Assembly: GCA_004322215.1 (NCBI GenBank)
Contig: SCSM01000026.1
Span: forward strand, 1 to 64,000
Source: Bacteroidota bacterium
GTDB taxonomy: Bacteria; Bacteroidota; Ignavibacteria; Kapaibacteriales; UBA2268
Direction: 5' to 3'
Length of the DNA stretch: 64,000 bases
Positions 1 through 64,000 of this stretch are shown in pieces. A program made the translations under genes and the position numbers. Numbering within the stretch: the stretch's first letter is position 1; each line of letters starts with the position of its first letter. The notes beneath the pieces are model-generated. The model was not told where the DNA came from, made no database searches, and was given only the letters and a program-made list of their open reading frames with translations.

Positions 1-85
1 CCTGTTTTGTCTCATTTTGTCCTATTGATGTCCTATCGGTTGTGACATTAAGTGACTAAAGTCGTGTGGTGCTGGAAACCAAACT

Positions 86-105
86 CCACTATCTAAAGAT
101 AGTGG
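86..105. repeat. Short hairpin with 9-bp arms, REP-like
   Basis: Arms ccactatct and agatagtgg are perfect reverse complements separated by AA. The right arm is followed by CTATTC. The hairpin at 517-536 has the same arm length, the same AA centre and a TTATTC tag. A REP-like or IS200/IS605-end origin is inference; no transposase is present in the window. Confidence 0.4.
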
Positions 106-386
106 CTATTCATTCCGGAAATTCAAAGAACAAGCGGTGCAAAGGTAAGCCGTAAGGAATGATATAAAAAGAAAATGGTTTTAAAAGGATTTTAAAATGG
201 TTTTAAAAAAATGGGCGGAAGTCGGGAGCAGGAAGCCAGAAGAAAGATGATTGAAGGAGGAAGGGTTGCACGCAGAGAAGCAGAGACGCGGGGGGAATTT
301 AAAATTTAAAAATGTTTTTTCACTCAAAGCCGCAAATTGTCTGAACAGGATTAAAGGGATTAAAAGATGGACAGGATTTTTTGTTT

Positions 387-453
387 CACGCAGAGGGGCG
401 GAGACGCAAGTTGTCGGAACGGTGATTTGTGTGATTAATGTGAATGGGATGAT
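387..453. repeat. 67-bp dispersed direct repeat, copy 1
   Basis: Begins cacgcagaggggcggagacg. It matches 544-610 over 67 bp with four mismatches by eye. The 'cgcagag...gagacgcaag' flavour is that of widely dispersed intergenic repeats in environmental bacterial genomes. It does not encode a recognisable protein. Confidence 0.75.
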
Positions 454-516
454 TTTGGTTAACCCTGCAATTTAGTGTAGGGGCTGTGCTGTGGCTGTAG
501 GTCTCGTCTCTTATCT

Positions 517-536
517 CCCCATGTTAAAACATGGGG
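517..536. repeat. Short hairpin with 9-bp arms, REP-like
   Basis: Arms ccccatgtt and aacatgggg are perfect reverse complements separated by AA, followed by TTATTC. The architecture matches the hairpin at 86-105. It lies directly upstream of repeat copy 2. There is no U-tract, so a terminator is less likely than a REP-like element. Confidence 0.45.
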
Positions 537-543
537 TTATTCT

Positions 544-610
544 CACGCAGAGGCGCGGAGACGCAAGTTGTCGGAACGGGGATTTGTGTGATTAATGTGA
601 TTGGGGTGAT
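544..610. repeat. 67-bp dispersed direct repeat, copy 2
   Basis: Second copy of the 387-453 repeat, differing at four positions. A shorter, more diverged relative with the same order (cacggagacgcaaag, then gaacggggatttgtga) occurs at about 7990-8052. Confidence 0.75.
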
Positions 611-690
611 ACTAATTTTCAATCTTTTATATAACAAGACCATTTTCGTTACATCCTGAAATTGTCAGAAATTATTGAAATTTACAATAC

Positions 691-2154
691 TTAGAAAATA
701 AATTTTCCTGTAAATGAATTTCCCTCATATTCAAGTTTATAAAAGTAGATGCCTAAACTTAATGAACTAATATCAATTTTAAGTTCACATAAGCCACTAT
801 TTTTATTATTTCCCACAGAATATATACAATTCCCATACATATCAAATATTTTCAGAGAAACAAAGCCAGGTTTTTTAAGATGGAATTGTAAATTAAGATT
901 GTCCGTAACAGGATTCGGATAAATATATAGTTTAAAAGTATTTTTAATAGATGTATCCCCTTTTTGGATAGAATAATCAGGAATTTTATATTTTATAAAA
1001 TATGGACTTTTATCCCCAAAGTATTTATAACGATACCCCGATAAAAGCAGGTTATCATCAGGGGTTGAAGAGACAAATTCAAAAGAACCATATCGGTTTG
1101 TTATGATGACTGAATCTAATAAATTACCATTTTTATCAAACACAAAAATTGCGGGAGAACCATAGTTGCTACCTACAGCACAAAAACAGCTATCATTAAT
1201 TTTTAATAAAGACTTGAGATTTGTATGATTAAAAATTTTATTTAAAATAATTGTATTAGGTGAAATAGGGTTTATAAGACTATCATATTTACAAGATTTA
1301 CCATTTATCATTAATAAAGTGTTGTTTGCTACAACAACAATAGTATTTGTATCAATTCTAATAAAATCATTAATAATCAAGAAAGGAGTTTTATCATAAC
1401 CATTAACCTTGAACATATCATAATTATTTTTTCTTCGATAAGGATCGTAAGGACTAATCCCACTATAACTACAACTAATTGCAAAATCAATTTGGTCTGA
1501 ATATGAGTATGCAATAATCTGATAAAGATTATTCGAATAATTTGTCAAGTCGTTACCATAATAAAAATGTAATGGATATACAGAACTTACTATATTATTA
1601 CTGTTATAAGATAACATTTGAAATTTAACCGGATAATTCTCTTTATAACTGAGTTGACGAGTAACAATTACGTTATTATCGTAATTCCTAACACATTCGA
1701 TAATCTTGGTATTTACAATATTAATTTGATTTGATTCATTCCCGAATTTATCAAGATTTACAATAATTGTGTCATGAATATAAGCATAACTTCCGTTTTG
1801 ACGTTTAATAAGAAAATCCTTTCCCGAAGAAATTGATTTTCTCCAATTATTTTTAAATAATTGATATGCACCATGATAATAATTAGAATCCTGATTTATC
1901 TGATAAACTATGAAATTATCTTCATCTTCATAACCTTTGATAGCAATAGCGTTTTTAAGACCAGTATCAGTAAATTCATATATAAATTGGTTTTTGTCCA
2001 GATTTGATTCAATAATTTTAATAGTTATTTTTTTTGTAACTGACTTACTTAATTTATCATTAAATATCTTAAGTGTTACGTAATAATCGCCGCTGATTTT
2101 ATAAGTATGAACCGGATTTATTTCCGTACAAAAGTGCTGTCTCCGAAATCCCAT
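691..2154 (-). CDS. C-terminal part of a frameshifted PKD/T9SS protein
   Basis: This frame carries the second half of a PKD domain (NPVHTY, then a strand-rich stretch), a propeller-like region without a recognised family, and at the C-terminus a T9SS type A sorting domain (YPNPVTDNLNLQF, later IDISSLSLGIYFYKL). It has no signal peptide and its apparent start is inside a PKD domain. The first half of that domain (WDFGDSTF) sits at the end of the overlapping upstream frame. The two frames therefore look like one secreted protein of about 980 residues split by a 1-nt deletion (or a net equivalent) in the TTTT run around 2125-2140. The intact protein would be exported by Sec and then by T9SS to the cell surface. 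Sequencing error, pseudogene and programmed slippage cannot be separated here. Confidence 0.75.
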   Translation of the reverse strand: MGFRRQHFCTEINPVHTYKISGDYYVTLKIFNDKLSKSVTKKITIKIIESNLDKNQFIYEFTDTGLKNAIAIKGYEDEDNFIVYQINQDSNYYHGAYQLFKNNWRKSISSGKDFLIKRQNGSYAYIHDTIIVNLDKFGNESNQINIVNTKIIECVRNYDNNVIVTRQLSYKENYPVKFQMLSYNSNNIVSSVYPLHFYYGNDLTNYSNNLYQIIAYSYSDQIDFAISCSYSGISPYDPYRRKNNYDMFKVNGYDKTPFLIINDFIRIDTNTIVVVANNTLLMINGKSCKYDSLINPISPNTIILNKIFNHTNLKSLLKINDSCFCAVGSNYGSPAIFVFDKNGNLLDSVIITNRYGSFEFVSSTPDDNLLLSGYRYKYFGDKSPYFIKYKIPDYSIQKGDTSIKNTFKLYIYPNPVTDNLNLQFHLKKPGFVSLKIFDMYGNCIYSVGNNKNSGLCELKIDISSLSLGIYFYKLEYEGNSFTGKFIF

Positions 2155-3635
2155 TTTAATGAATCAATGTTGCCTGATGAATTATTTATGAAATTAACCT
2201 CAATCGGTTCTGTACCAGTTTCCGAATAATAAAAATCGGCTTTAAAAAATGGTATTACTTTAATTAAATTAATTTTTATTATCGAATCAGATTTATTGGC
2301 TTTTTGAACAATTAATTTTACAGGATATAACCCGGAATCAATATAATTATGAGATGGATTTTTTTCTTTCGATGATTGCCCGTCCCCAAAATCCCATAAA
2401 TAATCATCAGGATAACCAAGGGAGCAATCAAAGAATTTAGCAGAATCATCCTGAGATACAATTGTATCGGGTGTAATGAAATTAGCTTTTAAAGAAAAAA
2501 TATTATTATCAGCAATTCTATATAAATTTCCTGAAGTGTCAATTGCAAAAATATATTGGAAATCATTTGAATATTTTACTTTTCTAATGAAATTGCAACT
2601 ATCGAAAACAATCCTTCTATGAAAAAAATAATTCTCAAAATCATAAATATCAAGGTAATTATCAAGATTAATAAGAAAGAAATTACTGTCAGATGAGTAA
2701 AGTATGTTAATTGTTTTACGATTATATTTTTCGAATCCTCTGATAAATTTTAATTTAATTGTATCAAGATTAGAATAGTAAAGTGAGTCACTTAAAGATA
2801 AGTAAAGTTTTTCACCATCAATTGAAAAAAATGCAGAGTTGAATTTTAATTTTATGCCAGTCTCAGTAATAATTCCATTATCATTCTTTTTACGATAATA
2901 AGCTAAAGATTTATAAATGATTTTTTTTAAATTTAATATTACATTATCGAGATAATAATCTGAAGAACCATAATAATCGTTAGGCCCATGATTATCAATC
3001 CAAGAATTATTATTATTATCCATGAATAGATATGAAAAATCCTTATTTATAACACAAATATCAGAACCACCATAAGAGTTATATTTTGAAACCCATCCTG
3101 AATCAGTTTTAATCATTACACATACTTTCCCTGAATTACCTCCAGCATAAGGTAACTGGCTACCAACTACATAAGAGCACAAATGAATGAATAATTTCTT
3201 AGAATTATCGTAATCAGTGCAGGTTTGAGTTCTTGTACCTACTAATATTCCCGGTGAAGCAATATCAATAATTAAGCTATCAATATATTTATCACTATTA
3301 ATGTCAAATATAAAAAACCTGTTTTTAATAAATTCATTGTATCGAACAATATATGTAGCAGCATCAGAGGAAAGAAACAGATATTTTGGTTCCTTTTTTA
3401 AAGTAGAATCGAATTGAATTTTGCGGGTAGTTAAACAAATTCCTGTAACTAAATCCCACTTTTTCAGAGTATCCAGGTAATCAATTGTATAAATATACTT
3501 ATTATCTTTTGAGATAACATAGTCAGAAATTTCCTTTTGTGATACCATTATCCGGTCAGTATTACCAAGATTCTGCCATTGACAAAATAGATTTGATTTT
3601 ATAATTATAATCATTATGAGGATAAACTTTTTCAT
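2118..3635 (-). CDS. N-terminal part of a frameshifted PKD/T9SS protein
   Basis: Starts MKKFILIMIIIIKSN, a signal peptide; an ATG four codons earlier (3647) is also possible, but the signal-peptide context favours 3635. The body has repeated strand patterns such as ISKDNKYIYTIDYLDTLKKW, suggestive of a WD40/quinoprotein-like propeller. A complete PKD domain (YLWDFGDGQSS ... NPSHNYIDSGLYPVKL) follows, then the start of a second one that stops at WDFGDSTFVRK. The missing half is in the overlapping frame that ends at 691. Composition is more AT-rich than in the neighbouring housekeeping genes. The substrate or ligand cannot be named from sequence. Confidence 0.75.
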   Translation of the reverse strand: MKKFILIMIIIIKSNLFCQWQNLGNTDRIMVSQKEISDYVISKDNKYIYTIDYLDTLKKWDLVTGICLTTRKIQFDSTLKKEPKYLFLSSDAATYIVRYNEFIKNRFFIFDINSDKYIDSLIIDIASPGILVGTRTQTCTDYDNSKKLFIHLCSYVVGSQLPYAGGNSGKVCVMIKTDSGWVSKYNSYGGSDICVINKDFSYLFMDNNNNSWIDNHGPNDYYGSSDYYLDNVILNLKKIIYKSLAYYRKKNDNGIITETGIKLKFNSAFFSIDGEKLYLSLSDSLYYSNLDTIKLKFIRGFEKYNRKTINILYSSDSNFFLINLDNYLDIYDFENYFFHRRIVFDSCNFIRKVKYSNDFQYIFAIDTSGNLYRIADNNIFSLKANFITPDTIVSQDDSAKFFDCSLGYPDDYLWDFGDGQSSKEKNPSHNYIDSGLYPVKLIVQKANKSDSIIKINLIKVIPFFKADFYYSETGTEPIEVNFINNSSGNIDSLKWDFGDSTFVRK

Positions 3636-3715
3636 TGTTAAATCCATATATGATTTAGTGAAAATACAAATACAATTTAGTTAATTCTTAAATTAAATTC
3701 AAAAATTCTTTAATA

Positions 3716-5128
3716 TCACAAATACAAATCCCTCTCACCACTTTCAATGCGGGTAAGATATTGAGCAGTCTTTTCCCGGACTTTGTCGTTTGGGATTGTG
3801 GCGAGTTCTTTTTGGACTAATTCTTCGGCGAGTTGTGTGGTTTCCGGGTCAGCATAGTCAACGAGATATTCTTTTAATGTTGTGAGTGCATTGGGCTGGC
3901 AGAAGAGCTTGATTAATCCGGGTTTTGCCTGTTCCATGAAGTCCTCGCCGACACGCCCGAGACGGTAACAGGCGGTGCAGAATGAAGGTACAAAGCCATG
4001 CTGAATGACATCCCTGATTACTTCGCCGGATGTACGGCAATCGTTGAGTGTGAACTGCCCTGCTTCGTCTGTTTCGGAAAACGCCTGCTTATAGCCGCCG
4101 GGAGAGGTTCGGGAGCCGGCACTGATTTGCGAAACTCCGTAATTGAAAAGTTCGGAACGAAGTTCAGCAGATTCACGGGTGGAAAGTATCATGCCTGTAT
4201 AAGGCACAGCACAACGTATGACTGACACAAGTTTTTTGAAATCCTCATCTGAAACAGCATGTTCGAGATTGAACGATGCAGGCGCATTCGCTGCGGGCCT
4301 TATTCTCGGAATGGAAATCGTATGGGGACCGACATTGAATTTTTTATCGAGATATTTTGAGTGCTGAATCAATGAAAGGACCTCGAAACGAAAATCGTAA
4401 AGACCGAACAAGGCACCAATGCCGACATCGTGCATGCCGTTTGACAAAGCCCTGTCCATTGTAGTGAGTCGCCAGTCGTAATCGGATTTGATGCCGCCCG
4501 GGTGCATTTTGTGATAAGTTTCGCGGTGGTAAGTTTCCTGGAATACAGTGTAAGTGCCGATATGCACTTTATTCAGTTTTTGAAATTCTGATTCATCGAG
4601 AGGAGCGATTTCGACATTGATTCTGCGGATAGAACTACCCTTTTCATCTTTTACAGAATAAACGGCATCGATTGCTTCGAGAAAATAATCGAAAGGGCAA
4701 TCTTTGTGATGCTCCCCCATCAGCATTAATATACGCTTGTGACCTTGCCGCAGAATCGAGAGAGTTTCTTCCTTAATTTCATCGAGAGAAAGAACTCTAC
4801 GGACCAAATCTTTATTATCGGAACGGAATCCACAATAGAGACAGTTGTTCGCACAGAAATTGGAAATATATAATGGGGCAAACAGTACGAGCCGGTTACC
4901 GTAGATTTCCTGTTTTACTTTGAAAGAAGTATGCAATAATTTATTTAGTGCGCCACTATTATTTATATTGAGGAGATAAGCGGCATCTACTAAATCGAGA
5001 CCCTGAAGCTGAAGTGCTTTATAAAGGATTTCATCAATTAATGATTCGGAAGGATTCTCAGTTTCGGAAATGAGATTTTCTATAAAGGATTCATCTATGA
5101 ACTTAATATCTGACATTTTAATAATCAT
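3716..5128 (-). CDS. hydG: [FeFe]-hydrogenase maturase HydG (radical SAM)
   Basis: HydG cleaves tyrosine to make the CO and CN ligands delivered to the H-cluster of [FeFe]-hydrogenase. The radical-SAM motif C-x3-C-x2-C is at C92, C96 and C99 (FCANNCLYCGF). The C-terminal extension has the HydG pattern SFCTACYRLGRVGEDFM followed by FCQPNA, whose cysteines hold the second Fe-S cluster. ThiH, the nearest relative, is about 100 residues shorter and lacks this tail; 470 residues fits HydG. An in-frame ATG at 5116 (MSDIKF) is an alternative start. The hydrogenase structural genes lie 4 kb away on the other strand; hydE and hydF are not in the window. Confidence 0.95.
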   Translation of the reverse strand: MIIKMSDIKFIDESFIENLISETENPSESLIDEILYKALQLQGLDLVDAAYLLNINNSGALNKLLHTSFKVKQEIYGNRLVLFAPLYISNFCANNCLYCGFRSDNKDLVRRVLSLDEIKEETLSILRQGHKRILMLMGEHHKDCPFDYFLEAIDAVYSVKDEKGSSIRRINVEIAPLDESEFQKLNKVHIGTYTVFQETYHRETYHKMHPGGIKSDYDWRLTTMDRALSNGMHDVGIGALFGLYDFRFEVLSLIQHSKYLDKKFNVGPHTISIPRIRPAANAPASFNLEHAVSDEDFKKLVSVIRCAVPYTGMILSTRESAELRSELFNYGVSQISAGSRTSPGGYKQAFSETDEAGQFTLNDCRTSGEVIRDVIQHGFVPSFCTACYRLGRVGEDFMEQAKPGLIKLFCQPNALTTLKEYLVDYADPETTQLAEELVQKELATIPNDKVREKTAQYLTRIESGERDLYL

Positions 5129-5331
5129 ATTTATTTTAGTTTATATTTATACAACGAAAATAGCGGTGGAAAAATTATAAAGCAATTATTTTAATCTTTA
5201 AAATTATAAATGTATTGTAATTTGCACAGAGAATAACATTAGAACTAAAATACATATGAATGTAAACATAAAATAAAATGCAGATAAATTCTTCAATGAA
5301 TTAGATTTTTTTGTTCATTTAAAATTAAATT

Positions 5332-7821
5332 ATGGAAAACAAAGACGACTTGTTTACAACAATAAAAAAAGTTGAGAGTAAAAGCGGGAGTATCCCGAAA
5401 ACATTGACTGTACTGCCATTAAGAGACATAATAATTTTTCCTTACATGATTTTCCCGGTGTTAATCGGAAGGTCATCGTCGCTAAAGGCAGTGGCGGAAG
5501 CATTGGAAAGAGACAAATTTATTTTTGTATCAGCACAAAAAAAACCGAATGTGGATGAGCCGAAATTCGAAGATATATACACATACGGCACAATTGCAAA
5601 AATCATCCAGGTACTTCGGCTGCCGAATAATTTACTGAAGGTACTTGTCGAGGGATTGTTCCAGGCGAAGATAGTTAAGCCAACGAGAGAGAGCGATTAT
5701 CTCGAGGCGGAGATTGCTCAAATAATATATAAACCGGCAGAAGTAACCAAGGAACTGAATGCATTAATCCGTCTGACATCAGACCAGTTTGCGGAATACG
5801 TTAAGGAAAGCCTGCACGTTCCTCCGGACATAATCAGTGCATTCGAGAACATAGATGACCCGGTGAGGAAGATGTATTTTGCGATAGCGAACGTGAATCA
5901 GAAAATTGAAACCAAGCAAAAAATTCTCGAGAAGAAAAGTTTGCAGAAGCAGTATTTTGAACTTTCATCGATATTATCGCAAGAGCTTGAGATGCTGCAT
6001 CTCGAAGATGAGATTGACGGGAAGGTGCAGGACACAATTCAGAAATCGCAGAAGAAATATTATATTCAGGAGCAAATCAGGGCATTGCAGAAAGAACTTG
6101 GCGATGACGACGAAGCCACACCTGAACTTACGGCTATTAAGGATGCAATCGAGAAAGCCGGAATGACTGAGCAGGTCAAAGCCAAAGCTTATGAAGAATT
6201 TGAACGTCTGAAAAAGACACCGACGCTTTCACCTGAATACTCGGTAAACAGGACTTATCTTGAATTGCTATCATCAATGCCCTGGACACAGAAAACGGAA
6301 GATGATATGGACATCGAGCATGTGAAAACAATACTCGATGAGGACCATTATGACTTAGAAAAACCTAAGGACAGGATATTGGAATTTATCGCGGTGCTTA
6401 ATCTGGCAGGGACACTCAAGAGGCAAATACTGTGTTTTGTCGGACCTCCCGGAGTCGGCAAGACATCACTTGCCAAATCAATAGCGAGAGGATTAGGCAG
6501 GAAATTTGTGAGGTTCTCACTCGGCGGAATAAGGGATGAAGCTGAAATAAGAGGACACCGCAGGACTTATGTGGGTGCAATGCCCGGGAAAATAATTCAG
6601 TCAATGAAAAAAGCGGGAACGATTAATCCTGTGATTTTACTGGATGAGGTAGACAAAATGTCAATGGACTTCAGAGGAGACCCGTCATCAGCATTGCTCG
6701 AAGTATTAGACCCTGAGCAAAATGTCGCATTCAACGACCACTATCTCGAAGTGGATTATGATTTGTCAAATGTACTTTTCATCACGACAGCTAATGTTAA
6801 ATATGACATACCCCTTCCACTGCAGGACAGGATGGAAGTGATAGAAATAAGCAGTTACCTCGAGCCGGATAAATTGGAAATAGCGAAGAGGCATATTGTT
6901 CCGAAGATTCTCGAGGAGTATGGACTTGACAAATATAAAATCAAATTTGATGATAAGGCAATTTACAGGATGATACGCGAGTACACACGTGAAGCGGGTG
7001 TCAGGCATCTCGAAAGGGAGATTGGCTCCGTGCTGAGAAAGCTTGCGAGAGAGTTGGTTACCGATTATGATAAAAACAGGAAGACAAGGAAGAATGGTGA
7101 TTCGGACAAAGTGAGAAAAGCATTGAGGGAAAATCCTCAGTTCAATAAAATGATGAAAAGCAAAGTGCTGACAATTACATCAGAAAAAATCGAGGAATTA
7201 CTGAAAGCACCTAAATTCAAAGACAAAAAAGACCAACTCGAGGACAAAGTGGGTGTGGCAACCGGATTGGCGTGGACAAGCATTGGGGGTGAGACTATGC
7301 CTGTCGAAGTAACGATAATGCCCGGTGCAGAGAAGCTGACATTGACAGGCAAGCTGGGAGATGTTATGAAAGAATCGGCGCAGGCAGCTTTGTCTTATGT
7401 AAGGTCGAATCATAAGGTACTCGATATTGCAGAAAATTTCCAAAAGCATAAAGAGATTCACATACATGTTCCGGAAGGAGCCATTCCGAAGGATGGACCT
7501 TCGGCTGGAATTACTCTTGCTATTGCACTTATTTCTGCCGCTACCGGAAAAGCAATCAAGGGAGATATTGCAATGACCGGTGAAATCACTTTGAGAGGTA
7601 ACATTCTTCCGATAGGCGGATTGAATGAAAAGTTACTTGCAGCAAAACGAATAGGGATAAGTACAGTGCTGATTCCAAAGGATAACGAAAGAGACGTAGA
7701 GGATATTAACAAAAATATAAAAGAAGGATTGAAAATTATTCCAATTAAACATATCAGCGAGGCATTGCCTGTTGTGTTTGGGAAGAATGGCGCGAAGAAA
7801 GCTAAAAGAGTCAAAATATAA
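5332..7821 (+). CDS. lon: ATP-dependent Lon protease
   Basis: Cytoplasmic AAA+ serine protease that degrades misfolded and regulatory proteins. At 829 residues it has full family length. Order: N-terminal LON substrate-binding domain (LPLRDIIIFPYMIFPVLIGR, about residues 25-220), helical linker, AAA+ module with Walker A GPPGVGKT (371-378) and Walker B VILLDEVD (about 434-441), then the protease domain with catalytic Ser724 in PKDGPSAG and Lys767 in GGLNEKLLAA. The start codon is the first ATG after a stop-rich upstream stretch; no clear Shine-Dalgarno is visible. It is transcribed divergently from hydG across a roughly 200-bp spacer. No heat-shock operator was recognised. Confidence 0.97.
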   Translation: MENKDDLFTTIKKVESKSGSIPKTLTVLPLRDIIIFPYMIFPVLIGRSSSLKAVAEALERDKFIFVSAQKKPNVDEPKFEDIYTYGTIAKIIQVLRLPNNLLKVLVEGLFQAKIVKPTRESDYLEAEIAQIIYKPAEVTKELNALIRLTSDQFAEYVKESLHVPPDIISAFENIDDPVRKMYFAIANVNQKIETKQKILEKKSLQKQYFELSSILSQELEMLHLEDEIDGKVQDTIQKSQKKYYIQEQIRALQKELGDDDEATPELTAIKDAIEKAGMTEQVKAKAYEEFERLKKTPTLSPEYSVNRTYLELLSSMPWTQKTEDDMDIEHVKTILDEDHYDLEKPKDRILEFIAVLNLAGTLKRQILCFVGPPGVGKTSLAKSIARGLGRKFVRFSLGGIRDEAEIRGHRRTYVGAMPGKIIQSMKKAGTINPVILLDEVDKMSMDFRGDPSSALLEVLDPEQNVAFNDHYLEVDYDLSNVLFITTANVKYDIPLPLQDRMEVIEISSYLEPDKLEIAKRHIVPKILEEYGLDKYKIKFDDKAIYRMIREYTREAGVRHLEREIGSVLRKLARELVTDYDKNRKTRKNGDSDKVRKALRENPQFNKMMKSKVLTITSEKIEELLKAPKFKDKKDQLEDKVGVATGLAWTSIGGETMPVEVTIMPGAEKLTLTGKLGDVMKESAQAALSYVRSNHKVLDIAENFQKHKEIHIHVPEGAIPKDGPSAGITLAIALISAATGKAIKGDIAMTGEITLRGNILPIGGLNEKLLAAKRIGISTVLIPKDNERDVEDINKNIKEGLKIIPIKHISEALPVVFGKNGAKKAKRVKI

Positions 7822-8117
7822 TTTATTTTCAATGAGAAAGATTCTAAATATTGCTCTGTTTGTATTTGCGGTGGTGATGATGGGTATGGGTATTTGATGT
7901 TGAGAAAGATAATATATAAAGGAAATGGTTTTAAAAAATTTAGCAGTTTAACAATTTAGCTATTTAGCTGTTAGCCAGTAGAGGAAAGGATTCACGGAGA
8001 CGCAAAGTATTTGAACGGGGATTTGTGAGTTATATATGATTGCGATGATTTTTTTTACACCTAACCTAATCCATCCTTGTAGTAATGTAGACCCTTCGAC
8101 TTTGCTCAGGTTGACCA
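7822..8117. other. Intergenic region with repeat debris
   Basis: Holds a 21-codon frame (7832-7897, MRKILNIALFVFAVVMMGM) that resembles an isolated signal peptide or gene stub; a degraded relative of the 67-bp repeat (about 7990-8052); and, at 8090-8115, a partial palindromic repeat of the 'acccttcgac...gctcagg' type that is dispersed in many environmental genomes. No intact gene is seen. Confidence 0.5.
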
Positions 8118-8981
8118 CTACCCTACCACACCCAAACAATAATCCTTGTAGGAACAGTTGGGGAGCTGATTGACAGTGGCGATGTACTGTTCTTTTGTGA
8201 TGAAACCCATTTCGAGTGCGATTTCTTCGAGGCAGGCAATTTTGTGTCCCTGGCGTTTTTCGATAGCGTGGATGAATGTCGAAGCTTCCATCATGCTTTC
8301 GGGTGTACCGGTGTCGAGCCAGGCAATGCCGCGACCGATTAATTCTACTTTAAGCATGTTCATTTTGAGGTATTCTTTTTGTACATCTGTGATTTCGAGT
8401 TCGCCGCGTGGGCTTCGTTCAATGTTTTTTGCAATGGCGACAACATCATTTGTGAAAATATACAAGCCGGGAATAGCATAATTTGATTTGGGCTGCTTTG
8501 GTTTTTCTTCTATGCTGAGAACATTTCCGGCGTCATCGAATTCGACGACACCATAGCTTGAGGGATTATTGATGGAATAGCCGAATATAGTGCCACCCTT
8601 ATTCTGTCCGAGTGCATTGCGAAGGAAATCAAGCTTGCCGTAAAAAATATTATCGCCGAGGATGAGCAAGACCTGCGAATTGCCGATAAATTCTTCGCCA
8701 TATATAAATGCTTCGGCGATGCCGCCGGGTTTAGATTGTATGACGTAATTGAGATTAATACCCCAGTTTGAACCATCTCCAAGAAGTTTTTTATAGTTAG
8801 GGGTATCCTCGGCAGTTGAAATGATAAGTATGTCGCGAATACCGGCAAGCATCAGTATTGCCAATGGATAATAAATCATCGGCTTGTCGTAGACCGGCTG
8901 CAATTGCTTGGAAAATACTGCTGTCATGGGGTAAAGTCGGGTTCCGCTGCCGCCTGCAAGAATAATTCCTTTAGTGTTCAT
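8118..8981 (-). CDS. rmlA: Glucose-1-phosphate thymidylyltransferase RmlA
   Basis: Makes dTDP-glucose from dTTP and glucose-1-phosphate, the entry step to dTDP-rhamnose and other dTDP-sugars for surface glycans. Hallmarks are the N-terminal nucleotide-binding GGSGTRLYPMT with the following SKQLQPVYDKPMIYYPL, LGDNIFYG, and EEKPKQPKSNYAIPGLYIF. About 287 residues, the usual length. ATG at 8981 gives MNTKGIILAGG, the canonical start; an in-frame TTG two codons upstream is less likely. rmlB, rmlC and rmlD are not adjacent. Other sugar-nucleotide genes of the window (47.5 kb epimerase, 62.7 kb UXS) are far away. Confidence 0.95.
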   Translation of the reverse strand: MNTKGIILAGGSGTRLYPMTAVFSKQLQPVYDKPMIYYPLAILMLAGIRDILIISTAEDTPNYKKLLGDGSNWGINLNYVIQSKPGGIAEAFIYGEEFIGNSQVLLILGDNIFYGKLDFLRNALGQNKGGTIFGYSINNPSSYGVVEFDDAGNVLSIEEKPKQPKSNYAIPGLYIFTNDVVAIAKNIERSPRGELEITDVQKEYLKMNMLKVELIGRGIAWLDTGTPESMMEASTFIHAIEKRQGHKIACLEEIALEMGFITKEQYIATVNQLPNCSYKDYCLGVVG

Positions 8982-9113
8982 AATCAAAAATAGGGCCTAT
9001 TATTACAAAAATAAAAACGTTTTGGTTACAAAAAAAGTTTCATAGTAACATTTCTTTTGTTATATTAGAAACAAGTAATTAACGTATTTGGAAAATAAAA
9101 ATTTTGGTGAGTT

Positions 9114-9482
9114 ATGCCCAAAATAGCTATTATTGACGACGACGCCGATATAGTAGAAGCACTGTCAATACTACTCACTGCTAAGGGCTATTCAGTTGTA
9201 ACCGCTTCAAATATCCCCGAAGCAATCAATGTCGTCGAAGGAGAGAGACCTGATTTGATTTTACTTGATGTGATGATGGATGAACCTGATGACGGATTTT
9301 ATCTTGCGAACAAATTCAAACAAAAAGGAGTAACTATACCTATAATAATGCTTACTTCAGTTTCGAAGGCGGTCGGATATGAATTCGGGAAGGGGCAGGT
9401 TTTGCCGATTGATGATTTCATCGAAAAACCTGTGACTCCATCCGTGCTAATTGAAAAAATTTCTAAATGCCTTAGGAAGTGA
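9114..9482 (+). CDS. Single-domain response regulator (CheY-like)
   Basis: A 122-residue receiver domain with no output domain. Acidic pocket at D8-D10 (IIDDDAD), phosphoacceptor D52 in LILLDVMM, T81 in IIMLTS, and K105 in FIEKP. It has a GGTGAG-like ribosome site just upstream and is the first gene of the run ending in hydA, 15 bp before hydC. It would be phosphorylated by a histidine kinase, plausibly the one at 13141-14556. With no DNA-binding domain it must act by protein contact or as a phosphorelay intermediate. The link to hydrogenase control is inferred from position. Confidence 0.9.
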   Translation: MPKIAIIDDDADIVEALSILLTAKGYSVVTASNIPEAINVVEGERPDLILLDVMMDEPDDGFYLANKFKQKGVTIPIIMLTSVSKAVGYEFGKGQVLPIDDFIEKPVTPSVLIEKISKCLRK

Positions 9483-9497
9483 TAGGGAGAAAAGAGT

Positions 9498-9971
9498 ATG
9501 ATTGACATTAAACAGAATGCTATGACGGAAGAAATCGAGATGCTTGTCGGTAAATTCGGCAGCACGCGTGATGCTCTTATGCCTATTATTCAGAACATTC
9601 AGATTAACCACGGAATGATTTCGGATTTTGCGCAACAGGAGGTAGCGAGAATGCTGGACGTACATCCGGTGGAAGTTTACGGAGTGGTAACATTCTATTC
9701 ATTTCTGAGTGAAACACCTAAGGGTAGGTATATTGTGCGGCTCTGCAGAACCATATCATGTGATATGGCAGGCAAGGAAGCCGTTGCAAGAGCAGTCGAG
9801 AGGGAACTTGGCATCAGATTCGGCGAAACAACGGCTGACAACAAGTTCTCCCTGGAATATATTAACTGTATGGGTATGTGTGACCAGGGACCGTCCATGC
9901 TCGTGAATGACCTTGTCTTTACGAAGCTGACACCTCATACCGTTGTTGATATATTAAGTAAATTCAAATAG
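9498..9971 (+). CDS. hydC: NuoE-like [2Fe-2S] hydrogenase subunit HydC
   Basis: Thioredoxin-like [2Fe-2S] protein of the NuoE/HndA/HydC family, 157 residues, carrying electrons inside a soluble NAD(H)-linked hydrogenase. The four ligands are visible as C-x4-C (CRTISC) and C-x3-C (CMGMC). A helical N-terminal part (LMPIIQNIQINHGMIS) is typical. It sits in hydC-hydB-hydA order with a 9-bp gap to hydB and an AGGGAGA ribosome site. It could be called NuoE, but no other complex I genes are near and the following genes make a hydrogenase. Confidence 0.92.
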   Translation: MIDIKQNAMTEEIEMLVGKFGSTRDALMPIIQNIQINHGMISDFAQQEVARMLDVHPVEVYGVVTFYSFLSETPKGRYIVRLCRTISCDMAGKEAVARAVERELGIRFGETTADNKFSLEYINCMGMCDQGPSMLVNDLVFTKLTPHTVVDILSKFK

Positions 9972-9980
9972 GAGCGTGAT

Positions 9981-11150
9981 ATGATAAAAAATAAATCAAT
10001 TTTATTCAACAGGGAAAATCTTGGGGATTGCCTGGCTCGCGGTTTGAGTAAAACACCCCAGGATATTATAATGGAAATACGCGAATCAGGATTGAAAGGC
10101 AGAGGCGGAGCGGGCTTTCCTACCGGAACTAAGTGGATGCTTGCAGCAGCTTCTTTATCGAATAAGAAATATGTGGTTTGCAATGCCGATGAAGGTGAAC
10201 CGGGAACATTTAAAGACAGAGTACTGCTAACTGATTTTACAGAACTCGTATTCGAGGGAATGGTAATAGCAGGATATGCTATTGGTGCTAAAAAGGGGTT
10301 TATCTATTTACGCGGAGAATACAGTTATTTATTGAAGCAATTGAACGAACAACTTCAGAAAATGCTCAAAGATAACCGTTTGGGAAAAAATATTCTCGGT
10401 AAAGGCATTGATTTCGAGATTGAAATCCGTCTCGGAGCAGGTGCTTATGTGTGCGGAGAGGAAACAGCATTGATTGAATCACTCGAAGGACACAGGGGCG
10501 AAGCACGCAACCGACCTCCTTATCCAGTGAACACGGGATTCATGGGCAATCCGACGATTGTCAACAATGTAGAGACATTCGTAACTGCGGCAATCATTAT
10601 GGCTCGCGGAGGTGAATGGTTCACAAAACTTGGGACGGGCAAATCAAAAGGACATAAGCTGATTTCAGTATCGGGTGATTGCGAAGAACCCGGAGTATAT
10701 GAAGTTCCATTCGGTATTTCAATCAACGAATTGCTAAAGATGGCGAAGGCGAAAAATCCAAAAGCCGTACAGGTAGGAGGTGCATCGGGATACTGTGCAT
10801 GTTCCAATGAATTCGAGAGGCAGATTTCATTCGAGGATTTATCTACAGGCGGTTCGATAATGATTTTCAATCAATCGAGGGATATGCTACATATACTGAG
10901 AAACTTCATGGAGTTTTTCGTAGAAGAATCCTGTGGTCAGTGTACGCCTTGCAGAATCGGCAATGTAAAGCTGCTGGAAGGCGTTGAAAAAATCGAGCGG
11001 GGAGATTGCTCATTATCATACCTCAGAGAATTAATCGAATTGGGGAAAACAATGAAGATTGCATCGAAATGCGGATTGGGTCAATCGAGTCCTAATCCAT
11101 TTATTTCGATAATGACAAATTTTGAGCAGGAAATATTTTCACAACGATAG
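9981..11150 (+). CDS. hydB: NuoF-like flavoprotein hydrogenase subunit HydB (short form)
   Basis: FMN- and NAD(H)-binding diaphorase subunit. GRGGAGFPTGTKW (residues 40-52) and NADEGEPGTFKDR (68-80) form the NADH/FMN sites; CGEETALIESLEGHRG follows. A [4Fe-4S] site is given by C318, C321, C324 (SCGQCTPC) and C364. At 389 residues it is the bare NuoF core. The long HydB of bifurcating hydrogenases such as that of Thermotoga carries an extra N-terminal [2Fe-2S] domain and C-terminal ferredoxin-like clusters, both absent here. AGGAG lies upstream of the ATG. The stop codon abuts the hydA start, so translation is probably coupled. Confidence 0.93.
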   Translation: MIKNKSILFNRENLGDCLARGLSKTPQDIIMEIRESGLKGRGGAGFPTGTKWMLAAASLSNKKYVVCNADEGEPGTFKDRVLLTDFTELVFEGMVIAGYAIGAKKGFIYLRGEYSYLLKQLNEQLQKMLKDNRLGKNILGKGIDFEIEIRLGAGAYVCGEETALIESLEGHRGEARNRPPYPVNTGFMGNPTIVNNVETFVTAAIIMARGGEWFTKLGTGKSKGHKLISVSGDCEEPGVYEVPFGISINELLKMAKAKNPKAVQVGGASGYCACSNEFERQISFEDLSTGGSIMIFNQSRDMLHILRNFMEFFVEESCGQCTPCRIGNVKLLEGVEKIERGDCSLSYLRELIELGKTMKIASKCGLGQSSPNPFISIMTNFEQEIFSQR

Positions 11151-13040
11151 ATGGAAAATGATATGGATAAGATAGTAAAAGATAATCGTGCTCCTGTATC
11201 GCAAAAGCCGTTAACAATGCCGAAACCGGATAAGGATGCAATCGGAGCAACTGTCGGAATAGAAATAAACGGAAATCCTTATAAGGTGCTGATAGGAACG
11301 ACAATCCTCGAAGCATGCAGGCAAAACAATATCCATGTTCCATCGCTCTGTTACCACGAAGATTTATGTCTTGCAGGTGTGTGCAGGGTTTGTGTTGTGG
11401 AAGTGGAAGGAATGGGTACATTGCAAGCTGCTTGTACATTCCCGATAATAAATAAAATCAAAGTCAGAACAACTTCGGAAAAGGTTAGGAAAGCAAGAAG
11501 ACATGTACTCGATTTAATGCTTAGCGAGCATTACGGAGAATGTTATTCATGCCATCGTAACGGAAACTGTGAACTACAAAAATTAGCAAAGGAATATGGC
11601 GTAGATTCATACAAATTCGGACATGTGGAAAAACGCCGCTACCAGATTGACAGGTCGAGCTATTCGGTAGTAAGGGATATGGATAAATGTATCCTGTGCA
11701 AAAGATGCGTAAGGACATGTATTGACTTGCAGGAAGTAGGGGTGCTCGAAGCAAAGAACCGTGGCAATAATACAAAAATTACAACTTTTATGGATAAGCC
11801 GCTTGCAGATGTGATTTGCATTAACTGCGGGCAATGCATCAACAGGTGCCCGACTGCAGCGCTGAAAGCAAATGACCCATCCGATGAAATATGGAATGTA
11901 ATTGACGACCCCTCTAAGCATGTGGTAATTCAGACAGCACCGTCTCCGAGGGCGGCAATCGGTGAAGAATTCGGACTTCCACCCGGAACTTCGATGACAT
12001 ACCAGATGAATACAGCATTGAAAATGATTGGCTTCGATAAAGTATTCGATACGGATTTCACAGCAGACCTTACCATTATGGAAGAGGGAACGGAACTTTT
12101 AATGAGATTGAAGAAGAAACTTGTAGATGGTGATAAGAATGTGATGCTGCCACAGTTGACATCATGTTCACCGGGATGGATAAAGTATATTGAGCATTTT
12201 TATCCTGATTACCTGGATTACCTATCTACATGCAAATCACCACAACAGATGTTCGGTTCGGTTATCAAAACATTTTATGCCAAGGAACATGAGATAGACC
12301 CGTCGAATATTGTTACAGTGGCAGTAATGCCTTGCTCGGCAAAGAAGTTTGAATGCAACAGACCTGAAATGGATTCTTCGGGATTCAAGGACGTAGATTA
12401 TGGATTAACAACCCGCGAACTTGCACAAATGATAAGGGAAGCAGGTTTGTATTTGCCAGATTTGCCACCAGGGAATTTCGATGACCCGTTTGGCGATGCA
12501 TCAGGTGCCGGCTTGATATTCGGAGCAACCGGCGGTGTAATGGAAGCTGCACTGAGAACAGCTTATGAGCTTGTGACAGGGAGACCGGTTCCGTTTGAGA
12601 ATCTCGATATTATACCATGCCGTGGATTCGATGGAGTCAAACAGGCATCGGTCAAACTCGAGAAAGTAAAACCCGAATGGAGTTTTCTCGAAGGTGTGGA
12701 TTTGAATTTCATGATTGCTCACGGGACAGCAAATGCAAAGAAGGTTATGGAGTCACTTGTCAGGGGCGAACTGAGTAATATTCATTTCATCGAAGTTATG
12801 GCTTGCCCTGGTGGATGTCTCGGTGGCGGAGGACAGCCAATTCCAACTTCACCTGAAATAAGGAAGAAGAGGGCAGAGGCAATTTATCAGGAAGATGCAG
12901 GATTGCCTGTAAGAAAATCGCATGAGAATCCTCATATCACATATATTTATGAGAAGTTTTTAACAGATGGACCCTGCGGGCATCTTTCGCATAAACTTTT
13001 ACATACACAATATGTGAAGCGTGGGAAGTTCATCGGATGA
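11151..13040 (+). CDS. hydA: [FeFe]-hydrogenase catalytic subunit HydA
   Basis: Reversibly makes or oxidises H2 at the H-cluster, exchanging electrons with HydBC. Order: ~40-residue leader; [2Fe-2S] domain (C67, C78, C81, C95); His-ligated [4Fe-4S] site (H127, C131, C134, C140); two ferredoxin clusters (C180/183/186/190 and C223/226/229/233); H-domain with L1 TSCSPGW (337-343), L2 MPCSAKKFE (C395), L3 MACPGGCLGGGGQP (C552, C556); small C-terminal domain. L1 has Ser340 where TSCCPxW is usual. The Glu pair in TIMEEGTELL and the Ser in CKSPQQ, both of the proton path, are kept. 629 residues fits HndD/HydA of trimeric or tetrameric enzymes. No signal peptide, so cytoplasmic. ATG at 11151 directly follows the hydB stop; Met5 is an alternative. 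Confidence 0.95.
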   Translation: MENDMDKIVKDNRAPVSQKPLTMPKPDKDAIGATVGIEINGNPYKVLIGTTILEACRQNNIHVPSLCYHEDLCLAGVCRVCVVEVEGMGTLQAACTFPIINKIKVRTTSEKVRKARRHVLDLMLSEHYGECYSCHRNGNCELQKLAKEYGVDSYKFGHVEKRRYQIDRSSYSVVRDMDKCILCKRCVRTCIDLQEVGVLEAKNRGNNTKITTFMDKPLADVICINCGQCINRCPTAALKANDPSDEIWNVIDDPSKHVVIQTAPSPRAAIGEEFGLPPGTSMTYQMNTALKMIGFDKVFDTDFTADLTIMEEGTELLMRLKKKLVDGDKNVMLPQLTSCSPGWIKYIEHFYPDYLDYLSTCKSPQQMFGSVIKTFYAKEHEIDPSNIVTVAVMPCSAKKFECNRPEMDSSGFKDVDYGLTTRELAQMIREAGLYLPDLPPGNFDDPFGDASGAGLIFGATGGVMEAALRTAYELVTGRPVPFENLDIIPCRGFDGVKQASVKLEKVKPEWSFLEGVDLNFMIAHGTANAKKVMESLVRGELSNIHFIEVMACPGGCLGGGGQPIPTSPEIRKKRAEAIYQEDAGLPVRKSHENPHITYIYEKFLTDGPCGHLSHKLLHTQYVKRGKFIG

Positions 13041-13140
13041 TATTTAATACATTCGGCAGTTTGCAATTAAATTTGGGGACTGCCGATGTTAAAAGAAATA
13101 GTGGTACTTTTACGTATGAATTTTATTTTAAACTGAATGA

Positions 13141-14556
13141 ATGGCTGATACTTTTTTCACATTGATACCTGAAAGAATTCAGTACGACCAGTTTTGGATT
13201 GAATTGAAAAAGCGAAATCACTGGCTGATTATGCTTCGCTACGGAGCAGTTGTAATGCAAATTTCGCTCATTATTTTCCTATATATACTCGACAATGTGA
13301 TGCCACGATTTGGATTCAATTCTCTTCCACTATGGATTATAACGGCAGTAATTTTCGGTTATAACATTGTATTTCACCGAATTTCGATTGCAATGCCTGA
13401 ATTGTATCAAAGTCAGAAAAAGTTTCACAGTTTACATCTCTCGATGCTCCAAATTATATTAGATATTATTGCACTGATGCTGTTTATTTATTTTACAGGC
13501 GGAGTCGAATCACCGATTTTCTTTTTCTATATTTTTCATGTAATAATCGGAAGTTTGTTTCTGACAGACAGAATTATGGCAATAATTGTTTCCTGGGTAA
13601 TGCTTACTTCAATTGCAGGTGCATTGATGGAATACAATCATATTATACCTCATCAGGGTATTGCAGGAATTCATGTATTTCCACTATATAATAATACATC
13701 ATTTATGGTCGGACATTTCATATTTTTCGGATTAACTCTTTATTTAAGCATATATCTTACAAATTCAATAGCAAAACAGTTATATCAAAGAGAACGTTCA
13801 CTAACTCAGGCATACAATGATTTGGAGAATGCCGAAAAATCCAAATCGAGATATGTATTTTCTGTCGTCCATGATTTGAAAACACCGATTGCAGCTTCAA
13901 TGACATATCTCGATATGATGCTGGATGGAACCCTTGGGGAAGTGAGAAGTGAACATCTTCGACCATTGGAAAGAATCAAATACAGATTGTCGGGTGCAGT
14001 AAAAACAATCAATGATATTCTCTTTTTCTCTAAATTGAAGCTGGAATCAGGTATAAATAATATATCGGAAGTAAGTTTAATAAGCGTATTTGATGAGATA
14101 TACCTCGACCATCGCATTCTGATAAATACCAAAAATATTAAATATACATTTAATTGTGATTCGGGTGATGATGCAATTATTCAGGCAGAACCGAAACTTT
14201 TGCAACTTGCCCTCTCAAATTTAGTATCGAATGCCATAAAATATACCGAACAAGACGGAATAATTGAAGTTGTCATCAATGACCTGAAGGAACTTTATTT
14301 AATATCTATTGCAGATAATGGAATCGGCATACCTGCTGAGGAAAAAGAGAAAATATTTCAGGATTTTTACAGGACATCACTCTCAAAAAAGAAGGGAATA
14401 GAAGGAACGGGCTTAGGTATGTCAATTGTCCTGCAGGTTATTCAAAAGCTGCATGGTGAAATTTTAGTGGAGTCTCCTTGTTATTTAGCAACAGACGAGA
14501 ACAGACCGGGAACGAGATTTATTGTACGCCTACCGAAAATATACTCTGCACTTTAA
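13141..14556 (+). CDS. Six-helix membrane sensor histidine kinase
   Basis: 471 residues. The N-terminal ~210 residues hold about six membrane helices, including DIIALMLFIYFTGGVESP, a layout seen in RegB-like and related 6-TM sensors. A short coiled linker leads to the HisKA box with H244 (SVVHDLKTPIAAS), then N box LVSNAIKYTE, G1 DNGIGIP and G2 GTGLGMSI of the ATPase domain. It has no extracytoplasmic sensing domain, so it may sense a membrane or redox cue (inference). It lies 100 bp after hydA on the same strand; that gap may hold its own promoter. The nearest partner is the receiver at 9114-9482. Confidence 0.92.
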   Translation: MADTFFTLIPERIQYDQFWIELKKRNHWLIMLRYGAVVMQISLIIFLYILDNVMPRFGFNSLPLWIITAVIFGYNIVFHRISIAMPELYQSQKKFHSLHLSMLQIILDIIALMLFIYFTGGVESPIFFFYIFHVIIGSLFLTDRIMAIIVSWVMLTSIAGALMEYNHIIPHQGIAGIHVFPLYNNTSFMVGHFIFFGLTLYLSIYLTNSIAKQLYQRERSLTQAYNDLENAEKSKSRYVFSVVHDLKTPIAASMTYLDMMLDGTLGEVRSEHLRPLERIKYRLSGAVKTINDILFFSKLKLESGINNISEVSLISVFDEIYLDHRILINTKNIKYTFNCDSGDDAIIQAEPKLLQLALSNLVSNAIKYTEQDGIIEVVINDLKELYLISIADNGIGIPAEEKEKIFQDFYRTSLSKKKGIEGTGLGMSIVLQVIQKLHGEILVESPCYLATDENRPGTRFIVRLPKIYSAL

Positions 14557-14745
14557 TTTAAAAATTTTCAATTTATAATTTAAAATTTAAAATGAATTTT
14601 CAATAAACTAATTTTAAAAATTCCAAATATTCTATAAAACTAATATAATTTGCCAAATAATAAAATAATTGCTTAATTTTAAACGTTTAACAATAATTAA
14701 CTAAAATTGAAAAAATGTCTAATTATAATAATAAAGGGTGTTGAT

Positions 14746-15267
14746 ATGATAAAGAAAGTGATTCAGGATGCAATTAACGAACAGATAGTAAGGGAATTAT
14801 ATTCATCAAATTTATATCTTTCGATGGCGGCATATTATAGACTAATAAATCTGAACGGATTTGCCAACTGGATGAGAGTCCAGGTTCAGGAGGAGATGTT
14901 TCATGCAATGAAATTCTTCGATTATATGCTGGAACGAGGCGGAGAGGCGATGATTGGGGTAATTGATGCTCCACCGACAAAATGGGATTCACCTTTGGAT
15001 GTATTCATAGCCGCACAAAAACATGAAGAATCTGTTACTGAACATATAAATAAACTTGCAACTTTAGCAATGAAAGAAAATGATTATGCAACCAATATAC
15101 TTCTGCAATGGTTCATCACAGAACAGGTGGAAGAAGAAGCCACTGTAACTGAAATTGTAGAACGCATGAGGCTTGCGGGTGATTCGAAAAGTAGTTTGTT
15201 TATGCTCGACAGCGAACTGAAAACGAGGGTGTTTGTGCCTCCGGTTGCGGCGGGAAACCAAGCGTAA
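14746..15267 (+). CDS. ftnA: Ferritin
   Basis: Non-heme iron-storage ferritin of 173 residues that oxidises Fe2+ and stores it as mineral. Ferroxidase ligands are visible as EQIVRELYSSNLYLSMAAYY with E, then EEMFHAMKFFDY (ExxH), and later EEATVTEIVERM. The ATG at 14746 has GGGTGTTGAT upstream and gives MIKKVIQDAINEQ, the normal ferritin start; a TTG 13 codons upstream is not needed. It lies alone in an AT-rich stretch after the hydrogenase cluster. Iron supply for Fe-S enzymes is a plausible link, not shown by sequence. Confidence 0.95.
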   Translation: MIKKVIQDAINEQIVRELYSSNLYLSMAAYYRLINLNGFANWMRVQVQEEMFHAMKFFDYMLERGGEAMIGVIDAPPTKWDSPLDVFIAAQKHEESVTEHINKLATLAMKENDYATNILLQWFITEQVEEEATVTEIVERMRLAGDSKSSLFMLDSELKTRVFVPPVAAGNQA

Positions 15268-15361
15268 GCAGTGAATAGTGAATAGTGTATATTATCTATA
15301 TATAGATTCAATTTAATTGTAAAAATATTTGCACATTAATTTATTATTTTCATTTTAAGTA

Positions 15362-16219
15362 ATGAAAAAATTATTTCTATTCTTGTTATTAAATATTAAC
15401 TTGTTGTTAATTCCACTTTCTTCAAATGCAAGAGAAGACCTTGGTTTAGGTTTAAATTATAATTATTTCAATAAACAAAATCAAATTGTTGCTTCAGCAT
15501 CTTTATGTACTAGGTATTTATTCTTCTCAGAGCCCGAGCAATTTTGTAATATTGCTGTCGGAATAAGAACTTACAATGATAAATCTCCATATTATATTTA
15601 TCATTTAACATTATTTAAAACAGATGCTTTTAGAGCAATACTAAATGAAGAAGGTATACCTTTAAGGCCAGGATATACTCACCCGTCAATTTGGGGCTTT
15701 ATTTACGGGATTACATTACTGGATATTGACAAAACACAAATCGAAAATTCTTTAATTCAATGGTTACAAGTAAGAGGTGGTTTTGGTACACATCAATTAA
15801 TATTATCTAATATTAATGAATTAAATTTTCATGGATTCATGGCATTAAAATTAGGTATAAGCTCAATAAATTTTGGTGGATATAATTTTAAAAATATAAA
15901 TGACAATACAAAAAATAGAATTGGAATTGAATCAGGATTTAATTTGGTTTCAGATTTTTCATATAATAAAGATATTAATCTACAAGCAAAATTAGATTAT
16001 TCATTATTAATATCTGATGATGTAATACAAATGTTAACAGGTGGCATTTATTTGGTTTATAATTTGAGAATAAAAGAAGGATATAAAAGTGATTTAATGA
16101 ATTTTTTAATGGGGGCTAATTATTATTATTACTTTCTTGAAAACATCAATAAAGAATTCATAAAATATGAAATAGGAATAAATTGCCATTTTACTACAAG
16201 TATATTACCACGATTTTAA
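15362..16219 (+). CDS. Exported protein of unknown function, possible beta-barrel
   Basis: Not recognised as a named family. It starts with a clear signal peptide (MKKLFLFLLLNINLLLIPL, cleavage near SSNA-RED). The rest, about 260 residues, alternates polar and hydrophobic or aromatic residues in strand-like segments (GLGLNYNYF, YYIYHLTLF, FHGFMALKLGI, YEIGINCHF), suggesting an outer-membrane barrel or beta-rich periplasmic protein. It ends in RF. Very AT-rich codon use compared with the truA gene that follows after 8 bp. Co-transcription with truA is possible. Confidence 0.75.
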   Translation: MKKLFLFLLLNINLLLIPLSSNAREDLGLGLNYNYFNKQNQIVASASLCTRYLFFSEPEQFCNIAVGIRTYNDKSPYYIYHLTLFKTDAFRAILNEEGIPLRPGYTHPSIWGFIYGITLLDIDKTQIENSLIQWLQVRGGFGTHQLILSNINELNFHGFMALKLGISSINFGGYNFKNINDNTKNRIGIESGFNLVSDFSYNKDINLQAKLDYSLLISDDVIQMLTGGIYLVYNLRIKEGYKSDLMNFLMGANYYYYFLENINKEFIKYEIGINCHFTTSILPRF

Positions 16220-16227
16220 TAATTAAG

Positions 16228-16986
16228 ATGTCAATACTAATCCTTAAAATAGAATATGACGGCACGAATTATGGAGGATGGCAGATTCAGCCGAATGCTC
16301 CATCTATTCAGGAAGAGATTGAAAAAGTACTTTCTCAATTGAATGGAAATCATATAGGTATTGTCGGTGCGGGAAGGACTGATGCCGGTGTTCATGCAAG
16401 GGGACAGGTGGCTCATGCCAGACTTGAAAAAAAATTTCCCGTTCCTGAAAATAAAATTCCTTATGTACTAAATTCAAAACTTCCTGATGATATAAGAATT
16501 GTAGATGCTAAAATTGTGAATTTTGACTTTCATGCGAGATTTGATGCAATTGCAAGAGAATATTCATATACAATCACTAAAAGACAAACTGTCTTCGATA
16601 AATATTTTACCACTTTAATCAGATTTAAATTAGATTATGATTTATTGGAAAAATCAGCTAAAATATTTACCGGCAAACATGATTTCACAACTTTTTCAAA
16701 AAATAATTCTGAAACTAAGGATTATACATGCAATGTAAAAATCTGCAAATGGAAGGAAGTTGATGATGGAATATGGCGGCTGCAAATACGTTCCGACAGA
16801 TTTGTTTATGGAATGGTCAGGAGTGTGGTTGGTGCTATGATCGATATAGCACGAGGGAAAAGAACAATCAAAGAAGTGAGGCAGGCATTGAAAGATTGCG
16901 ACAGGTCGAAATCGAGTCCGTTAGCACCGGCAAAGGGATTAGTGCTTGAGAATATATCCTATCCGAAGAAATTTCATATATTTTAA
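16228..16986 (+). CDS. truA: tRNA pseudouridine(38-40) synthase TruA
   Basis: Converts U38-40 in the tRNA anticodon arm to pseudouridine. The catalytic Asp52 is in GAGRTDAGVHARGQVAH, the family signature; IEYDGTNYGGWQIQ at the N-terminus and the C-terminal RSVVGAMIDIARGK also match. 252 residues from ATG 16228. Upstream in-frame codons (to 16183) overlap the previous gene and are not conserved in TruA, so the later start is chosen. Confidence 0.95.
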   Translation: MSILILKIEYDGTNYGGWQIQPNAPSIQEEIEKVLSQLNGNHIGIVGAGRTDAGVHARGQVAHARLEKKFPVPENKIPYVLNSKLPDDIRIVDAKIVNFDFHARFDAIAREYSYTITKRQTVFDKYFTTLIRFKLDYDLLEKSAKIFTGKHDFTTFSKNNSETKDYTCNVKICKWKEVDDGIWRLQIRSDRFVYGMVRSVVGAMIDIARGKRTIKEVRQALKDCDRSKSSPLAPAKGLVLENISYPKKFHIF

Positions 16987-17232
16987 TTACAATAAAAAAT
17001 AATTTAATACATCAAAAAAGATAATAAGGATTTATATTTATAATGATTGTGATAACGAAAATAAATCAAAAAACCTTATTTTATGTTCCAATAACCTTAA
17101 TAACAAGTATTAAACCGGCATAATAAACCTTATTACCTTATTATTAAATTTAATAAGGTTCATAGTGGGGATGGGATTAAACAGTTACTAAGGTTTACAT
17201 GATTATATAAGGTCTTTTTTAAAGAAATTATA
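16987..17232. promoter_or_regulatory. Upstream region rich in AACCTTA/TAAGGTT motifs
   Basis: The spacer before the first M48 peptidase carries at least six copies of AACCTTA or its complement TAAGGTT (allowing one variation) in both orientations. Two of them form an inverted repeat, aaccttatta at 17126-17135 and taataaggtt at 17151-17160. This could be a regulator-binding array or a simple decayed repeat. No known operator was recognised. Confidence 0.3.
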
Positions 17233-18072
17233 ATGATTATGATTAATTTTTACTTTAATATTAAAAGAACAATAATATTAATCCTTCTTGGATTTATTTC
17301 TCTGTCATTTTATGGATGCGATGAATTTAATCCACTTGATTTCAACGCATTTTCTGTCAATGATGACAAAGAGCTTGGGAGACAGATTGATTTACAGATT
17401 AACTCAAATCAACAGGAATATCCCTTACTTTACCAGCAGTCAGCTATAGATTATGTTCAAAATATTGTTAATCAGATTATCCAATCGCCGATGATAGAAT
17501 ACAGGGGAGTATTTGTTTACCAGGTGAAAATAATAAGAAAAGATAATGTTGTAAATGCATTTGCCACACCCGGTGGTTATGTATATGTTTATACCGGTTT
17601 ATTGAAATTCCTCGATAACGAGGCAACTCTTGCAGGTGTACTCGCACACGAGGTAGCACATGCTGAAAGAAGACACAGTACAAAGCGAATGACAAAAGCT
17701 TACGGCGTTCAATTTTTATTGGATTTATTACTTGGCGATAATCCTGACCAATTTGCCGATATAGCTGCGAATTTGTTCGCAGGTCTGGCATTGCTGAAAA
17801 ACAGCAGGGATGAAGAGTACGAGGCGGATGAATACTCATTTAAATATTTGCAAACTTCTATTTGGTATCCGGGAGCATTAAAATATTTTTTTCAGAAGGT
17901 AAGCGATAATTCAAGTGGAAGTTTCCTCGAAGAATTGCTTTCGACACATCCATTGAATGAAAACAGGATTGCAGTTTATGAACAGTTGATTGCAAATGCA
18001 CAATTACCCCAACCGACTGAAAATAATCTTTTTTCGCAGAGATATGTACAATTTAAAAATACTCTGCCATAA
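17233..18072 (+). CDS. M48 family zinc metallopeptidase lipoprotein (first of tandem pair)
   Basis: 279 residues. Lipoprotein signal with lipobox SFYG-C, so an envelope-anchored protein. Zinc motif HEVAH (H139, E140, H143) in LAGVLAHEVAHAERRHS, with downstream EYEADEYS giving the third ligand glutamate. The conserved VNAFATPGGYVYVYTGLL loop precedes the motif. Such small M48 proteases (BepA/LoiP/Oma1-like) act in outer-membrane protein quality control. The gene 18309-19127 encodes a close paralog. The ATG at 17233 is followed by MIMINFYFN; a later start within the signal is possible. Confidence 0.92.
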   Translation: MIMINFYFNIKRTIILILLGFISLSFYGCDEFNPLDFNAFSVNDDKELGRQIDLQINSNQQEYPLLYQQSAIDYVQNIVNQIIQSPMIEYRGVFVYQVKIIRKDNVVNAFATPGGYVYVYTGLLKFLDNEATLAGVLAHEVAHAERRHSTKRMTKAYGVQFLLDLLLGDNPDQFADIAANLFAGLALLKNSRDEEYEADEYSFKYLQTSIWYPGALKYFFQKVSDNSSGSFLEELLSTHPLNENRIAVYEQLIANAQLPQPTENNLFSQRYVQFKNTLP

Positions 18073-18308
18073 TTGAATTCTTTTTTGTAAATTTATATTA
18101 CTAATTACAGGTTACACTAATAGGATTTTATTATTTTTGTGACGAATTTTACAATTTTTTAATTTTATAATTATCAATAAATTTTAAATTTGTAATGTTT
18201 AAATTAACTAACTAAGAATATAAAACGGATTATATTAAAAATAAATAAAAAATTTTGTTATTAATAAATTCCTTGATAACTGAAAATTGATAATTTTAAA
18301 TTATAAGT

Positions 18309-19127
18309 ATGATGAAAATTTCAAAAAATATATATAAAAAGCTCTTTATTCTTGTGATAATGATATTAATTACAAGAATGGTGAATAGTTGTGTCGAATT
18401 CAATATATACCCTCCAAGCGAAGACATTAAATTAGGCAAGAATCTCGATGCTGAAATCAGGAAGAATAAAAATGAATATCCAATATATAATAAACCGGAA
18501 GTGAAAAGTTATGTTCAGAGCATAGTCAACGAGATTATTCGTTCTCCGAAGATGGAATATAGAGGTCAATTTTCATATACTGTCGAAATAATTAATAGAG
18601 ATGACATCGTTAATGCTTTCTGCGCCCCCGGGGGTTATATTTATGTTTACACCGGTTTGCTGAAATTCATCGATAATGAAGCAACACTTGCCGGAGTGCT
18701 TGCGCACGAAATCGCACATGCAGAAAGAAGACACGCAACTCAAAGAATTTCGAAAGCTTATGGTATGCAATTGCTATCGGATGCTGCATTCGGCGAGCAA
18801 AAGAACAAATGGGAAGAACTGGGTTCCAATATGTTCAAGGGTTTATCTCTTCTTAATAACAGCCGCGACAATGAATACGAAGCCGACGAATACTCGTTCA
18901 AATATTTGCAGTCAACAAAATGGTATCCCGGTTCAATCAAATTCTTTTTCGATAAAATCAAAAATTCGGTCAGGGACAATGACCTGAAAGTAGTATTGTC
19001 TACACATCCGCTTCCGCAGGACAGGTATGACAAGGTAATTGACATGTTAAAAAAAACAAATACACCGCCGCCAAACGAAAAAAACACTCAATACAGAAAA
19101 TATCTGCAATTTAAAAATAACCTATAA
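18309..19127 (+). CDS. M48 family zinc metallopeptidase lipoprotein (second of tandem pair)
   Basis: 272 residues, paralog of the preceding gene along its whole length. Lipobox around VNS-C (RMVNSCVEF), zinc motif HEIAH (H133, E134, H137), third ligand in EYEADEYSF. The region NEYPIYNKPEVKSYVQSIVN aligns with the equivalent stretch of the first copy. A 236-bp AT-rich gap without a gene separates the two, so each may have its own promoter. Duplication and divergence rather than recent copying, since the DNA has drifted. Confidence 0.92.
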   Translation: MMKISKNIYKKLFILVIMILITRMVNSCVEFNIYPPSEDIKLGKNLDAEIRKNKNEYPIYNKPEVKSYVQSIVNEIIRSPKMEYRGQFSYTVEIINRDDIVNAFCAPGGYIYVYTGLLKFIDNEATLAGVLAHEIAHAERRHATQRISKAYGMQLLSDAAFGEQKNKWEELGSNMFKGLSLLNNSRDNEYEADEYSFKYLQSTKWYPGSIKFFFDKIKNSVRDNDLKVVLSTHPLPQDRYDKVIDMLKKTNTPPPNEKNTQYRKYLQFKNNL

Positions 19128-19209
19128 ATATAAATTCAAATATTGATTTTTTTAAGGGAGTAAAATCATAAATAAAAATATATAATTACAATCGGAAAAG
19201 TTTAACATT

Positions 19210-19998
19210 ATGGATACTTTTGATAAGCTAAAAAAAGCACAACAAAAACACTCGTCTATTTTATGTGTAGGACTCGATGTTGACGTAAACAAAGTTCCAC
19301 AGCAATTCAAATCCGTGCCAGACGGTTTGCTTGAATTCAACAAAGCTATAATTCATTCCACCAAAGATTTTGTATGTGCCTACAAGCTCAATTTTGCATT
19401 TTACGAACAATATGGTGTGGAAGGTTACGACCTGCTGAAAAAAACCTTTGATTTAATCCCGGAGCACATCGTATCGATTGCTGATGCCAAACGAAGCGAT
19501 ATCGGTAATACAATGGCCGGATATGCAAAATCAATTTTTGATTACTTCAATGCCGATGCTGTAACTATTAATCCCTATCTCGGTAAAGATTCATTAGACC
19601 CATTCTTAAGCTACAAAAAGAAAATGGTTTTTCTATTGACATTAACATCAAATCCCGGTTCTGCTAATTTCCAAAGAATAGAATCAAACGGAATTCCTTT
19701 ATATAAACATATTGTGAAGCAATCATTGACATGGTCTGATAAGAACAATCTCGCATATGTTGTAGGCGCTACTCAACCGGAAGATATTGACCAGTTAAGA
19801 ACTCTTGCACCTAAAAACTTTTTCCTTATACCAGGTGTCGGAGCGCAGGGTGGCAGTGTGGAAGCAGTCGTTAAAGCCAATGCGAACGGACCCGCCGTTA
19901 TAAACGTATCGAGAGCTGTAATATATGCATCTAAAGAAAAGGATTTTGCCGAAAAAGCAAGAGAAAAAGCAATTAAATATAAATTGTCGTTTATGTAG
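19210..19998 (+). CDS. pyrF: Orotidine 5'-phosphate decarboxylase
   Basis: Last step of UMP synthesis, decarboxylating OMP. The catalytic Asp-Lys-Asp set is D92, K94 and D97 in DAKRSDIGNT, the signature of the longer (type 2) PyrF. CVGLDVDVNKVP at the N-terminus and FLIPGVGAQGG for phosphate binding are also seen. 262 residues, normal for this type. No other pyr genes are adjacent. Confidence 0.95.
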   Translation: MDTFDKLKKAQQKHSSILCVGLDVDVNKVPQQFKSVPDGLLEFNKAIIHSTKDFVCAYKLNFAFYEQYGVEGYDLLKKTFDLIPEHIVSIADAKRSDIGNTMAGYAKSIFDYFNADAVTINPYLGKDSLDPFLSYKKKMVFLLTLTSNPGSANFQRIESNGIPLYKHIVKQSLTWSDKNNLAYVVGATQPEDIDQLRTLAPKNFFLIPGVGAQGGSVEAVVKANANGPAVINVSRAVIYASKEKDFAEKAREKAIKYKLSFM

Positions 19999-20009
19999 TG
20001 AAATAGTAA

Positions 20010-20106
20010 TGTCATGCTGAATTTATTACAGCATCCATAGCATAACCAGAAATGTGTTATACTGAAAACAATGTGAAATTGGATTCTGAACCAAGTTCGG
20101 AATGAC
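20010..20106. repeat. Palindromic intergenic repeat
   Basis: An imperfect palindrome opening tgtcatgctgaa and closing ttcggaatgaca, with an internal hairpin (gctgaatttattacagc). Repeats of this 'GTCATGCTGAA...TTC.GAATGAC' form are dispersed in many Bacteroidota and other genomes. No coding capacity. It sits between pyrF and the DUF2851 gene and could act as a bidirectional terminator. Confidence 0.6.
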
Positions 20107-20135
20107 AAAATAATTTAATAATAATTAAGAATCTT

Positions 20136-21167
20136 ATGAAAAATTCATCTTCATCCTCGTTAAGTGAAAAGAAACTCCAAACAGGTGTTCACCACATATT
20201 GTCTGACCCGTCAAAGATTTATACAACATTGAGTGGTAAAAGGTTACAGGTGCTGTCACCAGGAAGGTTAAATGTACACGAAGGACCGGATTTTCTCGAT
20301 ATTGCATTGCTATTGCGGGGGAATGTTATTGTAGGAGATGCCGAGTTTCATGCGAAAAGCTCGGAGTGGAATCAGCACAATCATTCGGATGACGAAAATT
20401 ACAAATCTGTTGTGCTGCATATTGTAAATGAGAATGATTTGAAACTATCATTTCCATTCGAGACATTAATTATGAAAAGCGATGAAGTGCGAAAAGCATC
20501 TGTTGATTCAATATATGAAATAAATGCACCTGATATATTTTCTATTGAAGAATTACAACAATTTGCACTAATCAGGTTGTTAAGAAAGACATCGGATGCG
20601 AAAAAATATGTTAATCAATATGGTCTCGATTCCGGTTTTCAGATGATTGCAAGTGAATTTCTGAATAAGTATTTTAATCGCAGGAAAAGACCTGTTTATA
20701 CTTCAGACCGGCTCGAACAGCTTTTGCAGTCGCTAACTACATCTCATGTTTTTGAAATTCTTAAGAAATTATCCGAAGGAAGCGAACTGCATATTCCTGA
20801 TATGATGCAACAACTATTAAAAACGAAAATCACAGATGAGGGAGCGCATTTGAGAAGGGAGCTTGTGTTCAATTCTGTTCTGCCGCTAGCACTTTCGCTT
20901 GCGAATGAGGAAAGCCGAATAAATTTGTTCCTGTGGTATTGGTCAACTCCTGCATTGCACAGCTACGGAATACTTAAACGAAGGTTTAAGGATTTTCCAC
21001 AGAATTTCATCTGGCAGCAGCAAGGTATGCTGGAATACATAAGGAACTACGGAAGTAAGACTATTGTAATATCAGATGTAATCAAAGATTATGGCTTCGC
21101 CGAAGTGCTGGATTTCTACTATCTTGGGGGAAGTCCTTATAAGAAGTATCCGTTTGAGGAAATGTAA
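20136..21167 (+). CDS. DUF2851 family protein
   Basis: 343-residue cytoplasmic protein matching the DUF2851 pattern of Bacteroidota/Chlorobiota: LSPGRLNVHEGPDFLDIALL, then GDAEFHAKSSEWNQHNHSDD and YKSVVLHIV near the N-terminus, followed by a helical C-terminal half. Its function is not established to my knowledge. The conserved Asp/Glu/His cluster in the first 120 residues looks like a metal or nuclease-type site, which is inference only. It stands alone downstream of pyrF. Confidence 0.85.
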   Translation: MKNSSSSSLSEKKLQTGVHHILSDPSKIYTTLSGKRLQVLSPGRLNVHEGPDFLDIALLLRGNVIVGDAEFHAKSSEWNQHNHSDDENYKSVVLHIVNENDLKLSFPFETLIMKSDEVRKASVDSIYEINAPDIFSIEELQQFALIRLLRKTSDAKKYVNQYGLDSGFQMIASEFLNKYFNRRKRPVYTSDRLEQLLQSLTTSHVFEILKKLSEGSELHIPDMMQQLLKTKITDEGAHLRRELVFNSVLPLALSLANEESRINLFLWYWSTPALHSYGILKRRFKDFPQNFIWQQQGMLEYIRNYGSKTIVISDVIKDYGFAEVLDFYYLGGSPYKKYPFEEM

Positions 21168-21219
21168 AATGAAAAATGTAGAATTAAAAATTAAGTTCTT
21201 CTAAAATATTAATGAAATT

Positions 21220-22329
21220 ATGAAATCAAATTTGTTATTGTGTTTTTTAGTATTAATAATTTTAACGGCTTGTAATGATAAAACATTTACTGAAGAACCA
21301 ATACCCACTGGTTTTACGGAATACAATTGTTTTCCATGGGCAAATTTTAAGGAGTGGAAATCAGAAGACAGTCCTTATGGCTTGTTTGATGTATATTTTG
21401 TAAGCAGGAGAAATGGATGGGTATTGATGAAAAAGGACAGTATATTGAATACTACAAATGGGGGGAAAACCTGGACAAAAAATTATATTGAAACAATTGA
21501 CCCGGGACTAAATTATGATAATTACCATTTTATTTGTGTTTATTTTATCGATGATTTTAATGGTTGGGTTGGTGCTTCATCAAACAGATTATATCATTCA
21601 ACTGACAGAGGAGTTCATTGGAGCAAGACTTTATTATTTTATAATGTAGTTGAGGGAGGGATTTATAATATTCAGTTTACTGATAACCAAACTGGCTGGG
21701 CAACTTTATCAGATGAGAAAAATACAAAGTATTTAATTAAAACAACAGATGCAGGTGCAACATGGCAAATTGTTAATTCAAGCGAAGTAACAGGATATTC
21801 AAGTTTAACATTTGTAGATAAAAATATTGCGTATTGTTTCGGTGATTATTCAAATAATAACATGAAATTTGGTGCTATCTATAAAACAACAGATGAAGGC
21901 ATTTCCTGGGAAAAAGTATTTTCCGATTCTTCCGTTACTTTTAATAAAATATTTTTTATCAACCCAAATACCGGCTGGGCATTAACTAAAAGTAATAAAT
22001 TTTTTAAGACAACAGATGGTGGTGAAACTTGGTACATTCAATATTTCAATAATAATTCCCAGATAATAAACTTTACTTTTTCGGATGAATTAAATGGATG
22101 GTTAGTAACAGGATTGCCAATTGAAATAACCGGAGATTCAAAATATTACTTAATTTATCATACAGATAATGGCGGTAATACATGGTTGCCTTTGAATTAT
22201 TGGGTTGCTTTGGATGAACCGAATGGCATTGTGCATTTCCATGATTTGTTCTTTTTCGATAAGGATGAAGGTTTCATTTCAGGTTCAAAAGGTGTGATAC
22301 TGCATACGACAACCGGAGGAAAACAATAG
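21220..22329 (+). CDS. Lipoprotein with Ycf48/BNR-like propeller repeats (paralog 1)
   Basis: 369 residues. Signal peptide with lipobox near ILTA-C (residue 17). The body is built of repeats with the pattern 'TTDGGKTW ... F.D...GW' (TTNGGKTWTKNYI, STDRGVHWSK, TTDAGATWQI, TTDEGISWEK, TTDGGETWYI, HTDNGGNTWLP), typical of Ycf48-like/BNR beta-propellers. No T9SS sorting tail, so anchored by lipid. Paired in tandem with 22351-23457; the first ~40 bp after the signal region and the last ~100 bp are nearly identical between the two genes. The ligand is unknown; a surface or periplasmic binding role is inferred. Confidence 0.85.
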   Translation: MKSNLLLCFLVLIILTACNDKTFTEEPIPTGFTEYNCFPWANFKEWKSEDSPYGLFDVYFVSRRNGWVLMKKDSILNTTNGGKTWTKNYIETIDPGLNYDNYHFICVYFIDDFNGWVGASSNRLYHSTDRGVHWSKTLLFYNVVEGGIYNIQFTDNQTGWATLSDEKNTKYLIKTTDAGATWQIVNSSEVTGYSSLTFVDKNIAYCFGDYSNNNMKFGAIYKTTDEGISWEKVFSDSSVTFNKIFFINPNTGWALTKSNKFFKTTDGGETWYIQYFNNNSQIINFTFSDELNGWLVTGLPIEITGDSKYYLIYHTDNGGNTWLPLNYWVALDEPNGIVHFHDLFFFDKDEGFISGSKGVILHTTTGGKQ

Positions 22330-22350
22330 GTAATAAATATTGGTGAAAAT

Positions 22351-23457
22351 ATGAAACTAATTATATCATTTGTTATTATTCTTTTTATCATCTCAGCATG
22401 TAAAGATAATACATTTATTGAAGAACCAATACCCACTGGTTTTACGGAATACAATTGTTATTCAGGAAGTGATCCTAAAATCTGGGCTCACGATTGCAAT
22501 TTATATTGTCTTTATAATATATTTTTCGTAGATAATAAACATGGATGGATTTTAAATGCAAATGATAGTATATTAAGAACAATAGATGGGGGCAAAAGTT
22601 GGGAAAAATATTTTGTAGAACATTTAGAAACTGATAGCTATACATTCAAAGGCCATTTTAATACTTTATATTTTAAAGATACTTTAAATGGTTGGGTTGG
22701 AGATGATAATAACGGACTATATAAAACGACTGATGGGGGTAAAAGTTGGACAAAAAAAGTTCTGTTCACTGAACAAATGAATAGAGGGATATATGATATA
22801 CAATTTACTGATGAGATGACCGGTTGGGCAACAATAAAGAATGGAAGCAGTGATGATGCAATAATTAAAACAACTGATGGTGGAAACAATTGGGAAATAA
22901 GTTTAACTGATTTTGAGGATGGAATTGATGATTTGCATTTTACGAATAAAACAACCGCATTTTTTCAAACCTTTCGTAGAATAAGTCAAAAAACAAAATC
23001 TTGTATTTATAAGACCACTGATGAAGGTAAAACATGGTTTGAGGTAATTAAAGATACTACGACAGCACTCTGGCAATCATTTTTCTTAGATGAAAATAAT
23101 GCTTGGATAAAAACCGATGAATATAAATTTTTAAGAACCACGGATGGGGGTAAAATATGGTTTTATCAGGATTATAATAGTGAAAGATATATAAGTAATT
23201 TTACATTTGTTGATGAAAACCATGGTTGGGGAATTTCAAGTTTACCAAACTATTTATATGGTGGAACAGAATACCATTTGATTTCATATACAGAAGATGG
23301 AGGTGTTAATTGGTCAACATTGAATTATTGGGTGGGTTTAAACGAACCGAATGGCATTGTGCATTTCCATGATTTGTTCTTTTTCGACAAGGATGAAGGT
23401 TTCATTTCAGGTTCAAAAGGTGTGATACTGCATACTACGACAGGTGGAAAACCATAA
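22351..23457 (+). CDS. Lipoprotein with Ycf48/BNR-like propeller repeats (paralog 2)
   Basis: 368 residues, tandem copy of the preceding gene, starting 21 bp after its stop. Lipobox IISA-C, then the same EEPIPTGFTEYNC segment. Repeats TIDGGKSWEKYF, TTDGGKSWTKK, TTDGGNNWEI, TTDEGKTWFEV, TTDGGKIWFY and TEDGGVNWST give the propeller. The C-terminal NGIVHFHDLFFFDKDEGFI is shared with paralog 1 almost base for base, whereas the middle has diverged strongly. The two probably form one operon with the following lipoproteins. Confidence 0.85.
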   Translation: MKLIISFVIILFIISACKDNTFIEEPIPTGFTEYNCYSGSDPKIWAHDCNLYCLYNIFFVDNKHGWILNANDSILRTIDGGKSWEKYFVEHLETDSYTFKGHFNTLYFKDTLNGWVGDDNNGLYKTTDGGKSWTKKVLFTEQMNRGIYDIQFTDEMTGWATIKNGSSDDAIIKTTDGGNNWEISLTDFEDGIDDLHFTNKTTAFFQTFRRISQKTKSCIYKTTDEGKTWFEVIKDTTTALWQSFFLDENNAWIKTDEYKFLRTTDGGKIWFYQDYNSERYISNFTFVDENHGWGISSLPNYLYGGTEYHLISYTEDGGVNWSTLNYWVGLNEPNGIVHFHDLFFFDKDEGFISGSKGVILHTTTGGKP

Positions 23458-23475
23458 TTTGAAAAATTTAAAATA

Positions 23476-24234
23476 TTGAGGACTTATATAATTAAGACAA
23501 TTTTATCATTTGCTATTTTCTTTTTCTTGCTTCTTACATCCTGCAATGAACAGACAAATACTGTGAAAGAGGACGAAGAGCCGGGTTATTACTTTATATT
23601 GACAGATAGTAAAAGCGGTAGTTCAGTAAGCAATGTTACAGTTAATGTTTATTATCTCATTACAGGACTGCCAACGAAAGATACAAGTATCCAATCAATT
23701 AATGGACCTAATCCGTTCAGAGAATTTACTCATTTTTGGATTTCTAAAAATAAGACCGAACAAACAGAAATAACGATTATTGATGAAATAACGAATAATG
23801 TAATTGACACTCTTATTAATGATTTTTTAGAAGCCGGTTTTCATGAATTTAATTGGTTCCCCGGTTATAAGACAGGTCAAGAAGTTAAAGAAGGATTTTA
23901 TAATGTGAGGATTAAGACGCAAGATACAGTAATGCACTATGAAATAATGTATTTTAAATATAATTACTTTTATGACATGATTTATAAACCACTTCCTTCC
24001 TTTGAAATTAATAATCCCACCGATGGTAAATTCACTTTGAAGAAAGCTAATATGCCTTATACCGGCAAAAAGTTTAATCGTGTTCATGAATCCGGTGTTA
24101 ATTTGGGGAAATTTCAATTAAAGGAAGAAGTGTATATTGAAATATTAAGTGATGATTATAATCCGGTTATACTATCATTAAATTTAAATGTTGATAAAAG
24201 GAAAGATTATTCAATCAAGATGATAAAAAAGTAG
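23476..24234 (+). CDS. Lipoprotein with internal FlgD/T9SS-like module (paralog 1)
   Basis: 252 residues, no known family as a whole. Signal peptide and lipobox LLLTS-C. There is no ATG before the signal: the only suitable start is TTG at 23476, 18 bp after the previous stop. After a short 'SKSGSSVSNVTVNVYYL' strand region comes NPFREFTHFWISKNKTEQTE ... DTLINDFLEAGFHEFNW ... EGFYNVRIKT, which has the layout of FlgD Ig-like or T9SS sorting modules but lies inside the protein. The last ~80 residues (KANMPYTGKKFNRVHESGVN) are shared with the next gene. Confidence 0.75.
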   Translation: MRTYIIKTILSFAIFFFLLLTSCNEQTNTVKEDEEPGYYFILTDSKSGSSVSNVTVNVYYLITGLPTKDTSIQSINGPNPFREFTHFWISKNKTEQTEITIIDEITNNVIDTLINDFLEAGFHEFNWFPGYKTGQEVKEGFYNVRIKTQDTVMHYEIMYFKYNYFYDMIYKPLPSFEINNPTDGKFTLKKANMPYTGKKFNRVHESGVNLGKFQLKEEVYIEILSDDYNPVILSLNLNVDKRKDYSIKMIKK

Positions 24235-24282
24235 AAGCAAAGAATTAAAAATTTATAAATTGTTAAGTATTATTTTAAAATT

Positions 24283-25014
24283 ATGAAAACAATATTATTT
24301 CTCGTTATTTTAATATTATCTCTTCTCTTATCCTGCAATGAGCCGACTGGTGGCGGTGATGATGAGCCGGGTGTCTATATCAAAGTAGTTGATAGTGTGA
24401 GTGGACAGCCTATTAACGGAGCTTTTGCAAAAATTTATTATCTTTTAAGTGAAATTCCGTTTGATTCTAATTATAACTGTATTAATTTTCCCAATCCATT
24501 TAACAATCTTACAACTTTCCAATATTATATTAAAAATCGTGATAGTGTTTTGATTCTAATAATCGAACAGGAAAGAAATATTATAATAGATACTTTGATA
24601 AATGAAGTTCAATTAGCAGGTACCTATAATTTGGTTTGGCCAGTGTATGATCCGGTGATATATTTAAATGAAGGATTCTATACTTTAAAGATTATTACTA
24701 AAGATTATGAAGATAGTTATGAAGCTCTTTATTTGAGAAGTAATATTTTAGGAATTGAATACCCCGGTAAACAAACTCCTGCAAAAGTCATAACAAATAT
24801 AAATGAAGGTAAATTTGTTTTAAAATCAGAGGATATGCCATATATTGGAAGACAAATCCGGAAAATACATGAGTCAGGAGTAATTTTTTCTAATTTCAGA
24901 ATTCAGGATTCAGTATTAGTAGAGATTCAATGCGAAGGATTCAAAATCACAGAACAAATTTTAGAATTAAAAAAAGGAAAGAAGTCGGATGTAACAATAA
25001 GATTGGTAAAATAG
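24283..25014 (+). CDS. Lipoprotein with internal FlgD/T9SS-like module (paralog 2)
   Basis: 243 residues, paralog of 23476-24234. Lipobox LLLS-C at about residue 18 followed by a Gly/Asp linker. SVSGQPINGAFAKIYYLLSE resembles a carboxypeptidase-regulatory-like strand. FPNPFNNLTTFQYYIKN ... DTLINEVQLAGTYNLVW ... NEGFYTLKIIT is the FlgD-like module; EDMPYIGRQIRKIHESGV is the shared tail. The protein is probably attached to a membrane by lipid rather than sorted by T9SS, because the module is not at the C-terminus. Function unknown. Confidence 0.8.
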   Translation: MKTILFLVILILSLLLSCNEPTGGGDDEPGVYIKVVDSVSGQPINGAFAKIYYLLSEIPFDSNYNCINFPNPFNNLTTFQYYIKNRDSVLILIIEQERNIIIDTLINEVQLAGTYNLVWPVYDPVIYLNEGFYTLKIITKDYEDSYEALYLRSNILGIEYPGKQTPAKVITNINEGKFVLKSEDMPYIGRQIRKIHESGVIFSNFRIQDSVLVEIQCEGFKITEQILELKKGKKSDVTIRLVK

Positions 25015-25031
25015 TGGGAGAAAAATAATAT

Positions 25032-25175
25032 ATGGTTGAAATACCCACTGAAATAAAAGAACTAATACTTAAATTTATTGATGAACTTGAACCACTGACT
25101 TACAGCCCTGAATAATTCAATGAATCCAATCCTTTTGTCAGAGAAATATTAAGAAATGGAATTAATATAATTTAA
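25032..25175 (+). pseudogene. Remnant of a small nucleotidyltransferase-like (MNT) gene
   Basis: The frame reads MVEIPTEIKELILKFIDELE, then LTYSPE, a TAA stop at 25113-25115, and continues FNESNPFVREILRNGINII before a second stop. The combined C-terminal pattern 'tyspeeF.esnPFvreilrnGi' is that of minimal nucleotidyltransferases often paired with HEPN proteins. The catalytic N-terminal GSxxxGxxxxxSDxD region is missing, so it looks like a truncated, nonsense-mutated tail. It is next to a toxin-antitoxin pair. The assignment rests on a short motif. Confidence 0.4.
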
Positions 25176-25197
25176 GTGTATATTTATAGTATTGTTT

Positions 25198-25605
25198 TTA
25201 AGAGTATTTATTTATTACATCTTTAGGGGTCAGAATTTTAATATCAGTTTTATATAAATCTTTATCGTAAGATACTATGTCTAAATTATAATTCTTGGCA
25301 CAAGTGTATTGATATGCATCGTCAAAATCCAAATCAAATTTTTTCATGGAATCTATAAGTTCTGACATATAGTTGTGTCCAATTGAAATTGAACTTAGAT
25401 TGGCATTTTCAAATATATCCTCAATAAACAATAAAAATGCTGACTCTTTTTTCAACTTAGTCATGATTATACCAATAGAATGGAAAGAGAAATCACTTAT
25501 AATCATTTCTTTAACAGGTACAACAGTTAGAAATTTCGCAACATCAACTGATTTTTCCTGTTCAAGTAAACGTTCGAGCCAGATATTTGTATCAATGAGG
25601 TACAT
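25198..25605 (-). CDS. PIN-domain ribonuclease toxin, VapC-like
   Basis: 135 residues, a single PIN domain. Acidic metal-binding residues are seen at D5 (YLIDTNIWLERLL), a central Glu/Asp region, DFDDAYQYTCAKNYNL, and D in IVSYDKDLYKTD; KILTPKDVINKY is the usual PIN C-terminus. VapC toxins cleave RNA and are silenced by the antitoxin encoded just upstream. The ATG lies 5 bp after the stop of the 73-codon partner gene, the normal antitoxin-toxin order. Confidence 0.88.
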   Translation of the reverse strand: MYLIDTNIWLERLLEQEKSVDVAKFLTVVPVKEMIISDFSFHSIGIIMTKLKKESAFLLFIEDIFENANLSSISIGHNYMSELIDSMKKFDLDFDDAYQYTCAKNYNLDIVSYDKDLYKTDIKILTPKDVINKYS

Positions 25606-25610
25606 GATAA

Positions 25611-25832
25611 TTAATATTGTTCAGTATGCCAATCCAAAGCTTTTTTCTGTAATTCTATGGATGTATATTGAGTTTTAAATTCCTTTAATGCACCAGCCCA
25701 GTTTTGATTTAATTTCTTTGTCCTGTTGCTTGACCTTTTTTTTGAAATTTTATTTACATATTCCTCTAAATCCATAAGTAAATTTGGAGGAAGTTTATTT
25801 ATTTTTGATATTATTTTTTGAGCTACTGTCAT
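25611..25832 (-). CDS. Antitoxin of the PIN-toxin pair (DUF2281-like)
   Basis: 73 residues. KIISKINKLPPNLLMDLEEY at the N-terminus and WAGALKEFKTQYTSIELQKK at the C-terminus are the pattern of DUF2281-type antitoxins paired with PIN toxins. It would bind and inhibit the toxin through its C-terminal half. The segment RSSNRTKKLNQN is a basic linker. It starts the two-gene minus-strand operon. No operator palindrome was identified. Confidence 0.82.
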   Translation of the reverse strand: MTVAQKIISKINKLPPNLLMDLEEYVNKISKKRSSNRTKKLNQNWAGALKEFKTQYTSIELQKKALDWHTEQY

Positions 25833-25953
25833 TTTTTCAATTATAAAAAATATTTTTTTTTAATTAAAGTAAATTTAGTCAAAATACCGTATAACTACAA
25901 ATTTATTGAAGTTAATTACTATAAATTATAATTTTATTTTTTGATAAATTGTA

Positions 25954-26574
25954 ATGAAATTACCAGTTAAAATTATAAATCATTATAAAAATTACAAAAA
26001 GCAAATTCGGGATAGACTGCTTGATTTCAAGCACGTCCCTGAATCAGAATATTTTTATGAGTTATGTTTTTGTTTATGTACACCTCAATCTAAAGCGGCA
26101 AATGCTTTTCTGGTAGTAGAGAAATTGAAACAATTGGATTTTCAGAACAAGAATATAAATCCATTAAATATATTGAATGATAAATCGCATTATATTCGGT
26201 TTCATAATCAGAAAGCAAAAAATCTTATTAATATGAAATCAATTTTTCCTGAAATTTTTTCTGTTTTGAAATCAAAAATAAATCCGGAGAAAAAGAGATT
26301 ATGGCTTGCTGAAAATATCAAGGGATTGGGCATGAAGGAAAGTTCTCATTTTCTCAGAAATATCGGATATAGGGAACTAGCAATACTCGACAGACATATT
26401 CTAAAACATCTGGTTGAATGTGGGGTATATAAAGAAATACCAAAAGTTGGAAGTGTAAAACAATACCTCGAAGTGGAGAAGGATTTTATTCGATTTTCTA
26501 AGATAGTAAAAATAAATATTGATGAACTCGACCTACTTTTCTGGAGCTATGAGACAGGAGAAATACTCAAATAA
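25954..26574 (+). CDS. ogg: 8-oxoguanine DNA glycosylase/AP lyase, Ogg2 type
   Basis: 206 residues. HhH-GPD family base-excision repair enzyme that removes 8-oxoguanine. The helix-hairpin-helix and catalytic residues are seen in NIKGLGMKESSHFLRNIG with Lys128, followed by LAILDRHILKHL with Asp146. Length and the GMKESSHFLRN signature match the compact archaeal/Thermotoga Ogg2 (N-glycosylase/DNA lyase) rather than MutM or classical Ogg1. Single gene with an AT-rich leader. Confidence 0.92.
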   Translation: MKLPVKIINHYKNYKKQIRDRLLDFKHVPESEYFYELCFCLCTPQSKAANAFLVVEKLKQLDFQNKNINPLNILNDKSHYIRFHNQKAKNLINMKSIFPEIFSVLKSKINPEKKRLWLAENIKGLGMKESSHFLRNIGYRELAILDRHILKHLVECGVYKEIPKVGSVKQYLEVEKDFIRFSKIVKINIDELDLLFWSYETGEILK

Positions 26575-26720
26575 TTACTAATTGCGAATGACTAATGAAA
26601 TGAGTATAAATTTCTTACTATCCCGGGTAATTGCTTTAATTATAAAAAATCAGAGAGAATGGAGCAATAATTTTTACATTCTACAGTTAATCAATTCGTA
26701 AAATTATTAAATGAGTAACT

Positions 26721-27866
26721 ATGCCGGGCATATATATACATATACCTTTTTGCAAAAAAAAATGCAGCTATTGCGATTTCTTCTCTATTACAGATTTGCA
26801 GGGTGTAGAAAGATTTGTCAGAAGTCTATCAAAAGAAATTGATTTGTATTCAACACAATTAAATTCAAAGCCGCTTGTAAATACTGTCTTTCTCGGCGGG
26901 GGCACTCCTTCACTTTTGAAAACTATTCAATTAGAAAGCATATTCAATAAATTGAAACAGTATTATCAGTTCAATGATGAATTGGAATATACAATCGAGT
27001 GCAATCCAGGGACAATTGATAAACAGAAATTAAGTGAATACAAATCACTCGGTGTAAACAGGTTGAGCATAGGTATTCAGTCATTAATCCCGAAAGAGCT
27101 TGGGTTCCTCGGCAGAATTCACAATCCCGAAGAGGCACTGAATGCAATCACAACAGGTCGAGAAGCGGGATTCGACAACATAAGTACAGATATTATTTTT
27201 TCATTACCCGGACAAAAGGTAAGTGATATTCAATATACACTTGAGAATCTTCTCGAATATAAGCCAAATCATATTTCGGCATACAATTTGACATTTGAAA
27301 AAGGAACACCTTTATTTAACAGAATGCAATCGGGAAAAGTGCATAGAAATGACGATGAAACAGACGCTGAAATATTCGAGTATGTATCTGACAAATTGGC
27401 ATATTCCGGGTATGAGCAGTACGAAGTATCAAATTTTGCTTTTGATGGAAAGAAATGCAGACATAATCTAAATTACTGGAATGGCGGTGAATATTTTGCA
27501 TTCGGTCCTTCTGCACATGGTTTTGTCAATGGAACAAGATACTGGAATCACAGAAATCTGAAAAAATACTTTATGATGATAGATGATAATTCCTTACCTG
27601 TCGAAGGAAGCGAAGTTTTAACCAAAAGACAGATGTTAGAGGAAAGAATAATGCTTGGTTTGAGATGCGAAGGGTTGAATCCCGAGAAATTAAATAGTGA
27701 ATTTGAAATTGATTTATTATCTTTGAATCAAGAGTTAATCAATAATCTCGTCAACGAAAAACTTATGGAGAACGGAAATCAAAAACTTCGGTTAACAAGA
27801 AAAGGGTATCTTCTAAGCGATGAAATTATTACAAAAATTTGTGCAGGTCTGTCCAATTTTAAATAA
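26721..27866 (+). CDS. hemW: Radical SAM heme chaperone HemW
   Basis: 381 residues. The N-terminal IPFCKKKCSYCDFFS gives the radical SAM C-x3-C-x2-C set with the fourth cysteine-type extension (CDF) of the HemN/HemW group; VFLGGGTPSLL and ECNPGTIDKQKL are SAM/HemW motifs, and GVNRLSIGIQSL is typical. The family, long annotated as oxygen-independent coproporphyrinogen oxidase, includes HemW, which carries heme; it lacks the N-terminal part of true HemN. No heme-biosynthesis genes are adjacent. Confidence 0.92.
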   Translation: MPGIYIHIPFCKKKCSYCDFFSITDLQGVERFVRSLSKEIDLYSTQLNSKPLVNTVFLGGGTPSLLKTIQLESIFNKLKQYYQFNDELEYTIECNPGTIDKQKLSEYKSLGVNRLSIGIQSLIPKELGFLGRIHNPEEALNAITTGREAGFDNISTDIIFSLPGQKVSDIQYTLENLLEYKPNHISAYNLTFEKGTPLFNRMQSGKVHRNDDETDAEIFEYVSDKLAYSGYEQYEVSNFAFDGKKCRHNLNYWNGGEYFAFGPSAHGFVNGTRYWNHRNLKKYFMMIDDNSLPVEGSEVLTKRQMLEERIMLGLRCEGLNPEKLNSEFEIDLLSLNQELINNLVNEKLMENGNQKLRLTRKGYLLSDEIITKICAGLSNFK

Positions 27867-28233
27867 GTAACTGCGAATACATCAATATCTACTTAGTGAA
27901 AGATGGAAATCCCGGATTAAACCTTTTTTTCAATTTAATAGTTCTAATACTTGTAAATATCAAAACTTTTCGTTATAATTGCTATTATTTTAGCTATTGT
28001 TAAATTAGCTCATAGTAATATTCATAATGAAATTTTGATAAAATGAGTATTAAATCATTACAATATCCTGTATATAAGTTTTTAAATATAAATATATTTT
28101 TGCAACTATTATTTATTTTTTGGGTTATTATATTTAAAGGCACAAAACTCAAAAAATAGAACAAACCAATAACACAAGTTGTTGGAATAAGTTAAGAAAT
28201 TAACTTTACAAATATATATATAAGGGGGATGTG
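27867..28233. other. AT-rich leader of the giant secreted protein gene
   Basis: No open frame of note and no repeat or RNA gene seen. The only clear element is AAGGGGG at about 28222-28228, a strong ribosome-binding site 5-6 bp before the ATG at 28234. A promoter for the 5.6-kb gene must lie here, but no -35/-10 or Bacteroidota-type -33/-7 pair could be fixed with confidence. Confidence 0.5.
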
Positions 28234-31200
28234 ATGAAATATCTTTACTCGGTCAAGATTTTCAAAATGCTTGTCTTTAATACTTTTATTTTTTTACTTT
28301 TCATAGCAACTTCTTTTGAAATTCAATCAAAAGGGATAATAATACCAACTGATGCAACCCAGCAGGATTTTGTAAGAGCATATAAAATGGTTCTTGCACA
28401 ATCAGGTTCGGATTATCGCTTTACAAATGCCACAATTGATACAAGCCTGTTTCCTGATTACGGTGAATACTCTATTTGTTGGGTAAAAACAGGAGTTGAC
28501 AGGGGTTCGTTTGTTTATCCCGACGCACTGCCATCTGCATACTCAGGCATTACATATAATGATTACGATAATTATAACTGGCAGGGAGCCGAACATTATT
28601 CGATTCAGTTTAAACCATACCAGTACAGGATTGCTTTGTTCAACAGCAATATCCAGAGAAATAACAAAACCGTTACATGGCAGTATTTATATTTCAAGAA
28701 TTTGTTCGATTCATACATTTCTAATGGTTTTTATTACCTGATTGACGAAAGATACCTGGATACAAATTCAATCAATGGTGCTACCCAATTACTGATTATA
28801 CCCTCATTTAATGCAGAAGGTTCGAATCAGAAATTTTATATTGACAGTGTATTCGCAACATGTCCTCAAATCAAAGCAAAGTTAGATGCTTTTTTGGCAA
28901 ATGGTGGAACAATTTATGCAGAAGGAAATGCAGTCTATTTCATTGAGAAATTGGGTTATCTTGCACCGGGTTCTGTAAATTTCGATAATTTTATACTACC
29001 CGACCCGGCAACAGGAATGCAAAAAATTGTTTATGGTAATTCGAATAATCCAATAACATTCACACAAAATGTAACAGATGAAATATATACCACAACTCTG
29101 CCAACTGTTAATGCAGGAAATGCAGAAGTTATAGCAAATGTTCCCGGATTTTCACCGGTTGTATTTATATTAAATGGACCAAACGCAAACGGTGGGAGAA
29201 TAATCTGTAATACCGGATTACCGACTACCGGTGGTATGAACGAATTAAAAAGCGGTTCGAGACAATTGCAATGGACACTTAATAGTTTCCTTTATGCAAT
29301 AACCAATAATATTGATGTTACAAGGTCAGTATATAATGATTTGCCAAGCGGAATAACTGCGGGCAAGAATGCAGTGTCATTCGATGCCTTGGATACATTC
29401 GAAGTTAGAATTAAAGTTAGGAATTTATCTTCTTCTGACATAACTAATATAACAATCAATGAGTATTTAAGAAATGAAAATATTAATAATACAAACAGAA
29501 CTTATTTCCAATTTGTCGATGTAATAAGCCAGGATGTTACAGCAACAATTACCGGAAATAATTTAAACATCAGCGGTCTTTCGATGCCTCCCTTGAGCGA
29601 GAAAGTAATTACATACAGATTGAGAACACCCGATGTAAGTGATAAAATTCATGAATCGGTTGACAGATTCCTGTCCTGGAGCAGTTACATCTATTCTTCA
29701 TATAATGTTACACAGTACACAGATAACGAAGGAAAAAGGATTTTCTGGAAGTGGAATGATTATGCATACCTGATGTTCAGTGCAAGATTAGTTGCCGATG
29801 CAGACCTTAACTGGAAAAACTTTTTGGGTTTGTACTATCAGCCATTCAAAGTATTTATGATAATGGAAAACAAGGAAAGGACAGATGCAATTCAAACAAA
29901 GTATGTACAATATATACCGAAGGATGTACCATTCTACTGGGTTGACCATGGAATGGATATTCCAATCCTGAAAACACCCGGGGGCAAGTTCGTAACCGTT
30001 CTGAAAGGGAGCAATGACGAGAATAATCCTGAATTTGATATGGATGCAGACGGGCATCCCGATGCCTGGCTGGATACTGCTTCGATTTATCCGAAGGGAT
30101 ATACATTAACTGAAGCGGATGTTTATTGGCTGAATCCCTGGGAACATCTCCGAAGCGGTGATTCTACATATTATGAAGATATAGACCACGATGGAAAACG
30201 TGCAATGGACACAAATGGTGATGGTATTGTAGATATCGAAGAAACAGGAGATAAAATCAGGGTTTGGAAAGTAACCTGGGATATTGGTACTGTTCGTGGC
30301 TATCAATACTTTGACCCATACTGCTATTACGAAATTTGGGTTGACCCGCCGGATTTAGTTAATATGTCAGCAGGTGTATCAAAAGCATATAACCGGCTCG
30401 ATACTGATGTTAACGGTATGTTTTATCCATATTCACGCGATATAAACAATCCAAATCTATCTGATACAAGCTGGACTCACTGGATGGACAGGGATGATAA
30501 TGGGAACATTGTTTGGAAACAGCTAATATATCAGAAAATAAATAATTATGAGGGCTATACTTTTATCGATACTGCAAAGCAGAATTATCATTTGCTACCT
30601 ACTGACTTTTGTGCAGGCACAGTGCCACAACCGCATAATGAATTTATAGCAGCTTTATCTCTCGGCGGTGAAGAAATTGATATGACACATCCGACACCGA
30701 ATAATTCTCTTTACTCAAAACTTGAATTTAAGACAATATTCAATGAAAGCAGAACTACGCCAATCAGAACGACATATACTTATTATGCACCACTGCCAAA
30801 TCCATTGCAATTTGAGTATTTGTCAAATAATTTCCTTATTACAGACCCAAATACAAATCAACAGATGACGTATCTGCCAAAATATGGTAAGGCAAATTTA
30901 ACTTTTGATTTGGATGCGTCAACCGAATACACATACTATTGGATTAGAAATGCCGGACACGATGTTGATTACAATGACCCATCTGAAAAAATCGAGGGGA
31001 ATGAAAAGCTGGGCGATGGAGTATTCGGATATATGATTTATGACCTTCCGAAAGGTATGGGCGGCTATTCATTGACATTACCGAAGTTGACAGACGGCAC
31101 TTATGATATTAACAATATCGTCAGTGTAGATGGAAAGCCATTTGAAAAATGGCTCGATAATAAGAACACAAAAAATGCAATCGAAATATGGGAAGACCCG

Positions 31201-33858
31201 TTCCAGTATCATATTTATATTCCGCAATTGCTGATTCCTCCGGCTTTGGATGATGACAACTTTGACGGAATTGATGACTGGATTGATGACAGGGGCGATA
31301 GATTTTCTTCAAAAACCGGTTTCCTCCACGACAACTTTATGCTTGATAATGGCGAGCAGTGGTTGAATTATCCTGAAACACCATTTCGGGATGATATTTA
31401 TGGCATGGTGGATTCGGGATGGTATCATGGAGCCGACAATACTTATGGAGATGATTTCTTTGAGAATCTCGGAAAAACCCATATACAACTCCACGCAATT
31501 TATGAAGGTAAAGGCAAAGAGGGACCAGTTGACATCAGCAAGGGTGGATGGTTAGTTGTGGAAGAAATTTTCGGCGGTTCGCCATGGGTTATTTTCTCAC
31601 ACGTACTTTCCGGCTTTGCCAAAGGAAGCGATTTGAGAATGTCATCATCAACAACTCCTTCAGTCGTCAAATACGGGACAGATACAACGTATATAAAACA
31701 TTACATAGAAGACAGGGATGAGCCGCATCAGTTCAACTCAGACTTTGACCCCTTCCATATTGCCTTTGGATACGGGGAATCAACGATTACGACAATGGCA
31801 GGAGGAAAAGACCCTTGCAGTTTGATAAGTCCCCCGATTGATATATCGTCAATTATTGACCCGCAGTTCAATCACAGGACAATAACACTTGTACCGTTGG
31901 CGGATAAGAACAATCCGGATTTGAAAGATTATCCGAAAACCGTTACAGGAACTTTTCTCGAAGTAAAAATCGAAGTTATGAACGGAACTGATGATAATTG
32001 GTTCAATACGACAATAAATCCCACACTTGGAAATGGGCTTGGAAATACAAATCTTGTGATGTCTTATGTTGCTTATCCGAGACCACTTGTACCGGCACAG
32101 GTTGACCCTGTTACAGGCAAAGTAACGAGGGCTGGAGATGACCTTGGTACATTCAGAGCCGGATGGAGATTCAACCAGCCGGAGGGTGAAGTTTTGATTA
32201 AAATGGGTAATGCTCTTCCGTTGCTTCAGCCATCGAGGAGGGCATATTTTGTTATGCTATTCAGCATTGATGAAACCTTGATTAACGGAATATACAATAT
32301 TGATTTCACGATTAACGGTGAGAGGAAGCATTACACCGGTGCAAATGACCAACAAATTACTTATGCAGTACCATCGGTACAATTCAGTATCACAGACAGG
32401 TCTGCAAACGGAAATATTCTCGAATACCAGAAAGTTGTGATTGGAAAATCCCATCTGACTGATATGAAAGTCAACACAACTGACAACTTCTTCCCAACCG
32501 GTAATGTGAAATGGTCAAATCAGGATGTAAACTATCTGAATTTCGATACATTGAGTAATTCGCTCAGTGCATCATTTAATCCGAATAATTCTGAAGCAAC
32601 AATAGACTTAAGTGCTTTCAGTAATTATCCTGATATCAATAATGCAAGGATGTATATACTGGAGCAGGGAATTGTTACCAGTGAGAATGAAAAAGATTTG
32701 GTTAAGGTAACAGAAGGGAATGAACTAAATTATCTTACAGAAACGATTACCCCGTTAAATTTGACTGCAAAAGAATTATACGTCAGAACTTCAGGCCCGA
32801 AAGTGAAAGATTACAAGAAGATTGTCAGCTTGAATGGAATGCCTATACAGGAGAATCAGCCATTTATCTGGGATAATTATGATGATAAAGATGTTGAGGT
32901 ATTGGTTGAAGCATTCAACTCCGGGAGTAATATTGCGGAAAATACAAAACTGGATATATTCCCGGGATTATCATTCGTTCCTAAAGCAGGTAAACTGGAT
33001 CCCAATTGCACTATTTCAGGAAATACAATAATTGCAAATCTGGGTTCAATGATACCGGGAGAATCACGAAAACTGAGACTACACTTTGGAGCATCACCCG
33101 ATGCCTGTCTTACATTTTTTGATGAATCGTCGGTTATACCCAAAATCAATATTAATTACAAAGGTAATACCATTACTTCCGGTTCGGCAAAATACAATTT
33201 CTCGATTGACGATTTAAAATCACTCGATTGTCCGACTTATGATTTTGTTGTTGAAAATATAGATGCAGATATCAGTAATCTGACCTTCGGCTCAATATCG
33301 CAGGCACAAATCAAGTACAGGAACGGATTAGTCCCATCGAAGAATCTTTCATTGAATTTATATGCTGTGAAAGATTGGAAGGATACTATTTTAGTAGGAC
33401 AAAAAACAATATCATCATTGAATGCACTCGAATCGGGAAAAATTACTATGGATTTCAATGTGCCATACAAGACAAATTTCCTTGAATTGTATGCAAAGAT
33501 AGATGGCAATGATAACGTAATCGAGTTCTGCGAAAATAACAATATAAAATCAACGATGGTGCCGATTAACGGACCAAAATGGATCCAGGATGTTCAGTCA
33601 TATCCGAATCCATTCAAGAATAAAATTGATTTAAGTTATACACTCGCAAGAGATGAGAGAAACATTTCAATCACATTCTTTACGGTAAATGGAAAGGAAG
33701 TTGGAAGAATTGATAATTGTCCGGCTATATCCGGCACACATAGTGTTTCAACGATGGAGTTGTCATCCTTGCCGACAGGAACTTATGTTTATAAGATCGC
33801 AGGTATAAATGCAGACGGCGAAACAGAATTATATGTAGGTATAATTGAAAAGTATTAG
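28234..33858 (+). CDS. Giant T9SS-sorted surface/secreted protein
   Basis: 1874 residues. The ATG at 28234 follows AAGGGGG; a GTG one codon earlier is not needed. A signal peptide (about 1-34) is followed by a long region without a recognised family. Aspartate-rich Ca-binding-like loops occur near residues 600 (DMDADGHPDAWLD), 659 (DTNGDGIVDIEE) and 1006 (DDDNFDGIDDWID), similar to thrombospondin type 3/EF-hand loops. A CARDB-like Ig domain lies at roughly 1665-1780 (SLNLYAVKDWKDT, LELYAKIDGNDNVIEFCENN). The C-terminal ~85 residues are a T9SS type A sorting domain (YPNPFKNKIDLSY ... SSLPTGTYVYKI). Expected at the cell surface or outside. A binding or enzymatic role cannot be named. A strong hairpin follows the stop. 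Confidence 0.88.
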   Translation: MKYLYSVKIFKMLVFNTFIFLLFIATSFEIQSKGIIIPTDATQQDFVRAYKMVLAQSGSDYRFTNATIDTSLFPDYGEYSICWVKTGVDRGSFVYPDALPSAYSGITYNDYDNYNWQGAEHYSIQFKPYQYRIALFNSNIQRNNKTVTWQYLYFKNLFDSYISNGFYYLIDERYLDTNSINGATQLLIIPSFNAEGSNQKFYIDSVFATCPQIKAKLDAFLANGGTIYAEGNAVYFIEKLGYLAPGSVNFDNFILPDPATGMQKIVYGNSNNPITFTQNVTDEIYTTTLPTVNAGNAEVIANVPGFSPVVFILNGPNANGGRIICNTGLPTTGGMNELKSGSRQLQWTLNSFLYAITNNIDVTRSVYNDLPSGITAGKNAVSFDALDTFEVRIKVRNLSSSDITNITINEYLRNENINNTNRTYFQFVDVISQDVTATITGNNLNISGLSMPPLSEKVITYRLRTPDVSDKIHESVDRFLSWSSYIYSSYNVTQYTDNEGKRIFWKWNDYAYLMFSARLVADADLNWKNFLGLYYQPFKVFMIMENKERTDAIQTKYVQYIPKDVPFYWVDHGMDIPILKTPGGKFVTVLKGSNDENNPEFDMDADGHPDAWLDTASIYPKGYTLTEADVYWLNPWEHLRSGDSTYYEDIDHDGKRAMDTNGDGIVDIEETGDKIRVWKVTWDIGTVRGYQYFDPYCYYEIWVDPPDLVNMSAGVSKAYNRLDTDVNGMFYPYSRDINNPNLSDTSWTHWMDRDDNGNIVWKQLIYQKINNYEGYTFIDTAKQNYHLLPTDFCAGTVPQPHNEFIAALSLGGEEIDMTHPTPNNSLYSKLEFKTIFNESRTTPIRTTYTYYAPLPNPLQFEYLSNNFLITDPNTNQQMTYLPKYGKANLTFDLDASTEYTYYWIRNAGHDVDYNDPSEKIEGNEKLGDGVFGYMIYDLPKGMGGYSLTLPKLTDGTYDINNIVSVDGKPFEKWLDNKNTKNAIEIWEDPFQYHIYIPQLLIPPALDDDNFDGIDDWIDDRGDRFSSKTGFLHDNFMLDNGEQWLNYPETPFRDDIYGMVDSGWYHGADNTYGDDFFENLGKTHIQLHAIYEGKGKEGPVDISKGGWLVVEEIFGGSPWVIFSHVLSGFAKGSDLRMSSSTTPSVVKYGTDTTYIKHYIEDRDEPHQFNSDFDPFHIAFGYGESTITTMAGGKDPCSLISPPIDISSIIDPQFNHRTITLVPLADKNNPDLKDYPKTVTGTFLEVKIEVMNGTDDNWFNTTINPTLGNGLGNTNLVMSYVAYPRPLVPAQVDPVTGKVTRAGDDLGTFRAGWRFNQPEGEVLIKMGNALPLLQPSRRAYFVMLFSIDETLINGIYNIDFTINGERKHYTGANDQQITYAVPSVQFSITDRSANGNILEYQKVVIGKSHLTDMKVNTTDNFFPTGNVKWSNQDVNYLNFDTLSNSLSASFNPNNSEATIDLSAFSNYPDINNARMYILEQGIVTSENEKDLVKVTEGNELNYLTETITPLNLTAKELYVRTSGPKVKDYKKIVSLNGMPIQENQPFIWDNYDDKDVEVLVEAFNSGSNIAENTKLDIFPGLSFVPKAGKLDPNCTISGNTIIANLGSMIPGESRKLRLHFGASPDACLTFFDESSVIPKININYKGNTITSGSAKYNFSIDDLKSLDCPTYDFVVENIDADISNLTFGSISQAQIKYRNGLVPSKNLSLNLYAVKDWKDTILVGQKTISSLNALESGKITMDFNVPYKTNFLELYAKIDGNDNVIEFCENNNIKSTMVPINGPKWIQDVQSYPNPFKNKIDLSYTLARDERNISITFFTVNGKEVGRIDNCPAISGTHSVSTMELSSLPTGTYVYKIAGINADGETELYVGIIEKY

Positions 33859-33888
33859 TATTGAAAAATTGATTTTATAATTAAACAG

Positions 33889-33934
33889 GAGGGTTTAAAT
33901 TGTAAGAAAATTTAAATCCTCTTTTGATTTTTTG
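33889..33934 (+). terminator. Terminator-like hairpin at the ompA-type gene start
   Basis: A 12-bp stem (33889-33900 with 33910-33921, one G-U pair), 9-nt loop, then TTTTGATTTTTTG. Its T-run ends just before the ATG at 33936. The left arm contains AGGAGGG. As a terminator it would close the giant gene, but it leaves no room for a promoter before the next start codon. Confidence 0.65.
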
Positions 33935-33935
33935 T

Positions 33936-35945
33936 ATGAAAATAAAATATTATTGTTTGATATTTTTATTATTATTTACCGAATCCTTAATGTCAATTGA
34001 ACAGGGAGCTAAGGACAGCACTCAATTATTAAGACATAGATTCGGAATATTCGGCAATTATAATTATTATTTCCACTCTGCAAATTTTCACCAGTTACCT
34101 GAAGTTGTGAATTGCTGTCCTATATTTACAGAAGGTAAAGCCGGAGGATTTTCGGCAGGTTTATTGTATGAATATATTTATTCAAATTCGATTTCTGCAA
34201 TCGTCAGGTTAAAATATTCACAAATTAACGGGCAAATATCCGATGATGAAAGAAAATCGGCTTTAGTTGATAATACCCCGACAAATGCACTAATCGAACA
34301 TTTTCTCGACACAAAAATTTCAATTGCCGGAATTGAGTCTTTTGTTAAAATAAAAATAATTGATGAATTAGCATTTCTCGGTGGGTTTGATTTTAATTTT
34401 ATAGTAAACAGCAATTTTAATCAATATGAAAAGCTACTCCAGCCGGCAACCGGTTTTTTTGAGAATGGTAAAAGGACCAGGTATGAAGAAAGCGGAAAAA
34501 TATCAGGAATATCAATTCTGAATTCAAGTTTAACAGGCGGTATATGTTATGATATATTTTTCGATGAGAAAAACAGTTATGTGATATCACCGGAAATAAC
34601 ATTTGCATATAATTTTACACCAATTGTTCCGAATCTTGTTTGGAATATTCATTCAGCAAAAACAGGTATTTCATTCAAATATACCCCGATACCAAAAGAA
34701 GAAAAAATAATACCTGAGCCGATACCCCCCCCCGAACCAAATATGCCCGAGCCACCACAGGAGGAAAAGAAGGTTAATTTTACAATCAAATCTGTTATGG
34801 GAGATAAAGAATCTGACAGGGCTGAAATTGACATCGAGGAATTTCTTTCAACGAGAATGAATCCATTGTTAAATTATATTTTCTTCGACAGTGCTTCATC
34901 CGAGATACCTTCAAGATATAAACTATTGAATAATGATGAAGCATCAATCTATAGAATTGATACACTGATGGATAAATCAGAACTGGAGACCTATTATGAT
35001 TTATTGAATATTGCCGGTAAGAGATTAACTGACAATCCGGATGTTTTAATAAAACTTGTAGGATGCAACAGCAATGACGGCATTGAAACCAACAACATAA
35101 CGTTATCGGAGAAAAGAGCTAAAAAAATAGCAGAATATTTAAATAAAGTTTGGAATATTACACCAACAAGGATTAAAATTGCAGCGATAAATCTACCGGC
35201 AAAGTTTTCAAATTCGAATGTTCCTGCGGGTTCCGCCGAGAACAGGAGAGTTGAAATATATTCTAATGACAATTCGATACTTTCACCAATAGAAATAAAT
35301 GATACAATAAATGAAATCAAGCAAACTGAGATTTTATTTCATCCTGAAACAAACTTGTTGAAATTTCTCGATGGAACATTAACAATTGAAGCAAAAGGTA
35401 AAATCATTAAAGAATTTTCATTTACAGAAAATATTCCTGAACATATTGCCTGGGATTTGATAAATGATTCTGATATTAATTTGCTGAAACAATCAGAAAA
35501 ACTTAATTGTATTATAAAAATCAGAGGCCTTGATATGAAGACATATTCAGATGAAAAGGAAATTAAAATCAATAAAATCAGAATCAAAGATAAGAGAACT
35601 GCAAAATTAAGCGATAAGCAGATAAATATGTTTTCGCTTATTCTATATGATTTTGACAGTTATTTACTGAACGATAAAAATATCGAAATGCTTAATGATG
35701 TCAAAAATACTCTCGATAAAAAGTCAACTGTAACATTCGAAGGATACACAGACAATCTCGGTGAAGATGAATACAATATGCTCTTATCAGTTCGCAGGGC
35801 TAAAGCAGCTTCAGATGCGATTCAATTTGAAAATACCAAGTTCGAGGGGTACGGAGAAACAAAATTATTATTTGATAATGAATTTCCCGAAGGACGCTTC
35901 TATAGCAGAACTGTTAAGATTAGAGTTGAAACGCCGATAAAATAA
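33936..35945 (+). CDS. OmpA family outer-membrane protein, two OmpA-like domains
   Basis: 669 residues from ATG 33936 (a TTG four codons upstream is unlikely). Signal peptide, then a strand-rich N-terminal half (HRFGIFGNYNYYFHSANFH, FSAGLLYEYIYSNSISAIV) that fits a beta-barrel. A Pro/Glu-rich linker (about residues 252-276) leads to an OmpA-like module with YIFFDSASSEIP, LSEKRAKKIAEYL and AENRRVEIY, then a strand domain, then a second OmpA-like module (FDSYLL, VTFEGYTDNLG, LSVRRAKAASDAI, YGETKLL). OmpA modules bind peptidoglycan, so the protein links the outer membrane to the wall. The first module's sugar-binding residues look less canonical than the second's. Confidence 0.85.
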   Translation: MKIKYYCLIFLLLFTESLMSIEQGAKDSTQLLRHRFGIFGNYNYYFHSANFHQLPEVVNCCPIFTEGKAGGFSAGLLYEYIYSNSISAIVRLKYSQINGQISDDERKSALVDNTPTNALIEHFLDTKISIAGIESFVKIKIIDELAFLGGFDFNFIVNSNFNQYEKLLQPATGFFENGKRTRYEESGKISGISILNSSLTGGICYDIFFDEKNSYVISPEITFAYNFTPIVPNLVWNIHSAKTGISFKYTPIPKEEKIIPEPIPPPEPNMPEPPQEEKKVNFTIKSVMGDKESDRAEIDIEEFLSTRMNPLLNYIFFDSASSEIPSRYKLLNNDEASIYRIDTLMDKSELETYYDLLNIAGKRLTDNPDVLIKLVGCNSNDGIETNNITLSEKRAKKIAEYLNKVWNITPTRIKIAAINLPAKFSNSNVPAGSAENRRVEIYSNDNSILSPIEINDTINEIKQTEILFHPETNLLKFLDGTLTIEAKGKIIKEFSFTENIPEHIAWDLINDSDINLLKQSEKLNCIIKIRGLDMKTYSDEKEIKINKIRIKDKRTAKLSDKQINMFSLILYDFDSYLLNDKNIEMLNDVKNTLDKKSTVTFEGYTDNLGEDEYNMLLSVRRAKAASDAIQFENTKFEGYGETKLLFDNEFPEGRFYSRTVKIRVETPIK

Positions 35946-35965
35946 TTTTCAATTTTCAATGAAAT

Positions 35966-37213
35966 CTATTTTTCAGAAAAAATATTATTCTGGGGTTGCT
36001 CAAGATTCAATTCACCTTCGATTCGAGCCATAACGGTAGAGGCAAGGCAGTTTCCGACAAGATTTGTTCCGGTTCTTGCCATATCCATAATTTCATCAAC
36101 ACCGAGCAAAATAGCTACACCTTCGAGGGGTAATCCAAATGTAACAAGTGTCCCGGATAAAATGACAATAGATGCTCTCGGCACAGCGGCAATCCCTTTA
36201 GAAGTCAACATTAGTGTTAGCATTATCGAGAGCTGATGCCACAGGTCGAGATGCACACCCGCTGCTTGTGCGACGAAAATTGAGGCAATAGAAAGATAAA
36301 GAGTAGAACCGTCCAAATTGAATGAATAACCTGTCGGGAGCACAAATGAAACGATTCTTCTCGGGACTCCGAATTTAACCATATTCTCCAATGCAACCGG
36401 TAACGCAGCATCAGATGATGTGGTTGAAAATGCAATCAGAGCCGGTTCTTCAACTGCTTTAGCGAATTTTTTAATTGGGATTCTGAAGAAAAACAGAATC
36501 GGAATAAAAACAAAGAGAATAAGAACTAATAATGAACCATAAAGTGTCGCTATAAGTTGTCCGAGATTGACCAAAACACCAATACCACTATGCCCCACAG
36601 TATAGCACATTGCTGCACCAATGCCGAAAGGTGCGAATTTCATTACAATACCCGTGAACTTAAACATCACTTCAGACAATCCTTCACAAAAACCGAGAAT
36701 TGCTTCTTTTGGTTTACCTTTAACCTGAGTAAGAGCTATTCCAAATAGAATTGCAAAAAACACTATCTGTAATACATCATTGTTAGCAGCCGATTCAAAA
36801 AAGCTTTTCGGCACAATATGTTCCAGGGTTTCCTTCCATGACATTTGTGTTGGAGTAATCTGAGCAGTAGGTGAAATTGATGATGGGAGCGTAATTCCAA
36901 CACCCGGCTGTGTGAGATTCACTGCAGCAAGTCCTATAAAGAGAGCTAATGTTGTTACAATTTCAAAATATATAATTGACTTGAATGCCAGCCGTCCGAC
37001 AGCTTTTAAATCGTCACTGTGACCGGCTATACCAACGACCAAGGTGCTAAATAAAAGTGGAACAATTATTACTTTTATCATTTTCAGAAAAATATTCGAT
37101 ATAATCCTGATATTTTGAGAAAGTTCCGGAAAGAGCCATCCAAGTATAGCACCAATTGCCATAGATATTAATATCCATTGTGTAAGGGATATTTTTTTAA
37201 TAAAAGTCCACAT
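35966..37213 (-). CDS. Dicarboxylate/amino acid:cation symporter (DAACS)
   Basis: 415 residues, about eight membrane helices plus two hairpins, inner membrane. The serine-rich hairpin tip is AFSTTSSDAALPVAL; helix 7 has FNLDGSTLYLS (the NMDGT-type cation site); helix 8 has DMARTGTNLVGNCLAS. The residue after VG is Asn where glutamate/aspartate transporters such as GltPh have Asp, and DctA-type C4-dicarboxylate carriers usually have Asn. A dicarboxylate substrate is therefore somewhat favoured, but this is inference. The gene converges on the OmpA gene with a 20-bp gap and is divergent from the transpeptidase gene. Confidence 0.92.
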   Translation of the reverse strand: MWTFIKKISLTQWILISMAIGAILGWLFPELSQNIRIISNIFLKMIKVIIVPLLFSTLVVGIAGHSDDLKAVGRLAFKSIIYFEIVTTLALFIGLAAVNLTQPGVGITLPSSISPTAQITPTQMSWKETLEHIVPKSFFESAANNDVLQIVFFAILFGIALTQVKGKPKEAILGFCEGLSEVMFKFTGIVMKFAPFGIGAAMCYTVGHSGIGVLVNLGQLIATLYGSLLVLILFVFIPILFFFRIPIKKFAKAVEEPALIAFSTTSSDAALPVALENMVKFGVPRRIVSFVLPTGYSFNLDGSTLYLSIASIFVAQAAGVHLDLWHQLSIMLTLMLTSKGIAAVPRASIVILSGTLVTFGLPLEGVAILLGVDEIMDMARTGTNLVGNCLASTVMARIEGELNLEQPQNNIFSEK

Positions 37214-37390
37214 TCGTTAACAAAATAAAAATTATAAATTCAGCAGGTTAAATTAACAATCCGGCAATTATACGAAAATTCCAAAGAATTTCATAGGTCA
37301 GAATGATATTGGTTATAAAATGATAAATAATATTTTTAGATTTGTAGAAATAAATAGATTAATCTTGATGCAGCAATATAAATTCAATTA

Positions 37391-39478
37391 ATGGAAGAAG
37401 AAAATAATATAGAAAATTTTGAAGAGGAATTTCAAAATTCAAAGAAACGATTATATAAATTCTGGCTGATTCTGTTATTTATCAGTATCGGATTTATAGC
37501 TGTAATAGTCAGATTATTCATAATTCAAATCATTGACGCTGATAAATACCAACTGCAAGCAAAAAGACAGCACGAAGCCAAAGTACCACTAAGAGCTGAA
37601 AGAGGAAATATTTATGACAGGAATGGGAACCTGGTAGCAGGGACTGTTATGGGTGTATCACTCGCAGCCGACCCAACCATTCTCAAGGAAAAAGAAAAGT
37701 TGTGCAGCATACTTGAAAAGTCCGTCGGATTAAATTCAATTGAATTGCTGAACAAAATTAAATCTACTGACGGAGCATTTGTGTGGCTTGCAAGAGGATT
37801 AATACCGGATGATTTAATCGGTATTGATTCAATAAAATTAAACGGATTCATCAAATACATAGAGCCGCGAAGAAATTACCTGTATTCTCCGATTGCATCA
37901 CAAATCATCGGCTGTACTGATGTCGATAACAAAGGATTATCAGGTATTGAACTCAGCTTCGATACATTGCTAAGCGGAAAAAGCGGATATATGATTATGC
38001 AAAGAGACGCAACCGGACATATACACCCGACTGCGAATCTTCCGGTTATCGAAGCATTGCACGGTAAATCAATTATAATTACGATTGATATTGAACTGCA
38101 AAGAATCATCGAATACGAGTTGAAAAAAGGAATGGAGAGGACAAATTCCCTATCAGGAACTGTTATTGCTCTCGAACCATCAAGCGGCGAAATTTTAGGA
38201 ATGGCATCTTACCCGAGCTATGACCAAAATGATTTAAAAAATGTACAAGCAATGGCAATGAAGAATAAGGCAATAACAGATTTATACGAACCCGGTTCAA
38301 CTTTTAAAACGATAACAGCTTCGGCGGCAATAGATAAAAATATAATCACACCCACTAAGATGTGCAACGGGCATTTGGGTTTGCTTGATTATGGCAAATA
38401 TCAAATTAAGGACGACCACCCGATTGGTATAGTTTCTTTTGCGGATGCACTGGCTTACTCCAGTAATGTAATTTTCTCACAAGTAGGGAACAGCATACCT
38501 GACGCTGATTTTGCTTCTTATCTTAGTAATTTCGGTTTCGGTAAAAGATGGGGTGTAGAATTATCAGGTGAACCGGCAGGTAGAATCAAAAAAGCCGAAG
38601 AATTGACTCCTGCATCAAAACGTTTTATGAGTTTCGGTTATGGAATTTCAGTAACACCATTGCAAATGATTACTGCCTATTCCGCGATTGCTAATAGAGG
38701 AGTGTTGATGAAGCCGCATATTGTAAAGGCAACAATTGATAATAATGGGGACACAACTTTTAATAATCCTAAAACAATAAGAAGAGTCATTTCTGAAAAT
38801 TCTGCAGATACGATTACTAAGATGTTAATAGGAGTTGTAGAAAAAGGGACAGGAAAATCAGCACAAATAGAAGGATATAAAGTTGCCGGTAAAACAGGTA
38901 CAACTCAGAAACTTGTTAATGGTTCTTATGCGACACAGAGTTATTATGCATCCTTTATAGGATTTTTCCCGGCAGACAGACCGAAAATTGCGTTGCTCGT
39001 ATTACTTGACAGTCCACAGGGCTCATATTACGGAGGTGCAGTGGCAGCACCAATTTTCAGAGATATTCTTATAGATTGGCTTGCTGTTAATCCGATTACA
39101 GCATCAGAAAAGGTAAACGGCAGTAAATCAAGATTCGATTCAGTATTTGTTCCCGACTTACGTGGATTATATGTGAGAGATGTCCTAAAAATAGTACAAA
39201 ATTTAAAATTAAAATTACAAAATGTGTTTGATACTAATTCGGTTATTATTTCTCAAAATCCAAAACCAACATCAAAAATAAAATTATGGGGAAAAATTGA
39301 TATAGTAGTATTTGATAAGTCAAAAAAAGCAGAATTGACTGATGTTCGGGGTTTAACTCTTCGAAGAGCTATAACTATACTTAATAATTCGGGCATTAAA
39401 TCAAGAGTTATCGGTACCGGCAAAGTTAGTGAACAACTATGGTCGGGAAGAAAATCCTGCACATTAATTTGCAAATGA
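37391..39478 (+). CDS. ftsI: FtsI/PBP2-type peptidoglycan transpeptidase with PASTA domains
   Basis: 695 residues. Cytoplasmic N-terminal tail, one membrane helix (about 23-45), dimerisation/pedestal domain (LRAERGNIYDRNGNLVA), and a transpeptidase domain with nucleophile Ser303 and Lys306 (EPGSTFKTIT), SxN motif SSN (LAYSSNVIFS) and KTG motif (VAGKTGTTQK). The C-terminus has two PASTA-like repeats (VPDLRGLYVRDVLKIVQNL; VRGLTLRRAITILNNSGIK), as in SpoVD/PBP2x-like proteins. It cross-links septal or wall peptidoglycan in the periplasm. No division-cluster genes are next to it, so it may not be the only FtsI; the symbol is a best guess. Confidence 0.85.
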   Translation: MEEENNIENFEEEFQNSKKRLYKFWLILLFISIGFIAVIVRLFIIQIIDADKYQLQAKRQHEAKVPLRAERGNIYDRNGNLVAGTVMGVSLAADPTILKEKEKLCSILEKSVGLNSIELLNKIKSTDGAFVWLARGLIPDDLIGIDSIKLNGFIKYIEPRRNYLYSPIASQIIGCTDVDNKGLSGIELSFDTLLSGKSGYMIMQRDATGHIHPTANLPVIEALHGKSIIITIDIELQRIIEYELKKGMERTNSLSGTVIALEPSSGEILGMASYPSYDQNDLKNVQAMAMKNKAITDLYEPGSTFKTITASAAIDKNIITPTKMCNGHLGLLDYGKYQIKDDHPIGIVSFADALAYSSNVIFSQVGNSIPDADFASYLSNFGFGKRWGVELSGEPAGRIKKAEELTPASKRFMSFGYGISVTPLQMITAYSAIANRGVLMKPHIVKATIDNNGDTTFNNPKTIRRVISENSADTITKMLIGVVEKGTGKSAQIEGYKVAGKTGTTQKLVNGSYATQSYYASFIGFFPADRPKIALLVLLDSPQGSYYGGAVAAPIFRDILIDWLAVNPITASEKVNGSKSRFDSVFVPDLRGLYVRDVLKIVQNLKLKLQNVFDTNSVIISQNPKPTSKIKLWGKIDIVVFDKSKKAELTDVRGLTLRRAITILNNSGIKSRVIGTGKVSEQLWSGRKSCTLICK

Positions 39479-41536
39479 TTACTTCTCAATCAAAATTCTT
39501 GAATCAGCAACAACTAACTCTTCACCTTTTTGTAATAAAGGATTCAAATCCAGTTCTTTTATTTCAGTCACTAATTCGAGTAATGTCGATAATCTAACAA
39601 TAATATCAGCAAAATTATTTTCATCAACTTTTTGCTTTCCCCTAACTCCGAGAAATATATCGTAAGATTTCAAACTGTGAATCATATCCAGTGCTTCATT
39701 ATTTGAAATCGGGCTTAAACCATAAGAAAAGTCCTTCAATACTTCAATAAATATTCCACCTAAACCACATAAAATTATATGCCCGAAATCCTTTTCATAA
39801 CTTGCACCAATGAATAATTCAAAATCAGAATGCAGCATCGGTTGTATTAATACTCCTTTAGCACCTTGTATTTTCATCAATTTTTTGTATGATTGCAATG
39901 CTTCATAATCACTATTTATATTAAGCATAACACCACCGACATCTGTTTTATGGATAATGCCGATAACCTTCATCACCAACGGAAATCCAACCTTTGAACA
40001 TGCTTTTGAAACTTGTTCCTCATAATTAACGACATATTCCTTTGCCCTTTTGATTCCGGAAATATCTAATAATTCCTTAACTAATTCCGGCTTTAAAAAT
40101 CCTTTTTCGGATTTATTTATTATTTCCATTATTCTGTTCTTATCGAATTTATATTTATTTTCAGCATTATAAAGTTTTGGAGTATTATATACTTTAGACA
40201 TTGCATTAGCTAAAACAACTTCATCCTTGAAAAATACTCTTCCAAAAGATTTAAATGTTTCAATTGCATCAGATGCCTGGACAATTGATGGGAGTACAGG
40301 TAAAATTGGTTTTTTGCAGGAATTCATTTTTTCATTTAGCAATTTATAAACAGGAGTTACATCAGTCAATCCGGGTGTACCGAATATGACGACCGAACCG
40401 TCAATATTATCGAATTTATTATCAATAAAATCCAGGATAATTCCTAACTGTTCTGCAGTTCCTGTTGCGATAAAATCTATTGGATTTGCAACCGATGAGC
40501 CATAATTTAATTTCGTCAGTAATTCATCTGCATCAATGCCTTTAATTTGTGGAATTTCAAACCCACCCTTAGATAGGGAATCAGTCAACATTACTCCGGG
40601 TCCTCCAGCGTGAGTAACTATTGCAATCCTTTTTCCTTTAAATTCAGGATAATTGAATATACCTGCGACATAAGCAAGTTCTACCCTGCCTGAACATCTA
40701 ACTACTCCGGCTTTTCTGAACAATGCATCAACAGCTAAGTCAGAGCCGGCGAGAGCGCCTGTGTGAGATGAAACTGCTCTGGAGCCGGCTTCAGTTGTTC
40801 CTGCTTTTATCCCGGCAATCCGACATCCTTTTTTGATTAAGGAGTGACAGTGTTTAAGGAATTTTTGTGGCTCATTTATTTGTTCAAGATAAATGATTTT
40901 TTTTTTCGAGCTCTTTAATTCGTCAAAAGATTCATCCCAATATTGAAGAATATCTTCCACACCAATCAATGCACTATTACCTACAGTAAATACACTCGAA
41001 AACTTTAACCCCATTGGAATTGCAGTCTCAAGTATAAATACAGCAGTAGCACCGGAACCTGACACAAAATCACAACCTTTGATGTCAAGTTCAGGCATCG
41101 GTCCACCGAACATGCCTCTGTATGCAGTAGTCATTACACCCATGCAATTTGGACCAATCAGGCATCCATTTACTTTTGTTACAATGTCAGAAATTTTTTC
41201 TTCGAGTAACTTCCCTTCACTCCCCATTTCACTGAACCCTGCAGAAAGAACAATAAAGGTCTTACATCCTGATTTTTCTATAAGACTTTCAAGTGTTTCA
41301 GGAATGATTTTTGATGAAATAGCAATTATTGCAAGTTCTGCTTTTACTAATTCAGATACATTTTTATTGCAGGTAATGCCCTGTACAACAGATTCTTTGG
41401 GATTAACAACAAACAAATCACCTTTGTAGCCGCCATCGATAATATTTTTCATCACTCTTCCACCCGGCTTGGAAATATCATTTGACCCACCGACAACAAC
41501 GATGCTCTTTGGTTCAATCAGTTCTTTTGGTATCAT
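39479..41536 (-). CDS. ADP-forming acyl-CoA synthetase (alpha-beta fusion)
   Basis: 685 residues. Converts acyl-CoA, ADP and Pi to free acid, CoA and ATP by a phosphohistidine route. The CoA-binding/Rossmann domain is N-terminal (SIVVVGGSNDISKPGG), followed by the ligase-CoA domains with the phospho-His258 in SSHTGALAGSD; the C-terminal ~230 residues are the ATP-grasp subunit (GFPLVMKVIGIIHKTDVGGV). In acetate-forming anaerobes this enzyme gives ATP during fermentation. Acyl specificity cannot be told from sequence. The stop codon is directly adjacent to that of the ftsI-like gene (39478/39479), a zero-gap convergent pair. Confidence 0.92.
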   Translation of the reverse strand: MIPKELIEPKSIVVVGGSNDISKPGGRVMKNIIDGGYKGDLFVVNPKESVVQGITCNKNVSELVKAELAIIAISSKIIPETLESLIEKSGCKTFIVLSAGFSEMGSEGKLLEEKISDIVTKVNGCLIGPNCMGVMTTAYRGMFGGPMPELDIKGCDFVSGSGATAVFILETAIPMGLKFSSVFTVGNSALIGVEDILQYWDESFDELKSSKKKIIYLEQINEPQKFLKHCHSLIKKGCRIAGIKAGTTEAGSRAVSSHTGALAGSDLAVDALFRKAGVVRCSGRVELAYVAGIFNYPEFKGKRIAIVTHAGGPGVMLTDSLSKGGFEIPQIKGIDADELLTKLNYGSSVANPIDFIATGTAEQLGIILDFIDNKFDNIDGSVVIFGTPGLTDVTPVYKLLNEKMNSCKKPILPVLPSIVQASDAIETFKSFGRVFFKDEVVLANAMSKVYNTPKLYNAENKYKFDKNRIMEIINKSEKGFLKPELVKELLDISGIKRAKEYVVNYEEQVSKACSKVGFPLVMKVIGIIHKTDVGGVMLNINSDYEALQSYKKLMKIQGAKGVLIQPMLHSDFELFIGASYEKDFGHIILCGLGGIFIEVLKDFSYGLSPISNNEALDMIHSLKSYDIFLGVRGKQKVDENNFADIIVRLSTLLELVTEIKELDLNPLLQKGEELVVADSRILIEK

Positions 41537-41678
41537 AAATTACATTATTTAAAATTCATATCAATTATAAAACAAAATTATAACAAAATTTCGTGTTGAG
41601 TTTAAAAAGATTTCTTTCAAAAGATAAAATAATTTTGTAAAATTGAAAATAATTTGCTGGTTATTCATTGGATTGAAC

Positions 41679-44414
41679 ATGAAAAATAATATTTCAATCT
41701 GTTTTATTATCACACTTCTTGCTTTGACAAGCTTATTCTCGCAACAAAAGCAACACTGGACTTCTTCAGTATTATACCAAAATTATACAGATAGTAATTT
41801 TTATAAATGCGATTTTATAAAGAATGGAATAATGAAATTACCAGCAAGATTCACATTTGGCTCATTTTATTTTACACAATTCTGGTTAATAGATACTTTA
41901 TGCTTAATTGACAATTTTTCAGTTGAAGTAAAAATTAAGAACACACCTTCAGAAAATGGAATAAGTTGTTATGATATATATTTTTGTATATACGGATTAA
42001 ATAATTCGCATTTGTTAAGTGCTTTGATGGGGAGTAATTCTTGTCAGAGTTATTCAGGAATAGATGTTAATGGATATTATATTTTAAATTCACCACAATT
42101 AATTTTCGATTCTAATAACTGGAACATATATAAATATAAATTTAAAAATAATGTATTGAATTTTTCAATAAATGATATAAATAGAATAGCCTTACCGTAC
42201 GAAGGGAATTTTTGCTATATCACTAATATTTTTATATCATTAAAAGGGAATGGCTCGGTGGACTGGATTAAAGTATATGATGAAAATGATTCACTTTATT
42301 ATTATGAAGAATTTCTTGATTGCAATAATCTTGTTTCTCCTCCTCCCTGTCAGGTGGCTGTTAATCCATCTTTAGTCATAACACAAAACAGCCCACTTTG
42401 TGAAGGTGATACATTATTTTTAGATGCTAATTCTTCGGATAATAATGTTGAATATCATTGGACAGGTCCCAATGGTTTCACATCAATCGAAAAGTCCCCT
42501 TCAATTCCAGATGTCAGAGAAAATATGTCGGGTGATTATGAATGTAAAATTATCAATAAAGGAAATTGTACAAACGGAAAGAATAAAACTACAGTCAGAA
42601 TTTATCAAAAACCAACCGTAACTTTAAATTGCGCAAATTCAAATCCTTGTAATGAAGACAGTACTTTAATAATAATTATTAATTATAATTCGAAATTTCA
42701 TTATAAGTGGTCAACGGGTGATACATTGCAAAATTTAGTTGTCAGGAAATCAGGAGATTATTATGTTGATGTTACTGATAGCAACGGATGCACAGGAAAA
42801 TCAAATATTATAAGTGTTAATTTTAATAGTGTATCAGTTTCAATATCTTGCAATAATACAAATCCCTGCATAGGTGATAGCACAATTATTGTAATTGATA
42901 ATTATACTATTGAAAATAATTATAAATGGTCAACAGGTGATACAACACAAATTATTGTTGTTACTGATTCTGGATTTTATTATGTTGATATTACAGATAG
43001 TAATGGATGCAAAGGAAGGTCGAACTTAATACAAATAAATTATAGAAATTCAATACCTGTATCAATATCATGCCCCGACACTAATCCATGCCAGGGTGAT
43101 AGTGCTTTAATAATAATAAATAATTTTAATCCAATTTATCATTATTCCTGGTCAATAGGCGAATCAACACAAAATATATATGCAAAATCTTCTGGGAATT
43201 ACTATGTTGAGGTAACTGATTCAAATGGATGTAAAAATATGTCAAATATTATTACAATTAATTTTTCCAACGAGATTCCGGTATTAATTTCATGTTCAAC
43301 ATATAAACCCTGTTATGGCGATAGTGTTTCAATTACAATTGATAATTATAATCCTAAAAACAAATATAAATGGTCAACAGGTGATTCTTCAATAAGTATT
43401 ACTGTAAAAGAAACAGGACAATACTATGTTGAAGTAATTGATGAAAATGGTTGTAAAGGAAAGTCCAACATTATTAAAGTTGAGTTCCTTAATATTTCAG
43501 ATGTTACAATATCATGCAATAATCCAAACCCATGTAAAGATGACAGTGCTTTTATAAAAATTGATAATTATAATCCTAAATTTAAATACAGATGGTCAAC
43601 CGGAGATTCATCTGAAAGTATTTATGCAAAAACTCCGGGTAATTACGATGTTGAAGTGATAGATTCCAATGGGTGCAAAGGAAAGTCTAATATTATTAAC
43701 ATCAATTTCAATGAACTGCAGGGAATAATCATTGAAAATGAACCTCCTGATACTTTAATATTTGACTCAGTAGGTGTTGGGGGCATTACATATAAAAAAA
43801 TTAAAATAAGAAATCCATCAAAAGATACTTTAGAAATAAATAATGTTATTTTATTCCGAAATATTGAGTTTTCAATACCGCAGAGCCAATTGCCATTAAT
43901 TTTACTTCCTTCGGAAATCAAAGAACTTACAGTTTATTTTGCAACTAATAAATTTGGTGTGCATTGTGATACTTTATTTTTGTCCGGATTATGTGTTGAT
44001 ATTAAAATGATACTTATTGGAATATCAACTTCAAATCAAAGTTCAGGATTATCTAAGTGTAATATTCCCATAACTATTCGTACAATTTCAGATAGCCAGA
44101 AAATTATAATTGAACCACCTAATCCAAACCCGATTACAAATTCTGTTAATATAATTTTTACAATCGTAGATAATAATTTAGAAAATAATAACTTAACTGA
44201 AGAACAAATTAAATGTGAACTTATTGACTTTCTCGGTTCAAAAATCAACATAAATTATAATGTAGAATTAATTAGAACAAATAATTTAGTTTCAGGAAAA
44301 ATCAGCGGTTATTTAAAAAATTATTTATCAAACGGATATTACATATTAAGATGCAAACTGATAATTAATAATACGTCATTTTCTCAAAGTTTCCCAATTT
44401 TACTAATCCAATAA
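41679..44414 (+). CDS. Secreted Ig/PKD-like repeat protein with five Cys-rich repeats
   Basis: 911 residues from ATG 41679 (MKNNISICFIITLLALTSLF signal); an upstream TTG at 41643 is rejected because it would precede the signal. An N-terminal laminin-like or lectin-like domain (about 25-220) is followed by one Ig-like domain and five ~70-residue repeats (42618-43709) of the form SISCNN.NPC.GDS ... YKWSTGDS ... GYYVEV.DSNGCKGKSNII, each with three cysteines. Then comes an Ig-like domain (about 43720-44030, KIKIRNPSKDTLEINN) resembling ASH/HYDIN-like modules. The C-terminus begins PPNPNPITNSVNIIF and resembles a T9SS sorting domain, less clearly than the others. Probably a surface adhesin-like protein. 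Confidence 0.83.
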   Translation: MKNNISICFIITLLALTSLFSQQKQHWTSSVLYQNYTDSNFYKCDFIKNGIMKLPARFTFGSFYFTQFWLIDTLCLIDNFSVEVKIKNTPSENGISCYDIYFCIYGLNNSHLLSALMGSNSCQSYSGIDVNGYYILNSPQLIFDSNNWNIYKYKFKNNVLNFSINDINRIALPYEGNFCYITNIFISLKGNGSVDWIKVYDENDSLYYYEEFLDCNNLVSPPPCQVAVNPSLVITQNSPLCEGDTLFLDANSSDNNVEYHWTGPNGFTSIEKSPSIPDVRENMSGDYECKIINKGNCTNGKNKTTVRIYQKPTVTLNCANSNPCNEDSTLIIIINYNSKFHYKWSTGDTLQNLVVRKSGDYYVDVTDSNGCTGKSNIISVNFNSVSVSISCNNTNPCIGDSTIIVIDNYTIENNYKWSTGDTTQIIVVTDSGFYYVDITDSNGCKGRSNLIQINYRNSIPVSISCPDTNPCQGDSALIIINNFNPIYHYSWSIGESTQNIYAKSSGNYYVEVTDSNGCKNMSNIITINFSNEIPVLISCSTYKPCYGDSVSITIDNYNPKNKYKWSTGDSSISITVKETGQYYVEVIDENGCKGKSNIIKVEFLNISDVTISCNNPNPCKDDSAFIKIDNYNPKFKYRWSTGDSSESIYAKTPGNYDVEVIDSNGCKGKSNIININFNELQGIIIENEPPDTLIFDSVGVGGITYKKIKIRNPSKDTLEINNVILFRNIEFSIPQSQLPLILLPSEIKELTVYFATNKFGVHCDTLFLSGLCVDIKMILIGISTSNQSSGLSKCNIPITIRTISDSQKIIIEPPNPNPITNSVNIIFTIVDNNLENNNLTEEQIKCELIDFLGSKININYNVELIRTNNLVSGKISGYLKNYLSNGYYILRCKLIINNTSFSQSFPILLIQ

Positions 44415-44427
44415 CTGTAATATAATT

Positions 44428-45243
44428 TTATATCTTTGATAATTTATAGAAAAGCCAGGATATTAATCCTGAGGGTAGTAATGTAAGTATCTTTTCTCCA
44501 AATAATCTTAAATAATCCGAAATTCTAAATTTTAAATCTAACCGATATTTATTTTTTAATTTAATTGTATTTCTAAGCTGAAGTTTTGTATTTCTACTTT
44601 TGATATTTGTTCTATTCTGATAATATTTATATAATGACTCATCCAGGTTAAAAAACCTAACTCCGCTAAGATACCATCTGAACCATAATTCATAATCCTC
44701 GACAAATTTGAATTGTTCGTTTTCACTATAATATCCGAATTTCTCAAATATTTCTTTTCTAATCATTAATGTAGGATGCCCTAGCGGATTGTATTTTCTT
44801 ATAAATTTATCAGGTCTATTTTGATACTTCCTGCAGAAAATTATTTTACCATGTTCATCAACATAATCCATAGCAGTTCCGAGAACATTAATATCAGGAT
44901 TAGAATTTAAAAATTTAATTTGCTTTTCAAATCGGTGTGACGTGGATTCATCATCGGCATCCTGCCTTGCAATAAAATCACCAAAAGAAGCATTTACACC
45001 GATGTTTAATGTCGGTGCAACTCCAAGATTTTTATCATTTATTATTAATTTTATTCTGTCATCATCATTTTTAAAATCATTAATCAATGCAATAGCATCA
45101 TAATTCTGAGGATTATCGAGTACAATAATAAATTCATAATCCTGAAAAGTTTGATTTAGTATTGATACAATTGACCTATTTAGAACTTTTTGTTCTTCAT
45201 TATAAGCAGGCATAACAACAGATAATAAAGGAGATTTATTCAA
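44428..45243 (-). CDS. Family 2 glycosyltransferase
   Basis: 271 residues, GT-A fold. VVMPAYNEEQKVLNRSIVSI at the N-terminus, metal/nucleotide site ARQDADDES, then LWFRWYLSG region and a basic C-terminus. Transfers a sugar from a nucleotide donor, probably in the cytoplasm at the membrane. It overlaps the upstream GT4 gene by 4 bp and is the last gene of the glycan run. Resembles the GT2 at 46435-47448 and may be an old duplicate. Donor and acceptor unknown. Confidence 0.92.
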   Translation of the reverse strand: MNKSPLLSVVMPAYNEEQKVLNRSIVSILNQTFQDYEFIIVLDNPQNYDAIALINDFKNDDDRIKLIINDKNLGVAPTLNIGVNASFGDFIARQDADDESTSHRFEKQIKFLNSNPDINVLGTAMDYVDEHGKIIFCRKYQNRPDKFIRKYNPLGHPTLMIRKEIFEKFGYYSENEQFKFVEDYELWFRWYLSGVRFFNLDESLYKYYQNRTNIKSRNTKLQLRNTIKLKNKYRLDLKFRISDYLRLFGEKILTLLPSGLISWLFYKLSKI

Positions 45244-46430
45244 TCACTATTCTCCATTAAACTTAGATATAATTTTTCATAATCATCAGCAATTTTCTCC
45301 CAGGTAAATCTTTTCTGCCATTCATTAAAGCCGGATTCAGCCATTTTTACTCGCATTTCACGGTTATGATAAAATTGTTCCAAAATAGTTACACTTTCCT
45401 TAATTTTTGCTTTACTCAATCCCCTGAATATTTTGGTTGGCATTAAAAATCCTGAATCAGACCATTCGATAATTTCAGAAGAATTACCGACATCCGTTAC
45501 CAAAAATGGAGTTTTTGAAGCCAAACATTCAAATAAAACAAGAGGAGAACATTCAATATTGGAAGGAAAAAGAAACAGGTCGGCTTCTTTAAACGCCTGA
45601 ACAGTTTCTTCACGACTGAGATTCAAAACAATAACTTTTTTATTTAAGACTTTTTGTGATAAACTTTTATTAAACAATACGAGCTTAACATCAAATATCT
45701 TCATTAAGGATTTATATAAACCAACCCCTTCATTTCCAATCATAATAAGAATTGAATTATTAATATTTGCTCTGCTGAAAATGCTTAGTGCCTCAGAATG
45801 TCCCTTGAATCCCGTTCTCGAGCCAACATGCAAAATCATGAAATCATCTTTATCAATACCATAATTATATCTAAAATCAATTCCTGTATCCTCTAAAAAC
45901 TCTTTTTCATCCGCACCATTTGGTATTACTTTAATATTTTTTAATCCATTGTGCCTGGCAAATTCAATATCCCTGTACTTTTCAGATAAAAATACATTCA
46001 TATCGTAAAGTTTCATCCATTCTGCCATTTTATTATAATAATTTTTATATTTTCTCAAGTACAATCCCGAAAAACCGGTAGGAATAAAAACTTTTTTTGA
46101 GTTTAATTGAGACAGCAGAGGCAAAACTAAGTCAGTAGCCCATTGTTGAGCGGCAAAATTTGAAATAATATCAAAATCACTTTTCAAAATATAATCAATA
46201 TATTTTTCTTTATCCCCTTTTAATCCTCTGACAATATTGCCTTTAATCCCAAACTCTTCGATCTTAACTCCATTAATATTTAAATCTTTTCTTTCTGCTA
46301 ATTCTGATGTTGCGATAGTTACATCATGTCCTTTTTCAACAAGACGTTCTGATATTTGCCTTGCTACTTCTGACATACCTGTTCTGGCAGGAAGATATGA
46401 TTCAACTGTATGTAGAATTTTCAGCTTCAT
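45240..46430 (-). CDS. Family 4 glycosyltransferase
   Basis: 396 residues, GT-B fold retaining enzyme. N-terminal ESYLPARTGMSEVARQIS acceptor-side domain; C-terminal donor domain with VGSRTGFKGHSEAL and the E-x7-E-type stretch FPSNIECSPLVLFECLAS. It belongs to an operon-like minus-strand series, with a 4-bp gap from the upstream gene and a 4-bp overlap with the downstream one, so translation is probably coupled. Likely builds surface polysaccharide or glycolipid. Confidence 0.92.
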   Translation of the reverse strand: MKLKILHTVESYLPARTGMSEVARQISERLVEKGHDVTIATSELAERKDLNINGVKIEEFGIKGNIVRGLKGDKEKYIDYILKSDFDIISNFAAQQWATDLVLPLLSQLNSKKVFIPTGFSGLYLRKYKNYYNKMAEWMKLYDMNVFLSEKYRDIEFARHNGLKNIKVIPNGADEKEFLEDTGIDFRYNYGIDKDDFMILHVGSRTGFKGHSEALSIFSRANINNSILIMIGNEGVGLYKSLMKIFDVKLVLFNKSLSQKVLNKKVIVLNLSREETVQAFKEADLFLFPSNIECSPLVLFECLASKTPFLVTDVGNSSEIIEWSDSGFLMPTKIFRGLSKAKIKESVTILEQFYHNREMRVKMAESGFNEWQKRFTWEKIADDYEKLYLSLMENSD

Positions 46431-46434
46431 TATT

Positions 46435-47448
46435 TTATTTCATATACTTATTTATGATAGCTGTTAAACCCCACCAAAGTGTCCTGAAAATACCAATTTT
46501 ATCTAGCTTCAAAGTCCTTATGATGTATAAAATCATGAGTGGGGAATAAATTTTTGTAATTGCAATCAATTGTATACGTCTTACTACATCACGCTTTATT
46601 AATATAATTTCTTTTTCTGTCAATTTATTTATTGATGTAAATTTATCCAATGTTTTAATTAATAATTCAATCATTATTTTAGCATGAGAAACAAAGAAAT
46701 ATTTCCAAGTCCATAATCCTTTAATAATATTTTCATTCAAATTCTCATCAGTATAATATGATAAATTATTTTTACATATTTTTATAGCATTTTGAATTTG
46801 CCCTTCATAATGTGATAAAGATACCTTTTCCCCGCTTGTTCTTATTAATATAAGATATTCCTGAATGTTATAAAATTTTGTATGATCGATAATCCTGCTC
46901 CAGTACTGATAATCCTGAGACCACAAAGTATTACTTTCATAAAATCCAAACTTCTCAATCACACTTCTGCGCATCATTACAGAAGGGTGACACATAGGAT
47001 TTGAAAAAATGAGTGCCCATTTAATCAATGAATGAAACTCAGGATATTTTATCTTATATAATGGTTTGGTATTTTCTTTGATAGCTAAAGCGTTTGTTCC
47101 AAGGACACCTACTTCTGGATGTTTATCCAAAAAATCCAATTGTTTCTCAAATCTTAATGGTACACTTATATCATCCGCATCCATCCTGGCAATAAATTCA
47201 CCCTTACAAAATGTGTATCCATTCAAAAGTGATTTTGTCAAACCTATATTTTGTTCATTGACAACCAAATTTATTCTTATATCTTTTATTGACTTTATTA
47301 TTTTCTGACTTTTATCTGTGCAACCATCATCAACAATTATAAATTCAAAATCAGTGTAAGTCTGATTTAGAATGCTTTGTATAGCTTCTTTTAAATGCTT
47401 CTCAGCGTTATAAACAGGCATTATTACTGATATTCTTGGTGTACTCAT
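46435..47448 (-). CDS. Family 2 glycosyltransferase
   Basis: 337 residues. ISVIMPVYNAEKHLKEAIQS, VDDGCTDKS, and the DxD-type site ARMDADDISV mark the GT-A catalytic domain. The C-terminal ~100 residues (KIMIELLIKTLDKFTSINKL and on) are hydrophobic or basic and probably associate with the membrane. It is 2 bp from the epimerase gene stop. Substrates not predictable. Confidence 0.92.
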   Translation of the reverse strand: MSTPRISVIMPVYNAEKHLKEAIQSILNQTYTDFEFIIVDDGCTDKSQKIIKSIKDIRINLVVNEQNIGLTKSLLNGYTFCKGEFIARMDADDISVPLRFEKQLDFLDKHPEVGVLGTNALAIKENTKPLYKIKYPEFHSLIKWALIFSNPMCHPSVMMRRSVIEKFGFYESNTLWSQDYQYWSRIIDHTKFYNIQEYLILIRTSGEKVSLSHYEGQIQNAIKICKNNLSYYTDENLNENIIKGLWTWKYFFVSHAKIMIELLIKTLDKFTSINKLTEKEIILIKRDVVRRIQLIAITKIYSPLMILYIIRTLKLDKIGIFRTLWWGLTAIINKYMK

Positions 47449-47450
47449 AA

Positions 47451-48422
47451 TTATAATTTAATATCCTTCAGCCATGATTTATTTTCGATATACCAATCCA
47501 CCGTTCTTTTTAAACCTTTATCGAAACTGATTATCGGCTCCCAGTCAAGTATTTTTTTGGCTTTTGAAATATCTGCCCAGGTTACATCCATATCCGTTTT
47601 CTGGAATTCCTTTCTATTAAATATTGCTTTTTTACCAATATATTCTTCAATCTTCGTAATCATATAATTAATTGATACCGGATTTTTTCCTCCCCCAAGA
47701 TTTATTATTTCGTATCCGACATTTTTTAATGCTTTTACTGTTCCATCGGCAATATCATCAATATAAGTAAAATCGCGGCTTTGCGAACCATCTCCGAAAA
47801 GCTCAACAGGAATTCCATCGTCAATCCATTTGATAAACCTGAAATAACTCATATCAGGTCTTCCTGCAGGTCCATATACAGTAAAATAGCGAAGGATGCT
47901 GATATCAATTCCAAACAAATAGTGATATGTATAGGCAATTAATTCTGCAGATTTTTTTGTTGCAGCATAAGTAGAAATTGGTTTATTAACAGGTAAATCC
48001 TCATTGAAGGGCATTTCTTCGCCTGCATAAGCTGATGAAGATGAAGCAATGACATATTTTTTTACATTGAATTCTTTCATCAATTCGAGTAAATTTAGTG
48101 AACCGTGAATATTTGTCGTTATATATACATGCGGATTTTCCAGACTATACCTCACACCTGCACGGGCAGCCAGATTTATTATAGCATCAAACTTGTATTC
48201 GTTAAAAATCTTTCTCAAAGCCGGTAAATTTTCAATGTCGGCTAATTTAAAATTATAGTTATCAAATTTTAGAAGATGATTGTTGCGATATTCTTTAAGT
48301 TTTGTATCGTAATAATCATTCAAATTATCGACACCCACTACAGCCATACCCTGTTTAAGTAAAAGTTCAGTCGTTTTTGAACCGATAAATCCGGCACTGC
48401 CTGTCAGAAGTATTGTTTGCAT
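47451..48422 (-). CDS. NAD-dependent epimerase, UDP-glucuronate 4-epimerase-like
   Basis: 323 residues, extended SDR. GSAGFIGSKTTELL binds NAD; catalytic YAATK (TYAATKKSAELIAY) and ASSSSAYAGEEMPFNED resemble UDP-glucuronate 4-epimerases (GalE/CapI/LpsL group), as do RYFTVYGPAGRPDM and GDGSQSRDFTYIDDI. It would convert UDP-GlcA to UDP-GalA for the glycan made by the downstream transferases. UDP-glucose 4-epimerase is the main alternative. It sits 79 bp after asnB. Confidence 0.88.
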   Translation of the reverse strand: MQTILLTGSAGFIGSKTTELLLKQGMAVVGVDNLNDYYDTKLKEYRNNHLLKFDNYNFKLADIENLPALRKIFNEYKFDAIINLAARAGVRYSLENPHVYITTNIHGSLNLLELMKEFNVKKYVIASSSSAYAGEEMPFNEDLPVNKPISTYAATKKSAELIAYTYHYLFGIDISILRYFTVYGPAGRPDMSYFRFIKWIDDGIPVELFGDGSQSRDFTYIDDIADGTVKALKNVGYEIINLGGGKNPVSINYMITKIEEYIGKKAIFNRKEFQKTDMDVTWADISKAKKILDWEPIISFDKGLKRTVDWYIENKSWLKDIKL

Positions 48423-48501
48423 ATAATTCCCATTTAATCAACAATTCAAGTTAATTAGCAAAATCTATACCTCTAAAATAATGTAAATTTTTAAACTAAC
48501 A

Positions 48502-50349
48502 TTATGTAAGTTCAAAATCATAATCGTGCTTTTCCATCCAGATGGATAATGTGAGGAGTATCCAGGTAAGATAATTGTTCCTCTGAACATATTCTCTTGT
48601 ATTAGGAAATGAAAATAATTTAAATATTTTTTTCCGGGAGTCATTTAGATAAATATTTTTTAATTGCGTGAATTGGTCTTCCCTGAGCCATTCATGAACG
48701 GGAGCGCCAAATCCTTGTTTACCTCTTACTTTGATTTCATCAGTCCATAAATTCTGGTAAGCTTGTCTCAGTATGTACTTATGTTCACTTTGAGTTATTT
48801 TCAGTCTCGAGGGAAGCGTAATGCAAAATTCTGCAAATTCCCAATCGAGGAAAGGAGACCTGAGTTCAAGTCCATGTGCCATTGATGCCCTGTCAGTCTT
48901 GACAAGAATATCACCAGGCATATAATCAGTTAAATCGCTAAGCAATACTTCGTCGAGTGAATTGCCTTGCAACTTTTGATTCGTTTCTTCAGGATTGAAG
49001 TTTAGATTAAAATTCAGTATTTTTCCTAATTCATCATTTTTAAAATATTTTTTTTGTTCGTTATGGGCATCAAGTATTGTTTTAAATGCTGAATTATGAT
49101 AAGTATCGGGTGCTATATATTTGACAACCTGTGACATACTGTGTCCATGCACACTTGGAAATTTAGATAAATCCTGAATCCACTTTGAAGCAAATTTTAC
49201 CTTATCCTTATTTAGTTCCATTTTATAAAGTTGTTTATACCAGTAGTCATACCCCCCCAATAACTCATCAGCACCGTCACCCGTCAGAATAACTTTCAGA
49301 TGTTCTCTCGCAAGTTTGGATATGAGATAGGTCGGTATGTTTGATGAGTCTGCAAACGGCTCATCATAAATATCCTGCATTTTAATAAGTAAATCTGCAA
49401 GATTATTCTCTTCCTGAGATAATTCGTAATGTTCGGTTCTGTATCGTTTTGCTATTCCTCTGGCATAAGGAAGTTCATTGATAAGATTTCCAAATTTAAA
49501 TGAATAAGTTTTTAATGTTTCTTTGTATTTACTTGCAAGCGCAACAATGGTGCTGGAATCCAGCCCCCCACTAAGAAAAGCACCAACCGGGACATCTGCA
49601 ACTAATTGGTTTTCAACTGATTTTTCTAATAAATATTTAAATTGTTCCACAGCATCATCGAGTTCAATCTTTTCATTAATCTCTTGTAATTCCCAATATT
49701 TATCTATTTGCAAATTATCATTATAATAAGTCAGAAATTGCGCAGGTGGAAGGCAGTAAATGTTTTTATAAATGGTTTTATCCGGGAAAATGTAAAGATA
49801 TTGCAGGTAATGAACAAGCGATTCCATATCGAGAATCGGGTCAACAAGCCCTGTTGAAAGAATTGCTTTAATTTCCGAAGCAAAAATAAATTCTCCGTTT
49901 TTTCCATAAGCATAATAAAACGGTTTTTCTCCGAAACGGTCTCTGGCGGCTAAAAGTTTCTGATTATCATTATCCCAAATTGCAAAAGAGAACATGCCCG
50001 GTAATTTTTTTAGTAAACCTTTATCACCATACTTTTCATACAACGCTAATATAACTTCGGTATCAGAAGTTGTCCTGAATGGATAATCTTTAAACACCTC
50101 CCTGATTTTCAAATAACCATATATTTCGCCATTGAAAGTTATAGACGTATTTGTAAGTGGAGATGTCATTGGTTGTGCGCCTGTTTCAAGGTCAACAATA
50201 CTTAGCCGTACATGTCCAAGAATACAATTATCAGAAGCAAAAATACCATCTCCATCAGGACCACGATGATGGATACACTTTAGCATCCGGTTTACCTCGG
50301 CAGTGTAGTTTTCAGCATTTTTAGCAACAATTCCGGCTATTCCGCACAT
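48502..50349 (-). CDS. asnB: Asparagine synthetase B, glutamine-hydrolysing
   Basis: 615 residues. N-terminal glutaminase with Cys2 nucleophile (MCGIAGIV), then the synthetase domain with ATP PPi-loop LSGGLDSS and LTGDGADELLGGYDYW. AsnB-like proteins either make asparagine or amidate other acids such as uronic acids in surface glycans. Location in front of an epimerase and three glycosyltransferases favours the latter, but that is inference. 28 bp from lepB. Confidence 0.93.
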   Translation of the reverse strand: MCGIAGIVAKNAENYTAEVNRMLKCIHHRGPDGDGIFASDNCILGHVRLSIVDLETGAQPMTSPLTNTSITFNGEIYGYLKIREVFKDYPFRTTSDTEVILALYEKYGDKGLLKKLPGMFSFAIWDNDNQKLLAARDRFGEKPFYYAYGKNGEFIFASEIKAILSTGLVDPILDMESLVHYLQYLYIFPDKTIYKNIYCLPPAQFLTYYNDNLQIDKYWELQEINEKIELDDAVEQFKYLLEKSVENQLVADVPVGAFLSGGLDSSTIVALASKYKETLKTYSFKFGNLINELPYARGIAKRYRTEHYELSQEENNLADLLIKMQDIYDEPFADSSNIPTYLISKLAREHLKVILTGDGADELLGGYDYWYKQLYKMELNKDKVKFASKWIQDLSKFPSVHGHSMSQVVKYIAPDTYHNSAFKTILDAHNEQKKYFKNDELGKILNFNLNFNPEETNQKLQGNSLDEVLLSDLTDYMPGDILVKTDRASMAHGLELRSPFLDWEFAEFCITLPSRLKITQSEHKYILRQAYQNLWTDEIKVRGKQGFGAPVHEWLREDQFTQLKNIYLNDSRKKIFKLFSFPNTREYVQRNNYLTWILLTLSIWMEKHDYDFELT

Positions 50350-50377
50350 TGTTTGATATATTGATAACTTGATAAAA

Positions 50378-51298
50378 TTATCTAATTAAAGTTCCGATTC
50401 TTGACCATCTTGTTGAAGCAATCTTATCAAAAAATTTAGCTAAAGCCATATTAGTGTCCCATGACCAATAAACAATAACCGGCGTCCCGACAATATTTTC
50501 CTTTGGTATAAATCCCCAATACCGGCTATCGAGACTGTGGTCGCGATTGTCACCCATACCGAAGCAGTAATCTCTTTGAACTTTGTAAGAAGCAGCTTTA
50601 TTCCCGTCAATATAAATCGAATAACCGTCAGATGAAATTTTATGTCCTTCACGCTGGATGAATACAGCCCACTCATGGAGGTTGCTCATCGAGATTGGTA
50701 TTATGTCGCCCTCTTTAGGTATTCTAATTGGTCCGTAATTATCTCGTGTATAATTTTTTCCATAAGGAAATGTTTGAAATTTTTCCGAGGGAATATCAGA
50801 TACCGAAGGGTCGTAGAAACCATTTTTTGCTAATTTATATTCCTTATTATTAACAAATAAATGATTGTCCCTTATTTCAAGCGTGTCTCCTGCCGTAGCG
50901 ACACATCGTTTGAGATAATACTGAAATTCAGTAGCTTCCACTTCATCGCGGTTTCCTGGAAAAATAAATACAATTACATCTCCTTTTTGTGGTTCCCGAA
51001 ATGCAGGGAATTTGAAAAATGGAAGTGGAATATTAAAAAACGGAATAACCTGGGGTGTCGAGGGGCCGAAGATAAACTTATTAACAAAAAGGAAATCACC
51101 GGTCATAACTGTCTTTTCCATAGATGGAGTAGGCACGACAAATGAGGCGATTGCCAATCCGTTAATAATGGTAACAACAATGATTGCACCAACAAGAGTT
51201 TTTATCCAGGACCATAGCTTGGCACCTGCACCTTGCTCTTCAACTTTTTTCCTCGAATCCCTTTTAACTTTTCCCTTTTCTTTTGACAGTGTACTCAT
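50378..51298 (-). CDS. lepB: Signal peptidase I
   Basis: 306 residues. A basic cytoplasmic N-terminus, one membrane helix (about 34-54), catalytic Ser59 (PTPSMEKTV) and Lys130 (YYLKRCVATAGD), and box E MGDNRDHSLDSRYWGF. Cleaves Sec/Tat signal peptides on the outer face of the inner membrane, including those of the T9SS substrates in this window. Coupled to lepA (29 bp), as in many bacteria. Confidence 0.95.
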   Translation of the reverse strand: MSTLSKEKGKVKRDSRKKVEEQGAGAKLWSWIKTLVGAIIVVTIINGLAIASFVVPTPSMEKTVMTGDFLFVNKFIFGPSTPQVIPFFNIPLPFFKFPAFREPQKGDVIVFIFPGNRDEVEATEFQYYLKRCVATAGDTLEIRDNHLFVNNKEYKLAKNGFYDPSVSDIPSEKFQTFPYGKNYTRDNYGPIRIPKEGDIIPISMSNLHEWAVFIQREGHKISSDGYSIYIDGNKAASYKVQRDYCFGMGDNRDHSLDSRYWGFIPKENIVGTPVIVYWSWDTNMALAKFFDKIASTRWSRIGTLIR

Positions 51299-51327
51299 AT
51301 TATTTTAATTAATTAATAAAAAAAAAT

Positions 51328-53130
51328 TTATTCTTCAATACTTAGAACAGCGAGAAAAGCTTCCTGTGGAATTTCGACTTTTCCCACTTGTTTCATACGC
51401 TTTTTGCCTTCTTTTTGTTTCTCAAGTAATTTCCTTTTCCTTGTAATATCACCGCCATAACATTTAGCTGTAACATTTTTTCTTAATGGCTTTACATTTG
51501 AACGTGATATAACTTTTGAGCCAATTGCCGCCTGAATTGCAACTTCAAACATCTGCCTCGGAATTAAATCTTTAAGACGCGAACAAAGTTTTTGTCCCCA
51601 GTTAAAGGATTTTGACCTGTGTACGATTGATGAAAGAGCATCTACCTGTTCGCCATTCAATAAAATGTCCAGCTTAACAAGGTCTTCTGCCCTGTATTCG
51701 TAAAATTCATAATCCAGCGATGCATATCCTTTTGATAATGATTTTAGCTTATCATAAAAATCAAAAACAACTTCAGAAAGCGGCAATTCAAATTTTAACT
51801 CAACACGTTCCTGAGTTAAATATGTTGTATTAGTTAATGTACCTCGCCTATCCATACAAAGCTTCATAATATTACCCATAAATTCAGGGGGAGACAGAAT
51901 TGATGCCTTTATAAACGGCTCCTGAATTTCCTTTGTTACTCCCGGCGAAGGCAGTTGAGCCGGATTATCAATATAAATTTCTTCGTCATTAGTCTTTATT
52001 ACTTTGTATTCAACGTTAGGGACTGTTGTTACAATATTCTGATTAAATTCCCTCTCGAGCCGTTCCTGAACGATTTCCATGTGCAGCAATCCGAGAAAAC
52101 CGCACCTGAACCCGAAACCGAGTGCTGCTGAAGTTTCCGGCTCAAAAGTTATTGCAGAATCATTTAATACCAACTTTGAAAGCGATTCTCTCAAACTTTC
52201 GAAATCGTCTGCCTCGGCAGGATAAATTCCGCTGAATACCATCGGCTTCATTATTTTGAACCCCCTTATTTGTGCCCCACACTTATTATGAATATGAGTT
52301 ACAGTGTCGCCAACTTTAGTATCCTGCAAATTTCTAATATTAGCTGTAAAATATCCGACGTTTCCCGCAACTAATTCCTGGGTGCGATGTCTTTTCATTA
52401 GCAGGATTCCTACTTCTTCCACATCATAAGTCTGATTGGTTGCCATGAAAAGAATCTTATCTTTTTCCGAAAGTTTCCCCTCGAAAACTCTTACATTTAC
52501 CACAACACCACGATATGAATCAAAAATTGAATCATAAATTAAAGCCCTCAGCGGAGCATTCTCATCACCTTTCGGAGCAGGAATTTTATTGACAATTGAT
52601 TCTAATATTTCATCAACACCTGTACCCTGTTTTGCAGAAGTCAATAAAATTTCTTCTTCTTTGCAACCGATTAATTCTATGATTTGTTTCTTTACGCTTT
52701 CGATTGTAGTCGAAGCACTTGGTAAATCAATTTTATTAATGACAGGAATTATTTCAATATTGGCATCAACCGCTAAATAAAGATTACTTATGGTTTGTGC
52801 CTCAACGCCTTGTGTGGCATCAACAATAAGCAATGCACCCTCGCAAGCAGCAAGCGAACGGGATACTTCATAAGTGAAATCAACATGGCCGGGTGTATCA
52901 ATCAAATTTAATATATAATTTTTGCCATCCTTTGCCTTATAGTCCATCTGAATCGCATGAAGCTTGATAGTAATACCCCTTTCCTGCTCCAAAGGATTAT
53001 CATCGAGAATCTGGTTATAAATCATCTCTCTTTGAGTCACAGTGCCGGTTTTTTCCAGCAATCTATCTGCAAGCGTAGATTTTCCGTGGTCAATATGTGC
53101 AATTATGCAAAAATTGCGAATATTTTCCAT
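51328..53130 (-). CDS. lepA: Elongation factor 4 (LepA) GTPase
   Basis: 600 residues, full length. G1 [10 protein letters not shown]3 DTPGHVDF, G4 NKIDLP, then EF-G-like domains and the LepA-specific C-terminus ([36 protein letters not shown]). A ribosome-bound GTPase that promotes back-translocation or initiation of stalled complexes. It is the first gene of a minus-strand run of seven genes extending to 44428. Confidence 0.97.
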
Positions 53131-53250
53131 AAATTATTGTTTAAATATATACTTGTATAAACTTTCAAATTTACGAAAGGATTAATGGTTTGCAAAAATG
53201 CAATTGAGACAAAATGAAATTATTTAAAATTTATTATTGACTTGTTAGAG

Positions 53251-55449
53251 TTATCTCGCAATCACAAATGGATAAATTTTCGAATTTATACCATTTCCCA
53301 CTTCAAGATAATAGACACCGTTTGTCAAAGTTGAGACATCGAGCATATAAGTGGAATTTGTGCCGTTAGCGTAATATGAATCGGATAATATTAGGATTCC
53401 GAGTGAATTATAAACCTTAAAATTAAAATTTGAATTCATTCCGGTAGTTGAAATTTTTAGTTCAAAATCTGCCGGATTCGGATATATGACAATATTATGT
53501 AAATTATAATCATCCGAAACATCATATACAATAGGATATAATTTCAATTGTTCATCAACTGCAGAACTATCGTCAACCAATTCAACAGCGTCATTACATG
53601 GATTAAAACCGATTTTATCTGCAGTTATTTTATAATTACCACCCTTCATTCCCCTAATTTCATAATAACCCGCATCATCAGTAGTAGTAAAGTATTTTAT
53701 ATTTAAATATTGGTCTTGAACATAAACAACAGCACCAGGAATAATACTTTGAGTTTTAGCATCAATAGCAACACCACTAATTTTTCCTCTTCCGCTTTCT
53801 TGTATCGGTAGACTTTGAACTTTAAGTACTATCCCACTTTTATTTGTTGTTTCTCCAATTTCAAATTTTGTTGCCTCACGCCATGACCTTCCCAAGGCAT
53901 TAGAATTTGATTTAAAATAACCGGGTATATTTCTTGTATCTTTAATATAAAACATCAAAATATATTTACCTGCAATCAAATTTTTTATTTTGAAAATACC
54001 ACTTTCATCAGTATTATCCGATTCCCTACTGGAATACTGCCTGTAATTATCCGGGGCAGGGTCAATCAAAAAAGCAATTACTCTAACATGGGCAATTCCA
54101 TTTCCACCTTCACCTGTTACAGTACCTGTTATACTATTAGTAAAACTCGGTTTTTCCTTCAAAATAAAATCTACATTATCCATGTTAGCATTTAATACTA
54201 TTTGAGTAGCTTCTGAAGGATTATCCACTTTATCATAATATTGAGTCAGGTAATTTTGGAAACCTGGGATATAAGCAGTATAACGGTAATTACTTTCAAG
54301 CTCGATTTCGTAATACCCCTGCGGACCTGTTACTGCCGGCTTGCCCTTAGTCTCGCCACTCTGGATATTCTTACCATCAAAATGCACGACTGATGATGGT
54401 ACAGGTGCCCCATCACTTTCTCTTGTTACTCTTCCTGTAACAATATATTTTTTTATCTGTACAACTTTATTAACATCGGCAACAATCTGTATATTATCTC
54501 CGCATTTGACTCGGATTAGATTTGCTTCATTTAATGTGCCTGCATTTTCATACCATTCGGGAATAAATTTATCGCTTTCAAATTTTAATAAATAATAGCC
54601 CTCGTCAACATTGACAGTGAAAAATCCATTCGAAATTGTAAGATTAGTAATTAAAACAGGGTCATTAGGTTGTTGTTCAACCTTTTTATACAATTTTACA
54701 AATCCGGATTCAACCAATCCGCCTTCTGTATATGAAATTGTTCCTGAAATTGTTGATGTTTTATTGCAACTTTTAACATTAATCGTAAACGGCTGATAAT
54801 TGCAAATTTCTTCATTTACGACTAAATATGCTTTTACTATTACAGAATATTTACCTTTTTCGTGAGGAATCCAGTTTATTTCACCGCTTGATTCGTTAAT
54901 CGTCATTCCAACAGGACTTTTTTCCAAATCGTATTTTATTAAACCAAGATTTGAGGCATTTGCAATTGCAGTGTATGTATAATTTTCCCCAACAGTTCCA
55001 TCGGTATCCGGAGTTGAATGAAATTTTATATCTACTACTGGTTCACCTATGGTTTGATTTACTATATCTGAAGGTTCGCTTTCACCATTCTGATTAAAAG
55101 CTGTAATATAAAATGAAAAAACCCCTTTTCCCACATGTTCAAAAATCCAGTGGAAGTTATCATCATCTTTATGCAGATTCGTGTCAGTTCTAGAAATTGA
55201 ATCCAATAGCTCAAATTTTAACAAATTGTCGGTATTACCTTTGGCATAATAAATTTTAAAGCCCTTAATTTCAGCACCGTTTTGTTGAACTTTCCACCTG
55301 ATTTTAGCAAAACCGCCAACGTTGGGAATCACTTGAAGATTTGAAGGATGTTCCGGTTTATCATCATTTGCATAAAGACAAAATCCATCGCCAAAAATTA
55401 TTAGCGACAGAATTAAGATACTATATTTTAAAAGACTTCTGTTCATCAT
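53251..55449 (-). CDS. T9SS-sorted protein with fibronectin- and carboxypeptidase-like beta domains
   Basis: 732 residues. Signal peptide (MNRSLLKYSILILSLIIFG), an FnIII-like domain (PEHPSNLQVIPNVGGFAKI ... FYITAFNQNGESEPSD), a putative Ig/cadherin-like unit (GTVGENYTYTAIAN ... SSGEINWIPHEKGKYSVIV), and several carboxypeptidase regulatory-like domains (VTRESDGAPVPSSVVHFDG, GTVTGEGGNGIAHVRVIAF, GVAIDAKTQSIIPGAVVYV). The C-terminus is a T9SS type A domain (YPNPADFELKIS ... STLTNGVYYLEV). Surface adhesive or structural role inferred. Divergent from the sigma-factor gene with a 198-bp spacer. Confidence 0.9.
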   Translation of the reverse strand: MMNRSLLKYSILILSLIIFGDGFCLYANDDKPEHPSNLQVIPNVGGFAKIRWKVQQNGAEIKGFKIYYAKGNTDNLLKFELLDSISRTDTNLHKDDDNFHWIFEHVGKGVFSFYITAFNQNGESEPSDIVNQTIGEPVVDIKFHSTPDTDGTVGENYTYTAIANASNLGLIKYDLEKSPVGMTINESSGEINWIPHEKGKYSVIVKAYLVVNEEICNYQPFTINVKSCNKTSTISGTISYTEGGLVESGFVKLYKKVEQQPNDPVLITNLTISNGFFTVNVDEGYYLLKFESDKFIPEWYENAGTLNEANLIRVKCGDNIQIVADVNKVVQIKKYIVTGRVTRESDGAPVPSSVVHFDGKNIQSGETKGKPAVTGPQGYYEIELESNYRYTAYIPGFQNYLTQYYDKVDNPSEATQIVLNANMDNVDFILKEKPSFTNSITGTVTGEGGNGIAHVRVIAFLIDPAPDNYRQYSSRESDNTDESGIFKIKNLIAGKYILMFYIKDTRNIPGYFKSNSNALGRSWREATKFEIGETTNKSGIVLKVQSLPIQESGRGKISGVAIDAKTQSIIPGAVVYVQDQYLNIKYFTTTDDAGYYEIRGMKGGNYKITADKIGFNPCNDAVELVDDSSAVDEQLKLYPIVYDVSDDYNLHNIVIYPNPADFELKISTTGMNSNFNFKVYNSLGILILSDSYYANGTNSTYMLDVSTLTNGVYYLEVGNGINSKIYPFVIAR

Positions 55450-55647
55450 TATTTTCTTATGGTATCAAATTATGAAATTTATAAAAAATAAAAAACATAA
55501 TTAATACTTCTTACACATTTACATATAACTAATAACACATTAATTGCAAAATAGTTGCAAAAAAATTAAATTTTTTTAACTTTTTTTGCATCCTTTTCAA
55601 TATTTATGTGTTATTATATATAAGTTAAGTTGAACTTTTTGGTAAAA

Positions 55648-56223
55648 ATGAGACAAAATTTTTCTACATATACCGATGAAAAGCTTGTGTTTCTTCTTCG
55701 TAGCGATAACAAAGAAGAATCAGAGATTGCATTTACTGAGGTGTATAACAGGTATTCATCAAGAGTTCATGCTTACTGTTTACGTGTTCTTAATGATTAT
55801 GAACAGGCGGAAGACATTTTCCAGGAGGTTTTCATAAGGTTTTTTCAGAAGATTAAATCAAATTATCCTGAAACCAATGTATCCGGCTATTTAATTAAGA
55901 TTGCACGAAATTTATGTTTGAATTATAAAAGGGATAAAGTAAACACAATAAATATTCAGGAGAATGATATTTATTTCGAGCCGGGTAAATCTTTTGAAAA
56001 CTCGGAATTGTTAGACTTGATAACAACGGCGTTGGAATTGCTGGATTTTGAATACAAAGAAGCATTTGTAATGCGTGAATACGACGGATTATCGTACAAC
56101 GAAATAGCAGAAGTAACTAATACAACAGTAACAAATGCAAAATCGAGGGTGTTCAGGGCAAAACAAAAAATTAAAGAAATTTTACAGCCCTATTTGAAAG
56201 ATATGGCTAATAATGAAAATTGA
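55648..56223 (+). CDS. ECF-type RNA polymerase sigma factor
   Basis: 191 residues from ATG 55648; an upstream TTG (55630) is less likely. Region 2 (YSSRVHAYCLRVLNDYEQAE, DIFQEVFIRFFQK) and region 4 (EAFVMREYDGLSYNEIAE, TNAKSRVFRAKQKIKE) are clear. Such sigma factors direct core polymerase to a small envelope-linked regulon. The gene 28 bp downstream encodes a membrane protein with an anti-sigma-like N-terminus, the usual pairing. Autoregulation is likely, but no paired promoter motif was fixed. Confidence 0.93.
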   Translation: MRQNFSTYTDEKLVFLLRSDNKEESEIAFTEVYNRYSSRVHAYCLRVLNDYEQAEDIFQEVFIRFFQKIKSNYPETNVSGYLIKIARNLCLNYKRDKVNTINIQENDIYFEPGKSFENSELLDLITTALELLDFEYKEAFVMREYDGLSYNEIAEVTNTTVTNAKSRVFRAKQKIKEILQPYLKDMANNEN

Positions 56224-56251
56224 AAAATAAATATAAATATGGTGATTAATT

Positions 56252-57460
56252 ATGGATTACACAAAGCTTATTCACGATTTTATGGACGGCACACTCGATG
56301 GAACGGAAGAAGAACAAATGTTCTTCCAATTCTCATCGAACGATGAATTACGTGCCGAATTAAAACAACAGATTGCCATCAGGGAAGCAATCAGAAATGA
56401 TACAAGAGCTTTCACACCGGCTGCAAGTTCGACAGTAGGTGTATTTTCAACTCTCGGCTTCAGTCCGCCTTCGACGGTTTTTGAATCCGTAATGCCTCCC
56501 AATAAAGGTGGTAAGACCGGATTCTTTACAAAATACAGGCAGGGATTAATAAGTGCAGCATTTTCAATTGCAGCTACTGCGGCAGTATTTCTATTGCTAA
56601 TGAATCCTTTCGGTAATGGAAACGTGACACAATCAAATAATGTCAATCCATCTGTAGCACAGACACAGACAATACCGGGAAATATTCCGAATGTTCAGAG
56701 CTTCAGTAATGATGAATCGAAAACTAAAATAAGATATATAACAAAAGTTAGATATGTTGATGTGCCGAGGTATGTTGACAGGTCTCCGGCTCAAAATAAT
56801 ACAGAAAATACCGGTACTTTAACATCGAATAATGAGACCGCAAATACAGATTTAACATCTGCCGATTTGGATTCACATATAAATCCCGTATCTGCACTTG
56901 CAGATAATCAAAAAGAATTTCCTGAGAATTTAAGTTATGGAGTAAAAAGCAATTACTTTAATAATCTTATAATGCCTAATGAACAACTGGGATTGTCATT
57001 TGAATTTCGTGGTTCTCAATATTGGAATTTTGATAATGTATATATAAATCCTTTCAAATATCAAGAATTTAATAATACCGCAATAGCTTTATATTATAAT
57101 ATTTCTGATAATTTTGCAGTTGGTGCGGAATATAGAAGAGAAAATTTCTACCAGAAATTTGAAAGTAATGAAAAGGATACTTTATTCCAGCAACAACCCA
57201 ACTTTAATTCATTAGGATTAAATTTGAGATATACATTACCCTTTGAATATGGCGGTATATATCCATTCTTACAAAGTAGTATAGGCGGTAATAATGCCGG
57301 TGTTATATACAGAGGTATGGTTGGTTTAATATATTCACCGTATCGGGATATTACATTTATTATAGGTGGAGAGTACAGCGGATTGAGCTATTATCATAAA
57401 AATAATTGGTTCAACACGGGCAAATTCGGCTTGAATTACGGAGTGATGGTCAATTTTTAA
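56252..57460 (+). CDS. Anti-sigma-like membrane protein fused to a C-terminal beta-barrel
   Basis: 402 residues. The N-terminal ~55 residues (IHDFMDGTLDGTEEEQMFFQ, DELRAELKQQIAIREAI) have the short helical layout of Bacteroidota anti-sigma factors. One membrane helix lies at about 99-117. A polar Asn/Thr/Ser-rich stretch (118-245) would cross the periplasm. Residues ~246-402 alternate in strand-like fashion with aromatic girdles (LGLSFEFRGSQYWNF, AVGAEYRREN, GLNYGVMVNF) and end in Phe, the usual last residue of outer-membrane barrels. If so, a single chain would join cytoplasmic sigma control to an outer-membrane barrel. It lies 28 bp after the sigma gene. The barrel call rests on pattern, not homology. 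Confidence 0.72.
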   Translation: MDYTKLIHDFMDGTLDGTEEEQMFFQFSSNDELRAELKQQIAIREAIRNDTRAFTPAASSTVGVFSTLGFSPPSTVFESVMPPNKGGKTGFFTKYRQGLISAAFSIAATAAVFLLLMNPFGNGNVTQSNNVNPSVAQTQTIPGNIPNVQSFSNDESKTKIRYITKVRYVDVPRYVDRSPAQNNTENTGTLTSNNETANTDLTSADLDSHINPVSALADNQKEFPENLSYGVKSNYFNNLIMPNEQLGLSFEFRGSQYWNFDNVYINPFKYQEFNNTAIALYYNISDNFAVGAEYRRENFYQKFESNEKDTLFQQQPNFNSLGLNLRYTLPFEYGGIYPFLQSSIGGNNAGVIYRGMVGLIYSPYRDITFIIGGEYSGLSYYHKNNWFNTGKFGLNYGVMVNF

Positions 57461-57502
57461 TTAACATAAACGTAAATTGAATTATAATTTATTGGTGAGC
57501 AT

Positions 57503-58141
57503 TTGAAGTACATAGTTATAATATCATTATTCATTATTACTGTTATTCTTCTCAATTCCTGCAAAGATTCTCTCGGAATTGAGAAAAATGTACTAATCAC
57601 AACAATTGATACTTCTGGTAATGACACTACAGGTAAGGATACCATACAAAAAATTGAAGCTTCAATTGATTCTCTTCATTGTAAAGAAGAATTTTTATTC
57701 AATAACTATCCTTATGAGTTTCCAATTGACGAAAAAGTAATTCTCAAGGAAGCTTATGTTGATACATCTACATATCCCGTTTTTGTATGGATTAATCTCG
57801 ATATTAAAAATCAATACGGGGATGATATATATAGTGCGCTCGGAAGACATGAATACACTCAATCAATTAGAATTAAAGTTGATTCATTGCAAGGTCCCGG
57901 GGGACCTTATAAACTTATCTACCCGCCTAACAGCGGATATTGGTCTGAACTTGGGGTAAGATATATAGATAAAAATGATAGTGCATTTTTTGACGGCTCG
58001 CTTTCAAAATTCGATATACGATTTGTATTTGATTTCAAGCATCATATAACAGCTCTAGTATTAGGAGAAATACCTAATCCAAGCAATCCGGATAATAAAA
58101 CATTTATTAATCTAAGTTTCGTAATCAAATATCCAAAATAA
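57503..58141 (+). CDS. Lipoprotein of unknown function
   Basis: 212 residues. Signal peptide with lipobox ILLNS-C near residue 20. No ATG is available; TTG at 57503 gives MKYIVIISLFIITVIL, so a TTG start is assigned. The rest has strand-like segments (VFVWINLDIKN, LSKFDIRFVFDF, TFINLSFVIKY) without a known family. Follows the anti-sigma/barrel gene by 42 bp on the same strand and may belong to the same unit. A hairpin follows directly. Confidence 0.72.
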   Translation: MKYIVIISLFIITVILLNSCKDSLGIEKNVLITTIDTSGNDTTGKDTIQKIEASIDSLHCKEEFLFNNYPYEFPIDEKVILKEAYVDTSTYPVFVWINLDIKNQYGDDIYSALGRHEYTQSIRIKVDSLQGPGGPYKLIYPPNSGYWSELGVRYIDKNDSAFFDGSLSKFDIRFVFDFKHHITALVLGEIPNPSNPDNKTFINLSFVIKYPK

Positions 58142-58143
58142 AA

Positions 58144-58170
58144 AAAGCCACACTTGAAAAGAGTGGCTTT
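58144..58170. terminator. Bidirectional terminator between the lipoprotein gene and mdh
   Basis: Stem AAAGCCAC (58144-58151) with GTGGCTTT (58163-58170). Read on the minus strand, the stem is followed by TTTTTT (the A-run at 58141-58146), as expected for mdh termination. On the plus strand it follows the lipoprotein stop, with GGCTTT and only a weak U-run. It separates convergent genes. Confidence 0.7.
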
Positions 58171-58190
58171 CATATAACTTGAAAAAAAAA

Positions 58191-59126
58191 TTACTTTTTA
58201 ATCAATTCCATCGCTTCTTTGATTGTTGTCGTTACATGGTCGCATGATGTTTTCAATAATGCTTTTTCTGCATCATTAAGTTTAAGTTCAATAACTTTTT
58301 CCATGCAGCCCTTACCAAGTACTGCAGGAACACCAACCACAACATCATTATATCCATATTCACCCGTTAATAAAACTGAACAAGGAAGAATCCTTTTCTG
58401 GTCTTTAACGATTGATTCGACCATCTGAGTAACGGCTGCGGCAGGTGCATAATAAGCACTACCGGTTTTCAGGTATTTAACTATTTCACCACCGCCACCG
58501 GCTGTCCTTTTGACTATTTCATCCAACTTGTCGGCAGGAATAAGGTCAGTAACAGGAATACCCGCTACAGTGGTATATCTTGTAAGAGGAACCATTGTAT
58601 CACCATGTCCGCCGAGAATCAATCCCTGAATATCCTGCATTGATACACCGAGTTCCATCGAAATGAATGAGCGGTAACGCGCAGTATCCAGAATTCCTGC
58701 CATACCTATTACTTTGTGTTTCGGAAGCCCGGTAACTTTCAAAGCAACATAAGTCATGACATCCAGTGGATTCGAAACTATAATATAATATGCATTAGGT
58801 GAATATTTGAAAGCATTTTCAATACAAGAACTGACTATCTCCGCATTTTTAACAAGAAGGTCATCTCTGCTCATTCCGGGCTTGCGGGCTAATCCCGCAG
58901 TTTGAATGACGATGTCGGAGTTTTTGGTTAATTCATAATTGCTTGTTCCAAAAATTTTCGAATCTGATTCCAAAACGGGCATGGATTCATACATATCGAG
59001 CCCCTTGCCTTCCGGAATACCTTCGAGAATATCGACGAGATAAATTTCATTTGCAAGCTCGGCATTTGCTATAAGTTGAGCAACAGTAGCACCTACATTA
59101 CCGGCACCAATAACTGTAATTTTCAT
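58191..59126 (-). CDS. mdh: Malate dehydrogenase
   Basis: 311 residues, LDH-like (type 3) malate dehydrogenase of the Chlorobiota/Bacillota style, NAD-dependent, malate to oxaloacetate. NAD site GAGNVGATVAQ, substrate-binding Arg in ARKPGMSRDDLL, catalytic His in LGGHGDTMVP. The ATG at 59126 is preceded by GGAGTGATA, a good ribosome site. Downstream of gltA on the same strand with a long hairpin between them; both are TCA-cycle enzymes. Confidence 0.96.
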   Translation of the reverse strand: MKITVIGAGNVGATVAQLIANAELANEIYLVDILEGIPEGKGLDMYESMPVLESDSKIFGTSNYELTKNSDIVIQTAGLARKPGMSRDDLLVKNAEIVSSCIENAFKYSPNAYYIIVSNPLDVMTYVALKVTGLPKHKVIGMAGILDTARYRSFISMELGVSMQDIQGLILGGHGDTMVPLTRYTTVAGIPVTDLIPADKLDEIVKRTAGGGGEIVKYLKTGSAYYAPAAAVTQMVESIVKDQKRILPCSVLLTGEYGYNDVVVGVPAVLGKGCMEKVIELKLNDAEKALLKTSCDHVTTTIKEAMELIKK

Positions 59127-59166
59127 ATTATCACTCCATTATTATAGATAAATTAATTTTATGAGG

Positions 59167-59208
59167 TTCAACCTCCATTCCGAAAAATTACAAGGAATGG
59201 AGGTTGAA
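59167..59208 (-). promoter_or_regulatory. Intercistronic 15-bp perfect stem-loop between gltA and mdh
   Basis: Arms 59167-59181 and 59194-59208 are exact reverse complements, loop 12 nt. In the direction of transcription (minus) the T-run precedes the stem rather than following it, and ACCTCAT follows, so a classical terminator is not formed. It could stabilise the gltA 3' end or tune relative expression of the two genes. Confidence 0.65.
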
Positions 59209-59215
59209 AAAAATA

Positions 59216-60493
59216 CTAAGCACCGACAAGCTTTTTATAAGCAGATGTCGGAAGAGATTTCGGTCTTGTTATAGGATAACCCATTGCACGTGCAACAACA
59301 CCTTGTGAGCAAATACCGAGTGCCCTCGAAATGCTGAACAAAACTGTATAATAACTGAACTCGGTTAATCCGTAATGGTAGAGTAATCCACCGGAACCGG
59401 CATCGACATTTGGCCAGGGGTCTTTAATTTTCTGCACTTTAGAAAGTACTTTCGGTACAACATCGAATACTCTCGCAACGGTCTGGAATACCGGGTCATT
59501 AGCCATATATTTTTTACCGAAAGCGAGGAATGCATCGAAACGCGGGTCAGTGATTCTAAGGACTGCATGACCATAACCAGGCACAACTTTTCCGGATGCT
59601 AATGTTTCTTCTGCATATTTTTCCAATTGTTCTTCTGATGGAGAGCCGCCGAATTTCTTCATTGTATCAAGTATCCACCCAAGACATTCCTGGTTGGCTA
59701 ATCCATGAAGTGGACCAGCAAGTCCATTTAATCCGGCTGATAATGAATAATATAAATCAGAAAGTGCCGAACTTACTGTTGCCGATGTATAAGCACTCAC
59801 GTTACCGCCTTCATGGTCGCAATGCAATGTCAGATACAATCTCATAAGTAATGAAAATTCTCCATTCGGGTCGGGCAAGCCGAGCATGTGGACATAATTC
59901 TTTGCCCAATCTGCGGTCTTGTCAGATTCAATCCTCGGTCCTTTATTGAATCTTTTACGATATACAAAAGCACCGATTGCAGGAAGTTTTGCGATAATAT
60001 CGAGAGAATCCTCATAAGTCGGGTCCCAATAATCATCTTTCTTCATACCCTCATTATAACGCTTTGCATACTTTGACTCTTTCTGCATGACAAGGATTGC
60101 AGTATTGAACATAGCCATCGGATGCGAATCTGCAGGCATAGCATTCAGTACGTCCCATACATATTGTGGAACATCTTCACGAGCTCTTAAATCTTTTTGC
60201 AGGTCTTTTAATTCCGCTTCGTTCGGAAGTTCACCCGTTAACAATAACCAAAAAATCTCTTCCGGTATTTTTTCTGTTAAATGTTTTAACTCGATACCGC
60301 GAATAATCAATCCTTTGTCTGGTGGAACTTCTGAAGTATCACAAACAAGACCTTTAACTCCTCTCAAACCACCGTATGCCTGAGCGAGTGTAACTTTTGA
60401 AACTTCCTTGTCCCCGTTTTCTTTTACAAAAGCTCCTATTTCGGCTTTCAGTTGGGGGAATTGCTTCGCTAATTTTTCTTTTAACAATGACAT
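59216..60493 (-). CDS. gltA: Citrate synthase, eukaryote-like type
   Basis: 425 residues. Condenses oxaloacetate with acetyl-CoA. Catalytic His in TLHCDHEGGNVSAYT and GYGHAVLRITDPRF, and the catalytic Asp in PNVDAGSGGLLYHYG. N-terminal AYGGLRGVKGLVCDTSEV and the 'DKGLIIRG' stretch are of the mitochondrial-like clade found in Chlorobiota and Ignavibacteria, rather than the classical E. coli GltA. Followed by mdh after 89 bp. No mitochondrial-type targeting sequence. Confidence 0.95.
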   Translation of the reverse strand: MSLLKEKLAKQFPQLKAEIGAFVKENGDKEVSKVTLAQAYGGLRGVKGLVCDTSEVPPDKGLIIRGIELKHLTEKIPEEIFWLLLTGELPNEAELKDLQKDLRAREDVPQYVWDVLNAMPADSHPMAMFNTAILVMQKESKYAKRYNEGMKKDDYWDPTYEDSLDIIAKLPAIGAFVYRKRFNKGPRIESDKTADWAKNYVHMLGLPDPNGEFSLLMRLYLTLHCDHEGGNVSAYTSATVSSALSDLYYSLSAGLNGLAGPLHGLANQECLGWILDTMKKFGGSPSEEQLEKYAEETLASGKVVPGYGHAVLRITDPRFDAFLAFGKKYMANDPVFQTVARVFDVVPKVLSKVQKIKDPWPNVDAGSGGLLYHYGLTEFSYYTVLFSISRALGICSQGVVARAMGYPITRPKSLPTSAYKKLVGA

Positions 60494-60919
60494 AATTTAA
60501 ACCTTCTTTTAATTATTACACAATAGTGTTATCTAATTTGAACTTTCAATATAATTCATTATTTACATATAAAAAAAACATTTTGTAACTGCTTATAATT
60601 TATAGAGTAAAACTAAATTAAAAAAAATATTTAACATCACTAATTTAGAAAATATAAAAAAAATGCTTTATAATCAATAAATTATCAATTATTTCAGATA
60701 TATATAATAATAATGTATTCAATGTGTGTGATATATTTTCTACTTTGTGTAATATTTCACAGTTCTATTCGTTAAATCAGAAATTATGAAAACAAATTTC
60801 AGAAATATAATCACATTAACACCAGAAGCAAAAGTAAACAACTTTTTGCCGGCAGTATTTAATTTATAAATACTGCACCTTTAATTAAATAATTTTTTAT
60901 AAACTTTTATTTGAGGTGA
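60494..60919. other. Intergenic region with possible leader peptide and hairpin
   Basis: 426 bp between divergent gltA and the plus-strand MATE unit. It holds a 27-codon frame at 60786-60869 (MKTNFRNIITLTPEAKVNNF) whose 3' end overlaps a perfect 10-bp stem-loop (60852-60861 with 60867-60876, 5-nt loop). About 15 nt later comes a short T-run. This looks like a leader/attenuator layout, but there is no clear ribosome site, so the reading frame may be chance. The rest is AT-rich and featureless. Confidence 0.35.
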
Positions 60920-61063
60920 ATGATGAAAACATCATTATCTTTTTTTGCATTTATAATTATTGTCGCAGTAACAGTTTTACCGGTCGAGATTTATTTAATC
61001 AAATTAAAATTACTAATCAAATCTAAAAAGGAAAGGAAATGGAAAAAACTGAAAATACTTTAA
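60920..61063 (+). CDS. 47-residue membrane peptide upstream of the MATE gene
   Basis: ATGATGAAAACATC preceded by GAGGTGA, a strong ribosome site. Encodes a short basic-ended peptide with one hydrophobic helix (FFAFIIIVAVTVLPVEIYLI, about residues 8-27) and a Lys-rich C-terminus (KSKKERKWKKLKIL). It overlaps the MATE start by 25 bp, in a different frame, so it could couple translation or act as a small transporter-associated protein. No known family. It could be non-functional, but the ribosome site and overlap favour a real small gene. Confidence 0.55.
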   Translation: MMKTSLSFFAFIIIVAVTVLPVEIYLIKLKLLIKSKKERKWKKLKIL

Positions 61064-62481
61064 CTGCGATAAAAAAGTTATTTTACAAAATGAATTTTAG
61101 CGATTTAAGAATTGATATTATCGAAGCCGTCAAAGGTACGGAAAGAGATTATACAAGCGGAAATCTGAAGAAGGCAATATTGCTTCTCTCAATACCAATG
61201 GTCCTTGAAATGCTGATGGAATCGGTATTCGCAATCGTAGATATTTATTTCGTTTCAAAAATAAACTCAAATGCCGTCGCAGTAGTCGGGATAACAGAAT
61301 CCATGCTGACAATTATATATTCACTTGCATGGGGATTAAGCACAGCGACTTCGGCAATTGTATCGAGGAGAATCGGAGAAAAAAATATAGAAGGTGCTTC
61401 GAATGCCGCATTCCAGGCGATAATAACAGGATTTACGATTTCACTTTTCATTGCAATACCCGGATTCATTTTCGCACCGGAATTATTGAAACTAATGGGA
61501 TTATCAGCAATAATTGCTGCAGAATATTCCGGCTATACTGCAATAATGCTCGGAGCTAATGTTATTATAATGCTTCTATTTGTGATGAATGCCGTATTCA
61601 GAAGTGCGGGTGATGCTTCGGTATCTATGAAAGTTTTGTGGATTGCAAATATTATTAATATAATTCTCGACCCTTGCCTGATATTCGGTTGGGGACCTTT
61701 CCCTGAACTTGGGATAGAAGGTGCTGCAATTGCAACTACATCCGGAAGGGCATTCGCTGTACTACTTCAATTTTACATTCTGTTTCGTGGAAATAAAAGA
61801 GTAAAATTAAAACACTCGGAACTGAAGCCAGACTTTATAGTGATAAAAGAAATAATAAAATTATCATTAGGAACTGTCGGACAAAATATAATAGCAACTT
61901 CGAGCTGGATAGGATTGGTGAGAATAGTTTCAACATTCGGAAGTGAGGTAGTTGCGGGATACACTATTGCAATCAGAATAATTATTTTTTCATTATTGCC
62001 ATCATTAGGAATAAGCAATGCAGCATCAACATTGGTTGGTCAAAATCTGGGAGCAAAAAAACCAGACAGAGCAGAAAAATCAGTTTGGATTACAGCTAAA
62101 GCAAATGCATTATTAATGGCTGTTCTCGGATTTGTATTCATTATTTTCCCTGAATTCTGGGTGAGTTTATTAACTGCTGATGTCGAAGTAATAAGCAGAG
62201 GAGGAGAAGCACTCAGAATAATAAGTTATGGTTTCATAGCTTATGGTCCCGGGATGGTTCTTATTCATTCAATTAACGGAGCGGGAGATACAAACACACC
62301 TACAAAGATAAATATATTCTGTTATTGGCTGCTCGAAATACCACTTGCATACATACTTGCAATGATTTTGAATTTGGGAGAGCAGGGTGTTTTTTGGGCA
62401 ATAGTGATTGCCGAAGCAGCAATGACATTGACAGCGGCAATCATATTCAATAAAGGAAAATGGAAAGAAAGAACCGTTTGA
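61039..62481 (+). CDS. MATE family efflux transporter
   Basis: 480 residues with about twelve membrane helices in two similar halves. The first half begins with KAILLLSIPMVLEMLMESVF and INSNAVAVVGITESM; the second with IIKLSLGTVGQNI. Cation-driven drug or metabolite exporter of the inner membrane. An unusual ~35-residue N-terminal cytoplasmic extension (ALTAIKKLFYKMNFSDLRI-like region) precedes the first helix. GGAAAGG lies just before the ATG. A stem-loop (62491-62515) follows the stop. Substrate unknown. Confidence 0.93.
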   Translation: MEKTENTLTAIKKLFYKMNFSDLRIDIIEAVKGTERDYTSGNLKKAILLLSIPMVLEMLMESVFAIVDIYFVSKINSNAVAVVGITESMLTIIYSLAWGLSTATSAIVSRRIGEKNIEGASNAAFQAIITGFTISLFIAIPGFIFAPELLKLMGLSAIIAAEYSGYTAIMLGANVIIMLLFVMNAVFRSAGDASVSMKVLWIANIINIILDPCLIFGWGPFPELGIEGAAIATTSGRAFAVLLQFYILFRGNKRVKLKHSELKPDFIVIKEIIKLSLGTVGQNIIATSSWIGLVRIVSTFGSEVVAGYTIAIRIIIFSLLPSLGISNAASTLVGQNLGAKKPDRAEKSVWITAKANALLMAVLGFVFIIFPEFWVSLLTADVEVISRGGEALRIISYGFIAYGPGMVLIHSINGAGDTNTPTKINIFCYWLLEIPLAYILAMILNLGEQGVFWAIVIAEAAMTLTAAIIFNKGKWKERTV

Positions 62482-62490
62482 TTTACACTA

Positions 62491-62515
62491 AGTGTCGGGA
62501 GTAATAACCGACACT
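62491..62515 (+). terminator. Stem-loop after the MATE gene
   Basis: Arms AGTGTCGG (62491-62498) and CCGACACT (62508-62515), 9-nt loop, 10 bp after the MATE stop. The following sequence GTTTGTAAAG has only a short T-run, so termination would be weak. Confidence 0.5.
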
Positions 62516-62703
62516 GTTTGTAAAGAATTATGAATTTGATAAAATTTTAGGTTCAACTCACGGCAAAGTATAAATAAAATTAGATTATTAATAACTCGTC
62601 AAAAATATTTCCCGCTTCATTTTTAATATAAATAGTACCAATATCGAAAAAATTTAGGATTTTTGTAAACTGATTTCAGAATTATTTTAGGAATATAATT
62701 ATT

Positions 62704-63645
62704 ATGGCTCGTGTTTTAATAACTGGCGGAGCGGGATTTCTTGGTTCGCATTTATGCGACAGATTTCTTGCAGAAGGCGACAAAGTTATATGCATTGATA
62801 ATTTCATTACCGGTTCTCCCGATAATATTGCACACATGTTCGACAATAAGAATTTCAAATTCATACAGCATGATGTTACAAATTATATATATGTTGACGG
62901 TAAAGTTGATTACATCCTTCATTTCGCATCGCCTGCATCTCCGATTGATTATCTCAAACTTCCAATCCAAACTTTGAAAGTAGGTTCACTCGGAACTCAT
63001 AAAACACTTGGATTGGCATTGGCTAAGAAATCAAGATATTTACTCGCAAGCACGAGTGAAACTTATGGAGACCCCGCTGTTCACCCGCAGCCGGAATCTT
63101 ATTGGGGCAATGTTAATCCTGTAGGATACAGGGGTGTATATGACGAAGCAAAACGATTTGCCGAGGCAATGACGATGGCATATCACAGGTATCATAAAGT
63201 TGATACGAGAATAGTACGCATATTCAATACATACGGACCGAGAATGAGATTAATGGATGGCAGAGCTATCCCTGCATTCATCACTCAGGCATTGGAAAAT
63301 AAATCCGTTACTGTTTTCGGGGATGGCAGCCAAACTCGTTCGGTCTGCTATGTTGATGACCTCGTAGAAGGAATTTACCAGCTACTGATGTCAAATGAAA
63401 TTGAGCCGGTGAACATAGGCAATCCGGATGAAATTACGATGCTTGGACTTGCAAAAGAAATTATAGAATTGACAAAGTCAAAGAGCAAAATCATCTATAA
63501 AAAGCTTCCTGAAGATGACCCTAAAGTTAGACAACCCGACATAAGTAAAGCAAAGAGAATATTAAAATGGAAACCGAAAGTAAATAGAAAAGAAGGACTG
63601 AAAGCCACGATTGAGGATTTCCGTCAAAGATTACATTTTAAATAA
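62704..63645 (+). CDS. UDP-glucuronate decarboxylase (UXS-like) SDR enzyme
   Basis: 313 residues. NAD site [30 protein letters not shown], catalytic [10 protein letters not shown], and [19 protein letters not shown], together the UXS/UDP-xylose synthase pattern; [20 protein letters not shown] is very characteristic. Makes UDP-xylose from UDP-glucuronate for surface glycans, and would draw on the same UDP-GlcA pool as the epimerase at 47.5 kb. Ends directly at the stop of the minus-strand gene (63645/63646). Confidence 0.93.
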
Positions 63646-64000
63646 TTATTGCGGGGGTTGCCAGCCGCTACGTTTCCATTTTATTAAATGTATATCCGCA
63701 TTGCCAATGTAAAGTTTCATTTTTGCCTGAATCGGTACACGGGCATTGTCATCGCTGAACCAGCCCTCGAATTGCCCTGTAACGCCATATACACCTGTCC
63801 AGTCCGCCTTGCCATTAAAATAAACGGTTCTGACAGGATAACTGACTGCATCGATTTCAACATTTTCAATTTTACCAGAAAAATTTATATAAGTATTGCA
63901 AGTGTCATGCTCCATAAATGTAGGAATTTTCACGCTACGGTTTACCTTTAAATACTGTCTTGCAGTAAAAAATAATGATAATCCGTCGTTCAACTTTTTG
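63646..64000 (-). CDS. DUF3108-like protein, partial at window edge
   Basis: Only the C-terminal ~118 residues are in the window; the reading frame is open to 64000, so the true start is outside. FEGWFSDDNARVPIQAKMKL, IGNADIHLIKW and the preceding NGKADWTGVYGVTGQ match DUF3108, a periplasmic beta-rich family. Function is not established. The apparent TTG start at 63993 is only an edge effect. Confidence 0.75.
   Translation of the reverse strand, partial: KKLNDGLSLFFTARQYLKVNRSVKIPTFMEHDTCNTYINFSGKIENVEIDAVSYPVRTVYFNGKADWTGVYGVTGQFEGWFSDDNARVPIQAKMKLYIGNADIHLIKWKRSGWQPPQ

Follow-up and report, generated by a model that had tools for sequence, protein, structure and literature searches.

A putative anti-sigma factor with an inner-membrane helix and an outer-membrane barrel in a Kapabacterial genome

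The 402-residue protein encoded directly downstream of an ECF sigma factor gene is, with high probability, a trans-envelope anti-sigma factor that would extend from the cytoplasm to a barrel in the outer membrane and silence the adjacent sigma factor. Its gene lies in a window of 64,000 nucleotides (the whole stretch of DNA that was analysed). The host most likely belongs to a Kapabacterial branch of the Bacteroidota, far from Bacteroides; the taxonomy used places Kapaibacterium within Bacteroidota, and the closest named relatives were metagenome-assembled genomes from the environment that bear the labels Ignavibacteria(e), Bacteroidetes or Candidatus Kapaibacterium. The design is known from gut Bacteroides, namely from Dma1-3 of B. 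thetaiotaomicron, anti-sigma factors in which a tether links a helix in the inner membrane to a barrel in the outer membrane (PMC13088901); here it appears to be made of different parts and is present in nine copies in one genome. Our assignment draws on gene order, predicted domain anatomy, the modelled barrel fold, conservation and sigma/anti-sigma co-evolution, all of which were computed here.

In the mechanism that we infer, from the binding of the sigma factor, the location and the topology to the signal and the way of release, the N-terminal class I-like domain would bind and silence the ECF sigma factor of the preceding gene, helix 99-117 would pass through the inner membrane, about 127 residues of tether would bridge the periplasm, and the eight-stranded C-terminal barrel would sit in the outer membrane and anchor the chain. 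A change at the barrel, be it failed insertion, damage or contact with a ligand or with the lipoprotein of the operon, could alter the tether or make it accessible to a protease. The grip of the anti-sigma domain would then be lost, perhaps by proteolysis (M50 proteases are encoded in the genome), and the sigma factor would turn on a regulon that probably includes its own operon. The downstream lipoprotein could serve as co-receptor or as output.

Table 1 Predicted features of the locus, with positions in the window
Feature	Position	Strand	Basis
AT-rich inverted repeat TGCAAAAAA...TTTTTTGCA, ahead of the sigma gene, candidate regulatory site	55556..55590	.	sequence
ECF sigma factor gene, 191 aa from conserved ATG (ORF calling lists TTG 55630)	55648..56223	+	Pfam/NCBIfam; Kapabacterial sigma clade
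Putative dual membrane-spanning (Dma-like) anti-sigma factor, 402 aa	56252..57460	+	sequence, homology, hydropathy, AlphaFold model
Residues 1-67, class I-like anti-sigma domain without zinc ligands	56252..56452	+	model, PDB and weak Pfam matches
Residues 99-117, single predicted inner-membrane helix	56546..56602	+	hydropathy; model helix 89-116
Residues 118-244, predicted disordered periplasmic tether	56603..56983	+	pLDDT about 30; family lengths
Residues 145-150, IPNVQS, conserved tether motif	56684..56701	+	alignment, shuffled-tether comparison
Residues 165-171, KVRYVDV, second conserved tether motif	56744..56764	+	shuffled-tether comparison
Residues 245-402, predicted eight-stranded outer-membrane beta-barrel, ends in beta-signal NYGVMVNF	56984..57457	+	model, fold search, alternation, C-terminal signal
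Putative lipoprotein gene, 212 aa, LLNSC-KDSLGIEKN, third operon member	57503..58141	+	sequence

Gene order and the downstream lipoprotein

The product of the upstream gene matched Pfam Sigma70_r2 and Sigma70_r4_2 (5e-16 each) as well as the NCBIfam model sigma70-ECF (3e-27). Its translation probably starts at the ATG (MRQNF..., kept in relatives) rather than at the TTG. An ECF sigma gene was found immediately upstream in all 37 inspected loci, and a lipoprotein-like open reading frame followed downstream in 29 of them by a strict automatic scan and, on inspection by eye, in 35. Because both neighbours are conserved, the predicted operon order is sigma factor, barrel anti-sigma factor, lipoprotein. 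The lipoprotein was ruled out as NigD or DUF4943, given that it had no Pfam match at E 1 and that the genome contained no DUF4943 match. The inverted repeat ahead of the sigma gene, which lies in a block kept in an alignment of five related genomes, is a possible regulatory site of the operon. The stretch TGCATC-N-TGTTATTATA occurs a single time in the genome, and a regulon search of the genome with the conserved upstream stretch revealed no site beyond the locus itself.

The original prediction had assumed that the system would work with no separate receptor. This part has become doubtful, since a lipoprotein gene lies downstream in nearly every relative and its product may be part of the sensor. 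The strongest rival to our reading goes further and takes the lipoprotein, not the barrel, as the real receptor, which would cap or thread the barrel, with both halves signalling together with the lipoprotein. RcsF acts with outer-membrane proteins in a comparable way. The frequency of the downstream gene speaks for such a role, as does the sequence C-x-D-S-L-G that is often found at the lipidated cysteine; likewise, the product of the third gene in the Bacteroidales dma2 operon, DUF4943, begins like a lipoprotein. However, the lipoproteins diverge strongly outside the N-terminus and could equally be products of the regulon, and deletion of BT_1557 left the vesicle phenotype of the dma2 mutant unaltered (PMC13088901). 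On balance we think it unlikely, if still a serious contender, that the lipoprotein is the receptor, and we favour the barrel of the anti-sigma factor as the sensing part.

Anatomy of the 402-residue protein

The frame, its length, the 28 bases that separate it from the sigma gene, the terminal Phe and the hydrophobic segment 99-117, all named in the original prediction, were re-found. The whole protein had no confident family in Pfam or NCBIfam, and a profile of the full-length protein found no match among PDB sequences. AlphaFold, run on residues 1-402 with 12 sequences, bore out the expected helical N-terminus with helices 3-11, 17-29, 31-49 and 58-67, followed by a long helix (89-116); the polar stretch of about 125 residues appeared as disorder up to residue 244, and the strand-like C-terminus of about 155 residues as eight long strands from 248 to 401. 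Confidence was modest for the full chain (mean pLDDT 57, pTM 0.42), about 70 in pLDDT for the N-terminal domain and about 70-92 for the barrel. The membrane helix, with a 19-residue mean hydropathy of 2.34, showed no clear preference for positive residues on its inner side in a charge check. Model, fold search and hydropathy together support the proposed combination of anti-sigma-like domain, membrane helix, tether and closed transmembrane barrel in one chain.

Anti-sigma domains of class I (ASDI) consist of a three-helix bundle, a linker and a fourth helix ahead of the membrane helix (PMC7406223). The modelled N-terminus follows this plan, with moderate confidence for the first three helices and low confidence for the fourth. 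When a profile of the domain was compared with 177,635 PDB sequences, DdvA (E 0.19) and RsiW (E 0.29) ranked first, each weak alone, and single relatives gave weak Pfam matches to RseA_N (0.0019) and zf-HC2 (0.002). The N-terminal domain of the Kapabacterial family thus looks like class I (RseA/RsiW type), although without zinc ligands. Furthermore, distances between sigma factors correlated with distances between N-terminal domains at r = 0.80 (0 of 2000 permutations as high) and with distances between barrels at r = 0.44, shared descent contributing to both values. The published correlation for ECF/class I pairs is 0.82 (PMC7406223). These distances suggest that the sigma factor and the N-terminal domain co-evolve. 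A tethered sigma/anti-sigma model was built from natural in-frame neighbours, with the inter-gene stop codons read through in six relatives (L039-L041, L044, L045 and L049), and reached a pTM of 0.50, a low confidence.

The same anti-sigma domain and helix were also encountered elsewhere in the class as 155-residue barrel-less proteins beside sigma genes, indicating that this module is separable and that the barrel was either added here or lost there. At five such loci (L069, L071, L072, L073 and L075) the barrel-less protein was followed by a lipoprotein that by eye resembles a TonB C-terminal-domain protein. Related N-terminal modules with other C-termini were seen at L074 (glycogen-binding-like by eye) and L070 (undefined domain).

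Across the family, 106-183 residues separate the helix from the barrel. Since the stretch is at least 106 residues long in every relative, the tether could cross the periplasm when extended. It carries two short conserved motifs. IPNVQS lies about 30 residues past the membrane helix and contains Pro146, which was invariant in all 35 aligned members. The second motif, KVVYKYIYV-like in relatives, follows 45-65 residues past the helix and was present in 13 of 37 tethers, as compared with 0.07 in shuffled ones. Both motifs exceeded the shuffled tethers, a comparison to be read as descriptive because the regular expressions were written after the alignment had been viewed. As possible cleavage or docking sites, these motifs are compatible with a chain that is cleaved after export, leaving an ordinary outer-membrane barrel and an ordinary inner-membrane anti-sigma factor that would signal via separate contacts. 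The site-2 type of the M50 proteases and the existence of the anti-sigma/helix module as a barrel-less protein in other orders point in the same direction. Yet the frame is single and unbroken in nearly all relatives, and a chain split at rest would give the barrel no hold over the anti-sigma domain and leave the long conserved fusion without explanation; we therefore consider this arrangement improbable and retain the continuous trans-envelope chain.

Foldseek returned outer-membrane barrels as the top matches to the C-terminus, with OprF first. In VIA-align over residues 245-402, the barrel of OprF reached Z 15.6 and OmpA Z 14.2. The alternation of polar and non-polar columns across 35 relatives was strong in seven strands and weak in one, and 34 of 37 relatives ended in the pattern xxGxxxx[FYWL], expected by chance in about 2.7% each. 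This pattern matches a known outer-membrane targeting signal. The original prediction had left a soluble beta fold as the alternative to a closed barrel; structure prediction decided for an OmpA/OprF-like fold, i.e., a closed eight-stranded barrel that is non-polar outside and ends in a beta-signal. That the domain is a soluble periplasmic beta barrel has a very small probability: avidin-like folds do occur further down the fold list (Z about 10), but the rank of the outer-membrane barrels, strand faces that alternate with one side non-polar and the conserved beta-signal led us to reject a soluble domain.

Copies and relatives of the putative barrel anti-sigma gene

A chance origin of the frame can be dismissed, as full-length homologues are present in 54 of 60 related genomes, with up to 31 matches in one of them. 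The expectation that relatives would share the architecture held in the homologue search, where nearly all members were encoded by one uninterrupted frame. Within the barrel family, none of the three outcomes that the original prediction had named as refuting it was encountered. The genome of the window (a 4.2-Mb assembly) contains nine copies, eight full-length by homology and one more distant, so that 9 of its 22 genes with sigma region 4 are paired with a barrel anti-sigma protein. The ninth and most divergent copy (L164:1736-3160(-), 474 aa, C-terminus TTTIIYGFQINF) adjoins a deep-branching ECF sigma gene. Two complete sigma/barrel anti-sigma/lipoprotein systems, L004 and L005, lie on opposite strands within about 5 kb (G000:C2:69318-73572). 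At L049:3995-5144 a frameshift splits the anti-sigma gene between tether and barrel, which reflects either an assembly error or a pseudogene. Another locus, L047, is labelled Desulfobulbaceae and is nearly identical to one in an Ignavibacteriae assembly; its contig is probably mis-binned.

A further layout was observed at three ECF sigma genes of the same genome, which are followed by proteins of 460-640 aa (L161:3936-5567(-), L162:4572-5960(-) and L163:4328-6256(-)). In each of them a short N-terminus leads to a single membrane helix near residue 46-58, and the C-terminus is a sorting domain for type IX secretion (PF18962, E 3e-14 to 1e-8). The layout recurs in related genomes, and the accompanying sigma factors group as a separate clade. 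By sequence, the proteins look like anti-sigma factors with a type IX cargo at the far end, and might possibly sense directly whether secretion reaches the cell surface.

Comparison with Dma and other known systems

The four-helix plan of the N-terminus is shared with the class I anti-sigma factors RseA, RsiW and DdvA, which are devoid of an outer-membrane barrel; the zinc ligands of RsiW are missing in the Kapabacterial domain. In FecR/FecI systems with TonB-dependent receptors, an outer-membrane event likewise controls an ECF sigma factor via an inner-membrane anti-sigma protein. There, however, the receptor is a separate protein, whereas the Kapabacterial barrel is part of the anti-sigma factor. 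FecR/TonB-receptor signalling was ruled out for the present locus, which has no FecR domain and no receptor gene and is flanked by the sigma factor and lipoprotein genes. A closer parallel by description is found in P. vulgatus, where an ECF sigma factor is accompanied by a large anti-sigma factor that is predicted to reach across the periplasm to a barrel in the outer membrane. This system responds to envelope attack and is tied to the response to the toxin BcpT; disruption of the anti-sigma gene led to a protective state against antibacterial toxins that was attributed to the sigma regulon, and a similar pair of B. fragilis is cited (PMC9308784). Unlike the Kapabacterial system it belongs to the Bacteroidales, and we liken the two by their description. 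In the limited literature that was searched, we found no description of a class I-like barrel anti-sigma family with many paralogues and a lipoprotein partner.

The idea of a protein that spans both membranes and reports to a sigma factor was already known, while the architecture proposed for the window is supported and gains from a published analogue: Dma works via its cognate sigma factor, and deletion of dma2 activated das2-dependent changes (PMC13088901). For comparison we recovered Dma2-type operons by means of the adjacent DUF4943 gene, which agreed with the published operon in gene order and neighbours, and collected 26 Bacteroidales relatives. Dma proteins and the Kapabacterial family share an N-terminal anti-sigma domain, one membrane helix, a long disordered tether and a small C-terminal outer-membrane barrel. 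Dma1 and Dma2 also have an ECF sigma gene directly upstream, and the dma2 operon has a lipoprotein-like third gene. They differ in the position of the membrane helix (about residue 99 in the Kapabacterial protein vs about 50 in Dma) and in copy number (nine vs three).

Comparison of the anti-sigma domains by hhalign revealed no similarity between the two groups (probability 0.6, one column aligned), a result that homology too remote for detection could also produce. Full-length profiles scored 62% (E 7e-5, marginal) and barrels alone 11%; the Bacteroidales barrel scored higher, at 87%, against an ordinary barrel protein of the window's genome. OMP_b-brl_2 was matched by 23 of the 26 Bacteroidales proteins and by none of the Kapabacterial ones, two of which matched OMP_b-brl weakly. 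On these profile comparisons, the Kapabacterial and Bacteroidales barrels appear not to be specifically related. By descent, a Dma would be paired with a sigma factor of group ECF21. The sigma factors of both groups formed distinct, well-supported clades in the tree, yet one joint clade was not rejected by the AU test (p-AU 0.287), and the sigma trees were therefore dropped as proof of independent origin. Because the anti-sigma domain and the barrel differ and a joint sigma clade was not rejected, an independent origin of the dual-membrane architecture is likely, not proven. We regard the Kapabacterial protein as one that works like Dma and do not assign it to Dma by descent. Evenly balanced in our judgement is the wider proposal that double-membrane anti-sigma factors arose at least twice in Bacteroidota, and that the Kapabacterial version joins a class I module to an unrelated barrel in a three-part system with a lipoprotein, giving about nine parallel envelope sensors per cell and up to 31 matches in one relative.

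Dma proteins were discovered recently. A second family with the same layout and different parts would show which features are essential: the barrel, the long tether, the single helix, the paired sigma factor and probably the lipoprotein. The tether motifs and the lipoprotein offer concrete places to look for the route of the signal, and the many parallel copies in one genome would allow sensors that share one design to be compared with each other.
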